Origin: Cliona cf. orientalis
Taxonomy: Eukaryota > Porifera > Demospongiae > Clionaida > Clionaidae
Length of the DNA: 64,000 nucleotides
NCBI GenBank assembly: GCA_963930775.1
Contig: OZ005707.1
Location: forward strand, 2,356,001-2,420,000
Direction: 5' to 3'
Shown: piece by piece, positions 1 to 64,000 of the stretch
Layout of the letters: the number at the start of each line of letters is the position of its first letter
Position numbering within the stretch: the first letter of the stretch is position 1
Notes under the pieces: generated by a model
What the model was told of the DNA's origin: nothing
Database searches by the model: none
Seen by the model: the letters and a program-made list of their open reading frames with translations, nothing else
Made by a program: the position numbers and the translations under genes

Positions 1-134
1 CATCAGTGTTTCATTGTCAACTGCCATGGGGACGTCGTCACCAGTGATTCTTGGATGGATACTACTTTCATGCATGTACACCTTGAGCTGTAAGATAGTA
101 ATTGTAATATTGGTAACCTTATTTCAGTATCCAG

Positions 135-410
135 CACTGGCGTAAGAAGCAGGGGGGCTGGGGGGGCTACAGCCCCCCTCCCCCCCCCCCCCCCATCTTG
201 TCAGCCAAGTGGGCCTAAACTTAGGAAGATATTTATTCTACTAGACCTTGACATCTTGAAATTTGTGATGTAAAGTCTGCTTTACAGCCAAATTAGCACA
301 AAAATGGGCATGGTTTGAAGGCATATGGTGTGACCCAAAAATTTTTTGCGCGCCTTGCACACAATTTTATTTATAGCCCCCCTGTTCAATAACATCTTCT
401 TACGCCACTG
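135..410. mobile_element. MITE with GGCGTAAGAAG ends
   Basis: A 276-bp non-autonomous element. Its ends CACTGGCGTAAGAAG and the reverse complement of CTTCTTACGCCACTG form inverted repeats. The five bases TCCAG occur directly on both sides (130-134 and 411-415), as expected of a target-site duplication. The interior carries a G-run and a long C-run and has no coding potential. Related ends are seen at 3001-3293 and 62938-63110. Confidence 0.75.
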
Positions 411-737
411 TCCAGTAGTAGCTAGCTATTAAAGTTTGAAAATTCCTGTCATCTGTTTATGCATAGAAAACATTGATTCTCTTCTAGAACTCTCTAGAAC
501 GCATGCCCCACGCACTACATCTGCATCCTTATTATTATGGTGAGATGCAGCAGTCATATCGACGACCTTTACCTACACAATACAGGGCCGGCGCCTCCTA
601 TTCGTCCGGTACGGCCATGGCCGTACCGATTTTTATGAAGGTAAGACGCTTTTCAACTTCAAGTCTGTCCTTGCATGGCATAATAATATTATGGCTAAAC
701 TTGCCTCTTGGTCTTATCATTGCAAACGTTTATTACA

Positions 738-1484
738 TTAAGGTAGCATTAAAGTGCGTGGGCGTGAGGTGGGGGATATGACACCTAAACCACATCAAAG
801 TCATTAGTGAGGTGCATGTTGTGTAACCACGCCCTTTTAATTGCACAGGTCTCAGGGGTGTGGCTGCTAGAGCCGGAAGTGTTCATTTAATATCCTCCAT
901 GGACCGGAAGCCGAGCCGGAAGGGAGGGGCCAGGCCACGCCCAAAACAGCCCCACCCTGTTCCCCAAGGACCACCATTCTCAATCAAGTGCCTACTAACC
1001 ACCGGATGTCCACCGGAAGCCCACAATCAATCCCAATTAAAACACACAGCTTCCTCAAGGCCAAAACACACACAAACACTTGGAGGCCGTTCTGCCACAC
1101 CGCCCACGCAAGAGCTCACCTCATTTCCTGTGTGGGCGGAGTAACAACACGTCATCGCAACCACATCCGCTTCAAACCATCGTCAGCTTCCGTCCAGCCG
1201 TACAGGCCCCTCGATCGCACCGCCGTACAGTGCCTCATTAACAGACATGGCCTCACCTTTGACCTCCTGCCACGCCCCCAAAGCCACCTCGCGGGGTTCA
1301 AAGGTCACCACCGCTTCCGGGACACGCCCACCTATCGCCGAGGCCAAGTCCCAGGCGCCGATATCCAAGCGCTGGCCCGTGAAGCCACGCCCAATCGGAA
1401 GCAATAAAACCTGCATTAACGCACACGCACACACTCCACACAGTGCCAGGAACACGCCCACATGCTTAATTAGGCCTAATAAGG

Positions 1485-1516
<32 letters not shown>

Positions 1517-1763
1517 TCGTTGCGGTTAATAGTTAAGAAAGAATGCTTTGATCTTGCTTTGAAGTGGGCAATTACCGGCCTTTTCTTCAGGGGCCACTTC
1601 CGGTCGCTAATTACACGCGCATAATCATCCCTGGCCGATTCTAGACACGCCCACCTTCGACCAAAAGCACTCGTATGGCCTCTTCGGCCACGCCCCTTCA
1701 CGATTCGCTAATTGAATTAGCCAATCCTGACGCTCACGCCCACGCACTTTAATGCTACCTTAA
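738..1763. mobile_element. TIR element flanked by TTAA
   Basis: About 30 bp at each end are inverted copies (738-768 and 1733-1763; core AGGTAGCATTAAAGTGCGTG). TTAA lies at both outer edges, which could be a TTAA-type (piggyBac-like) target site. The interior is rich in CCACGCCC and has a T-run of about 28 (1487-1515). Open frames across it overlap on both strands and look like compositional accidents. Superfamily assignment is tentative. Confidence 0.65.
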
Positions 1764-2087
1764 TGCACCTGTCAATGGTATGCCCCACTACCCCTACATG
1801 GGGCCGATGTGGGGCAAGGTGGGGATTGTTCCTTTCGAATTTCAATAAGTCCCCACCCCTGGGGCACTTCAAGCTATGCAAAGCCCCCACATATTCTATT
1901 CTTTGTCACCAGCTGGCTTACTTCTTGACCTTCGCCCATTGTGTTAGCTTCAAGATTATTGATTAGCACTTGATTTTTGGGCGTGACAATGCCCCACCCC
2001 TAGGGCGGGCTTGATTTTGCATATCTCCTACATTGTCCCCATATTTGCCCCATGTAGGGGTGGTGGGGCATACCATTGACAGGTGCA
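1764..2087. mobile_element. MITE with TAA duplication (Harbinger-like)
   Basis: The ends, starting TGCACCTGTCAATGGTATGC, form an inverted repeat of about 40 bp. The trinucleotide TAA flanks it on both sides (1761-1763 and 2088-2090). A 3-bp TWA duplication is typical of PIF/Harbinger elements. It abuts the previous element directly, so its target may have been the TTAA at that element's end. No coding sequence. Confidence 0.75.
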
Positions 2088-2724
2088 TAACGCATACAGT
2101 CACGCCCCTCACTTAAACCCCACCCCGTTTGGCGTGTGCACCGGTGCACCTGCGCTGCAAATACAGCTGACAGTCACAGGTGATCATCATCAGATCATTA
2201 CCCCGCGCGCATGCGCAAGGGGTAATGTGATAGATTTTGTCTCGTCTGTCGTCTGTCTGTCGTTAGCACAAAAACCGCCAGATCTGGAGATCTAGGCATC
2301 TGAGCGACTCATAAATACAACGTATCCGTAAATATCGCCGAAAAACTGGCTTCAGTATGCTTCGAATCGTTTGGTAAGGCCCACGAGCGTTGCAAATGCT
2401 GCGTTTTGTTGGCCACACAACCTGACAATATCATAGGTAATGGTCGTCAACAGGCTGCTCGCATCTCTGACCGGTAGACATGTAGACCATAGATGCTCAG
2501 ACTAGACATACCGTAGGACGGGTTTTAATTGCGTAGTTTAATGAAGCACTATAGTGCAAAACCCTCGGCGCAATAGCAATAGCTAGTCTGCATGTTGCAA
2601 ATTTGCAAGCTGTCATGTACAAGCAACAGTGGTACTAGCCACAAGAATGCACTATACGGATTGCACGGTATTACGTAATAGTACCACGTGCATGCCAGAT
2701 CAGCAGATCTAGTACAAAGTAAAG

Positions 2725-3853
2725 CCATAGATAATAGAGGAGGGAGGAGGGATTGGAAACGTTTGTACGTGTATACGGCGGATGCTCGACACGGTCACGT
2801 GACTCTATCAAAAGTTCGCGAATCGCACAATTTCGCTACACCGCAAAGGCTGCACTTATTGCCCTCGAGAGAGTGATTGTGCATTGTAGCCGAGTCGCCC
2901 GAGGTCCTGAAGTCAAAAGAAGAAAGAATCAGGCACCTTTTCTGAATAGACTTGTAGGTGGGCTGCCATTTGGCCTTGTGGTATTATCCTGGGACCTGCG
3001 CAGGGCGTAGCTTAGTTGTTTCCTTGTTGCCCGGAAACCCCCCCTGGCAGTCAGATTCAGTATTATCTTAGTATGATTTAGCTATCAGGAAACCCCCTTG
3101 GTTTCCAGATTCAATGTGCAGGCACTAAAATCTCCTAAAACTTAGCCTAGATCTCCTCCTTTTGTGCTTTTCTCTGCCAAAATCTCGAGAATCTAGCAAA
3201 ATCTTGCTGAAAATGGCGATTGTTAATTAGAGGGCGTGGCGAAAAGTGGGCGTGGCCTTCAACCCCCCTCAGAAAATCCTGGCTACGCCCCTGCTGCGAG
3301 CAGTGAAGGCCTTCGTTAAATGCCTCGATAGATTCAGTATCAGCCAAAGAGTGCTAACGACGACCTGAAATACAGTGCTTCATTACAAAGCAAGCGCAAC
3401 AAGGGCCAAACAAGCTCAGGTAAGTTCAATCTGAGTATGACTTGGGCTGTTAATAAAGCTCGCAGACCCGAGTGCTATCCCCAGAAAGCTCGCGGATGCT
3501 TCTAAAGCACATGGTAGGCAGCCACAGACACTGTCCAATCGCTCTCACTTCCAGTTCTCTCGCCGATAGCGAACGAAAATTCCACAAAGTTTTATACGAG
3601 GTAAAACATAAAAATGACAGTTCAAAATCGCGTTTCGATTCTTGGTTTTCCTCCCCACCCTTGATTTAGCCATAGATCTAGGTTTAGTCCGGCTACAAGG
3701 CCATATGACACCATATAAGGCCCTACTATTCTGTAGTGTACAGCCTGTATTATCATCGCGAAGGGGGGCGTGCCGTGTCGAGCATCCTCCGTGACGTCAC
3801 TACAGGCGGCAATGCGCGTTTCCAATCCCTCCTCCCTCCTCTATTATCTATGG
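2725..3853. mobile_element. TIR element, 37-bp perfect ends, TAAAG duplication
   Basis: A 1129-bp element. Its first and last 37 bases are perfect inverted copies (starting CCATAGATAATAGAGGAGGG), with further subterminal similarity around GGATGCTCGACACGG. TAAAG occurs directly on both sides (2720-2724 and 3854-3858). It has no transposase-like frame, so it is non-autonomous. It was later the target of the MITE at 3001-3293. Confidence 0.8.
3001..3293. mobile_element. Innermost nested MITE, CTGCG duplication
   Basis: Ends CAGGGCGTAGC and GCTACGCCCCTG are inverted copies, and CTGCG flanks the element directly (2996-3000 and 3294-3298). It is the youngest layer of the 2200-4431 nest. The termini resemble those of the elements at 135-410 and 62938-63110. 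Confidence 0.75.
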
Positions 3854-4793
3854 TAAAGCCAAGAAGCATACAATGTAGTTGATAGCCTACTGAGATCGGT
3901 GAAGAGTCAGTCAAGTTTTAAGAACTATCGCTAGAACTACACACTACTAATCTTGAAATGAAGCCATCGCTGTCTCTTTCATCGATCGAGAGCTCGTCAA
4001 GAAGCGAAGAAGGCCATGGTGGTCAGCAAATGTCGCCAGAACTTTTGAACGAAGCGTTTTCAACGAAATCCACACAAATCAGACCTTGAAAATGCCGTAG
4101 AAAGCCTAATGGCGCCTTGTTTGCATCGTATTAATCAGGTATGTAGCAGCTGGCGTGATAACAGACAGACGACTACCGTACCCCTCGCACATGCGCCGAG
4201 GGTTAATAATTGCGTTCTAGTCAAGTCAGGCCAAATTGCGAATCCAATAATTGCGATGGACGACCCCGTACCGTACTGTAATATACGTGAACGTTTATGT
4301 TTGCGAATCTATTAATTGCGAAACGTAGAAAAACTCGCAATTCGCATTTAATAGATACTCGCAATTAAAACCCGACCTACGGAAAACATTGACGCTGCAG
4401 CGCGCGGGGTATGTGCTCTATAGAGCTCTAGTTGTTGATTGTAAATTCTATCCCATTTGTCTACAAATGCAGCTGTGATCAGATCATTGTTGATATTGTG
4501 CTATCATTGATCATGTGATCACCCTTGTAGGTGATCATTAAACGGTTGCAACCATGGAGTCCGACACATTCTATAATACCCTGAGCTAGTTACTATCAAA
4601 CGGTTTAACCCCCTGATAGGGCGGTGCTGACACAACATTCATGGCTTCATGGTTTTAGTCACGGGTTGCGTCTTACAGTGATATTCTGTGATGTCAAATT
4701 TAGAAAGAGATGGTTGTACTACTACTATGTGTGTTGCATACTCTACTCTTGTTACAACTTTATACCATAATAATATTTTTGCTACCATAATAT

Positions 4794-6137
4794 AAGGTAA
4801 AGGGCCCCTCCATTGGACAGTACCGTTTATTGGACATGCTACGGATGATCACGTACCACGAAGCGTACACATCCTCGATCCTCGTGTTTAGCCGTTTCAA
4901 TTAAAGCGCATTTATTCAGCTGCCGTTTGATACCCAAGAAGTTGGATGATTCCTTGTAGTTCGTCTCTAAATGCTGCTACATAATAGTTAGACACTGTTT
5001 AGGAGGTTTCTATGTGATTTAGAAGACCAAAGGGCTCTGTGTAGAATCCCGAGCGAAGCGAGGGTTCTACTGAGCCCTGAGGTCTTCTAAATCACGTAGA
5101 AACCGACTAAACAGTGTCTAACATGTTTAGATCCTAGCAACAATGCCCAAAAGCTAAACATATAAACTGCTGCCTAGCAACAACCCTAACCATAGGCTAG
5201 AAATTTTACATGATTTTCTACAGAGCTTTACATGATTTTCTACAGAGCTTACATGATTTTCTATGAAGGATAGATACTTCAATTTAACCAATCAGATCAC
5301 AGTATTTGTTACAAGTGGGATCTAAAAAGAGGTAAGGGTTTATGCTTATGATATTTGTTGTGTTATTTTTGGGATAAATAAGTATTCTATGAAGTTAGAC
5401 CACTCACTAAAATTGTACCACTTACGCAAAATTCATGATTTAGCAGTCATTTGAAAGCTAATTTTTGCTCTTTCATGTTATCTACTGGTTTGTTGTTATG
5501 AGGTACTGTGGTGTATAAGGGAGTGCTTTATATACAGACTATCCTTGCACCAGATAATGGACAATTTCTCTTTTCTAGATCAAATTGGTGATGGCCGGCA
5601 ATACCAGACGTAATTGGTGAACTGATGACTTGCAGGCTGCTGTTTCAGCGGTAAAAAACGACAAAATCTCACTTAGAAGGGCTGAAACTGTAAAACCTAG
5701 ATTAATGTTTCTTGTAAATATTGTGTTTGGAGTCATAGTGTCTTACATTCTGTTGGTGTGTACAACAATTTTGGACTCGTTATCAAAATTTAAATTAATG
5801 GTATGCAATTGATAATCATAAATTAATATTTCCTGGTATGACTGTATGATTTCTATCATGTAAATTTTGTGTTTTGGAGTCATAGTACCTAATTTTCTTA
5901 CTGTGTTCAACAATTGGACCTCTTGTCCCAGTTTATAACTAGGACAAGAACTTGCTGTACAAAAATAGGTGTCGCTCATTGTCCAATAAATGGTCCATTC
6001 ATGTCAGGAATTGAGTTGTACATTGTCTAGCTAATGTCCCTAGATTGTGGATCTCAAGTACGGTATAGATTGGTAGAAAATTGTGGTGTATAGAGCTAAT
6101 CAAACCTTAAGTGTCCAATACATGGGCCCTTTACCTT
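4794..6137. mobile_element. TIR element with AAGGTAAAGGGCCC ends
   Basis: A 1.34-kb segment bounded by inverted repeats of about 27 bp (AAGGTAAAGGGCCC followed by an ATTGGACA motif). TTGGACA-type motifs recur inside. It contains the inverted repeat at 4987-5122 and three tandem copies of a TTACATGATTTTCTA motif at about 5206-5262. No transposase frame is visible. Confidence 0.65.
4987..5122. repeat. Long hairpin repeat
   Basis: Nearly perfect inverted arms (GTTAGACACTGTTTA and reverse complement outermost, then GGTTTCTA and TTTAGAAGACC) flank a loop containing CCGAGCGAAGCGAGG. It lies inside the 4794-6137 element and could be a separate small fold-back insertion. Confidence 0.7.
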
Positions 6138-6804
6138 AATACCCTTGAGCTTCCATGCTCCACGTGGAAGAAGAGACATCCTCCTGCTGGGACTATGTCC
6201 TACCAATCAGCTTACACAAATTATAACAATACTTTGAATAATTTTAATGGCCATACTACTTAAAAAATGATGGCTCCGGCTGAAGTAGATAACGAAGGCC
6301 ATGCTCACTGTATTGTAGGTCAGATTCTGGGAGCCTTTAAGGAAGGAAACCGCTTCAATCGTCAATGACTATCGTGGTCGCTGGATCACGGCCGCGTTCG
6401 AGCGGCTCTAGTGCTCTTCATCGATACAGAAGGCCCTGAATGGCGAAGCGAACGGCAGCGTAGGTACTCTAGCTACAGTATTAAATACTATACACCTCGG
6501 TTATGGTAGCTATGGTGATTATGGTATGATAAATCCCATAGCCACCTACACCTCGGTGTATAACCTATACATACTAATGTACTGTACATGTAGGTAGAGA
6601 CTAAATTAGCTATATCAGTTTATGTTTAGTTAGCTGTTTATTAACTGGGTGTACACTGATATTCTTATTAGCTTTGCTATTTTTGTGCATCGGCATGCAC
6701 AATACTAAACTTGTAGAGAAAAACCTCCATACTGCTGAAAATAGAAACCAAGAGCTATACATGCATGCAAATTGGGTACAGTTACACGACATTGTATAGC
6801 TTAC
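6138..6804. other. No convincing gene
   Basis: Between the transposon and the 6805-7275 exon I see no gene. The minus-strand intron of the following gene presumably runs into this stretch. I searched it for an acceptor followed by a compatible phase-0 exon and found nothing convincing. Confidence 0.5.
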
Positions 6805-7275
6805 CCTTTGGGTTAGCAAAATCATGTGTCTCTTGTCAACCCCGTAACACTCAGTGGCATTCAAGGTAACATCAATCACTCGTTCATAAATTGGCTTTGG
6901 ATTACCAAATAGGAATGAAATGAACTGAAAGACAAATAGTGGGTGAAGAAAATAAGCTCCAGACTGTGCCCAGTACCACCGCTTAGTGTAGTGCATAGTT
7001 TCATTGATGAAGTGGTACTTGATGATCACGGAGTTGGGCACATCTTCAAGTGGAGGAGTGAACTCATAAGAGAGGTTGAATACGTTATCGCCATTTCCAA
7101 GCAGCGATTTGACCAACTCAAGATAGCAATCTCGACAGCTTTCCTTCCCTGGTTGACATTCACCAAATACGAAGTCAGGGGGATCTGCATTGCCTGCAGT
7201 AACCCTGCAGCTGACCACAGATACTATTACTGGTATGATGTAGAAACAATGTAACATTCGTACACAGTTACTCAT
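6805..7275 (-). CDS. First exon of a secreted or membrane protein, unknown family
   Basis: The exon encodes 157 residues beginning MSNCVRMLHC and ends at a good donor (CAAAGG|GTAAGC) in phase 0. Residues 7-28 form a hydrophobic signal peptide. The rest is ectodomain-like: cysteines near residues 40, 47, 50 and 143, N-glycosylation sequons (NLS, NET, NAT), and a hydrophobic stretch near residues 108-124 (HPLFVFQFISFLFG) that may be a buried or membrane-associated segment. I do not recognise the family. No downstream exon could be identified, so the gene is partial here, either truncated by the neighbouring insertion or with a distant next exon. Parts of this locus recur, degraded, at 7870-8205. 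Confidence 0.5.
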
Positions 7276-7869
7276 GACTAAGCTAGTAGCTAGCAGGCTT
7301 CAATTCATAGACAATGTGATTATTGTCTCACTGTCCTAGCACTATAATGTGGCATTAGTCAGAGTTTTAATAGCAGGAATTGGCAGTATCATAGAATCAA
7401 CCAACTAAACATAATACACAATGCACACATAATTATTATAATACAGGATACAAGTCACACAAAAAACAGGAAATAGATATTAATAACATATTGCACAAAT
7501 GACCATATAAGGTACTAGGGTGTTATAAATCATCGAGGGGGTGAGCCTTCGCTCACAGAATAGATGGGGAGGATTGGGATGCCCCTCTACTATCTTTGAT
7601 CCATAGTACAGTACATGTACAAGCAGATATCTATCCATAGGTGATCTATCGCCCAGCTGATTCAGTCTATTGTCACTATAAAGATCAAGGGATGAGGAGT
7701 ACAAAGTGTATACATGCATGATTCATCCCCAGTACGTTGGGAGCTTTGCCACTGAGGCCACTCTGGCTACAGAATTGACAATTTATACAGCTAGCTAGCT
7801 ACTGAAATTAGATCATAATGTAGTCCTAGCACCCAGACTATAGGCCTAGCCTTCAAGTTAACAATTTCG

Positions 7870-8205
7870 ACTAGATCTGCGTTGCCTGCAGTAGCTAACC
7901 CTGACCATAAATCACTATCATCAGTGTGATAATATCATAGAGTCGATAGACTCTATAAGTAGGGATGGCCCGGATGTGCCATATATGTAATACGTTACAA
8001 ATACCCAAATATCTCAAAATAGGTAATTTTGTGAAATTTCTAAGTGTGAAAATCAGAATCTCCAGCAAATTGTGCATCTAACAAGACCAAGATCATTCAT
8101 CAAAACAATTGTACAAGTCAGAACCAGATGTTAAGCTATATAGCTATAGCTAGTACCCGTAGTAGCTTCAATTCATGGACAATGTCACTGTCCCAGCATT
8201 ATAAG
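7870..8205. repeat. Degraded partial duplicate of the 7190-7340 locus
   Basis: GATCTGCRTTGCCTGCAGTA at 7874 matches 7190. GCTTCAATTCAT.GACAATGT followed by CACTGTCC at about 8165 matches 7296. The duplicate no longer codes. The rest of 7276-8558 holds no gene I can support. Confidence 0.5.
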
Positions 8206-8558
8206 GGTCACCCTTATTATTATCATGGATCTTGGCATATTCCATCCAAACCAGGCTACCGTAATTATTTTAGCTTATCTACCTGTGGCTACCAAAAGTA
8301 TTTGAGGCTGGTATCCCATGATGTAGCTAGGTTGCCAGGTTTGACCACCTCCATTGCCAGCAGGGGCCGCCATTAGTGTATTATTATGACGTTGTAGTCT
8401 ATTATGATCTATTATTCTAGTTAAGAGATTCTGAATAAACTTCAGAAGGCCCTACAGTTACTTAATCACCTATTTACAACACCTAGCTACCAAATCTTAT
8501 GATAGCCATAATTAGCTAGATAGTTTTGTACATTTCTCGCAGACATAATAGTAATAAT

Positions 8559-9007
8559 ACCGTATTTTCTCGTTATTAGGCGCATTTCGCTTATAAGCGC
8601 ATATTCGTTATTAAGCGCATGCTATTTTGTTGGCCTAAGCACTCGTTATTAGGCGCATTTCGCATATAAGCGCATACTGATCTTTGACCTCGATATCTGC
8701 ACGCTTGCTAGCTTGCCCAGAGCTCCAACCTTTTCAGAGTTAGTCGAAATTACGATGGCTACTGTCGATTCTCAGGTTCTTCCAGCAACGAACGCCATTT
8801 CGACCTGGGCAGAATGCAGCAACGTGAACGATCGTGCGATCGATAGATTGGCCACGCCCCTTAAACGATACCGCGAACGCGCATGCGTTCTTGATGTAGC
8901 TATTTTTTGTTAGGCGCATCTCGCTGTTAGGCGCACTTCGTTATTAAGCGCAGGTTTTCTTCCTGTGGAGATATAAGCGCATGCGCTTAATAGCGAGAAA
9001 ATACGGT
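8559..9007. mobile_element. MITE with ACCGTATTTTCTCG ends
   Basis: Terminal inverted repeats of about 25 bp (ACCGTATTTTCTCG followed by TTATTAGGCGC-type sequence) bound a 450-bp element flanked by TA. Degenerate TTATAAGCGCAT units repeat near both ends. The open frame inside is a by-product. Confidence 0.75.
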
Positions 9008-9482
9008 AGCTATGCAAGTAGCGTCCACTAACATTTAATTTATCGGGACTTTGTATTATAGCTGGCTAGAGAAGTAGATTTAATAAAATAGTAGGAAACC
9101 TTTTGCATTGAGAACTAAAGCTCATAAAGTGACATACCCCGCGTGCCATGGCAATATCGCCCATGGCCATGCGCATCGGCCTGTATTCTTTGAAATTTAT
9201 TCTCTTGCTACTCACGAATTTTTTCATTCTTTCTGAGATCCATGATCACAAATGACATTGCTAGAAGTATGCTGTAGAGAAGCTTGAGCATGCGCAGTAG
9301 ACTCTTATAGTAGAGAAGCTCGAGCATGCGCAATAGACTTCATAAGGTAGCTACTATATAGGTGGGCATGTCCGATGTAGGCGTGTCCGACATAATTGCA
9401 CTATTTGTAGCTTCCCTGGGTATTGCCTAGGGTTAAGAACGAGACAGGTGTTTTTTCGCTGTCTTACACGGTCCTACAGTTC
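9008..9482. other. Intergenic, no gene seen
   Basis: Contains a short direct repeat (GAGAAGCTTGAGCATGCGCA at 9276 and a near copy at 9314) but no gene. Confidence 0.5.
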
Positions 9483-11492
9483 TTTATGTAAAAGTATAGA
9501 AATTGCGATGATTATATCATGGGAAGATTTTACGTGACTTGTTCCTTGGGTTAATCATGGGAAGATTTTACGTGACTTGTAGCTACCTTGATTTAATCAT
9601 GGGGACATTTTACGGCACATGTAATGAAAGCCCAGTTGTTAAATGGATTGTATACATGGGAAGATTTTACGTAAGGTCAAAGTACTTACGTAAAATCTTC
9701 CCATATAATAGGATCCGAGAACACAATAATCAGGTGAGGATTTATGTGTGAACTTTGACCTCACGTAAAATCTTCCCAAGTAAATAACAGATTATACTCT
9801 GGGCTGACATTATCGAAATTTGATCCTGCCATACACAGAGACCTTTGACCTCACGTAAAATCTTCCCATATAATAGCATCAGAGAATACAATAATCAGGT
9901 GAAGATTTATGTGTGAACTTTGACCTCACGTAAAATCTCCCCAAGTAAATAACAAATTATTCTCTGGGCTGATAATATCGAAATATGATTGTGCCATACA
10001 TAGAGACCTTTGATCCACATAAAATTTAATGCTAACCATGGTGGGGGGGGGGGGGGGGGGGGACAATCAATAACTAGCAACTAGATACCTATACCATAGC
10101 TACCCGGCTGGTGTGTTTTCTTTATCTCTGTACCATACATAATAGAATAGTATAGGTTGCATGCAGGGGCATTAGTCTATATGTAAGTAGCTAGCTACAG
10201 CAATGTCATTTATAGTAAGCTCAGATCTCAGATATTTTTCATGCATATTTTTTAATATAGGCTATACTGTTTATTAAACTATAGCTAGCTACATTGTACT
10301 TGCCAGTTTCTAGGCCGAGTGCTATGACAAATTGTTCAAATTAACCAGAGACTCAAAGATGCTAATCATAATGCCAGGTATTATTAGTGTGGGTAGCGGC
10401 AGCTGCTTGCGCATGCGCATGCGTAGTTGAATGCCAATGCACAGTGACACCACTCTGCAAATCTATATAGCAGCTCCATCCAGTATGCACTCTTTGAAAT
10501 TAATCTGGTTGGTTGTTCTTTAAGCGGGTGCGGGATTCTGCATATACTTCCGCACTGTCAGGTATCTAGATATGACATAGCCATGGCTTATTGCAAGTTT
10601 ACCGTGTGCCTGTTTCTCGTTCTTGTCTGCCTCTGGTTGAGTTTCATCATAATATAATGGAATAACAGAAAAATATGGAATATAGCTACTTCCCTACTGA
10701 CAAAGAAACAGTATACGGTATTATGCAGGACTGGATGATGAGGACCTTGAGTTTGTTGAGTAGCTACAAAATTAATGCAACGGTTAGCAGCTAACTCCTT
10801 ATTCACTATCTATCATAACTGTTAATGATTATAATTAATTTCATGTGATCTTAATTGTTAGCTATCACGCATGAACTATCAGATAATACATGTACTGTTA
10901 CAGTAGCTAACGACTGTTACAGCTATCTGTATTGACGCCACCCCCCCCCCCCCCCCATCATGGGGTCAAAGCTCTCTGTGTACGGTAGAATCTAATTTCA
11001 ATAATGTCAGCCCAGAGTGTAGTCTGTCATTTACTTGGGGAGATTTTACGTGAGATCAAAGTTCACACATAAATCCTCACCTGATTATTGTGTTCTCTGA
11101 TGCTATTATATGGGAAGATTTTACGTGAGGTCAAAGGTCTCTGTGTATGGCAGGATCAAATTTCGATAATGTCAGCCCAGAGGATAATCTGTTATTTACC
11201 TGGGGAGATTTTACGTGAGGTCAAAGTTCACACATAAATCCTCACCTGATTATTGTGTTCTCGGATCCTATTATATGGGAAGATTTTACGTAAGTACTTT
11301 GACCTTACGTAAAATCTTCCCATATATACAATCCATTTAACAACTGGGCTTTCATTACATGTGCCGTAAAATGTCCCCATGATTAAATCAAGGTACAAGT
11401 CACGTAAAATCTTCCCATGATTAACCCAAGGAACAAGTCACGTAAAATCTTCCCATGATATAATCATGGCAATTTCTATACTTTTACATAAA
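9483..11492. mobile_element. Long-arm inverted-repeat element
   Basis: Left arm 9483-10062 and right arm 10941-11492 are inverted copies, starting TTTATGTAAAAGTATAGAAA. Each arm holds several copies of a unit containing GGGAAGATTTTACGT in both orientations, with AGGTCAAAG beside it. Each arm ends inward in a homopolymer: G20 at 10043-10062 and C16 at 10941-10956. The centre is about 880 bp with no recognisable gene. This is a fold-back-type element, non-autonomous as far as can be seen. Confidence 0.75.
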
Positions 11493-11609
11493 CATCTATT
11501 TGACCGTCTTACACCATTTTATCCCATTTATTGTGGCCTAAAATTAATGTTGAGATTTGCCGATTTTTATGCTGACGACAGACGACAGACGACAGACAAA
11601 CCGATTGCT

Positions 11610-13680
11610 TTACCCCCTGCTGCGCATGCGCGCACGTATGGCGCGCCAAACGTAACAAAAATCAGAGCGCTACGTTACGCGCTTTACCCCGCAATATTGC
11701 GACGTCCACCCCGCAATATTACGCGCTTCGGTGTTAGGACGTCCTCAGATACTGACCCCGTCATATTACGGGGTCCGAGATACCGCGGTGTGTGGAAACC
11801 CCGTAATATTGCGCGGTCGGCCTGACGACGTCGTTAGGTGATGACCCCGTCATATTGCGGGGTCAACTGTGAAGGACTTTTTACCGTTTCCGGTTCCAGA
11901 TCTAGATCAATGCGGGTGCGCACTAATTGGATTGGTATAGGAATCAGACATCGCGGTCTATTTCGCGATTTTTGATTTTGGGCGCAGTTGGAGGGTCAAA
12001 GGTCACATTTAACCCCTTCGGTACGGGAATTTTAATGTCGGAATCCACGATCGATGAATCAATGATACCTTGTACCCTGCTCGTACTGACCTACTGCATG
12101 GAACTCAACCAACTGCTGTACGTATCACAGGGCTAGCTAGCTACTTGGACTCGCGGGACACGTAAATTGCTACATGTAAGCTTATGCACCAACTTAAAAA
12201 GCCAGTAGGCTACTTCAGCACAATTTGAACTTCCTTCAGTCAACAGCTGAAACTTCATCTCATAATAATCATCATTACTTTTGATACTTGTGTAAATATA
12301 ATGTATGTAACAATAATAACAATTGCAAAGAGGGTTCAAGGTCAAAATTGTACATATGCATGGTGGAGTATGGTTTCCAGTGTGATACCAGCCAATCTCC
12401 ATTGCTGCCGCAGTTTGCTCACTCCGAAATGGCAATGTGCTATGGACCAGAAGAGTAATTTCAGTCACTGATATCATTCAAGAAGTACCTGAGAGATACA
12501 AAAGAGGAAATTAGTATCAATATTCACCTCCCACAAGGATTAGCTAATTCCTAAGGCCCTAAGCCTGTTTACTGTGGGTTATTATAGACCAAGGATCAAG
12601 ACTGTAATACAGTGTATTGTTTAGAATCATAATTTTATAGCAGCCAGAGTGGTGAAAATGTAGGTATTTTAAGACCAAAATCTATCCAATCAAGTGATGT
12701 ATATCGAGTATCATAAATCATACCTACATGCAGTTTGCCAGTTATCTGACTGAACATAAGGTCAGCATAGTACATGACACACTACTACAATGCTTGTGGA
12801 TACCATAAAACCTCAATGTATCTGCATGAAATATAGAAAAATGGGAGGGTCTGAGGAAAAAAGGAAGTTTTGAATAAACTGGTATGTTTCAAAATACTAA
12901 TGGCAGCTGATGAGAAATTAATATAATGAAACCATGCATATTATGGTTTACAAAGGCTGACTGTCTAGTGGAGTGTTAGTCTCGTCCCCAGGCTCTCTTG
13001 AGGGAGGGAAAAAGAGAGCCTGGTAACGACTGCATGCGCATCTACCAAAATCTCTGTATACTATCCATGGACTACTTGATTGTACACTACTAGCCAAGCT
13101 CAAAAGTTAAAGCACTCCAAAAATATCTTATCATTAGCTAGTGATGGTGTCTAGGAGATTTAAATCAAACTTTGATTTTTATCCCCTCGAAAAGGCCATT
13201 TTGTTGAAAACTCACTATGCCAAGTTTTGTTGGTAAGGGTACCGGTTTGCATATGCGCATGCAGTCGTTACCAGGCTCTCTTTTCCCAGACCCTCCCCCA
13301 AGAGAGCTTGGGGACATGGCTAGTGGAGTGTATAACGTACCCACCACTTGAGTCCACTAGACAACCACAGCAGTTGAATGAGCTTGATTACGGATCACAG
13401 AGTGGGATCCATATGGCTTGGCACGGTCACCAGCTACATAAAATTAATTATATTAATTTTATTATTAGAACGGTTTAATCCTGACAGCTCGATCATTTTA
13501 TATGCCGTTCATACTTAAGTTACAGTCTAATACATGTTGAGTGAGCAGCTCCTCATTCCTGGCCAGGTTGCAATCAGGTTGGTATGTTCTCGAGTACTTC
13601 AGCTCAAGAAATAGAAATACCTTGTAATTGACGGGTTAAGATTGACCTTTGACCTCCCAATTGCGCCAAAAATCGCGCAA

Positions 13681-13712
<32 letters not shown>

Positions 13713-14016
13713 TGATAACACACCACAATAGGTGCAGTAGTAAACTTTTGTGTAAAATTAGTGCCTATCGGGGTCGTTAAAAAGTCCTTCTCGGTTGACC
13801 CCGCAATATGACGGGGTCATCACCTAACAACGTCGTCAGGCCGACCGCGCAATATTACGGGGTTTCCACACACCGCGGTATCTCGGACCCCGTAATATGA
13901 CGGGGTCAGTATCTGACGACGTCCTAACGCCGAAGCGCGTAATATTGCGGGGTAAAGCGCGTAACGTAGCGCTCTGATTTTTGTTACGTTTGGCGCGCCA
14001 TACGCACGCGGGGTAA
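11610..14016. mobile_element. Inverted-repeat element with arrays of CCCCG-ATAT-CGGGG palindromes
   Basis: Arms 11610-11886 and 13777-14016 are inverted copies. Each contains about five short palindromes of the form GACCCCGTCATATTACGGGG, with variants, and a shared GTATGGCGCGCC block. Outer ends read TTACCCC-like inward from both sides, echoing the 5' end of the Helentron-like family. The 1.9-kb centre holds the MITE at 12977-13322 and a TTA microsatellite (about 13680-13710). No transposase is visible. Confidence 0.65.
12977..13322. mobile_element. TAGTCTCG MITE with 9-bp duplication
   Basis: Terminal inverted repeats of about 60 bp begin TAGTCTCGTCCCCAGG. The nine bases GTGGAGTGT occur on both sides (12968-12976 and 13323-13331). 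Same family as 49272-49621, 50486-50980, 59454-59841 and probably 14470-14575. Confidence 0.8.
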
Positions 14017-14040
14017 TTAACCCAGTGTGCCAGGCATCAG

Positions 14041-14436
14041 CATAGTTGCCAACCGTCCCGTTTTGACCGGGACAGTCCCGATATTTGGCCTCCTGTCCCG
14101 GTCATGTCCCGGTAGAGCAGTCCAGACTGGGGGTGTGGCACATGAGATGAAATCAAATTGCCAAAGGAGCTACTTTCAAAGAGCAAGAAGGCAACTAGTG
14201 TGCAAGTGTCCCAAAGAGCTTCAAAGTAACTCTTGGACTACTAACTTCATGACAATACTTATCCACACTCGGTACCTTTTTGTTCTTGTACATTACTGCA
14301 TTCTTCACTGTTCAGTTCTGTCTCATCATTATTGATTATACAGTGGTAGTGGGTGCGGTTTAAATGATGGGTGTGGTTTAAATTGTGGGTGTGGTCAAAT
14401 GTCCCGGTTTCCATTTTCAAAAACTTGGCAACTATG
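14041..14436. mobile_element. MITE with CATAGTTGCC ends, CATCAG duplication
   Basis: CATAGTTGCC at the left and GGCAACTATG at the right are inverted, and CATCAG flanks both sides (14035-14040 and 14437-14442). GTCCCGG motifs lie just inside each end. No coding sequence. Confidence 0.75.
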
Positions 14437-14469
14437 CATCAGTGTAGCAATAGTTGAAAGCTTCCATTA

Positions 14470-14575
14470 TAGTTTCGTGCCCAGCCCCTCCTACGCAGCA
14501 CCCCCCGGTCCGGGTGCGTACGCGCGTAGCCGGCCGGCTAGCGCTATAGCCTGGGGGGGGCTGGGCACGAGACTA
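14470..14575. mobile_element. Short TAGTCTCG-family fold-back copy
   Basis: Only 106 bp: inverted ends (TTCGTGCCCAGCCCC and its complement GGGGCTGGGCACGA) around a GC-rich palindromic centre. The 9-bp flanks do not match, so this is an old or rearranged member of the family. Confidence 0.6.
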
Positions 14576-14937
14576 GCTATCATCATACCGGTACGGTATC
14601 ATGGAGCATTGCGCAATTGTGCTCACGTGTTGCCTGTGGCTAGCGGCTAGGCGCAAGGCTTGGCAATTTTTGTGATGACGATGCATGACGACAACCACTT
14701 GCGCATGCGCAGAGTAGCTACTTCTAAGAAACAGCCTAGCTTCCTTTCCTAGGCTATTCATGGTATTTCAGAAACCTGTAGCCATAATGACTCCTTAAGC
14801 ATTTTCAAAAGACCCATAACTATTGTTAGATAGCTCAGGTAGCTATATAGCGGAAGTCACATCAACTGTGCATGTACTTTCGTAGAATTCAAGACTTGCT
14901 ACGTAGTGCCTGAAACTATCATTGTAAGTGTAGGGTC

Positions 14938-15584
14938 ATGGCTACAGGCTTGTCAACTGTAATCTTTTTGCTGGCTGCTAGTTATTTTCTATCAATGGCA
15001 TGCTGTCAGGAAAGTAAGTTCTATCTCATTAGTTATCATGATAGTGTACGTATGCTTAGCCTAATAATTATAACTTACACCCCACAGATTCTACAAGTAT
15101 AGCTCCTCAGTCTACTTATAGCAATGGTATAAGTGTAAGGGGACTCATTGGAATCTGTTCAGTTGTGTTCATCCTGCTGATTTACTGTTTCTTTGCTTTG
15201 GCTGTGGCGATGAGAGAGCTATCAAGAATGAAAAAGAGACGTAAAAAGAAGGCAAAGCATACAACAGTTAATGAGTCCGATGATTTTGAAGACAATGAGG
15301 AAATTGATGAGAAAAACATTGAATTACAATCAAATGATTTATTGTTGACCAACGAGCATGCAGCCTCGGTTGCAATAAAGAATGAAGTGGCTACAGAATC
15401 TGAAGCTGTGGCGAGCTTACGGCCAGCTGCAGTTGCGGCTGAAGCAAGACCGTCGACCAGCAAGGATGAGAGTAAGACTGAAAAGAAACAAGACCAAGAG
15501 AGCAGCAAGCCTGCAGCTGTATACTCCACCAAGCCGAGAAAGAAAGTGGAATTTGTGATTGAACTGCCACTCCTCAATAGTTAA
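14938..15584 (+). CDS. Small type I membrane protein
   Basis: Two exons, 14938-15013 and 15088-15584, joined by a 74-bp intron (donor A|GTAAGT, acceptor CCACAG) in phase 1, encode 190 residues. Residues 1-23 are a signal peptide (MATGLSTVIFLLAASYFLSM). A short serine/threonine-rich ectodomain has one sequon (NST) and no obvious domain. One membrane span of about 22 residues follows (IGICSVVFILLIYCFFALAV). The tail opens with a basic stop-transfer run (KKRRKKKAKH), turns acidic (ESDDFEDNEEIDEK), then becomes Ala/Ser/Lys-rich. I do not recognise the family. It converges on the Src-like kinase gene, with about 240 bp between the stop codons. An adaptor or receptor-subunit role is only a guess. 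Confidence 0.7.
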
Positions 15585-15828
15585 ATTAACCATAATAGAT
15601 TTGAAGCTAACTTAAGCAAATACAATAGATGAGAAAATGGCTAAAAATACTGTTATAACAATACTCATAATCATATGTATTAATTTAATTTTTACAACCA
15701 TGACATACGTACATCATGCGTACATACATACACACTACATCTTGTATAAAACTAATAACATACTGTTCACATACTTATAATTAGCTATTCTATAGGCTGC
15801 ACTCCTTAATAATAATTAGCTCACAATG

Positions 15829-18183
15829 TCATGAACTACTCTCATCAGAGGTGAAGAATTCCTCTAACTGTAGCTGAAGTGTATTGAAAGAGGGTCGATT
15901 GTCAGGCTCTTGGCTCCAACAGTCGAGCATTATGTCATACAGTTTAGGGGGACAGTTAGGCGGACAAGGCATACGGTAACTGCCCTCAGATACTGCCTCC
16001 AGAATGTCCCTAGTTACAAAACCTGCATACGGAGTGCGGCCATAAGTAATAATCTCATAGAGAACAATCCCAAATGACCAAACATCTGATTTCATAGAGT
16101 AACGGTTGTGTAAAGCGGCTTCAGGTGCAGTCCACTTGATTGGAAACCAATGCATGTAGTTGTCTTCAGATATCAAACTGCTAAACCCAAAGTCGGCTAC
16201 TTTACAGATCAGATATTCTCCCACTAAGATGTTCTTGGCTGCCAGATCCCGGTGAATATAGTCCTTCTCTTCAAGGTAGGCCATCCCACAGGCTACTTGC
16301 GCTGCCATGTCAATCAAATCAACATGCTTCAGGGATCTACCCTTCCCATACGGATTGTGACGGACAAACTCCAGCAAACTGCCATGCTTCATTAGCTCAG
16401 TTATCATGTACATCGGTTCTCCCTCTGAGCACACAGCATATAGCTGAAGCAGGTTGGGATGCTCAAACATTCTGATCACATCTGCTTCTGCTAAAAATTC
16501 GGGCCGATCTACGAGTCCAGGTTTAATTGTCTTGACAGCTACCGGCATCTTTTCATTCCACAAGCCCTCCCAAGTCTCCGCAAAAGATCCTGCACCAATC
16601 TTCTTCTGGAGTCTTATTTCTCTTTGATTGATATTCCATTCGAATCCTGTGTTTGCTTGCTTTGATAGACCAGGAGTTGGAGGTTTCTCAGCGTGAACAC
16701 AAGGAGACGACAGCACTGCACACAAGTTGCCTGAAGACTGCTGGAAATAAACAACCAACTCCGAGAGAGAGGCAAATGATGCTTGCGAGGTTATAGAGTA
16801 GCTGCCACTATCTAGCCACTCGTACTTAATGGGATAGTGAACGACTCCCTGATCGCCTCGAAGGGAGAGGACAAAATCACCTGGATTCACTTCACTTTCT
16901 CGGATAAGGAATGAGCCACGGCCATTGCACTCCTTCATTAGTAGTGTTTCTGCTTTAGCACATTTGAGGTTCCCATAATACCACCTGTTAATGCATATAT
17001 GACATTGTAGTAAATTAATGTATTTGTGTGATATAGCTCAGCCAAATTTAATAATGCTAGCTATAAAAAACTAGAGCTCTGTAGAGCACATACCCCGCGC
17101 GCCTATTCACGACCTTTACCTACATATTATGCAAAATAGTTGTGCGCATGAGCAGAAAACACATGGCCTGGGTGGGTATGGTCGATAGGCGTGGCCAGAA
17201 AATGCAGTGTTTACGATGCTCGTGGGCTTTGCCAAACGATTAGAGGCATAATGGAGCCAGTTGTTCAACGATTCCAACGGATTCCCTGTGCTTATGAGTC
17301 ACTCAGATGATTAGATCTTCAGATCTGGCGATTTTCGTGTTGACGACTGACAACTGACAGACAAAACTGATTGCTTTACCCTCGCTGCGCATGCATGCGT
17401 GGAGTAACAAACAATACACCTCATAAAATTAATGTGGAATATTGAGCAGAACCATGCATGGAGCAAACCTGAGGCTCTGACAAGATAATAATTATTAGTT
17501 CAATGGTGCTTCTTGACCCCATGCATGACCTTGTAAGGATACTACATGTAGGTGCATACACCAGGACGTCTACATGCACGTACATGTACATCATCATAAT
17601 TATTATGATCACAGAGATTGAAAAGCATAAGGAATGTGTATTATGATAATCACCACTGTACGAAATTAATGATCAAGAGATCAAGGTTGCCCCAATCAAG
17701 TATCGATTGCGATCACGGGTGTATGCAAAATTTTTAATGCATAATAATAGTATTCATGAGAGAGCAACTAATTATTTTGTGGTTGGGGTGTGGATATTAA
17801 ATAATCTGCCTATAATATAAATCTAAGTTTACTTACAGTTCTTTATCCAAGCAACTGTACTCAACAACGTAGCTGCTGGGGATGTAGCCACTTTCCCCGC
17901 GGTCTTTGGAGTGGGCCAACCACCAACCATCATCGTCAGCTTTGAGTACGTGCATCAGATCACCTCGTTTGAAGCCCAAGTCATCATCAGTGCGAGAGTC
18001 GAAGTCGAATTTGCTAATGTAGAGGGGACAGCTATCGATATCATAGTCATCCAGTTGCAGTGATGGATGCACTGGTCGCGCAGGCTCCTTCACGGCTTCA
18101 GGTTCGTGAACAGCATCATTTATAGGCCTACTACGGCCTGTGGAAGTGGAGGTCCTCTCAACACAAGAAGTACAACTGCCCAT
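15829..18183 (-). CDS. Src-type cytoplasmic tyrosine kinase without C-terminal regulatory tyrosine
   Basis: Two exons, 17837-18183 and 15829-16984, joined across an 852-bp intron (CT|GTAAGT, TAACAG|G), encode 500 residues. The MGSCTSC start fits N-myristoylation plus palmitoylation and so membrane anchoring. The SH3 domain spans about residues 52-108 (FDFDSRTDDDL, WW, GYIPSSYV). SH2 starts WYYGNLKC at 117 and has FLIRES. The kinase domain spans about 240-495: GAGSFA loop, Lys267 (VAVK), Glu282, HRDLAAKN at 360, DFG at 380, activation-loop Tyr392, FPIKWTAPEA. The enzyme should phosphorylate protein tyrosines at the membrane. Oddities: the chain stops at FFTSDESSS, so the inhibitory tail tyrosine of Src (Y527 in chicken) is absent; the activation segment is about four residues shorter than in Src; and the third loop glycine is Ala. 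A short tail resembles other sponge Src-related kinases only by my recollection. Confidence 0.93.
17071..17405 (-). mobile_element. Helentron-like element in Src-like intron
   Basis: A 335-bp copy: CTAGAGCTCTGTAGAGC at the left edge, a GCATGCGTGGAGT end at the right, and AA (TT on the element's strand) on both sides. It lies wholly inside the Src-like gene's intron on the same strand. Confidence 0.7.
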
Positions 18184-18451
18184 ATTTTAATGAACGCATT
18201 TGCTATATCACAGATGTATTAGGCACCAGCAGATACCAGCCAGACAGACGCTCATTAGCTACAGTGGAATATCTATCCGGGATTCCACCATAGATAAGTA
18301 GTATCTATGGTGCCCTCTACTGGAATGCAGAGAGCATTCATGCGGCAAGGTCATCAAAGGTACAGGTTTAATAGGTCTGCTGGGCGGAGTCCTAGATATG
18401 GTGTAGTCGTTGACGATCTTTACCTATTAAAACTCTGGCGGCACTCTGCAC
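18184..18451. promoter_or_regulatory. Shared head-to-head promoter region (Src-like kinase / MFSD9-like)
   Basis: Only 268 bp separate the two divergent start codons, so both promoters and 5' leaders must lie here. A short inverted motif (CCATAGATA / TATCTATGG) sits near its middle at about 18289-18312. I see no clear TATA box for either gene. Co-regulation is an inference from spacing. Confidence 0.6.
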
Positions 18452-21400
18452 ATGTACCCCTTTGAGAGTTCTAGCTCTGTAGCCACCAATCGAGGCGGTA
18501 AGCTGACAGCGAGTGCCTCATCGGGTGGAGAACTGGTACATACCGATGATATACATCATCTAAAGAAAGATTATCGGGTACCGTCAAAGTCTATGCCGAG
18601 TGAAGGCGGACAGAGCAAATGGACCATCCGAGCCATCTATCTGATTGGATTCGTGGTAAAATCAATCTCTTTGTGTTGGAATTATTGATGATGTGCACTA
18701 ATAAAGTTATTCATAGTCATTCCGTACCTGTAGAAAATATTATGCTCCGATCAGAGATAGAAATCAGTGGTCACGGTCAGTCTCGGACCCCAACCACAAA
18801 AACGTCTGATAGGCGAGATTTTTGTGTTTATATTTGAGTAATACCGTAAGACATTTTATTGATCACCACTGTGGCTAAGAAACTTTAGTGTAATGCCCCA
18901 ACCCCCACCCCCCTCGTATTTTGGTGACACTGCCAAACAAGATATAGATCAGTGGTACGAGTATGACTAGCTCCTGAGTTTAAATCTTGGCTGGATGCCG
19001 GATTGAATTTTTTCCAGGATTAGCACTTCTCTCACCTCTAGCCTATTTAACACAGATCATAATAGTACCTTAAGGCTACAAATTTTAGTGGATTTTTTAG
19101 TGAGTTTTCAAATTAAATTCAAAAATGTCGAAAATTTAAATATTTGCAGATGCAATTTTTGGTAAAATTTTTAATTGGGCAATTTTAATTGAAACATTTG
19201 CCAGTGCATGTGTGCCTATGAAGTTAAGCATTCAGATTGCCCAATTTAAATCCCATAGTTGCATGTACTAACCAATATTCATTTCAATGTTTGCTGTAGG
19301 ATCTGTTTGGAGTGAGTATGATAATTCCACTCCTTCCCAAGCTAATCAACAACCTGGGAGCCAGCCGAGCATTAGCAGGACTCATAGGTGAGTGCAGACA
19401 CATGGTTGTATACATGCATGCTCAACACTAGGTTTGTATATGTGTAGTGTCATTTCCAGCTCTTAGTATTTTGAAAGGCTGAAAGCTAGGAATTATTACT
19501 AGTATCATGCTATGAATTGGTATAATATTATGAAAACTTGATCACATGCCCAGTAGCTGCATAATGGTTCATATGATAAAAGGTCATCAATATAGAGTAA
19601 TTTACCAATCATCGGATATCATTGAATCCCGGACATACGGTTTTAGATGAGTTTGGTCGGAATCACAGTCATGGTATATAGGCCATATACTAAATTATTC
19701 CATGCTTCCTACAACTTTCTTTAGCTTACAAGTGGAGCTAGCCAGTAGTCATCCTCTATTTGCGTCCGATTCATCGAAAATGATTGGGTGGAGTCCCACT
19801 GGTGGGCGTGGCTAAACACGATCGTAATGGTGGACCGGAGTTAGCTTCTAGTGCATGTACCTGTAGCAGCGTTGACCGATTCTGATCATCACCAAGATAG
19901 AATATGCAAGCATGTCCGAGATTTGAAGCGGAGGTCCGGTTTATAAATTTGTAACACTGTATCTTTGAGCACAATTTGTACGCGTTGCAACAAAGATTGG
20001 GACATACGGTTTGCGTCATTCATTAGCTGACTGGTAGCTCTATCTACTGAGTACTCTATCATTTAAAATCATTGTTATATCCGAAAGTTATGGGTTGCTT
20101 TATAAAAACCCGTCCGGATTTCGATGATCTACTCTAGTGCGTACACAGCGTGTACAGTCCAAGCCACATTGATACTGGCACCTCAATCAATCATTCAATT
20201 TATTTTTATTATAATGTAGTTTTAATTTAATTTAATTATTGTTTGATAGTCCACGATGTCTTCTAGGTTTGAATTCTGGGTTCCAACAACCTTTCATGCA
20301 CGCTAAACATTTTGAAACAATTTCATAGCAATTTCATCATCATTTCATCATAATTACCTCATCGGGTGGCCGAATCGTTTTGTTGATGGGGACTTTGGGA
20401 TGTAATTATCCATGTCAACATTGCTGTTTGTGGTATATACATATGAAAACTTAACCACATCCCCAGTAGCTGCATAGTTCTCATGGTGTATAATAGTAAT
20501 GGTAAAGGTCGTCAATATAGTGCGTGCACAGTCTACAAGTCACCTTGATGCCGGCACCTCAATCGCAGAGATGGAGTCTGAAACTGACTCTCGATCTCGA
20601 TAGTGACAAGTTTCGATGCTTCAGTCACAAATCTTAGAGATGAACTTGACAGTGCCGTACAGCTTCCGAACGTCAGGTTGGTCGCAGTATACTGGTATGG
20701 CATGCTGCATGCATATTATATATAGCACAAGGCTAGCTTTATTTATTCATGGGATTATATCAGCCAAGAGAATGCATGAAGTTTAGCCAGCGGTACGTAT
20801 CGGAGAAAGTAGCACTCAGCTTTTGATGTATTTGCTGGATACAGGCGTCAGATACTTACCGATTTTCAATTTTCAGAAAGGCTCCATTGATGCCCTAAAT
20901 TTTCTCATAATACCTCATAGGTTACACAGAAAAGTAAATTGCTACTGGGGATGTAATGAAAAACTTACTACATCCCTCATCCCTCATGAAAAGTATTACA
21001 CCACTATGCCAACCTCGGACGCATCAACAAACTGTGCATGCTCCATATTGAATAATAGTGGGGCACGCAGCTTGAGCCGGTTGACCCAGACATGACCTCC
21101 ACCTGCCATGTGCTAGATTGATATGAGCTCGCCAAAGAAAGCAAACTGAGAGAATCGCCATTATTATATCATCGATAATCCATTATTTCTTCTACGCTAG
21201 GTTCGAATTCTGGGCCCCAACAACCTCTCTCATTTATAATGCCTCCCATGCAGCATTAACACCCCAAATAGCACAATATAATATATCTCGTCTCTCAATA
21301 TATTTTTGGGTATCGGCAGCAATAGAGTGCCAAGTGATACAGAATAATAAAGGAGTCCAATACCTACCACTACACTTGTAACTACACAGCAAAACAATTA

Positions 21401-24400
21401 AACTAGAGCTCTGTAGAGCACATACCCTGCGCGCACATTGCGCAATCTATAGAATTGCTTTGTGTGCATGGCTATAATTTTGTGAACTTCAGAAAATTAG
21501 TGGAAATGCTGCTTAATGGTACAATGTCATAGCTACCAGAGGTCCCGGTGACAAAAGCACTCTCTCTGTACTAGATCTAGACTACTAGGAGATATGAACT
21601 GATATGTCCAATAGACTAAGTCTGTTGTAATAGTATAGCCGTCTTACATTATGTTTTGGCTCCATAGGGCTGCAGATTTCAGCTCCGTCAGCGGATTCAG
21701 ATGAAGTATAGATTTCAAGAACATTATTAATTTCGACGATCTTTACCAGTCATAATATTATTCTTGGCTACTTAGTGTGTGCATGAGCAGACAACATAAT
21801 GTGCATGCATTATGCATTGAGTAGGCACTGTCGATAGGCGTGGCTATGTTAGCTAACAAAAAGGCACTATTCATGACACCCATGGACCGTGTCCATCGAT
21901 TTAATGGACCCTGAAGCCAGTTCTTTGCCGAATTCGATTGATTCGTTGTGCTTATGAGTCGCTTAGACGTCTACATCTCGAGATATGGCGATTTTTGTGC
22001 TCACGACGACAACGACAACAATAACGACAACAATGACACGACCGATTACTTTACCCCTTGCACATGCGCGCGGGGTAATAATAGTGTCACATCAGCAGTG
22101 GAGAGTTGGGGTGGGCCAGATGAAGTTTACAGGTGCATGTATCGCACTGTTGTTTTAGGGCAGGTGGCCAGCCTCACCCAAGGTAAACACCTCACCACAT
22201 AAAAAAAAGAAAAAACCTCGTAATTAAGGAACAACAACAAAAACTGTGGTGAGGAAAAACCCTAACACAAAAGGACATCCCATAATAATATTATATCATC
22301 AGGTCCTATCTTCGTTCCTGGCTCATCTGTCCCTCGAGCCTTTCCAGGGGCTGCATCACACATCCTCAGTAGCTAGGTCCCATGTCCTGGCTGTTGTGTA
22401 CTCACGTACAGCAATGACCATGTCAGATGACCAAGCCTGTCCTGTAGCACATATGGAGGTCTCCTTCGCTCGATCACCATGATAATTATGCAGGTAAAGA
22501 ACAGCATAAACACTACACAATACAACATTTGACATACCTGTATCCATATGCAGGATGTAGCTGGCAAGTAAGATTTAGTGTACTTGCCACTGTTGCCGAG
22601 AGTGACAACTAGCTCGCGCCAAGCGCTTAAATCCAGAGTAACCCACATCCTACTGACCAATCAAATCAACTGCATGCAATTGCTGCAATGCAACAAACAC
22701 TCATTAACGTTCCATACACAGGAAGCTGTATACAACTAATGTCCCACAGTCTGCATGCACACATGCCTGTATAACAGCTAGCACACACACAAACGTATTT
22801 GCTGTCTAATTCACTGCGTTCAAACGACAGAAAATATATTTCATGTGCCAAATTTCACGATTCAAAACACCCTTACCGGGCAAATATTCCTTATAGTAAA
22901 TAATTATTACATCCCGAGTCCCAATCAACAAAAAATCCGGCCAACCGATGAGGTAATTATGATGAAACCTATGATCAAACTTATGATGTAATTGCTGCAA
23001 AGACTGCTGTACAGACACAAATGAATATGGAAAATAATTCTGCATATACTTTAAATATTTTCAAGTTATGCCACTTTGAAGTGTTTTGCGATTATGTAAC
23101 ATACATGTAGTGTCCCTTTACCATAATAATACTAATATACAATGTATCTACTAAGGATGCGATATTCATTATGACAATTTCATTGTATAATAATTGCTAC
23201 AAATTAAATACTTGTTTGTCATCCCGCCCGCATGTACTTCCATCAGCACCGGCACAATGTTAAAAGTATACTGCTTCAACCTTTTGGACTGCCGGACTTA
23301 TAGTTTTGACGGCCAATCATTTTGAATTCCATTAAACTTTTGATTAAACGATCATTTCCAGCTAACCGTCCGCATCAGTTTTTGGGCTCAGGGGGATAAA
23401 GAATTCATTTGGAGTTACCGGTATCTTATATTATAGGTGTGTGATATCCGTTTCTCCACCTTTATGATGTTTTAGTTTGCATAAAATTAAATATTAAATT
23501 TTCAGAGTGTATGCATTGGCAATTCAAAAATTATATATATACACATTAATAATGATAAGCGTATGGGATCATTTATTATCTCCCCAGTAGCAATTTACTT
23601 TTCTGTGGTTATGAGGTAATTATGGTGTAATTATGATGAAACCTATGGTGTAATCTCTTAGGTAATCTATGAGGTAATTATGAGAAAATTCAGGGCCTTG
23701 CTGGAGCCTTTCTGGGACTTGAAAATCAGTAAATATGTAGAGTATCTTACGCGTGTATCCAGCGAATACATTACAAGCTGAGCGCTACTTTCTCTGAGAA
23801 GTACTGTTGGTTGAACTTCACGTGTTTTCTTGGCTTACGTAATGCCGTGGATAAATAAAGCTAGCCTTGCGCTATATATAGCACACATTGTCACAAGGGG
23901 CTGTCCCGCGCGCGACTGCAGCAGCGTGACCAACCTGAAGTTCGGAAGGAATACTGTACTGTCGAGTTCGTCTCTGTGATTGAAGCATCGAAACTTGTCG
24001 CTGCATGTCAAGGCTGAGAGTCGATCTTAGACGCCATCTCCATGATTTCTGGGGCGAGCATCGATCGATGCGTACACATTCTATTGACGACCTTTACCAC
24101 ATGCACATTACACTATGCAGCTACTGGGGAGATGGTCAAGGGTTCATATGTATGATAATATTATTATAGTATCTGAAAAATTTTCATGTAAAATTAATCA
24201 TTTTGACATGAAAGAGCTATTCATGATAATGTAGTATATCTCTAACTTTAATAATATTATAGTGATGATCATCAACCCATTTCATGCATGCTTATAGCAT
24301 AAAAATGTGCTTGGAGATTTCACCATGTATGCACGCCACCACAGGTGACGTCATTTAATCAGTGATGATATTATAGAAAAACCCAAGAGAATGTTGCTCT

Positions 24401-27400
24401 AATTAACCCTTGCCGCAAAGCGTAGGCAGAGGGGTTACTGCAGTTGTTTGGCTATTTTTGTCCGTCCGTCCGTCCGTCTGTTCATCGCAACCCTCCCTTG
24501 CTAAATGGTAAGGGTCGTCTGAGAGAAAGTACGCATTCAAGGGTATAAAGGAATAGTGGTCATGTTAAGTCCTGCCCAGTGGTGTAGTAGTGCATATGCA
24601 GCTGTTGCCTGTCTGCATTTATATGGCTCTTCAGTACCTCAGCTACATGACTGATTACAATTCTGTGCCTTGCTGGTCGGTTGTCAATGCAGTGACAGTG
24701 TGAACAGGCAGTGCATAAGGCAGTTTAGGTAGTCACGGAAGCTTTCAGTTTGTATAGTGACATAGCCAGGTGCCTCCCCCTACTCCTAGATCATGCACTA
24801 ACTCTAACCATAAACATGTTCAGGTGCAGGGTATGTACCATATTATTTCTTCTAAAAATTCGGCATGAAAATTAATATTGCTTTAGCTTCGCCGAATTTT
24901 AGAGGTTATTATTCATCATTCTGTCTGCGTGCGCATTCCATTCCCGTTTATAGCATATACGCATGACAACCTTTGCCGAAAAATTAGAGACTATATTATT
25001 CAATCATTTGGTAAAGGGTGCCGAATAATTAGAAGGGCTGAATTGTTAGAAGAAATACGGTAGTATTCCTGATACTGAACAAGCATACACAGTGAGCCAT
25101 GCTATACACACGCATGAGTCATGCATGCATGTAGCGGTGAGGGTTCTGCACTCAAGTGCATTAATTTAGAGTGGTTGCTTACAGCTCATGGTTCACAGAT
25201 TTCCACTTGGAATCGCATTATTTTCTGTCGAGAAAGAGCCGAGTCACCAATTATCATGGCAGGCAAATAACGTTGCATATTATTATATTTCCTGAATGAA
25301 ACCATTACAATACACACCTGTAGAAGCATACAAGAAATGCTCACTTTGGACACGTTCTAGAATGTTCTGTGCATTGCAGCTGAGATTAATTATTAGCACA
25401 AAGACCTACTGATTAGACCATTACTATGGAATTCCAAAGCGGACAAAATTAGATGATACACAAAATAATTGTCAAACAGACTTACACATAAAACAATTGT
25501 CAAACTTGTCTAGAACAATTGTCAAGCTCGTCCAAAATAATTGTCAAACTGCTACACACATAATATTGTGCACACTTTGCCTAAAACATTTGTCAGTCCT
25601 TGTACAAAACTACTGTCAAAGACACACATTTGCAATGGTCAAAACCACACAAGTTTGTCATGCGCAAATGTCGTTATGCTCAACCCACGCACCAATTAAG
25701 GTTGGAATCGGATATGGAATCCACAATACGCAATTATGCTGCTGGTGTGATCCAAATAAAGTGCACCCTGCAGAGAGCGAGACTCAGCCGAGCTGTCGCA
25801 CGAAGTGAGGCTAAAATGACGTGCTATTGAGATGGACGTGGAGTATGAATGTCTCTCTTCTTAACAGGTAGCTGTAATGTCAGAGTTCGGCGCAAAATCA
25901 GTCACGGAGCCAGTGTACGGTGGCTTTGCACGATTGTGAGACTAGTGATGCGTGTTGGTGTATCTCGATATCCAGGTAGTTTTGCCAAGCAGCTTGATCC
26001 CCGCCTAATGTCTGCAAAGGACTATACATATATATCTTCGTGCATAAATTGAATTTGGGGGAGTCTGGATTACCGTATTTCTTCTAAAAATTCGGCCCTT
26101 CTAATTATTCGGCACCCTTTACCGAATGATTGAATATAGTCTCTAATTTTTCGGCAAAGGTCGTCATGCGTATATGCTATAAACGGGAATGGAATGTGCA
26201 CGCAGACGGAATGATGAATATTAACTTCTATAAATTCGGCGAAGCTAAAGCAATATTATTATTTTCATGCCGAATTTTTAGAAGAAATACGGTAATATTT
26301 AATATAAGCAAGCTACACTATAGTCTAGCGAAGCCACGCTGACTGATTTTGCGCCAAACTCTGACATTACGGCTACCTGTTAAGAAGAGAGGCACTCACA
26401 CTCCACGTCCATCCCAATAGCACGTAATTATAGCCTCGCTTCTTCGTGTGACAGCTTGACTGAGACTGAGTCTCGCTCTCCGTGCAGGGTGCGCTTTATT
26501 TAGATCACACCAGCAGCGCGTAATGACGTAATTACGTATCGTGGATTCCATATCCGATTCCAACCTTAATTGGTGCGTGGGTTGAGCATAACGATTTGTA
26601 CGTTTGCGCATGACAAACTTGTGTGGTTTTGACCATTGCAAATGTGTGTCTTTGACAATAGTTTTGTATAAGGACTGACAAATGTTTTAGGCAAAGTGTG
26701 CACAATATTATGTGTGTAGCAGTTTGACAATTATTTTGGACGAGCTTGACAATTGTTCTAGACAAGTTTGACAATTGTTTTATGTGTAAGTCTGTTTGAC
26801 ATTTATTTTGTGTATCATCCAGTTTTGTCCGCTTTGGAATTCCATACATTACACTTGTTCTAGAAGTTTGTCTCTGTGTACACACAATCAGAAGTGCATA
26901 CCCACATGTAGATCTCCAAGGGATAAATGGTATTCATGTAGCCCACATATGGAACCATTAAGTGTATTCATCAGTGGATGGTGAGCTTCCATAGTATCAT
27001 TCATGCATAAGAAATGCAAACAATTCAACTGTAGAGGCAAGTAGGGCTGCAAAAATCCAATGGAAGAGAGGAAAAGTAGCTTCAAATCTGTGCAGCTTTT
27101 CAAAAACCAGACTCTGGGAATTGGATCCTATGGAGCTGTTTGTAAAGCAAAATGTGATGACCTTCTCTGTGCTGCCAAAATCATTCACCCAACACTCTTT
27201 TACCCAATCACACAGCTTCAAGTTGTACCTACGAAGGAGCACAGACTGCCAATTAAGAGGTTTGAACAAGAATGTGAATTCTTGAGTACTATACGACATC
27301 CAAACATTGTCCAGTACCTGTGTATGCACCAAGATCCCGACACTGGTCTTCCTGTGTTGCTGATGGAGCTGATGGATGAAAATTTGACCCTTTTTTTGGA

Positions 27401-30400
27401 CAACTACCCACAGCCAATTGCCTATCACACTCAAGCCAACCTTTGCCACGACATTGCACTAGCATTATCGTTTCTCCACTCCAATGGAATCGTTCATAGA
27501 GATCTCTCCAGCAATAATGTGTTGCTATTCAGTAACATCAGAGCCAAGGTGACGGATTTTGGAATGGCAAAGCTGAGTGACTTAAATTCTCGCAGTACCT
27601 TCACCATGTGTCCAGGCACGGATGTCTACATGCCTCCAGAAGCAGTCCATGAGGAGCCATTATACACGGAGAAGATTGACTGCTTCTCATTTGGTGTCAT
27701 CATTATCCAAATGTTAACGCGACAATTTCCTGAACCTGGAAATCGAAGAGCTCCAGCAAATCATCCAGGGTTACCAAACACTGCTGAGGTGCCAGTAGCA
27801 GAAGTTGTTCGCAGACAAAATCACATCAGTCAAGTTGAGCCCAACCATCCTCTCCTGCCAATTGCTCTCGATTGCCTGAAAGACAAGGATACTGAGCGTC
27901 CCTCAGCTCCACAGCTCTGTGAAAGAATGGCTAGTTTGAAAGGGAGACCAGAGTACAGTGAAAGCGTAACAGCTATGCAACAGGAGAAGCAGATACTAAG
28001 ACAACAATTGCAACACTTGCAGCAGAGTTTATTGAAGGAGAGAGAGGATAAAGACAGAGAGCTAGGGCAAATGGCGCAACAGTTGCAACAACTACAGCTA
28101 ACTTCAACAAAAGAGAGAGAGGAAAACAAGAAACTTCAGCAATCTGTGGCTCTTCAAGGGGAAGAGATAAAATGCATCACAAGAATGAGGGATGAAAGAG
28201 AAAAGCAGCTAAATCAAGAGTTGGAAAGTAGCCTACAGGAAAGAGCTGAACTGGATAAACAATTCCATTACCTTGAAGAGAGGCTGCTGATGTGTGGTGA
28301 GCTACCACAGAAGCAACAAGATGAGGAAATAGCTGATAGATTGGTTTGGAGACAAGCAGGGAGGGCACCATTTTCTGACAGAAGGTGGTGTGATGCCAGT
28401 CTCGATGGCAATAGGCTTTATTTTTTGGATGGTGACCGTCATCTTTGGATGTATGACATCCGTGAACAGAGTTGGACGCAACTTCCTGACTGTCTATATG
28501 GTTGCTCCAGTCTTGCAGTCCTCCATGAGCTACCCACAACTGTTGGTGGAGACCTTACCAATAAGCTCATGAGCCTCTCTACCGAAGGAAAATGGATAGA
28601 AAAATTCCATGCGATGCCTACAAAACGATGTTTTGTGACTACTGTGTCCACTGGAACAGCTTTGATTGTAGCAGGGGGTAGTGGACAGAATTCTAGGGAT
28701 CTAACAACAGTCGAAGTGCTGAACATTGAGAATAACGTGTGGTCTACTGCCCTAGATTTACCGGAACCGTTGCAATATCACTCAGCAACTATCGCTGGAG
28801 ATGAGCTCTACATGCTGGGGGGAGAAGTCGATATTACCCCTACTAATTCCGTATACACATGTTCAGTGAGTGCTCTTCTTCAGACTTGTACGCAAAGATC
28901 CTTAGTAGGAAGTCTTCGACGTGCTCTGTCACTGTCAAGTGATAGTGGTGTGTGGAATAAGCTTGCCGATCTTCCTGTCACTGGGTCCACTTGTGTAAGC
29001 CTATGTGGACAGCTCCTCGCGATCGGTGGGATGGATTTCAATTTAGAACCCAGTACAGCTGTTTACGCATACGATACATCAACCGACTCCTGGGATATCA
29101 AAAGTCATATGACGACGACAAGAAGATACTGCTTTGCAGCTGTCCTCCCTGATAACCAACTGATGATAGTTGGAGGTTGGATTGACAAGAATCAGACCCG
29201 TTCTGACTCTATCGAGTTTGGTGATTTAGTGTAGTGTGTGACAAATATGCAATTAGCTGACATAGCTCCTTATTATGATGTGTATACTGTCATACCCTAT
29301 GAATAAGAGTATTTGTATTATGTATTGTAGTTATATACTCAATATTATTATTGTAGTTGATGATTCACTCTTGCCGCAAAGCGTAGGCGGAGGGTTACTG
29401 CAATCATTTGTGTTCTCTCAAGATAATGATAATTATAGATAGAAAGTTTACAATGTCATGATCATTATGTACTTGTCATTGTTACCATGATAGTGGAGGT
29501 AACAATGCTACCTTTAGTAACATTGATTTACTAAAATTAATGATAGTGAGCTGCATTCCATTCCACATCAATTTACATGATAGCTACCGGCAAACAATGT
29601 GATCATCGATTAGCCTCGAAACCATGCATGGGAGTTGCTTGGGGACGAGGGTAATCATTGATTCCTCCATTGTGCCAGGAATTTTTCTATATTGGGTGAG
29701 GGATTGGGGTGAAGTAGCAAGGCTGAAGCCACCCCCCTTCTGCTTATAGCATCTATAATTCAGGTTATTTTGAATTAATCGTATGCAGCATCCCTATATG
29801 GAGCAATACAAATCTTCTCAAGTCCACTGCTGGTAAGTCTTGGCGATAATAACATTATAGTTTGTCACCATTGCCTCGAATTCAAATGCCATTGCGTACC
29901 GTTGCCTTATTGCCTTTTCTTGTAGGGAAAACTTAGTGATATTCATGGAAGAAAGAAAGTTCTTATTCTCTCCTATGTTGGGCCATTCCTGGGCTATATG
30001 GTGATGGGGCTATCATACTCACTTGTGCTGCTGACAGTCTCAAGAATTGTACATGGTGGGTGTAATTTGGCCATAATATTATATTCATGCAAGGTGGGAA
30101 GTCACTGCATGACTGAGTAAAACCGTCTGATTATATTTCAAAAATTATAAGCACCCTTTGATGTTAATTACAGCACTTCTCCTAAAATACTTTCTTAGAT
30201 TACCGACTTATCTATCACATTCTGCTCATCCCTTCCTGAATACTATAATAATATATCCAATATTGAAAGTTTGTGTCTTTAAGTAATAATATGATAAATA
30301 ATTTAAATGTATTTTTGGACTTGTGGCTACAATCGTTTGGGCATGGATTTTGTGCTTTATTAAGTGGTGATTGTCATTGTAAACAATTAAGTAAGCATAG

Positions 30401-31404
30401 GTATAGCTAGTATGTTCATGTCCCTCTTGCTTCGTTGCTATCGTGCAGGTTTGTTGAAGCATGGACTTTCAATCAGCAAAGCATACCTCGCTGACATTGC
30501 CAGTAGTCATGAGAGACAGTCTGTTCTTGGAATGTTCAATGCCTGCAGTAGTTTTGGCTTCATATTTGGACCATTGATTAGTGGATATTTAGCCGACAGA
30601 GACCCCACTCTTCAGCTCAGTGTGTTAACTGGAGCTGGAATATTTGGAATGAATTTTGTATTGGTGGCTGTTCTATTGCCATCCATGCCTTTGCCTGTTT
30701 TAAACAATGACCAGACATCCAATCCTTCGTCATCCCCCGACCAAGCCAATCAGATCGGTGATAGAACTACACTTGAACAAGTTTTGCATTCCTTAAACGT
30801 CTTTAGAAGAATACATGTCCACTGGTGGCAGTTGGTGGATGTTATCATTATTCAATTCCTACTCACATTTTCCAGTATCATTTTCAAATTTAGTTTTGTT
30901 GTTTTCATGGACGAACAATTTCATGTCAGTGGCACAACCCTCGGTCAAATATTATCATTCAATGGACTAGCATCCGCTCTAGGCTCTGCAACATCAGGAA
31001 GGATTTCCAAGCTCTACTCATCCAACTCCAAACAAGTAGCACACTTTACATTGCTGCTGGCTCTCTCACTTACTTGTCTGACTTTTGCTCCAAATATTGT
31101 TTGCATTGTTCTGCTCCTTATTCCCCTCTCTCTGTCAACTGCAAATCTGAGGACCTGTTTGTTGAACCTGATGCTTCAGAGAGGAAGGGCAGAGGAAAAG
31201 GGTGCCATCGTTGGTCTGGCAAACTCGATAAGTTCCATCAGTCGCATGTTGGCTCCGAGCATTGTTGGAGTAAGTCAAGAGTACAGTGTTAGACTGCCTG
31301 GGTATCTCAGTGCAGTGCTAGCTCTTGCAGCTTCTGGTGTTGCACTCGTCTACTGTTGGGGTCAGGATACCACTGATAAAACATCTGATTCTGATACTTG
31401 CTAA
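18452..31404 (+). CDS. MFSD9-like major facilitator transporter, five exons
   Basis: Exons 18452-18655, 19300-19387, 29789-29832, 29926-30055 and 30449-31404 join in frame (phases 0, 1, 0, 1) to give 473 residues, close to the 474 I recall for vertebrate MFSD9. Splice sites are GT-AG, though the first donor (GTAAAA) is weak. Diagnostic stretches cross the exon joins: IYLIGFV|DLFGVSM, then IFSSPLL|GKLSDIHGRKK (the MFS motif A between TM2 and TM3), then RIVHG|GLLKHGLSISKA, matching my recollection of MFSD9. Expected topology is 12 spans; a loop of about 50 residues (NDQTSNPSSSPDQ) separates the halves. Substrate unknown. Intron 2 is 10.4 kb and contains a complete kinase-Kelch gene on the same strand. 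Confidence 0.9.
19548..20410. repeat. Diverged copy of a CCCAGTAGC repeat
   Basis: Starts with CCCAGTAGCTGCATAATGG and an AAGGTCATCAATATAG motif, and ends with an AATTACCTCATCGG.TGGCCG block that recurs inverted at about 22890-22980. Boundaries are approximate. It lies within MFSD9-like intron 2. Confidence 0.4.
20459..20965. mobile_element. CCCCAGTAGC interspersed element
   Basis: About 500 bp, with ends CCCCAGTAGCTGCATAG and TTGCTACTGGGG forming short inverted repeats. The interior shares long stretches (AAGTTTCGATGCTTCA, TATATATAGC, AGGCTAGCTTTATTTAT) with an inverted copy at 23586-24132 and a further copy at 63345-63880. Non-coding. Confidence 0.6.
21403..22076 (-). mobile_element. Helentron-like element
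   Basis: A 674-bp member: left edge CTAGAGCTCTGTAGAGCACA, right edge GCACATGCGCGCGGGGT, flanked by AA on each side. It closely follows the 58213-58822 copy in its interior (CACTCTCTCTG, TATTATTCTTGGC, GGCGATTTTTGTGCT). It lies in MFSD9-like intron 2. Confidence 0.7.
22077..23202. other. Intron 2 sequence without supported gene
   Basis: Within MFSD9-like intron 2. A minus-strand open frame near 22373-22660 has a hydrophobic stretch but no start context, family or splice evidence. About 22886-23000 carries the inverted partner of the 20330-20410 repeat block. Confidence 0.45.
23203..23400. mobile_element. Diverged copy of the GGCCACTCC MITE family
   Basis: In reverse orientation it shares CCGCCCGCATGTA.TTCCATC, AGCACCGGCACAAT and CCGTCCGCATCAGTTTTT with the element at 57789-58016. 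The ends are too eroded to place exactly. Confidence 0.5.
23586..24132. mobile_element. CCCCAGTAGC interspersed element, inverted copy
   Basis: Reverse-oriented relative of 20459-20965. It ends with GCAGCTACTGGGG and begins AGTAGCAATTTAC. It retains several near-copies of GGTAATTATGA/GAAACCTATGG units. Confidence 0.6.
24416..24500. repeat. TTGCCGCAAAGCGTAGG repeat with GTCC microsatellite
   Basis: CTTGCCGCAAAGCGTAGGC followed by GGGTTACTGCA recurs at 29369-29403, beside the kinase-Kelch gene's 3' end. Here it is followed by (GTCC)n. It looks like the edge of another repeat family; the full extent is not resolved. Confidence 0.45.
24836..25061. mobile_element. MITE with TTTCTTCTAAAAATTCGG ends
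   Basis: About 225 bp with inverted ends (ATTTCTTCTAAAAATTCGG and TTAGAAGAAATACGG). A second copy in the opposite orientation lies at 26071-26294. TA flanks. No coding sequence. Confidence 0.7.
25425..26846. mobile_element. Long-arm inverted-repeat element
   Basis: Arms 25425-25902 and about 26336-26846 are inverted copies, opening TATGGAATTCCAAAGCGGAC. Each arm has several degenerate ACAATTGTCAAACT units. The spacer contains the MITE at 26071-26294. The right end lies only about 210 bp upstream of the kinase-Kelch start codon, so it could supply that gene's 5' region. Confidence 0.75.
26071..26294. mobile_element. MITE with TTTCTTCTAAAAATTCGG ends, nested
   Basis: Inverted ends TACCGTATTTCTTCTAAAAA and its complement. 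The inner sequence matches the 24836-25061 copy in reverse (CATTCC.TTCCCGTTTATAGC). It sits in the spacer of the 25425-26846 inverted repeat. Confidence 0.75.
27060..29234 (+). CDS. Protein kinase / coiled-coil / Kelch-repeat protein
   Basis: A single exon encodes 724 residues. Residues 14-295 form a kinase domain of TKL-like type: loop GIGSYG at 20-25, Lys40 (AAK), Glu71 or Glu73, HRDLSSNN at 146, DFG at 166, GTDVYMPPEA, then CFSFGV and ERPSAPQL. All catalytic residues are present, so activity, probably on Ser/Thr, is expected. Residues 300-420 are Gln/Glu/Leu-rich coiled coil (LRQQLQHLQQSLLKERED). Residues about 430-720 are Kelch repeats of a beta-propeller (LIVAGGSG, LYMLGGE, LLAIGGMD, LMIVGGW, each followed by a W or Y strand). 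No signal peptide or TM, so cytoplasmic. It sits wholly within intron 2 of the MFSD9-like gene, same strand. A broken paralogue (36338-38579) and a fragment (34793-35417) lie nearby. Confidence 0.9.
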   Translation: MEERKSSFKSVQLFKNQTLGIGSYGAVCKAKCDDLLCAAKIIHPTLFYPITQLQVVPTKEHRLPIKRFEQECEFLSTIRHPNIVQYLCMHQDPDTGLPVLLMELMDENLTLFLDNYPQPIAYHTQANLCHDIALALSFLHSNGIVHRDLSSNNVLLFSNIRAKVTDFGMAKLSDLNSRSTFTMCPGTDVYMPPEAVHEEPLYTEKIDCFSFGVIIIQMLTRQFPEPGNRRAPANHPGLPNTAEVPVAEVVRRQNHISQVEPNHPLLPIALDCLKDKDTERPSAPQLCERMASLKGRPEYSESVTAMQQEKQILRQQLQHLQQSLLKEREDKDRELGQMAQQLQQLQLTSTKEREENKKLQQSVALQGEEIKCITRMRDEREKQLNQELESSLQERAELDKQFHYLEERLLMCGELPQKQQDEEIADRLVWRQAGRAPFSDRRWCDASLDGNRLYFLDGDRHLWMYDIREQSWTQLPDCLYGCSSLAVLHELPTTVGGDLTNKLMSLSTEGKWIEKFHAMPTKRCFVTTVSTGTALIVAGGSGQNSRDLTTVEVLNIENNVWSTALDLPEPLQYHSATIAGDELYMLGGEVDITPTNSVYTCSVSALLQTCTQRSLVGSLRRALSLSSDSGVWNKLADLPVTGSTCVSLCGQLLAIGGMDFNLEPSTAVYAYDTSTDSWDIKSHMTTTRRYCFAAVLPDNQLMIVGGWIDKNQTRSDSIEFGDLV

Positions 31405-31549
31405 TGTAAATAGAGTTCATATCTCTATTATTATGTATTGTAGCTTGTTCATCTCTGCAACTAACATTAATATCTTATTTTTGTGGCAAGTTGCACACAT
31501 TAAATTATCAGTTTGAAATAAATATAATATTATTGTATTGATGTGAAAG

Positions 31550-31745
31550 AATGCCCCAATATCGGCCCATCACCCCCTCAATTTCCAGCTTAATGTATGT
31601 AAGTCGGAGTTCCCATGCACCCATAAGCAAGCCTTGCAGTATTCTGCTTGGTATGTATGATCTTGGAAAGAGGGAATCCCCCAGACTCTTTTAAACCATT
31701 GGGCTCACTAGCTGCCCAGGTATCTCCATAGATCTGAGTCTCAGT
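31550..31745 (+). repeat. Duplicated 3' segment (copy 1)
   Basis: Shares GCCCCAATATCGGCCCATCA, AAGTCGGAGTTCCCATGCAC and AAGCAAGCCTTGCAGTAT with 38745-38945. Similarity starts slightly upstream, with TTGCACACATTAAAT and ATCAGTTTG. One copy follows the MFSD9-like gene, the other the broken kinase-Kelch gene. It is either a repeat or part of the same local duplication. Confidence 0.65.
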
Positions 31746-32157
31746 CACACTGCATCTTATTCTAGTTCTTGACTTTTATATAATAATCAAAGTGAAGGCT
31801 TGAAAATCAATGTGATCTTGAAAGCACAAATAAGAGTCTTGATTGCTAAATGTTAGTTCTTTTATTATTGTTTTCACTGCTTCCAATGCCCTTGGCAAAT
31901 ATGCAGACAGGCTGTAGGGTGCTGAAATGCTTGTGTATAAAGAAGGAGGAAGGGGTTAGAACAAAGTCAGAGAGCCATAGACAATTTAACACTCTGTATG
32001 GATAGAATGACCATGCATATGAAAGGTAGCTATGCAGTGTGCACATACTTAGTATGTACCAAATTTCGTGCTAGATTGAACAAGCTCCACTGTCTGTCCA
32101 TCTTCAATCCACACCTGGATGCTGATACAAATAAAGGAACGTAGAACACATACACAG
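31746..32157. other. Intergenic, no gene seen
   Basis: No convincing frame or structured repeat between the duplicated segment and the tandem array. Confidence 0.5.
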
Positions 32158-32618
32158 AAAAACTCAGCATCCAATCATTTCCCTGCATGCTGCCTGCATA
32201 AAAACCAGGGGGGGGGGGGGGGGGGGAGGACAGCTGTCACTTTATCAAACTACCCGAGTGTGTGTCTATAGTGTACACCTTGTGCACAGTGAGAGAGAAA
32301 TAAGGTAGAAGTCACTTCCCTGAGAAGGAAAAAGGTCTTTAACTTGTGAGATAGCTACTCTGCACCTAGTGATCTTTGTCCATTTTCAAAAAACTCAGCA
32401 TCCAATCATTTCCCTGCATGCTGCCTGCATAAAAACCAGGGGGGGGGGGGGGGGAGGACAGCTGTCACTTTATCAAACTACCCGAGTGTGTGTCTATAGT
32501 GTACACCTTGTGCACAGTGAGAGAGAAATAAGGTAGAAGTCACTTCCCTGAGAAGGAAAAAGGTCTTTAACTTGTGAGATAGCTACTCTGCACCTAGTGA
32601 TCTTTGTCCATTTTCAAT
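32158..32618. repeat. Tandem duplication, 231-bp period, with G-runs
   Basis: Two almost identical units start AAAAACTCAGCATCCAATC at 32158 and 32389. They differ mainly in the length of an internal G-run (19 at 32208, 16 at 32439). Near identity means a recent duplication. More diverged relatives of the CACTTCCCTGGAGG motif continue to about 33200. Confidence 0.8.
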
Positions 32619-33200
32619 CCATGATGACAATCACCTTACTCAAGGAGGGGGGCTTCAAGTCTGTAGGATGAACACCTGTGTGTAGTGGACACCTTGTATG
32701 CTAACGTGCACATGGAAAGAGAAGTTGATACAAAAATTAATGCTCTGAGAGAACTAGAAATCAAGTCATCTCCCTAACTTAAAGAATGATTCGCTCTTCA
32801 TCTTGTGGGATACTCGCCTCGTACCTGCAGACTTGCAGGGTGACTTGTGTATTGGGCAATGGCTCTATAATTGACAGTATGTGCAAATTGAAAGATAAGT
32901 TGGTAAATAAGAAGAGAATTGAAATTAAGGCACTTCTCTGGAGGGAAAAAAAAGCATTTTGTGGGATGCATACCTGATTAAGAAAAACAATGCGTGCATA
33001 CCAGAAAGTCAATTAAGTCACTTCCCTGGAGGAAAAAAATTTTAATTATGGAATGCTCTCTCTCACCTGATACTGACAAAAATGATTAGTACATAATTAA
33101 TGCACACCATAGAAAGTCAAATTTAATCACTTTCCTGGAGCTGAGGAGAAAAGGGAAAAACGCTGGTTGCTGTTGGAAAAATTTTACCAAGTTGTTAGAG
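32619..33200. repeat. Diverged tandem units (CACTTCCCTGGAGG)
   Basis: Three or more degraded units share AAGTCACTTCCCTGGAGG.A and TGTGGGATGC.TACCTG-like blocks at about 32790-33160. Read on the minus strand, each unit shows a T-rich tract ending CCTCCAG, like a splice acceptor, but no coherent exon follows. Confidence 0.4.
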
Positions 33201-33363
33201 CAATCAGTTGAGATTATGCATAACACACACAAGCAGCAATCAAATTAATTTTAAGACTGAAATGCACCATAATATTATTATTTCAGTAGTTGCATTACAT
33301 TTGGACATAATATTATTATGCTACAACAAATACTGTCCCCTTTCATGACTACTGCAAATAATA

Positions 33364-34690
33364 TTGGGATGCAAGGTTGTAACTCTTGAAAAAAAGCCTG
33401 TTGTCCAGTGTGCCTTCAACCATGCTGGTACACTATGTGGTGGTTGCAAGGAAAACTACAGCCTGGCTATAGGATCACTGAAGTGCATCCAATATTCAAA
33501 CAACAACATGGCTCTTCTCATTTTATTTGCAAGTACAGGGATCATGCTTGTGTCTTTTATTCTTGTGCTAAATCTGACAGCCAAACAAGGGCTAATAAAT
33601 GGTGTATAGCTAGTGCTTCATGCTAACATTTATGTACCCACAAAGTTGGTTCCCCTATCAACAGAATTTATATTCACGTATATACCATTATCAGTTCTAG
33701 TTTGTAAATTTTGACAGTGTGATGTCAGTATCATGGCTGCCTGTACAAATTAAAAAAGCGTTATTAAATTCTAAGCCTTCAGCCATTTGCAGTCACAAAT
33801 GTGCGCTATTCTACCAGCATCTGTGGATGTATCCTACAGAGTTACATAATAATTATATTGCTTCTTTATTGTATGTACGCCTTAATGAAACTCCACATAA
33901 TGGCACAAAATTGAGCGAAAACGAAACCAAAAGAGCAGTAGACCGATTGGGTACTAGTTTTGTACTACCACTCAACACAATTAGATTTCCAAGTAATAAA
34001 CTTTCAAGAATCATGACTGACTTCCGTTTATAGACATGGCAGACCTAGAGTATATGTATAGAGGAGCAAAAGTAGTAAAACTATTGTGAGTTTGACAATG
34101 TTTAGATCAGGAATGATACTGAAAGTAAGAGAATAGATCAGAATAAGTAGCTATAGGCCTTGAATAAGCAGCAAGACTCCAAACCAATAGCTAGTGCATG
34201 GTGTTTGTCTTTTAGCAAAATTAGTGTCATAGAATGGAGTGAACTAATAAAGCAAGTGCCTCTACTATAACACGAATGAGCTTCATATATTATTATAAGA
34301 GAGAAGAAAGAGTGTGGCCAGGAGAGGAACTGCTTCGTCACCAAGTAGTTTGGTGATGAGAGAAGAGTAGCATGAGGCAGTTTTGTTTTTTTTTTTGCTT
34401 ATAATACTTTATGCAATAATATGCAATGGACACACAATAGCTGCTAAAGCTAATACAGGTGTGTACCCTATAGTTAAACTACGTGTATATAACAAAATGA
34501 GAGCACTTAAAATTAATTAGCTAGTTGCTAACAGTAATTTATGATACTACCAGCAATAGACCAAATGTAGAGAGGGAAGAGAAACTGTAGTCACGTACGT
34601 TTTCCAAAGGGAATTAGATCGTGAAAAAAAGCAGCTTTCGATTCCAAAAGTAATCTAAATTGAACCATGCAACAAATACCTGAATAATAT
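33364..34690 (-). pseudogene. Rearranged fragments of the beta-helix/multi-TM gene
   Basis: 33716-34690 (minus) matches 39205-40205 of the intact 39265-42756 gene: the membrane-span region and tail, with a deletion of about 200 bp near 34250 and an insertion of about 150 bp after 34380. 33364-33620 matches a neighbouring part (ending CGGCKENYSLAIG and the first span LILFASTGIMLV) but in plus orientation, so one piece has been inverted. Frames are interrupted. It is a dead partial copy. Confidence 0.8.
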
Positions 34691-34792
34691 TGTATACTCT
34701 AATACAATAATATTATACACAATGTCATGTATAGTAACTGTTTATAGAGCTGTAGACGCATGCATACTGCCATAGATGGTAATATAGTACGT

Positions 34793-35417
34793 CCCGAACT
34801 GTGACACGCCTCCCAGTTCTACCAAGAGTATATACTCTTGGTTCTACTAATGGAGTACGTTAATAGACAATAGCCTGACTCACTTTCTGGAAAGCTCAAT
34901 CCCCACAGCTGATCCCCTACCACATCCAAGTCAACATCTGCCATGATGTAAGTGAAAAGCGCTATCATTTCTCCACTCCAATGGCATCGTCCACAGAGAT
35001 CTCTCCAGCAACAATGTGTTGCTTATCAGCAAAATTAGTGCAAAATTGACCGACTTTGGAATGGCAAGCCTAGGTGATTTAAATCCTCAAGCAACTCACT
35101 TTACCAATACCATGTGTGCTGGCACTGAATCAGATGTCTACATGCCTCCAGAAGCTGTTCAAGACAAACCAGTGTACATATGCATGTAGAAGATCGACTG
35201 CTTCTCATTTGGTATCTTTGCAGTCCAGACACTGACACAAGAGTTCCACAAACCAGGAGATTGACAAATGATGATTAATGATCCACGCTACGTACCTATA
35301 GCTATAGGCCAGTCAAGATGAATGTACCAGAAATAGAACGACGACAAAACCACATACGTCGAGTTGATCCAAACCATATCCTCTCCTATATACCAATTAC
35401 CCTCGACTGTCTATATA
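34793..35417 (+). pseudogene. Kinase-domain fragment of the kinase-Kelch family
   Basis: Matches 36640-37190 of the larger broken copy, from CCTCCCAGTTCTAC through the HRDLSSNN and DFG regions to the end of the kinase domain, without N-lobe or Kelch part. Several frame changes and stops show that it is dead. At the position where the larger copy carries a stop (36962) this one reads AAA (Lys), so that stop arose after the two copies split. Confidence 0.8.
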
Positions 35418-36173
35418 GCTAGTATACAATGTAGTGCTATTAATAGTGTAATAATTAACGTATAACTACTATTCCATGTAGATAGTCTACTGATATTACA
35501 CAGTTGTACATGACATGCTATATTACTGGCTGTGACAGTGTATGCATACTTGTGATAGGCTATAGGTAAATGACAAAAATACACATAGGATGGGTCCGGT
35601 GCACAGGTGCAAATTGAATGGATTGGGTGCAAATGAACCCACATGCACCCCCCTGACGATACCACTGAGGGAGAAAGTGAGGGGGCGGGGTGGAGAGGGA
35701 GAGAGAGAGAGAGAGATAGAGGGGGGATTACCGATAGCCTTGTACACTTCTCTTTGTATAATAATATTATAGCTGGGGCTATGCATAAAGTTAAAATTAA
35801 AGGAGGTGTTCTTGTTTAGTGGGTAGCTAGCGTTGTTACCATAGTTACAAGAGGCGCGCAATGATTGTCAAGGCAATGATAAAGTCTTGATGCACGTAGC
35901 TAGCTAATACTGAAAGTAAGAGATAGAGATCAGTCAATAAGAGATGTTTATTCTATAACAAATCCCAAAATCAGGGAATCTAACCACATTATAATAACAG
36001 TAGATCCATTGAGGAATTGAGAAAATTAAGAGTTCAATATTGATAGCTATGATTGTTGTATAATATGAATTACGTAAGTATCTGTCAGAGATCGTTCTCC
36101 CTAAATCCAGAGCTAAGACGTCTCATATTATAACATGCCAGCACAATTGGATGGACCATATAGAATCAGTACT
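35418..36173. other. Intergenic, no gene seen
   Basis: Holds a short GA-rich tract (35685-35725). I see no gene. Confidence 0.5.
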
Positions 36174-36240
36174 ACGGGATAACTTGTTATCAGGTAGATC
36201 TACTACTGTAGTAGATCTACCTGATAACAAGTTATCCCGT
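36174..36240. repeat. Perfect 67-bp palindrome
   Basis: Two 33-base arms (ACGGGATAACTTGTTATCAG outermost) are exact inverted copies around a single central T. It lies 97 bp upstream of the broken kinase-Kelch copy's start codon. No mismatches at all suggests recent origin or maintenance by correction. Confidence 0.9.
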
Positions 36241-36337
36241 GCATATCTGTAAAGGATACAACTAGAAATCATAATAATCTTGTGACATATGGATATGGGT
36301 GTTGTTTACTGTGTACCCAGTACTGAGTAGTTGAGTT

Positions 36338-38579
36338 ATGGCTGGAAAACAGCAGCAGCAGGGAGACAAGAAGATTGGATTCAAAACTATCATTCTTCTC
36401 AAAGACCAAACCCTCGGTATTGGATCATATGGATCAGTCTGCAAGGCAAAGTGTGATGACCTCCTCTGTGCTGCTAAAATCATCCACTCAACTCTATTCA
36501 GTCCAACTGTACTGCATCAAATAGCCCCTCACAGAGAGCACAGGCTACCAATCAGGAGATTTCAACTAGAGTGTGAGTTCTTGAGCACCATACGGCACCC
36601 TAACATTGTCCAATACCTGGGCACCCACCAAGATCCCGAAACACACCTCCCAGTTCTACTAATGGAGCTGATGGACGACAGCCTGACGCACTTTCTGGAA
36701 AGCTCCCCACAGCTGATCCCCTACCACATCCAAGTCAACATCTGCCATGATGTAAGTCAAGCACTATCGTTTCTCCACTCCAATGGCATCGTCCACAGAG
36801 ATCTCTCCAGCAACAATGTGTTGCTTATTGGCAACAATAGAGCAAAATTGACCGACTTTGGAATGGCGAGGCTGGGGAATCTAAATCCTCAAGCAACTCG
36901 CATCACCAACACCATGTGTCCCGGCACTGATGTCTACATGCCTCCAGAAGCTGTTCAAGACTAACCAGTGTATACGGAGAAGATTGACTGCTTCTCATTT
37001 GGTGTCATCGCTGTCCAGACACTGACACAAGAGTTCCCCAAACCAGGAGATCGAATGATGACCGTCCATGACCCTCGCTACCCTAGATCACTAAAGATGA
37101 ACATACCAGAAATAGAACGACGACAAAACCACATCAGTGGAGTTGATCCAAACCATCCTCTCCTACCAATTGCCCTCGACTGTCTCAAAGATGCCGATGG
37201 TGAACGCCCATCAGCTCAGCAGCTCTGTGAAAGACTAGCTATAGCAGCTCTGAAAGAAACAGCTAAATACAAGAATGCTAGTGAAGAAGCGAAGGATAAC
37301 AGAGGTAAAGAGAGAGAATATGAGCAACTTCAATATATCATACATCAAAAAGATGCAACTATAGCAGAAAAAGAACAACAATTGCGACAATGTAGAGAGG
37401 AGCTGACTCAGCAGAATCAAGAGAGTCAGCGAAAAAGTCAACAAATTTGGCAGCTAGAGAGAGAGATACAGAGAGAAAGAGAGGGAGCTTGGACGAGTGA
37501 ACCAGCAGCTGGAAGAGAGTGAGTGACTGGTAGCTAATTTTGGCAAACGAAATACAGAACTTGAAGAAGAATTTAGAGTGGTGAGAAGTCAGGTACAGGG
37601 GAAAGATGGTGGGGCCGAGGCTGGAGCAGTGAGCAAAACTGACTTCAAACTGAGGTGGAGAGAGGGAGAGAAGGCTCCATGTGAAATGGGTAGATACTAT
37701 TGTGATGCTGTTGTACACAATGGCACAGTGTATTGCAAATATGATTTAAATTACAAAGTATATGCCTATGACATATCAAGTTCCAGCTGGTCTCTCACTT
37801 CAGACACCTCAAGTGAAGGATTTGCTCTGGCAGTCGTTGATGATCTACTGACTACAGTTGGAGGATATGATGCTAAGAACACTAACAAGCTGTTGAGTCT
37901 GACTGATGAAGGCAGTGGAAAGAGGTGGACTGAGAAACTCCCACCAATGCCAACTAAACGTTTCAATGTGTCTACACTGTGCACTGGAACTACTCTGATC
38001 GTAGCAGGGGGACGTGGTGGTTATAAGGATGATGTGCTGAAAATAGTTGAAGTGCTGAACACTGAGACTCGAGAGTGGCACACTGCTGCTGATCTACCTC
38101 AACCATTGACATATCCATCACTAACACTCTGTGGTAATCTGGTCTATCTGCTGGGGGGAGCCAACAAAGACGGTGATACTGTAAATTCAGTGTACTCTTG
38201 TTCATTAACATCACTTCTTTCCTCCACTGGCTCCATATCTCTAGGAGGGCATCTTGTAAAACTAACACGATCCAGTGAAGGCAGCCCATGGAACAGAGTT
38301 GCTGACCTCCCTGTAAACCTCTCCACTGCTGTGAGTCTTCATGGTCAACTGCTAGCAATTGGCGGGATGGATTCAGAAGATGAACCCAGCACTACTGTTC
38401 ATATGTACCAGCCAGTCACTAACTCCTGGGAGATCCATTAGTTACATGACAATACCTAGGAGTCAGTGTTTATCAGCTGTCCTCCCTGACAACCAGCTGA
38501 TGGTATAGTGGGCGGATGGACCACTGGTGGCAAAAATAGTGATTCATTTGAATTTGGAGAAGTAGTTTATGCTTATTAA
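36338..38579 (+). pseudogene. Broken full-length kinase/coiled-coil/Kelch paralogue
   Basis: Same architecture as the 27060-29234 gene: kinase (GIGSYGSVCKAK, CAAKII, HRDLSSNN, DFGMARL), coiled coil rich in Glu/Gln/Lys, and Kelch repeats (LIVAGGRGG, LVYLLGGA, LLAIGGMD). It is interrupted by an in-frame TAA at 36962-36964 in the kinase C-lobe, a frame change in the coiled coil near 37480 with a stop at 37520-37522, and frame changes near 38440 and 38505 at the end of the propeller. Similarity persists to the final codons (EFGE). The lesions are few, so inactivation looks fairly recent. Separate expression of the Kelch part cannot be excluded. Confidence 0.85.
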
Positions 38580-38744
38580 TTTTTGTGTCTTCAATAACAA
38601 TAATATTTTTCATGTGAGAATATTACACTAAAATTTTCGTATGAAACATGAGATTCAATGCTGTCATCATTTTTATGGCAATGTTGCACACATTAAATCA
38701 TCAGTTTGTAACAAATTCAGGATTATAATTGTAGTGATGTGAAA

Positions 38745-38945
38745 GAGTGCCCCAATATCGGCCCATCACCCCTCAATTTCTATATTATTATAAGTCGGAG
38801 TTCCCATGCACCCATAAGCAAGCCTTGCAGTATATATTCTGTTTAGTATGCATGATTTTGGAAAAAGGGAATGCCCCAGACTCATTCAAACCATTAGGCC
38901 CACCAGCTGCCCAAGGTATCTCCATAGGTCTGGATATGCCTATGT
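38745..38945 (+). repeat. Duplicated 3' segment (copy 2)
   Basis: Partner of 31550-31745, here just after the broken kinase-Kelch copy. The two copies share a run of blocks in the same order and orientation. Confidence 0.65.
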
Positions 38946-39264
38946 ATCGTAACAGTTGTAGCTAGTCCTGGGCTTTGATTGATGGACCCATATATATAAC
39001 TATAATAATATTATTATAGCTCGCTGGCTGCCATTGCATGCATCTACAGCAGATATTCCATTTATTTTGCAAATCGATCCCATGGATCTTTGAATAGCTA
39101 TAGTATGACTCACCACGTAGGAGGAGTTTATAACTTGATTAGTTTTGAGAAAACAAACGGTTACAATGAATGTGTTTATACAAGGTTATAGTTTATAGAT
39201 TTTGACAGTGTGATGTCAGTATCATAGCTGCCTGTACAAAAAAAAATTAATACTAAGCCTTCAG

Positions 39265-42200
39265 CTATTTGCAGTCACAAATGTGCCCTATTCTACCTGG
39301 TCCAGTGTCTGTGGATGTATCCTCCAGATTTACATAATACTTATTGCTTCTTCTTTTTTGTACATACGCCTTAACAAAACTCCACACAACAATGATACAA
39401 AATTGAACAAAAGCGAAACCAATAGATACAATAAGAGCAGTAGACCGATTGGGCACTAGTTTTGTGCTACCACTCAACACAATTAGATTTCCAAGTAATA
39501 AACTTTCAAAAATCATGACTGATTTCCGCTTATAGACACGGCAGACTAGAGTATAGAGGAGCAAAAATAGCAAAACTATTGTGAGTATGACAAGGTTTAG
39601 ATCAGGAATGATACTGAAAGTAAGAGAATAGATCAGAAGAAGTAGGCCTCGAATAAGTAGCAAGACTCCAAACCAATAATGGTGTTTGTCTTTTAGTGGA
39701 GCAAAATTAGCGTCATAGAATGGAGTGAATTTTGTGATCCATCGCAGACATTTTAAATGTGAAAATTTTCTCAGCCACTGTACTAAGAAGAGTGTGAGCG
39801 TGTATGGACACCAAAGTAGAACTAAAATTAGCAAAGCAGCTACAAATAAGTATATATGGGGAGGCTTACAATACAAATAGTTGCCATCAAGATACCAGAC
39901 AGCCTTGCTATGCCCTTCAGGAGAGGATTGGAGTACAGCAAAAGCAAGTGCCTCTACTATAACACGAATGAGCTTCATATAAGAGAGAAGAAAGAGTGTG
40001 GCCAGGAGAGGAACTGCTTGGTCACCAAGTAGTTTAGTGATGAGAGAAGAGTAGCGTGAGGCGGTTATGATACTACCAGCAATAGCCCAAATGTAGAGAG
40101 GGAAGAGAAACTGTAGCCACGTTTTCCACAGGGAATTAAAATCGTGAAAAAAGCAACTTTCGATTCCAAAGTCTAAATTGAGCCATGCAACAAATACCTG
40201 AACAACCGACAGTGGTACATGAATATTCTGTTGATAGGGGAACCAAGCTGGCTTGTAGGTCCACAAGATGTTAGCGTATAGCACTATGCCATTTATTAGC
40301 CCTTGTGTGACTGTCAGATTTAGAATGAGGATAAAGAGCACAAGCATGATCCCTGCACTTGCAAAGAAAACAAGAAGAGCCACGTTGTTGTTTGAACATT
40401 GGATACACTTCAATGATCCTATAGCCAGGCTGTAGTTTTCCTTGCAACCACCACATAGTGTACCAGCATGGTTGAAGGCACACTGGGCATCGGGTCTTTT
40501 TTCAAGAGTTACAACCTTGCGTCCCAATTTGCAGTAGTCAAGGGGACAGTATTTGTTGTAGTAAAGTGTTTTATCAATAGTTATACTCACCCACATGGAG
40601 CTGTTCCATGTGTGATAGCCTGTATTATTTATAAAGTTACAATTAAAGCCATACTCTGTTAGTAGTTGATCGCAAATGCATCCTGAAGGTTGTCCATCTG
40701 ACCTCGTTTGATGAAATCCTGGAGGACATGACAGGAGACTTACATTAATGAACAATGGTGTAGTCAAAAGATTTTCATCAATGCAGTTATGGTTATGCCA
40801 ATTATTGTTAATCGACTGATTCACATTTGTGATATTACCGTATTTCATGACGGCAAATTTTTGTGACTGCAGCGTCATTATTTCATATGTAGCAGAGGAG
40901 AATATTGTGTAATTAAGATCAAAGCATTCTGCACTGCCAATCCATTGATCATACTGAAACGGCAGGAGAAAGCCGTCTGAATCAGATGTTGGATGAGGTA
41001 GGAAACCAGCATGTACTGTGCCTTTTGTTGTTCCAAAATCATAGCCAACCACAGCCACTGATAATAGAAACGTTTCGCCTGAGTACACTTGGATATTGCC
41101 CACAAATATCTTAGACAGCCGAGCACACTGGGGTAAATTAAAGCCATTTATTGAGTCACAAACACAAATTCTCTTTGGTTCAGAGGATACAACTGAAGGG
41201 ATGGTGCTTTGGTCCGGCTCAAACGTGAATATATTGTGGTAGAGATAGCAGAAAGGTTTGGTTGGATGATTGCTGAAATACTCATAACTGCACCTGGAAT
41301 CTAAAGTGCTACTGCTCCCATAGATGTGCTGACCAATACCATTCTTAGCAGTGTTACCAACAAATTTGATGGTGCCATTTTCATACCCTGTGTATCCAAC
41401 TCCTGGGTAGTAAAAACATGGAGCATTAGGGATAACTACAGCATACACACCACCTCCAACATCAAGCGCTGTGTTATTTTTTAGCAAAACCATTCCACTA
41501 GAAATCTTCACAATAGAGGAATAGAGATAAATGCCTCCTCCCTGCAATGCTACGTTGTTTGCAAGCACTATGTGAGCATCGGTACTAGTACAAAGTCTTG
41601 CTGAAATCAAGAAAAGGGCTCCACCCAGTGTCGTAGCACTGTTGTAGGTGAAACTGACTGAGCTATTATCTGTAACGTTTAAATTAGATGAACGCAAATA
41701 GGCAGCACCGCATTCCATGGCACTGTTTTTTGTGAAATAAACCTTTGCCTCTTTGACATAAACACCACTGTAAACCATGCTTATTGCTCCAGCACGATAC
41801 GACCAATTCTTTTGAAATCTCACAACTGCATATCTTCCTATAATGTAGATAGATGACCTCGACATGTAAATTGCTCCTCCCTCCCGACTAGCCTCATTGC
41901 CGATAAACCACAAATTACCAAAACAGTAGATTTTACAAGCTTCAATAAACATGGATCCACCGTAAACTGAAGCACTATTATTGATGAAGGATACATTTCC
42001 ACCAGCGGGTATATATACAACGGATTTGGATAGATTTAAAACGCCACCACTTACAGTTGATCCTGATGGTTTATCACCTATGAATTTCACTGTTTCTGAC
42101 AAAATAATTGTGCTATTTGTCGCCTCTATAGTGGAATACAACCTTGAGCTACCTCCTTTAATGAAACAGTCTTGTAGAGAAATAAATCCTTCCATGGATA

Positions 42201-42756
42201 GTAAAGAAACATTATAGAGCGTGCAATTGACTAGCGATCCTGATGCGTTAGTAATGTTCAAGGCCAAATCAAAAGATGCAGTCATTATCGAATTCTTAAT
42301 CGTTAACTGACAATCTTTGCCACTAAAGGCAATTGAGAGATAGTTAATGGTAATATTTTCAAATTCTATCGTATGAACATAATTAAAGGAATAAAAGTTC
42401 TTGGCTGCATGCATACTACCTGGAAGACTCTTTGGCATGTTGATGATAACCTTTGCCGATGAGGTACCAACAATGGACAGTGAAGACAGGTTGTGAACTG
42501 ACAAACTCTCAGTACAGTTGTGGACTCCACACATAAAGTAGAGTGTGATCTCGTTTTTGTCAGGTGAGAAGAATATGCCTCTGTTCTTAGCATAGTAGTC
42601 CATCTCATGGCATTGCTGACCAGCAGGACAGCTGTCATTTTTGGGGCACGACAGAGGCCCATAAATCTCTGTTGGTTTGACGTAATAAGTCTCACATCCT
42701 GAAAGCATAATCTGACTTCTAATTATGAACAGCAACAAAAGGAAAGCATTCATCAT
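39265..42756 (-). CDS. Beta-helix (PMP-repeat) ectodomain protein with multi-TM C terminus
   Basis: A single exon encodes 1163 residues. A signal peptide (MMNAFLLLLFIIRSQIMLS) leads a large ectodomain to about residue 800. Residues about 230-470 contain at least seven repeats of the form F-x-x-N-x-A-x-x-x-GGA-[IL]-[YF] (FINNSASVYGGSM, FIGNEASREGGAIY, LANNVALQGGGIY), the FxxN/GGA signature of chlamydial polymorphic membrane proteins and of right-handed beta-helices. A Cys-rich part follows (CPPGFHQ, CICDQ, CAFNHAGTLCGGCKENY). The last about 350 residues hold about eight hydrophobic spans (VALLVFFASAGIMLVLFILI first) and a short tail (YYVNLED). Many N-glycosylation sequons. It should be a surface protein with a membrane-embedded domain, possibly receptor-like; function unknown. 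A shattered paralogue is at 33364-34690. Confidence 0.85.
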   Translation of the reverse strand: MMNAFLLLLFIIRSQIMLSGCETYYVKPTEIYGPLSCPKNDSCPAGQQCHEMDYYAKNRGIFFSPDKNEITLYFMCGVHNCTESLSVHNLSSLSIVGTSSAKVIINMPKSLPGSMHAAKNFYSFNYVHTIEFENITINYLSIAFSGKDCQLTIKNSIMTASFDLALNITNASGSLVNCTLYNVSLLSMEGFISLQDCFIKGGSSRLYSTIEATNSTIILSETVKFIGDKPSGSTVSGGVLNLSKSVVYIPAGGNVSFINNSASVYGGSMFIEACKIYCFGNLWFIGNEASREGGAIYMSRSSIYIIGRYAVVRFQKNWSYRAGAISMVYSGVYVKEAKVYFTKNSAMECGAAYLRSSNLNVTDNSSVSFTYNSATTLGGALFLISARLCTSTDAHIVLANNVALQGGGIYLYSSIVKISSGMVLLKNNTALDVGGGVYAVVIPNAPCFYYPGVGYTGYENGTIKFVGNTAKNGIGQHIYGSSSTLDSRCSYEYFSNHPTKPFCYLYHNIFTFEPDQSTIPSVVSSEPKRICVCDSINGFNLPQCARLSKIFVGNIQVYSGETFLLSVAVVGYDFGTTKGTVHAGFLPHPTSDSDGFLLPFQYDQWIGSAECFDLNYTIFSSATYEIMTLQSQKFAVMKYGNITNVNQSINNNWHNHNCIDENLLTTPLFINVSLLSCPPGFHQTRSDGQPSGCICDQLLTEYGFNCNFINNTGYHTWNSSMWVSITIDKTLYYNKYCPLDYCKLGRKVVTLEKRPDAQCAFNHAGTLCGGCKENYSLAIGSLKCIQCSNNNVALLVFFASAGIMLVLFILILNLTVTQGLINGIVLYANILWTYKPAWFPYQQNIHVPLSVVQVFVAWLNLDFGIESCFFHDFNSLWKTWLQFLFPLYIWAIAGSIITASRYSSLITKLLGDQAVPLLATLFLLSYMKLIRVIVEALAFAVLQSSPEGHSKAVWYLDGNYLYCKPPHIYLFVAALLILVLLWCPYTLTLFLVQWLRKFSHLKCLRWITKFTPFYDANFAPLKDKHHYWFGVLLLIRGLLLLIYSLTFSIIPDLNLVILTIVLLFLLLYTLVCRVYKRKSVMIFESLLLGNLIVLSGSTKLVPNRSTALIVSIGFAFVQFCIIVVWSFVKAYVQKRRSNKYYVNLEDTSTDTGPGRIGHICDCK

Positions 42757-42792
42757 GTACTATAATATAGCTACTGTACACATGAATCTTGT

Positions 42793-43372
42793 AGTTACTT
42801 CAACTACATTAATAAGTTGTGAACATTATCACGCAAGGAAATAGCTTATTCTTTTATATTATATAGCCAGCTCATTCCCCAGGCCTATAGGCCCATACAG
42901 GACAATCTTTTATCATAGTATGCATCATGGTACATTATATATAATAAAGATTCCAAGTTTTATATGAGAACATACATGCACTGTCAGCTGTTATCAATAA
43001 ACTGATCGTTCACTTTGGTAAACAACAAAACCACAAAAGTGTCACCGTGCATACTAACTTCTTCCTAACATAGTTAAAGTGCTGATATGTGACGTAAAGC
43101 ACTGTTAGTTTAGTGTGCTTTCAATAACATCAATTTCATAACTATGGCGTCATGTGTTCATTGTGATCATGACAACAGCAGGTAGTAGCTATCTCATGCA
43201 TGCATGCAGTATCCTTTATGGCTTGTGTATAATTATTACAGGCCTGAGTACATCTTGGACTACCAATCTGCCAATCCTGGTGCTGACACATGTACGGCGT
43301 GCTTGCATGCATATAATGCAAGCTACCATAATATCTTTCCGACTCTCTAATAATTAAAGAATGCTTTATTAA
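42793..43372. repeat. Segmental duplication, copy 1 (empty sites)
   Basis: Matches 57653-59445 in order (ATTATCACGCAAGGAAATA, ACAATCTTTTATCATA, ACTTTGGTAAACAACAAAAC, GACAACAGCAGGTAGTAGCT). The other copy carries three inserted elements that are absent here, so this copy preserves pre-insertion sites at about 42926, 43140-43141 and 43161-43162. It lies just upstream of the beta-helix/multi-TM gene, on its promoter side. Confidence 0.8.
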
Positions 43373-43851
43373 TTGTCACTGCTGAAATAATAATCTTTCT
43401 TTCGCCCCTATACTTAATTCTCTTACCCTTACATGTAGCATATAGCGACTGTTTGTGGCCATGGTAGGCGTATAGGTCAAAGGTCACGCACGAAAGGAAA
43501 AAAAAATTCGTACGTTCAAATTTTCGCAGGTTTTATTTTCATATCAGCGATGGAGCATACGAAATACACGAAAATTTGCACCATATGAAAATTTCCCGCT
43601 ATACGGTAGACTAAGTATATAAGCCAGCCCAAAAGAGATAAAACAATTGTGTTGGTAGCTAGCTACTTCATGGTTCAGTTTGACTATTAAACTGAACAGT
43701 TCCCTTTTCAAGGGGGTCATGTGTGTCTATAGTAGATAGCCCAGCCATGCACCAAAAGGTTCTCTCTCAAGGCTTTCATGGGCTACATCTAGTTGATAAG
43801 TCAGCCCTAAAGGGGCCATAATCAAACTAAAAAAAAATCATGTACCGTTAT

Positions 43852-44207
43852 GAATGTTACCATAGCAACCAAAGCTGTACCTAGTTGCTATGGCTATGAT
43901 ATTTTTACCTCAGTATGAGCTGACCTTGATTAAGTTGTAAGCTAAATTTGAAGAGAATCCACTGAAGCATCGCTGAGTTATAACTCATCAAAGTGATACC
44001 ATTTTGCATAGGCTACATGCTGGAGGGCACCCTTTGCCCTCCAGCATATTATTATAAATCAATGTTTGTTTAACGGCTTTTAACTCAGTGATGCTTCATT
44101 ATTCTCTTCAAATCTTGTAATCAAAAGTGAACATAATTATAGTGAGGAAAAATATCGTAGCCATACCAACTCTCAGTTTGGTTGCTATGGTATAATGCAT
44201 TCATTGA
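43852..44207. mobile_element. Fold-back element with perfect central hairpin
   Basis: Left GTTACCATAGCAACCAAAGC and right TTTGGTTGCTATGG are inverted, and further inverted blocks continue inward (GAAGAGAAT, TGAAGCATC, GAGTTA). The exact centre, 44017-44047, is a 13-bp-arm hairpin (ATGCTGGAGGGCA / TGCCCTCCAGCAT). Confidence 0.7.
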
Positions 44208-46142
44208 AAAACATGGATTACATAATTCCAAGAGCGCATAATGACTCTTGATAATTCATTATGAGGCCCATTGTACATGGTTCGGGTATAGCTTATACAG
44301 TCGGTGTTCTCTCCTCCACATGTATAGCTTAACAGTCACTGCCATAGTGCAAAGTATTCTGCTTAAATCGTATGATTTTTAATGATGCATGCATGTGATT
44401 GAAAACTAGAGGAAGTTTCTTTGCATATAGCTAGCTAGCTAAAACCTGCAACAGAGGTAACCTTCCTGGGTTAAAAGTAATTCTTTCCTTAACTTAAACT
44501 TCTTACAGTGATTATAAGTGAACAATAGGAAGGGGGTTCATTGGACAGCAAATTAATTATACAGTTGTGTTAATGTTGTTTTTTTTTAACCATTTGTGTA
44601 CATGTATGTTTGCATTTAGTGAGCTCACACAAACATGCATGGCGCTATACTCCCTACACAAAATTTTATGTGCATGTTCACGTGTAACTGTGATTCCCCA
44701 CAGCATCCCATAAAATTAATTTGGTGGTACGATGATTGATATTGATGTATTCACTTACAGGATGAAGACCTGCTATCAGTTTGAAGGACAAGTTTTTGTT
44801 CAGTAGAACTAGCTCGATGTTCTGTATACTATACACTGCATTGGTGGTATATTTCCACCAAATTCAGAAAATTTTAACCACCACATTCTGGCATAAATTC
44901 CTATCATATTAATTTTGGTGTGCAGTGACCACTAAAAATTAGGTGCTATAGTATATGTGACAAGATAAACACATGTACCATGCAATTTTGGGGTGATTTT
45001 TCCACCTGTGTTTTTACAGTATATTATACATGTTGTTGTACTGGCCACCTAAGTGTCGGCCATGCTAGACAGTGGTGACTATATATGGACAATGCAGCCA
45101 TAACTACAGCAGCCATAACGCAACACAGCAACGGATTGTCATACAAACATGCAGGAAACACACACAGTGAGGTTGCTGAGAGAATGTTCTCTCTCCCGAG
45201 TCCTGAATCAAGCAGAGATAAAGATTGAGGGGAGATAAATTTTGAGTGTATGATGAATTGGAGTTGATATTTAGAGTCTGCATGATGACAAGGCTTGTAC
45301 ATAATATATATTTGAAATTTTATCTTAATAAAATTAATGTTGACGTACAAAAAACTATGTGCAGAATAAACTAGTGTATGTACATGTGTGTGCATAGTAG
45401 AAAGGGGGGTGATTTTAAGTGAAGTAATTTAAGAAAGAGGGAGAGAGAAAGCATTGATATAGAGGAAATAGAGAGAGGAAGAAAGAGAGGAGAGAGGTAT
45501 AGATAATAATACATTTCTCTTACTTTTCATTGAAAAAGCTATTATATATTTAAGAAAAGCAGGGATGTACATGCATATGTAACATGTATGTACCCTCATT
45601 ATTATCCCTACTACCTTTGTTTTTGTACTGCCACCCCAAGCATATATGTACGTAGAATCAGGGCTGTAGAGACAAAAGTGCGTAGCTATTAAAATTGGCA
45701 TGGCAACTATTTCATTGGTCCATGATCCTAGGCCTCGATCTATATATTATATACAATAGCTCATGGTACATCATGCTCTCAAGTCTCATGCATATACCTT
45801 CAAAGATAACAGATATATACATGCAGAAATGGGGTGCGAGTGGGGATACTGAGATTGGCTCAAACCTTGGTCCGGCCCCCTCCTTCAAACACTTAATTGT
45901 TTACTTGTACATAAATTAAAACTTCTAATTATAATACTGTTAAAATAGTGCATAATATTATTCCCATCCAATACTATAGAGTTATTCTTTCTTAATGATA
46001 ATTTCACATCTGCATGATCACTACAAGAATCTGAGACATTCTAAATGTTGATCACAAAACTAGCTAGTATAGCTTAATATCAAAGTCTATTACTTTTTTT
46101 ATTCTCTTGTCTTTCAAACAATTGTTCCTTCTACTCTTATAT
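44208..46142. other. Intergenic, no supported gene
   Basis: AT-rich, with a GA-rich stretch at 45427-45500. The short open frames have no start context, domain or splice support. Confidence 0.5.
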
Positions 46143-46598
46143 TCAGTCACTGCCATATGGGATAAAGGCAAACTGCTCATTGTTACTATTAGTACGCTTG
46201 TAAATTTGGACAACAGCATCTGGATTTTTGTTGGCACCTCTGACATTCATTACATATCCTGTTTTAGCACTTTGGATGATGAAGTAGTGATTGGAGCTAC
46301 CATCATCATTTGGATCACGAAGGATCCACACCTGGTTCAGATCTAGACTATCTTTCTTAGGATCCACAGTAAGAGCGTCTCGTGAATCATCTCCAGCAGT
46401 GATGACATTATTATCGTGCTTGCTCCGGATGTACACGTATCCAGCAACACCTGAATCTGTCACAAACCATTCCTGAGTATCAGTAGATGCCTTCCGCTCC
46501 AATTCCACTGCTTCATTGGCAGCGTTCGGTATGTATTGAAAAAATAGTCCAGAATTTCTGTCTTGTATGCGAACTGGTTGCAATGAAGTAGTTGTCAT
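46143..46598 (-). CDS. Ricin-B-type beta-trefoil lectin-like protein
   Basis: A single exon of 151 residues, started at the ATG in a strong context (GCTACCATGA). The sequence has three spaced QxW-like positions (TQEWFV, NQVWIL, NEQFAF), as in the three lobes of a ricin-B beta-trefoil, and typical phrases (VYIRSKHDNNVIT, YFIIQSAKTGYVMNV, AVVQIYKR). The length fits a lone trefoil. No signal peptide, so the product is cytosolic or unconventionally exported. Likely role is carbohydrate or lipid-headgroup binding; the ligand cannot be read from sequence. A TATA box lies about 100 bp upstream. Assignment rests on motif pattern, not on an alignment. Confidence 0.75.
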   Translation of the reverse strand: MTTTSLQPVRIQDRNSGLFFQYIPNAANEAVELERKASTDTQEWFVTDSGVAGYVYIRSKHDNNVITAGDDSRDALTVDPKKDSLDLNQVWILRDPNDDGSSNHYFIIQSAKTGYVMNVRGANKNPDAVVQIYKRTNSNNEQFAFIPYGSD

Positions 46599-46694
46599 GG
46601 TAGCTGATTGAATGAACAATGATAGTACTTTGAACTTGAATCTTGATCAGTTTGGTCCAACTCTTGCTTGTGCAGAACTTGGTTTGCCTGCTGC

Positions 46695-46701
46695 TTTTAT
46701 A
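46695..46701 (-). promoter_or_regulatory. TATA box of the lectin-like gene
   Basis: On the minus strand the sequence reads GGCTATAAAAGCAGC, a strong TATA element about 97 bp before the ATG. Transcription would start near 46668. Confidence 0.65.
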
Positions 46702-46756
46702 GCCGTAGCCAATCACATGCAAAGCATAATATGTATCCAACGGGCTGAAAGTGAAC

Positions 46757-47015
46757 AGGTAACATACATGCATGTAAAGAATTACATGTATGTTACCTGA
46801 CCTGCACTTGTATATAGAGTTGTAAGGATGTAGTTTGTGATCATCCATGCCTGATTATGGAATGTGAGCTGCATTCATAATAACAGGTAACATACAAGAA
46901 TTACATGTATATATATATGTTACCTGACCTGCACTTGTATAGAGTTGTAAGGATGTAGTTTGTGATCATGCATCCATGCCTGATTATGGAATGTGAGCTG
47001 CATTCATAATAACAT
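46757..47015. repeat. Tandem duplication, 128-bp period, upstream of lectin-like gene
   Basis: Two units begin AGGTAACATAC at 46757 and 46885 and share TACATGTATGTTACCT-like palindromes and TTGTAAGGATGTAGTTTGTG. Each unit opens with an inverted repeat (AGGTAACATA / TATGTTACCT). It lies just upstream of the TATA box, so it could duplicate a regulatory unit. A third, degraded relative is at about 47060-47130. Confidence 0.75.
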
Positions 47016-47130
47016 TATAGCTATAATATATATTTTATTATAATTAGCAAAAGAGTATGTTATCTGATTCCATGAGCTGCACTTTTATAGAACCATAATA
47101 TGAGGATGTAGTTCGTGACCATCGTCCAGG

Positions 47131-48178
47131 AATGTATGATTACATTAATTTTATAAGTGTTCTCTTTAATTTAGCAAAAGAGTTACACTGTAAATCTGGG
47201 TGTGTTGATTTAACATTTTATTTGATTGTCCTTCGGAATAACACACATACAGACAAAGTCATGTGTTGTCTACAAAGTGTACATGCTGAAATAACAGTAC
47301 GTATAACCGTGTTATACCTAATCATGTGTTATTACAATCTTGTTATTTTTAATATGGTTTGTAATGTTATTTGACATTGGTGACGTGTATAAGAACTGAA
47401 ATACGAACAAACACAAACAGCATAAAAAGAAAGAAAACAATCAAGTGTGTACTGTAACACTGGAACACAAACAATAGCGTCAAAGGCATTTTGATTGTTC
47501 TCACTCTGCACTGGTCCACCTAACAGCTTGATAGAAGGTAGCTACATCTACTGTGGCTTCAAAGAATCACCAATACGCATGAGCTTGCACATGATTCCCC
47601 AGAGTCTGCATGATGATATATTATGTTCACACCTATAAAATGAAAAGAAAGGGGACCTATAATTATAATGCCATGCCAGCACTCATGCATAGCTATAAAG
47701 TATACAACACAGAGCCAACTTATGCACACCTCTGCTAAGTAGTGTCCACATGGCTTTTGTCCACTTCTGATAGTAGCTACCTGGAGTACATGAAAATAGC
47801 AAATTGTCATAGTTTATATATACTAAGCTTTTTGATGTATATATATAGCTTACCTTTTTGTTCATTTATCAACTTGCAGTACAGAAACTCTCTCTCTAGC
47901 TACATAAAGCAAAAAGGTACATTGTGTCTACCGTACCGGCACCGGTTCCCCAAATTTAGTGCTTGGAGTACTGGCACTCAGCGACATTAAGGCCCGGGTC
48001 TAGTAATGTAGCTGATTTGAGCTCATTAAATATGCGTATTTACAATAACTCAACAATACTTTTATACAATGGCTTATAACTTGGTTTACATATACTACTT
48101 ATAGAAAGAAAAAAATTCAAGTGGTTAATTAAGTCACATGATTAATTAAATTTTTGCTGACGGTGTATAATTTAGTGG
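47131..48178. other. Intergenic, no supported gene
   Basis: AT-rich. No convincing exon, no tRNA and no bounded element. Confidence 0.5.
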
Positions 48179-48483
48179 TAATTAGGCGGCCTATTAATTA
48201 ACGTTAATTAACCACAAAATTAATTTCTATGGATTTGCCTCAACAATTAATGAAAATTTGCCCTGAGGGACTTTTGATAAGTATTTGTCGTTACGAGATA
48301 TTAACAAAAATAGTCAATATTTTCTATTTAAAGCTCACCCTAAAATCCATATTTTTCTAAAAATGTCTGGAACAAAATGTTTTATCAAAAATCCCTCAGG
48401 ATAAAATTTTAGTATTTGTTGAGACGAAGTAGCAAAATTAATTCTGTGGTTAATTAACGTTAATTAATAGGCCGCCTAATTAA
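48179..48483. mobile_element. MITE with TAATTAGGCGGCC ends
   Basis: Inverted ends of about 40 bp (TAATTAGGCGGCCTATTAAT and complement), with a TTAACGTTAA palindrome within each end and a CAAAATTAATT block beyond. 305 bp, AT-rich, non-coding. Confidence 0.75.
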
Positions 48484-48749
48484 AACTAATAAAAAAAAAC
48501 ACTTTCGGTGTCACGCCCACTATGACGTCATATTTTGAGATTAATTAACGTAATTAATTTTTTGGAAAGAGTAAAAGTAGGGCTTTGTGATGATGCATAA
48601 TTGATGTCCATAGCATGTTCTGGTGCTGAGATATATAGCATTATATTTGGTATTAAATACTGACAGATATATATGCTGACCCAGGCCTTAACTGGTACGC
48701 TGAGCAGCTCTATTATTAATATAGCTATACTGTTAAAAAAAATTAATAG

Positions 48750-48925
48750 TGTGTTGTGGTGACACACTTTTGGTGTGTTAGTACAGGCTAGGTACATAAA
48801 TTTAACACACCATGTGTGTCAGTCAACACCCTCTGTTTGGTGTGTTCTCTACAACACTGAAATAGTGTGTTGCATAGCACTTATTTAGTGTGTTCAGTAG
48901 GGATTCTGGTGTGCTTCCGTAACAT
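48750..48925. repeat. Cluster of GTGTGTT motifs
   Basis: At least six copies of GGTGTGTT or AGTGTGTT occur in about 175 bp, some inverted (AACACAC). No element boundary or gene is seen. Confidence 0.4.
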
Positions 48926-49271
48926 GCAACAATGTGTATTAAATTTCATTTATTATTAAAATGGTTCCAATAACAACACTACAACAATTATAAATAATAA
49001 TTATTCGTTCAAAAGACATGATTGTAATACTATTACTAGTATTTTTACTGTTCGGAAGCTTTCGTTGGTGTTGAATTATACACCCCAACTTTGGAGAAAC
49101 AACGATCTTGCTGCTGCTGCTGTTATTTCATCTAAATAAATAAACAGAAAAAACATAGACTCAACCAGCTGAATTAGCATGTATGTGTAGCCATGATTAT
49201 TCATAGACAATCATACATAAAAATTATTAAGGATAATGGAAATAGACGGGGTGCAAGGACAGATTAAGCAG

Positions 49272-49621
49272 TAGTCTCGTGCCCAGCCCCCTTTCATGCA
49301 TGCAGAGAGAAGGGGTCTGGACAAACGTGTATAGGGCCCGTGTCGCCCGTGCAACATACAGTGCGCTCCAATCAGATGCACGGATCAAGTCATATGACTG
49401 CGCGGACATGCATGAATGGAATGCAAATTAATGACTGTGTGCGTGCGCGTTTGTACACGATAGAACCCTTGGTACCCAATGGAATGTTAATTTATTAGCG
49501 TTTCTTATTCACGCACACCAGAAATACGTGACATTATGCATTCCCCGGCGACACGGGTCCTTTACACGTTGGTCCAGACCCCTTCTCTCCGCATACTTAA
49601 AGGGGGCTGGGCACGAGACTA
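49272..49621. mobile_element. TAGTCTCG MITE with 9-bp duplication
   Basis: Inverted ends TAGTCTCGTGCCCAGCCCCC, then AGGGGTCTGGAC subterminally. ATTAAGCAG lies on both sides exactly (49263-49271 and 49622-49630). Confidence 0.85.
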
Positions 49622-49689
49622 ATTAAGCAGTAGGAAAAGAGATAGGCATAGCTAAAAGAGAAAGAGATCTGCATGAGAGAGAGGTGAAA

Positions 49690-50110
49690 CTAACCTGTTT
49701 GGTTGTATGACGCAACAGGAGGCAAAGTTGTAAGCAGCAGGTGGCAGCTGTATCAGGTATAAATGAGAGAAAATCATTTATGCACTAGACAAGAAGGAAG
49801 ACCCTCAACAAGAGGAGGAAGAGAGAGAGAAGCAGGGAGGGAGGGAGGGAGGGAGAGAGATGTTGGATACTTACCAGATCGACATGTTTGGTAGTATGGC
49901 ACTCCAGAGTTACAAACAGCAGGTGGCAGTTGTACAATACAATGAGAGAAAAATCACCTTATGCACTTTATATCATGAAGAAGGAAAGTGAGCCTCAGTA
50001 AGAGAGAAGAGAGAGAAATCAACAAAACTTGCTTACCAAGCATAATGTAACATGTTAGCTTGATAGCATCAGCAGCTGCATCATTTGTGTGCCGGGGAGC
50101 AGCCTGGGAG
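49690..50110 (-). other. Possible duplicated mini-exons, unproven
   Basis: Minus-strand units at about 49695-49755 and 49870-49940 both contain CTGCCACCTGCTG and end near donor-like sites (CAG|GTTAGT and CTG|GTAAGT). A third segment at about 50040-50105 sits between a CTCTCCCAG acceptor and a CTTG|GTAAGC donor. The encoded peptides (LPPAVCNSGVPYYQ; HTNDAAADAIKLTC) match no family I know. They could be exons of a gene with the other exons outside, or a decayed repeat. Confidence 0.25.
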
Positions 50111-50485
50111 AGAAACTTTTAAGTTGATAAATATGGCCCTAAAGTAGAGAAAGGTGAGAGAACATTTTTCATTCAGGTATTGAAATGATTGCTCCATGCT
50201 TCTTATGGCCATTAATCCGGACCAGGATTGGCATCACACTGATTTATTTCACTTATATTAATTATCCCATGAGTCACTCACAGGAAGAATTTTTAGTGAT
50301 GTAAATTACACAAGTGCTTATTGATGGACTGTTTAAGAAATGAATTGAACACACATTTTGTAAATCATTAGTAGCCATAATTAACTGGTTCGGCTATTGG
50401 GTAAAGGTCAAATACTTTATACCTAGGCTATCCGATTTTGGCGGTCGTGCCGAGTTAGCTCTCCGGACGTGGCAAGCTATGGCCC

Positions 50486-50980
50486 TAGTCTCGTGCCCAG
50501 CCTCTTTATCGCACGTGGAAAAAGGGTCTGGTGAAATGCGTATTCAATTTTGGTTCCGCGCGGCAAGATTGGCCACGTCCAATCAGATTGCAGAACGGTG
50601 CCACGTCATCAAAAAAAGATTGCGATGCTTCACTGTGTACTTTGCACTTTACTTGTAGGAGATGGCTACCGTGATGTAGTTGTCGGACAGCTAGACTGAC
50701 ATTCAGCAAGCGATCATCGAAGCTATCCCACGATTGAATCATGCTAGTGTCTGTGAAGTTTAGGCGAAAGTGGCAAGCTACATTTTAGCCGGCAAGAATG
50801 TGTTTATCTCTCTTAGTCTACCAGGAAAATTTTAACACTTTGCGCGAATAACAATAATTATTATTATTAAACAGTGATTGCGCCATCGCTTATAGTGACA
50901 TTCATTGTGCCCGTGTCAGAATACGTCACGTACGTATGGAACCAAAATCATGTGCGATAAAGAGGCTGGGCACGAGACTA
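50486..50980. mobile_element. TAGTCTCG MITE with 9-bp duplication
   Basis: Ends TAGTCTCGTGCCCAGCCTCT and complement. The flanking nonamers CTATGGCCC (50477-50485) and CTATAGCCT (50981-50989) differ at two positions, so this copy is older than the one at 49272. Confidence 0.8.
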
Positions 50981-51118
50981 CTATAGCCTGCGCATGCCCT
51001 GTATGAAAGATTGCCACGCCCCCTTTTATCGCTTGGAGGGCCCAAATTTGGGGGAGAAACCCCCCAAATCCCTCCACTGAAGGCAATGCCTTCCCTCCAA
51101 GCGAACAGAACAGCATAA

Positions 51119-51504
51119 TGGGCTATTCCAGATAATAGGCGTACACCCCTATGGAGGAAGAGATTTGTGTTCATTACCCTAAATACCAATTAAAGTGCAA
51201 AATAACCATCAAAACTAATCAATTTGCTCATTCACCCTATAAAACTAATCAATAATCTCGATTTCACCCTACAAAACTAATAATATTTCCTCCATACCCT
51301 GACCAGCTACTCCATCAATATTAATTATTCACTGCTATGCCCCCTCAATACTTCATTACTATCTACAGTGGTGCCTACAATATATACCTCATTAAAATCC
51401 ATAAAAATATCCTCAATCCTTCATTAAATCACCTTAAATCTTGACCCTACAATACTAATCAACCTTCCTCCAAGGGGTGTATCCTCATTATCTGGAATAG
51501 CCCA
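51119..51504. mobile_element. MITE with TGGGCTATTCCAGATAAT ends
   Basis: TGGGCTATTCCAGATAAT and its complement bound a 386-bp AT-rich element, with a further inverted GGGTGTAC-type block inside. A related end (TGGGCTATTC) reappears at about 51574. Confidence 0.7.
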
Positions 51505-51599
51505 ATTATTCAATATCATTATATATCAGTATTGTCACATGATGTATACAATAGACAAAGCTATCAAATAAGATGGGCTATTCTGCAACAACCCGAGTC

Positions 51600-54500
51600 C
51601 GGAGCTCTACCTATCTTGAGGAGACACAAGTCTTTGAGACACTGAAGCCAACGCCTGGCGAGAGGCTTGTACATACAGCTGATAAGCTGAGCTGTCCCAC
51701 TGCCCCAACATTTTGATCATCGAATCTTCAATGCCGATCTCTGCTGCTGTTGTAGCCGCACCAATCCTAAAGCTGTGGCCGGCATACGTAGAACTATCGA
51801 GTCCTAACGCCGCCAATGCCGCTCTAACCTCGGCAATGAAGATGTCCTTCGTGAGAAAACGTCCATCCTTCAGCCGAAACAGCGGGCCTGGTACATTGCC
51901 CCTGATGGCCAGATACGCTAATAGTGCCGACACCGGGCACAAATCTTCTCCTGTCCTTCCCATATAAATGTCGACCCCCTTCCTGTATTGGTCCGTATTG
52001 GAGCACCTCAAATGGATTTTCACCATAGTGGGATAATTTATGGGGATTGTCGACAGCGACATCGTCCACCATCACGCCACGGTCATGTTGCTGCCCCTTC
52101 GTCGTGGCTGACATAATTTCTCCCATTCTAAAGAAGCCAAAGAAGGCTGTACAGCAGGCTGCCCATAACATGACTATGTCAAACTCAGGAGCACGTGTAC
52201 TCCACAGTGCCCTAATCTGTCGTAGAATCGACGGAATGATTGGAAGACGTTGTCGACCCGAGAGTTCAGATGACTTCATCCGCCGAATCCCTCTCTCTAC
52301 CAGTGATAACTTAGGCATCGGTATTGACCTCGGCTCTGGCAGATCTCTCGAGATGTGCAGGTACCTGATAACCGCTAAATATGTCCTGATAGTACCAGAA
52401 GCTAACCTAGATTAGCTAAATAAGTTATAAACAAACACAAAACTGACTGAGACACTGGTAAGGGGTTAGATAACTTATACATAGCACAAAAATTAACAAA
52501 TTTTTTTATTCCAGCTTGATGTGTTCTCCTTGTAGATTCGGCTAGACCGTGTTCAAAGTACCTCTGAACATCTTCCTCCAATGAGGTGATGTCCAATCTG
52601 GTTTGGAATTCACTAGCATATCCAGTAGTGGCTGTGGAGGAACAGATTGACTAGCACCTTTGACAGCCTCCAGAAAAGCAGGCAAATTATCTCTTGATAA
52701 ATCATCCGCTAACGTATTTTGGACTCCCGCAATATGGACTGATATCATCCTAAACGAAAACGACGCTTCAAAGAAAGTAAGGCAACACAACAGGTGCATC
52801 AAGTCACTGTCCTTGCTGGTACGACAGTTGAGTACCGCCACTATAGTGCTGTTATCACACTGACAACATACCACCTGACCACTCCAACTCCGGCCCCACA
52901 TTGCCGCTGCTATCACTATTGGGACCAACTCCTTCGTCGCAATGTTGGAGTCCACAGGACATGAGGTACTACTCCAAGCCAACTGAAACCACTTTGTACC
53001 CCAGTAAGCCCCACATCCCCATGAACCAGACGCATCAGAGGTGAGGGTGACCTCTGGCTTCTGCTCACCTAGGCTCGACAACATGGAGACGCCATTCCAC
53101 TCCACAAGAAACTCATGCCACCAGGCCAGGTCAGATCGAGCACCATGATTCAAGCTCAAATGATGGTTATTCCTCCGAACCGTGGCACTGAGGTCAAACA
53201 ACTGCCGTACGAACACTCTACCTGGCCAGACCACAGTAGCCGCATGCTGAAGTTGACCAGCAATGGAGAGCAACTCTTTCTTCGTACATCTCCTCTTCTG
53301 TAACCATTCCGCAATCTGCTCTCGTAGTCTGTCCAACCTATACTGCGGGAGTCTGAGCTCGCCTTGGAGAGTATCAATGAGGATACCCAAGAACACCAAG
53401 CAAGTCGTTGGGCCTTCTACCTTTTCCTCGGCTAGAGGGACCCCCAAATGACCACAAATGTCCTTCAGTAGCTGAAGGTTAAACTGGCACTCCTCTGATT
53501 CAGCAGCTCCACATGTAATGTAATCATCTAAGTAATGCCATAAACGCTTGACACCATGATCTTTCACGATCCACTCCAAGGCATCTGCTAGGGCATTGAA
53601 TATCTTTGGCGCCGATCTCAAGCCGAATGGCAACGCTCTATCCACATAAATATGATCATTCCATCACATGCCCAACAAGAATCGATCTTGAGGATGTACA
53701 GGAACAATCCTATACGCACTTTTGATGTCTAGCTTCGCCATAAGTGCTCCCGGTCCCAGCTGCAACAGCTGCCGCACAACATCATCAACCCGGGTATACT
53801 GCAGAGTGCACAAGTCGGAACTGATACCATCGTTGACACTCTTACCCTCTGGATGGGACAAATCCACTATTAGCCTCCATTTTCCCGGCTGGTGAGGCTT
53901 CGGGATAACACCAAATTGGTTTATCTGCACTCCTGGCATGGCATCTGGTGCAAATGGGCCCAAAACTGCACCTCGACTCATCTCAGCCTCCAGATAGTCA
54001 CTGACTACAGGGGCGTTGTCCACCACTGAATGCATATTCTTCTTTGCTGAAGACAGACACTCTCTCCCCGACTCACGGTTGAAACCGATTCTGAAACCAT
54101 CTCTGATCCCCTCCATTAGATACTCCACAAATCTCTTGTCTGGGTGCTTCATCAACATTGCTTCCCATTGCTCCGGATTGAGTGGTATACAGACACCCAG
54201 CAACCTCTCCTGTACTGCTCTCTGGCCTGGCCTTGGTCGGCACCGGTCCAAACCACACAGATCATCCGTATATTGATAAACATTGATCTGTACAAGTAAT
54301 TATAGTTAGTAATGGGCAGAGAAAACTCCTCCCGGTCAGTGTCACCCTGCATTGCACAAGGTGGACAACTAACTTATCATGCATGCACATCTGAAACAGT
54401 TGAAATTAATAATAGGGAGCGAACCCCCTGGTCACACCGTAAGAACAGTGGACATTGAGAACGTAATCAACCCAAACAGATTCTCCACATGATTATAATA

Positions 54501-55960
54501 ATAAGACATAAGACGATAATAATAACAAACAGCAGAAGAACAATGGCAATGATTAACATGAGACTATCACTACTACTGTCTTGAGTCCTGGAACGGTACT
54601 GAGGCAAGTCTACTCCGTCCTTGGATGTTTGACTAAGGCCCCCCGGCTCCCACTCGTAGCCGCCTCAGTAACCTCTGCACTTCTTCTACAATATGCCCGA
54701 GCGTGGGCGCTTTGGCACACCGAACACTTATGAGCAAACTTGCAGTTGCGGTAATTGCACCGAGGACCTTCCTTTGCATTAAACAGGTTGCACAGCTTCT
54801 CCAACTCTGGAGCACCAGTAAGAGTCGGAGTTAGCCCAGGCTGAGTGTGGTACAACGTAAACGCTGCAGACAGCATGTTGGGATTCTCTGGGCACTGGTC
54901 AGAACTGTGGTTGTCGCTCAAACGGAACGAACAAACAATATGACGTCTGGCTTTGCCTGCAAAGCACAGACTATACAGGGTTGGATTCAACCTTGACCAA
55001 TGTAGCTCCTTTGTTTGCGCAATCTGACGATGGTATGCCCTGTCGTACTGAGCCCAAGCAAATCCATCAAAGTCCCGAGCACACTTTATGATTGTGGCCT
55101 GGTAACTCATGAATTCGGGCACCATACTAGGGTATGCTTTTGACAGCACTCCCACCATTGCTGTGTAGCACGTTAGCCACTGGAGAATATCAGTCACCGG
55201 GGCAGCTCGACGTTTAGGCCAAGACAATGTGTTTCTTGCCTCCTCGTCTTCTTTCAACCAAGTCTCCAGCATCAACTCCCGCATTTCCACATACTCTAGA
55301 CGCACAATCTTCTGGGCCAGCTTGTCCGGAACAGGAACGGCAAAGATGCAACCGATGGAGCCACCGAACTTGCTACACTTGCTGCCAGAGATGGTATGGC
55401 TGGCATCACTGCACTTGACCCAAATGCTGGCACCCAAGCAATAGATGTGGATGAACACAACCAATAAAGTTTAAGTCAAAATAACGACGCTCCTTGGCAT
55501 CACTTACAACAAAAGCAAAGGGGAACCAGACTTACCAGCTGTAGACGATGACGAAGCAGTGGCCGCTGGCCCACTACTAGCTGGAGTAACCACCGGCATC
55601 GTGGATACCGTCACTGGAGTAGTAGCTGAGCTCGAATCGCTCCGAACAACCGAGGCTACCACCGCCGTTCCAGCCACAAGCATACCTTCAGCTACCGTAC
55701 TCGTAGGAGTCGCCATCTCCGGATAAGCACAAAACGTGGACTGCAAAGCTGCAAACTTGGTTCGACTTCAGCTCGGTAGTTACAGTGTGAAACTGAGCAT
55801 TGAACGGCTGCGTACCGAGCTTAAATCCCAGCTCCCCTTAGCAATGGTGATTTGCTGCATAACTACCGACCTAGCTGTCCAATCATCTCGCTACTTTGCC
55901 ACAAACTATATTTACCCCTTTATTACCTAATTAATGGGTGGCGCCTCTCGCGCAGCACCG
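51600..55960 (-). mobile_element. DIRS-like tyrosine-recombinase retroelement (fossil)
   Basis: A retroelement on the minus strand with parts in the order Gag-like (about 54610-55750, with a Cys/His cluster), reverse transcriptase and RNase H (about 52540-54290, YLDD active-site motif), and tyrosine recombinase (about 51600-52540, HSFRIGAAT and a later Tyr). The recombinase in place of a DDE integrase places it in the DIRS group. It is broken, with about four interruptions. The parts remain long and easily readable, so it is relatively young. Terminal repeats could not be identified with confidence, so the outer limits are approximate. Confidence 0.85.
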
Positions 55961-56555
55961 CGCCCATCCTACGCCAACCCGCCATGGCCGCCTCCCTGTT
56001 AACTTGGTTTAACCGTGGTTAAACCTCATTTAACCCTCGGCGCATGCGTGAGAGTTATGGTAGTCGTTCAGTGTGTGTGTGCGTGTGAGTGTGTGTGTCC
56101 GTTACCACGCTAGCGACTACATACCTGGTTTATATGTCCAAAGTGAGGCGATATACAGTTTCTTGTAGGCTTTTACAGATATAGCTACATTGTGTGGACT
56201 TCGCTGAAAACGTTTAGTTCAGGAGATATGGTGTCACTAAGTTTGCCTGCTATGATGACTGATCGGCGACTCGGCTCAGTTTGCTTTCTCGATAAAAAAC
56301 ACACCAATATGGTTCTTGACACGATTACAAATGGTACAGTATGAGCCGCTAAGTAGAAGTAACGACTATCTAAACTAGAGCGACTTTCTTTGACTGTTTC
56401 TAGACTTGTTAGCTTTTTACTGACTCATTCAATTCAGGACATGACATCAGCACGCGATTTGTCCAGCTAGCCAAATTGTAAGTGCGGTGCGCGCGCGGGG
56501 TGCAATCGCATACAGTGCACATTCTTGTTACTTCAGCTCTTGACTTTAGCTATTA
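55961..56555. other. Intergenic, possible old repeat
   Basis: TTTAACCCTCGGCGCATGCG at about 56030 and GCGCGCGCGGGGTGCAATCG near 56489 faintly recall the ends of the Helentron-like family. A GT microsatellite lies at 56070-56100. No gene. Confidence 0.35.
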
Positions 56556-57126
56556 CAGTCGAGCCTCCGATAACGGACCCTCCGAGAAGCGGACAACCTC
56601 TCTACAGCGGACAAGTGCCGTGTTACCGATTGAATTTAGCATAGTTATAGTACATTAGCAACCTCCGAGAAGCGGACGCTTCTCGATTCCAGACAACGGA
56701 CAAGATCCAAGCTCCCAACGTGACTTTTCAATGCAAAACTGCCTCTAAATAGCGGACATCCGGAAACCACGCCCTTAAATTAACGCTGCCACGCCCACCT
56801 TTATCGCAATCTAGGCGGTCGCGATATTATACTGTATGCGCGATAATAATATTAGCCTTGAATCCAAATAACGATTTTGGAGTAGTCAGTACTTCAGAAA
56901 CAAAAAAATTCAGCCTGTGCTATGTTGATACTGAAAACAGAACATACCAACCACTTGATTATCGTCTCTACTGCTCTTATTATGCATTTCAGTGCATTTA
57001 CTAACTTGTTAAGGATAATACAATCAAAATGGGTTGAAAAATCATGAACCTCCGAGATAGGGACAACCTCTGAGCAAAGGACAAGAGGCCCGTTCCCAAA
57101 GTGTCCTTTGTTCGGAGGCTCGACTG
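56556..57126. mobile_element. Pogo/Tigger-like MITE, TA duplication
   Basis: CAGTCGAGCCTCCGA and its complement TCGGAGGCTCGACTG form the ends, with GCGGACAA-type blocks repeated inward. TA flanks both sides (56554-56555 and 57127-57128). Ends starting CAGTCGA with TA targets are usual for pogo-type Tc1/mariner elements. No transposase. Confidence 0.75.
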
Positions 57127-57652
57127 TATACCTATACGGTACGGCTCAACAAATAATATTATACTGTAAGAGACTTGGATATTGAAGCAATGATAGAAAC
57201 CATCTGCTGTGACTAATTAGCTATATATCTTAAAATCTACTCCTTGTACACCTTAATTGGTGTATTCATCATACTATTATTATTATTAATACCCCCAGTT
57301 TCATTAAACCCTAAGTATTAATAAGAAAAGCTTTAATCTCCCCATAATATATAGATAGGGACGCACACCAAACAAATTTAGTCAGGAAGGATTTAGGCCA
57401 TAAGCTAGGTGCTCTTGTAATTAAGTGAATTTAATATTATTCATGATGACAACCAGTACTAGTATGGCCAGTGTTTCATCCAGAAATTATTATTTGGAGT
57501 GGTTAAGGGGCATGCATACTTTGATACATAGTACCCCCATAATAATATTATAATATTATATTTGTAGCGTTTATGTGAAGTATTACATATAATAATATTG
57601 TGTCCCCGAATTAGGAAAAAAATGAAAGGAACACAACTGTTGTACTTCTTAA
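57127..57652. other. Intergenic, no gene seen
   Basis: AT-rich, with scattered ATAATATTATAAT palindromes of the sort found throughout the window. Confidence 0.5.
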
Positions 57653-57788
57653 TTCTACTTTAACTACCGTGATTAATAATGTTGTAAACATTATCATGCA
57701 AGGAAATATTATAATATAGCCTCGTTCCGAGGTCTAGGCCCATGCAGGACAATCTTTTATCATATATAGTTTGCGTCATGGTACATTA

Positions 57789-58016
57789 GGCCACTCCAAA
57801 TTAATTCATTGTTTTTCATCACCCCTGAGCCAAAAAACTGATGCGGACAGGCGGCTGGAAGTGGTCGTTCAATCACAAGTTTGATTGGAAATGGTCGTCA
57901 AAATCATAAGTTCAGCTGTCCAAAAAATCGAGGCAGTATTGTGCTGGTGCTGATGGAAATACATGCGGGCGGAAATCAAGGGGGGACGAGAAACAACTAA
58001 TTGATTTGGAGTGGCC
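57789..58016. mobile_element. MITE with GGCCACTCC ends, TTA duplication
   Basis: GGCCACTCCAAATTAATTCA and its near complement are the ends, and TTA lies on both sides. The duplicate locus near 42926 has a single uninterrupted site (TACATTATAT), confirming insertion. A diverged relative lies at 23203-23400. Confidence 0.8.
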
Positions 58017-58212
58017 TTATAGTAATAAAGATTCTAAGTTTTATACATGCACTGTCAACTGTTATCAATAAACCGATCGTTCACTTTGGTAAACAACAAA
58101 ACCACAAAACTTGATGACTATACAATAACATCTTCCTAATATAGCTAAATAGCTGATATGTGACGTAAAGCACTGTTAGTTTAGTGTGCTTTCAATAACA
58201 TCAACTTCATAA

Positions 58213-58822
58213 CTAGAGCTCTGTAGAGCACATACCCGCGCGCATATTGTGCGATCTATAGATTTATTTTCGGTGCATTTTGTAACTTCAGAGAAATAGA
58301 AATCAGTGCTGCTTAGCCTACTGGGGGTTCCGGTGACACTTGAAAAAGCGCTCTCTGCACCTTGACCTAGCCCAGACTAGGAAGATATGAATTTCTATCT
58401 ATATTTTTTGTAACAATAGTAGTATAGCTGTCTTACATTATGATTGGTTCCAGGTTTCAGTCACTAGACATCACGAGCCACCTCTGATCACGAGCATTAT
58501 TTAGAACATCGACGATCTTTACCAGTCATAATATTCCACTTAGTTGTGCGCATGAGCAGAAAGCACAGTTGGTTATAATATGCATGCATTGATGGGCACT
58601 GTTGATAGGCGTGGCTACGGTGGCCAACAAAAAGGCACTATTTATGACGCTCATGGACCGTATCCCTCAATTTGACGCACACTGAAGCCAGTTTTTCGCC
58701 GAATTCGACTGATTCGCTGTGATTACGCGTCGCTTAGACTCCTATATCTCGAGATATGGCGATTTTTGTGCTAACGACACTCGACAACGATTACTTTACC
58801 CCCTTGCGCATGCGCGCGGGGT
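58213..58822 (-). mobile_element. Helentron-like element, TT target
   Basis: A 610-bp copy from CTAGAGCTCTGTAGAGCACA to GCGCATGCGCGCGGGGT, between AA dinucleotides. The unoccupied duplicate reads CATAACTATGG at 43137-43147, showing insertion at AA (TT on the element strand). Confidence 0.8.
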
Positions 58823-58845
58823 AACTATGGCGCCATGTGTTCATT

Positions 58846-59225
58846 ACCCCGCGCGCATGCGCAAGGGGTAAAGTAATTGGTTTGTCCGTCGTCGTTGTCG
58901 GCACGAAAATCGCCAGATCTCGCGTTCTAGGTATCTATGCGTGCTATAAGCATAAACCAATCGGTAGATATCGGTGAAAAACTGGTTTGTACGCGCTTCG
59001 AATTGTTCAAAAAGGCTTACTAGTGCGACAAATCGTGCATTTCTGTTCAGCATGTCTGTGGTTTATCGACCACACCCACTTTTAGCATAATAGTATACTG
59101 ATGCGATTGCGCATGCTCAAGCTCTGTATTGGAAAGGGTCGTCAAGTCATTAAAACAGCTATGCCGCAGAGTGTTGCAATACTGCGCTATAGAGCGCGCG
59201 GGGTATGTGCTCTTTAGAGCTCTAG
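58846..59225 (+). mobile_element. Helentron-like element, TT target, opposite orientation
   Basis: A 380-bp copy from ACCCCGCGCGCATGCGC to the hairpin and CTAG, flanked by TT on both sides. The empty duplicate reads TTCATTGTGATC at 43157-43168. It inserted only about 23 bp from the copy at 58213-58822 and in the reverse direction. Confidence 0.8.
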
Positions 59226-59453
59226 TTGTGATCGTGACAACAGCAGGTAGTAGCTATCTCATGCACACTGTATCCTTTATGGCTTATGCATGTATAACAA
59301 TATAATTATTATTTAATATAGGCCTGAGTACGTCTTAGACCACCAGTCTGCTAATCCTGGTGCTGATACGTGTACGGCATGCATGCATGCATGCATAATG
59401 CAAGCTATCATATCTTTCTGGCTCTCTAATCATTAAAAAATGCTGATTAAAAT

Positions 59454-59841
59454 TAGTCTCATCCCCAGACCCCACCTCCAAGGAGAAAAAGGGTCTGGTG
59501 AACTTGCCAATATATGGGCAGAATCCTTGGGCCTGTGCTGAGGATTTTCCACGTGCCAATGAGATTGCAGCTCTGCTCAGTAGCATGATAAACTTACTGC
59601 AGGAATGTAATGCAATATTGCTGTATAGATGTATAAGCTATTCAATTTCGCTGACCAATCAGGTTCAAGGTTTGCTTTATCCGCGGCTGGTTGCAATCAT
59701 ATGCCATAGCGACAAATCAGAGCAAAACTTTGCTTGGCCTTGTCGGCATGCGCATTAGATCAAGAACCGAGGATTCAGCCCAAGTTCACCAGACCCTTTA
59801 AATTTCCCTCCTTTTGAGGGTGGGATCTGGGGTCGAGACTA
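59454..59841. mobile_element. TAGTCTCG MITE with 9-bp duplication
   Basis: Ends TAGTCTCATCCCCAGACCC and complement. GATTAAAAT lies on both sides exactly (59445-59453 and 59842-59850). Confidence 0.85.
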
Positions 59842-60053
59842 GATTAAAATGAACAAGAATCTTAACTATTAAGCTTATTACACAGGTATTATAACTCACA
59901 GTAGCTAATTTATAATAATAATATTGTAGCTAGCTGTGCATGAATAAGTACATGGAAAATCGAGTTCAAATTCTGCATTACTGATAAAATGATACAGTTG
60001 CTATTAATACTATAAGTCAACGATTCAGAATAGTTGTTGTGCAATCAACATCA

Positions 60054-62583
60054 CTAAAAATTCCCATATGCCATGTTTTCTGAAACTTGAAGTTTTTCTG
60101 CCCTTCTTGCAGTTGGAGCCATGTTTAATGTAATATCTTCATACACAGGTATCGACCTTGAGTTGACTGCTGCTATTGTGCCCCTGTTATCAACTGTTCT
60201 TTTTGACCTAATGTACATACCGCAGAATAGTCCTATGGTGGTGAATACAAGTGCACAGAACAATGAAAAGCTGGCTGTAACAATAATGGTGTTTTGCAAA
60301 TAGGTTCCGTCATCAATATCATCTCTTTTGTTGACACCATCTCCATCTGCAATATGGATCTCATAACCATCACATATGCCTTAATAATATAGGCTAATCC
60401 CCAGGGCCAACCCCGGCCCCTAGCACAGATGTATAGTATACACTAGTACTGCAGCTATGATATCAGAGAATTATCCAGATCGTACCCTCAGTTCCCAGTT
60501 GGCATACATCTTCTGGGTTAGGAATCCACTCTCCCTTCTCTGTGCAGGCTGAATGTGATAGTGTACTTCCATTGGTGTTGTTCTTTGTTCCAATACAGCG
60601 ATAGGTTATCATTGAGTCCCAAAATGTTAGGAGAGTCAATGCATGACTTGTTGGAATTTGACAACCAACTATGTGTATGTATATAATAATATTATATTAT
60701 ACACAGTCAGAGTGGCAGTGGCATAGCATACTATAATATAATTGCAGCTCTCCATGCATCATGCAGAGCGTATATACAGTATAATTTTTTGGATATTGTG
60801 ATTCCAGGGTGAAGTTTCTTATTATACTATAATAATATTATTATATCCTGGATCAGACATGCTGCATGTATGAGATTCAAGTTTGTGGCATGCACAATGA
60901 AGAAGCTATATTAAACTCTACTATAGGGGCCATGCAGGGGAGCCCCGTCATGCATGATACATCTTAACCGATATCCTGCTTTTATGAATACACGTTCTAC
61001 ACACCTTTACAAATTAATTCACTTGGATTAGGGTCCCAGTAGCCTCCTCTGGTGCAGTTGGCAACTAATGGAGTGTTTGGCAGTAGTCCTGGTCGACAGT
61101 TGAAGAAAATTTGTGAATTTTCTTCTCCATGATTGTCATATCCCTCTATATTTACATCTCTTTCAGTAGTTGGAGGAGGACAATAGGCTATTATTATAAA
61201 TAAATAAGATAGTTACAATTATCATGAATTAGCTAATTTTGAAACGCGTACCGGGGTATACCACTTATGAATGGAGTAACTATTCAATTTTTATTGTATG
61301 TGTAATCTCAGTTTTCTATATCATCAATAAAATTAATACTTAATTTGCTTACTGATCAAGAGAGAAAGATTAGCAGATGAACTGTTTCCAATGCAGTTGT
61401 TAGCCAAAATTTTAATATCATACTCTTGATTGTAAACCACAGGGACTTGGATTGTGGTATTTGTAGTAGTGTAGTAAAGTATCTCACCCAAGAAATCCAA
61501 TAATATGATTTCAATAATGAAATTAGAATCTGATGCTAAATACGTGTTTGAATTCCATTCCAATGAAATGAATGTACTGGTTAAGCTTGCATTATTAGTA
61601 TGAGACTGATCCCATACAATATTTGTAGGAGAAGGTGGAACTGCATGTAGTGGTAAAATTACCGGCGTGGAATAAGATTGAAAACATTGTGTTCCCATTC
61701 AGCAAGCACCCACTTAGTCTCTGGTATTACCCAGATGGGATGCTACAGTGTAGATGTAATTAGCTAAACAACAACAATAATAATAATAATATTATAATAA
61801 TAAATTGCCATGGTGGGCTAACCCACAAATGTTGACTTAGCCCCGAATCTTGAAAATACATTTAAAATGTGTTTCATGAGCTACATTTCTGAAAATTTCA
61901 ATAACTTGGTAGAGTACAATGTATGATTTTTAGTCCATTTTTATAAATTTGTGCTTTTTAGACAATTCCCCACATTTAATTTAATTTGGGGTTAGCCCAC
62001 TATGGTTCTCGGCCCTTCAAATTTTAATTTAATTTTTATGATGATCAAGCCTGAGAAAGAGAAAAATGCTCACTCTGGTCAATAACGAAGATATCACTTC
62101 TATCGAATATGACATTCTTGTTGTGTGAAGAAACATCCCGACACCGTACAATTGCTTGATTAATTATGGTTGCTGCTGTAGTGATCAATTCTGATACCAT
62201 GGGACCTTGTGATAGAATACGGAATGAAAATACATGTCCTCTTCTGGTTACATTATACAATCGTGCAATAGGATCGTCTTCAATCAGTGTCACCCTAATA
62301 TCGGTGATGAAGGACTGGGTAAACTGAATATTCCACTGAACATCGGTGGCATTGTGGGCAATGCAAGTGAAAGACAATACCGGTACCTCTCCGGGACAAA
62401 TATGCACATTCTTCTCTGGAAATAGCTTTAAAGTCTCATCTGTATCTGAATGCAGCATGAGATATAGCTACTTATAATAGAACTAGTTGCTGCATTATAG
62501 CAGCTGATAAACTTGCCTGTACATGTTGCTGATGAAGTAGAATACAGAATGAAGACTAGTAGAAGTATTATGCGATAGAACAT
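60054..62583 (-). CDS. Type I receptor-like protein: Ig-like, FN3, two sushi domains, TM, tyrosine tail
   Basis: Six exons (62517-62583, 62074-62445, 61353-61640, 61005-61187, 60486-60668, 60054-60346) join in frame to 461 residues, every intron in phase 1. Exon 1: signal peptide MFYRIILLLVFILYSTSSA. Exon 2 (23-146): Ig-like, with paired Cys (FTCIAHN, VRCRDV). Exon 3 (147-242): FN3-like (PPSPTNIVW, YDIKILANNCIG). Exons 4 and 5 (243-303, 304-364): sushi/CCP modules with four Cys and a Trp (CTRGGYWDPNP; CTEKGEWIPNP). Exon 6: acidic stalk, TM 384-410, tail with Tyr433 (VYEDI) and Tyr458 (AYGNF). Intron 1 uses a GC donor (CAG|GCAAGT). Likely a surface receptor or adhesion molecule signalling through tail tyrosines; ligand unknown. 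The Ig and FN3 calls are weaker than the sushi calls. Confidence 0.85.
61808..62005. mobile_element. MITE in receptor intron 2
   Basis: CCATGGTGGGCTAACCC and GGGTTAGCCCACTATGG are inverted ends of a 198-bp insert between the Ig-like and FN3 exons. Non-coding. Confidence 0.7.
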
Positions 62584-62937
62584 TTTGTTGTCGATATTGC
62601 ATGGATTCTGCTAGCTCCTTAAAATATAACATCTGGACTTGAGCAGGCGAGGAAGCCTTCGCCGTGGTGGCCTTTATTAAATTTTGCGGCCGAGGATGAA
62701 CATCGTGCTTCGAATCGAAGCGCATGCGCAGCGGTGGGAGGGGCCTGACCCTACGCCAATCGACCCATTGGCGCCAAACCCGAGCTGACTTGCTGAGGAC
62801 GCCTCTATCAGAGCTACTATCTGCATCTTTTCATGCATCAACTATGGCAAGGGTACGTTTATATGTATTGATATTAAAGTTGTAACTTGTATTAATACTA
62901 GGAGCCACGATCGAATCATATGTCATGATCAAGTTCA

Positions 62938-63110
62938 TAGGCGTAGGAACCATGGGGGCTCCGGGGGCTGGTGCCCCCCCCCCCCCCCCCCTATGTTTTC
63001 TGATAGTTACATAGCTAGACTCAATTTTATACACACTGATCATACTGCCCTTGCCTATAGCTACGGATCTGTAGAGCTCCCCTTTACCAAACCATCTTCC
63101 TACGCCCCTG
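62938..63110. mobile_element. MITE with GGCGTAGGAA ends
   Basis: AGGCGTAGGAA and TTCCTACGCCCCTG are inverted. A C-run of about 18 lies inside, next to a GGGGGCTCC-type block, as in the 135-410 element to which it is probably related. Confidence 0.6.
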
Positions 63111-63344
63111 GTCAAGCTAGCAGCAGTCACCCAACATGCTAAGTCTTACTTCAAACAACGTCTTTCGAATAGCTAATTGTACTAGTTAATGACATTTTTC
63201 TGATTAGTGGAAATTTTTTTAGCTACATGCATGCTTGCATGGAGTAATTTGGCAGTCATGGGAGTAAAAAAAATGCATAATATTGGATAATAGCACGATA
63301 AGTAATGCAATTAGAACTTTTGCATGCAGGCAATCATATTATTA

Positions 63345-63880
63345 TATTATGCCCTCAGTAACAATTATTTATTTTTTTGCGGTTATTAGGTAAATTATAA
63401 TGAAACCTATGGTGTAATCTATGAGATAATTATGAGAAAATTCAGGGCCTCAATGAAACCAATCTGGGACTTGAAATTCAGTGAAATATGTAGAGTATCT
63501 TGCGCGTGTATCCAGCGACTACCTTACAAGCAGCGTGTTGCCTTCTCTTATGAGCAGTGACGGCCGAACTTCACGCGTTCTCTAGGCTGACGTAATCATA
63601 ATATGGATATTATATAGATAGCCCTGCGCTATATATAGCACGCACCATGAGCAGCGTGCCGCCGGACCAATCTAGCTGTACTGCGCTGTTGAGGTCTTCT
63701 TAGCTTTGAAAGTTTTCACTATCGAGGTCGAGAGCCATTCTCAGAAGTTCCCGATGATCCGAGGCTAGTCTGCAACTGAGGCACCGGCATCACACTGTAC
63801 AGTGAACCCACTATATTGACTACCTTTACCACACACCATTTCCACTATGCAGCTACTGAGGGCATGGTCAAGTTTCATTA
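63345..63880. mobile_element. CCCCAGTAGC interspersed element, third copy
   Basis: Follows the 23586-24132 copy in the same orientation (GAAACCTATGGTGTAATCTA, GTGTATCCAGCGA, GCGCTATATATAGCAC) to GCAGCTACTGAGGGCATGG. Several differences from the other copies indicate an older split. Confidence 0.6.
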
Positions 63881-64000
63881 TTATAGTTATTGACTATATT
63901 ATTATAGTTATTGACTAATGATTATTGAACTTTCTTGTAGTATACATTTTCATACATTGAACTGAGATGTTTCGGTCCGTGGACTTGTTTCTGACTGAAG

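Follow-up and report, generated by a model that had tools for sequence, protein, structure and literature searches.

Single-exon genes joining Pmp-type repeats to a multi-span membrane domain form a large family in the sponge Cliona cf. orientalis

The described systems closest to the gene considered here are the chlamydial Pmp proteins (PF02415, TIGR01376), which carry FxxN/GGA repeats, and the Pmp-like proteins of trichomonads. In the accessible part of a structural report on Pmp, the repeat motifs are buried and the loops project from one face; the motif residues are conserved and the turns variable (PMC10715098). For PF02415, four methods agree on a beta-solenoid, and the same source states in its available sections that AlphaFold2 over-predicts beta-solenoids for near-perfect repeats (PMC11795689). 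The trichomonad proteins, as far as the available text of the respective study describes them, form a eukaryotic family of surface proteins with Pmp repeats, a single membrane span and C-terminal endocytic motifs; Pmp-domain proteins with such motifs raised adhesion experimentally, and the proteins tested were located mainly in the ER and Golgi and not at the surface (PMC6701047). A comparable expansion in a sponge is that of the SRCR receptors, presumed immune receptors with unrelated domains, which are greatly expanded according to the excerpt available (PMC10855680). No publication describing the present family by title or abstract was found among the matches listed from the open-access literature. 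Domains similar to those described below may also occur in protists and cnidarians.

The window, i.e. the whole stretch of DNA that was analysed, comprises 64,000 nucleotides of the sponge genome. Positions 39265-42756 of its minus strand, on which all parts of the gene lie, form a single intact open frame of 1163 aa, which was aligned with 28 other full-length members of the family. The first about 20 residues are hydrophobic, and a signal peptide is probable, from hydropathy, at aa 1-24 (42685-42756). It is followed by an N-terminal ectodomain delimited by family conservation (aa 25-240, 42037-42684), the FxxN/GGA rung region (aa 241-500, 41257-42036), a linker with conserved Cys residues in the family alignment (aa 501-730, 40567-41256), and a Cys-rich membrane-proximal module with seven Cys, recognised by their positions and by invariant columns (aa 731-788, 40393-40566). 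The frame ends with a multi-span membrane domain (aa 789-1131, 39364-40392) and a putative cytoplasmic tail (aa 1132-1163, 39268-39363). A possible polyadenylation signal, AATAAA, is located 198 bases beyond the stop (39061-39066). The initial annotation had proposed Pmp-type repeats, a Cys-rich region and a hydrophobic C-terminal domain in one frame and one exon, headed by a signal peptide, and the analysis bears it out in these points, the signal peptide being probable; the refuting case that it named, in which the C-terminal spans would be an unrelated domain read in a wrong frame, was dispelled, as they share the frame of the repeats in 29 of 30 related loci and match no annotated family.

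Like the chlamydial proteins, the window protein scored above both curated cut-offs for the repeats, with 33.9 bits for PF02415 (E 2.3e-8; cut-off 20.6) and 39.9 bits for the NCBIfam model TIGR01376 (E 2.2e-10; cut-off 15). No other Pfam or NCBIfam family matched the whole protein up to E 1. Five paired FxxN...GGA-like units were counted in aa 25-520, whereas 5000 shuffled sequences contained 0.15 on average and 3 at most. Rungs start at F257, F284, F314, F341, F369 and F465, and two degenerate rungs were seen by eye near aa 396 and 424; FxxN motifs from aa 551 onward did not appear rung-like by eye. The rung period, followed in the member L004, is 28 residues at first and later 31-33. In a clade of 15 members, pN was 0-0.03 where the rungs have F, N, A, G and G/A, 0.29-0.32 at both turn positions that separate FxxN from GGA, and 0.21-0.22 at three positions after GGA. 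Nearly fixed motif residues together with variable turns fit a solenoid with a buried core and correspond to the pattern of chlamydial Pmp. An AlphaFold2 model of the whole window protein from single-sequence input was of very low confidence (mean pLDDT 36). In one further member, L039 (133-3810, plus strand), 27 FxxN motifs and rungs almost identical to one another were seen by eye, so that the rung number may change by unequal crossing-over.

The likeness to chlamydial Pmp ends behind the ectodomain. Unlike these autotransporters, the family consists of eukaryotic single-exon genes with an alpha-helical multi-span domain in place of the barrel; a Pfam search of the entire window protein to E 1 did not detect the autotransporter beta-barrel PF03797, and identity as a Pmp autotransporter was therefore ruled out. 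The trichomonad type, which shares the eukaryotic setting, the Pmp repeats and the C-terminal endocytic motifs, has a single span in the portion of the report available (PMC6701047), whereas the sponge family has about nine inferred spans and a preceding Cys-rich module; seven hydropathy peaks and nine inferred spans rule out the single-span type. The Cys-rich module itself gave sub-threshold matches to DUF7630 (PF24633) in nine of 14 members, the window gene not being among them, with 15.9-17.1 bits against a cut-off of 27 in the three whole proteins for which bits were shown.

The C-terminus of the window protein is helical and hydrophobic according to hydropathy and to an AlphaFold2 model of aa 785-1135 (single-sequence input, mean pLDDT 48, very low confidence). 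The initial annotation had counted about eight membrane spans; hydropathy gave seven peaks, and the distribution of charges suggests nine spans plus a short hydrophobic helix 2 that does not cross the membrane, with the N-terminus outside and the tail inside. In the 29 members, Lys and Arg cluster in three loops of the domain (2.8, 6.9 and 2.9 per sequence) and in the candidate cytoplasmic tail (5.6 per sequence), and one loop between the Lys/Arg-rich loops contains a sequon (0.83) and Cys. One feature speaks against this topology: with nine spans, the loop that follows span 1 would lie inside, yet it has an almost invariant N-L-T sequon (0.97 per member). The C-terminal domains of 14 members, searched against Pfam up to E 10, matched no family above its cut-off. 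By sequence, no solved structure similar to the single window protein was found, and a profile of the 14 domains obtained just two chance-level matches to solved structures (E 8.2 and 9.4). The ectodomain is filed here under the Pmp-type repeat, and the membrane domain is left without a family.

The tails carry candidate sorting signals. An acidic dileucine motif is present in 18 of the 29 tails and a YxxPhi motif in 14, the window protein possessing YVNL, and 28 tails have at least one of both. None of 2000 sets of shuffled tails reached 28 with either motif (mean 10.6), a significance inflated by the treatment of related sequences as independent; YxxPhi alone was within chance, the observed count being reached in 65 of the 2000 shuffles. 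The most divergent intact member, L040 (170-4684, plus strand), has by eye a tail of more than 100 aa, so that signalling may differ between subfamilies.

The genome of 216.8 Mb (149 contigs) was searched with three members, which yielded at least 40, 79 and 98 mutually non-overlapping loci. Each search scored its best candidates, the weakest of which was still below E 1e-90, and hence these lists are incomplete. The family comprises at least 217 non-overlapping loci on 19 contigs; among those listed, at least 144 have a frame open for 1000 aa or more and no stop in the matched stretch, 23 have stops in it, and 129 lie within 50 kb of another listed locus. The signature W-x-N-L-D-F-G, present in the window gene as W-L-N-L-D-F-G (40166-40185), occurs 234 times as DNA in the whole genome, 447 times if F or L is allowed and 360 times with two further residues, whereas each reversed control gave 0; the figure of 447 counts motif matches and not confirmed genes. 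All 30 loci chosen as the closest relatives of the window gene (L003-L032, the window gene included) contain the first of these patterns, and 29 of them have a full-length single-exon frame, the remaining one (L031) having a stop. Eight further loci were sampled from other clusters (L033-L037 and L039-L041). Two of these (L036, L040) are whole frames with the order of rungs, Cys-rich module and membrane domain, and two (L035, L037) show this order as far as the frame or the retrieved stretch extends; the others are broken (L033, L034), interrupted (L039) or cut off ahead of the membrane domain (L041). When 33 membrane domains were placed on a tree, that of the window gene stood alone on a rather long branch (0.76), and L037 and L040 made up the most distant group.

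In the alignment of 29 members, the Cys-rich module and the membrane domain are most conserved (0.80-0.86 per 60-residue block, aa 721-1020), and conservation is lowest (0.55-0.57) in the initial half of the rung region, in a portion of the linker and in the tail. Values of dN/dS were defined for 348 of 406 pairs, which are not independent of each other. Among the 45 closest pairs listed, the membrane domain showed ratios of 0.16-0.50, below 1 in every pair, and the rung region 0.29-0.94; the rungs had the higher ratio in 41 of the 45, the four exceptions being pairs inside the C2 cluster. Close paralogs are under purifying selection, and in these 41 pairs it acts more strongly on the membrane domain than on the repeats. 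Positive selection was not shown, as only isolated 25-codon windows exceeded 1 (1.05 and 1.08) in the 15-member clade. In a PHI-type test of two clades (15 and 6 members), none of 1000 permutations in either clade matched the observed compatibility of neighbouring sites, which indicates that sequence has been exchanged between copies. Of 14 close pairs, 11 remain homologous over 100 bases or more upstream of the frame, and 11 over 90 bases or more downstream of it, which fits segmental duplication. In the pairs L018-L032 and L004-L006, homology begins within the frame.

The initial annotation had suggested a large surface sensor or adhesion receptor. Its receptor-like layout, a Pmp-type ectodomain on a multi-span domain, is upheld by the HMM matches, the alignment, the selection pattern and the predicted topology; the sensor or adhesion role goes beyond these results and would be a matter of interpretation. 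The explanation preferred here, tentatively and somewhat short of an even chance, is that the gene encodes a recognition receptor at the cell surface and is one of a very large, germline-diversified family of single-exon genes for such multi-span, perhaps endocytic proteins. Such a protein would be exported through its signal peptide, its beta-helix would present variable turns as binding sites for ligands carried by microbes, by particles or by other cells, and a disulfide-rich stalk would hold the helix on the conserved domain of about nine membrane helices, which would serve for transduction or as an anchor. Dileucine or YxxPhi signals in the tail might then lead to endocytosis of the ligand-loaded receptor, and the germline repertoire may be varied by duplication, decay, changes in rung number and recombination between copies. 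This reading draws on the Pmp repeats, the at least 217 loci, the signature counts, the dN/dS ratios, the conservation of the rungs, the recombination, the loop charges and the sorting motifs, and the adhesion experiments on the trichomonad proteins lend support to a related idea. Against recognition counts that the linker between rungs and Cys-rich module varies as much as the rungs (ratios up to 1.04) and that ratios above 1 occur only in isolated windows; against a location at the surface counts the ER and Golgi location of the trichomonad proteins in the available part of that study (PMC6701047). A bolder version, possible and rather unlikely, would make the family the main germline-diversified recognition repertoire of the sponge, with hundreds of receptors that tell microbes, symbionts or non-self apart and whose beta-helix turns and rung numbers are reshuffled through recombination on a conserved nine-span module with a new fold. 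How sponges discriminate self, symbionts and pathogens is an old question with few candidate receptors, and several hundred recombining receptor-like genes would offer a concrete gene set for testing sponge recognition. An ectodomain of a bacterial-adhesin class on a membrane domain without a described family would also enlarge the inventory of animal receptors.

Among the other explanations, cell-cell adhesion or allorecognition survives best, and it is an improbable one that still deserves weight. Here, variable ectodomains would bind partners on neighbouring cells and mark the identity of the individual, which suits a large recombining family with a variable ectodomain and agrees with the adhesive behaviour of Pmp-type domains in Chlamydia and trichomonads in the accessible parts of the reports (PMC10715098, PMC6701047). 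The membrane domain would then mainly be an anchor, but it is more conserved than a mere anchor needs. A little less probable is a ligand- or force-gated ion channel, for example of a TRP-like type, whose membrane domain would form a pore opened by binding or shear. Such a channel would suit the conserved helices, about nine in number, whose spans contain charged residues in the charge analysis of the family, and the Cys-rich module directly preceding span 1. Similar layouts may occur in membrane proteins of protists. However, no Pfam channel family was matched by the C-terminal domains of 14 members up to E 10, nor was a relative found by sequence among PDB structures. G-protein-coupled chemosensory receptors, comparable to the single-exon olfactory receptor families, are quite unlikely: the single exon, the large copy number and the clustering of loci recall these families, but neither 7TM nor GAIN/GPS domains, adhesion-type GPCRs included, had a Pfam match, and the inferred spans number nine and not seven. 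That a mobile-element or virus gene or bacterial contamination was spread through the genome, as the very high copy number, the single exon, repeats best known from bacteria and the one close pair of 14 in which homology ends at the frame on both sides (L008-L011) might suggest, is scarcely credible, and contamination and a mobile-element gene were rejected, since the copies are distributed over 19 contigs of an animal assembly, the protein is kept by selection, homology extends outside the frame in most close pairs, and scans of viral contigs and prokaryote genomes, in which a short peptide pattern matched 69, 1, 89 and 44 stretches and whose short-pattern start can miss distant relatives, yielded no relative confirmed by tblastn.

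Returning to the receptor family preferred here, the window also contains remains of a second copy. A piece corresponding to aa 723-855 lies on the plus strand (33289-33675; tblastn, 64% identity to the window gene), and pieces of aa 850-1163 with broken frames lie on the minus strand (33786-34691; 42-88% identity per piece). The relic thus holds only pieces of aa 723-1163, broken and partly inverted, and aa 942-1009 were not found by tblastn; of the 29 members, the window gene is the nearest to it. It shows that the gene was once duplicated locally and that this copy then underwent decay and inversion. The initial annotation had taken a shattered copy at 33.4-34.7 kb as a sign that the family is multiplying here; the copy does exist, and it testifies to decay, with one dead relic at this place and the living expansion elsewhere in the genome.

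Other frames of the window comprise a protein kinase and Kelch-repeat gene in one frame (27060-29234, plus strand), a second kinase and Kelch set split across three open frames (36338-38441, plus strand), an SH2 and tyrosine kinase frame (15829-16938, minus strand), an MFS transporter frame (30412-31404, plus strand) and, where the G+C content is higher, a weak remnant of a reverse transcriptase (52542-53645, minus strand).

Elsewhere in the assembly, at about 3.2-3.7 Mb of contig C2, many signature matches are interleaved with a gene for an ATP synthase/V-ATPase subunit c, present in three copies of equal score, and repeated duplication of one block may account for this region. COX1 reads TGA as Trp at eight places, and the two contigs that carry it also contain a 78-codon frame for an ATP synthase subunit c; atp9 in the mitochondrial DNA is a trait of demosponges. 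On one COX1 contig, C111, subunit c was matched twice at a distance of 19.6 kb, and this contig is perhaps the mitochondrial genome assembled for more than one round.
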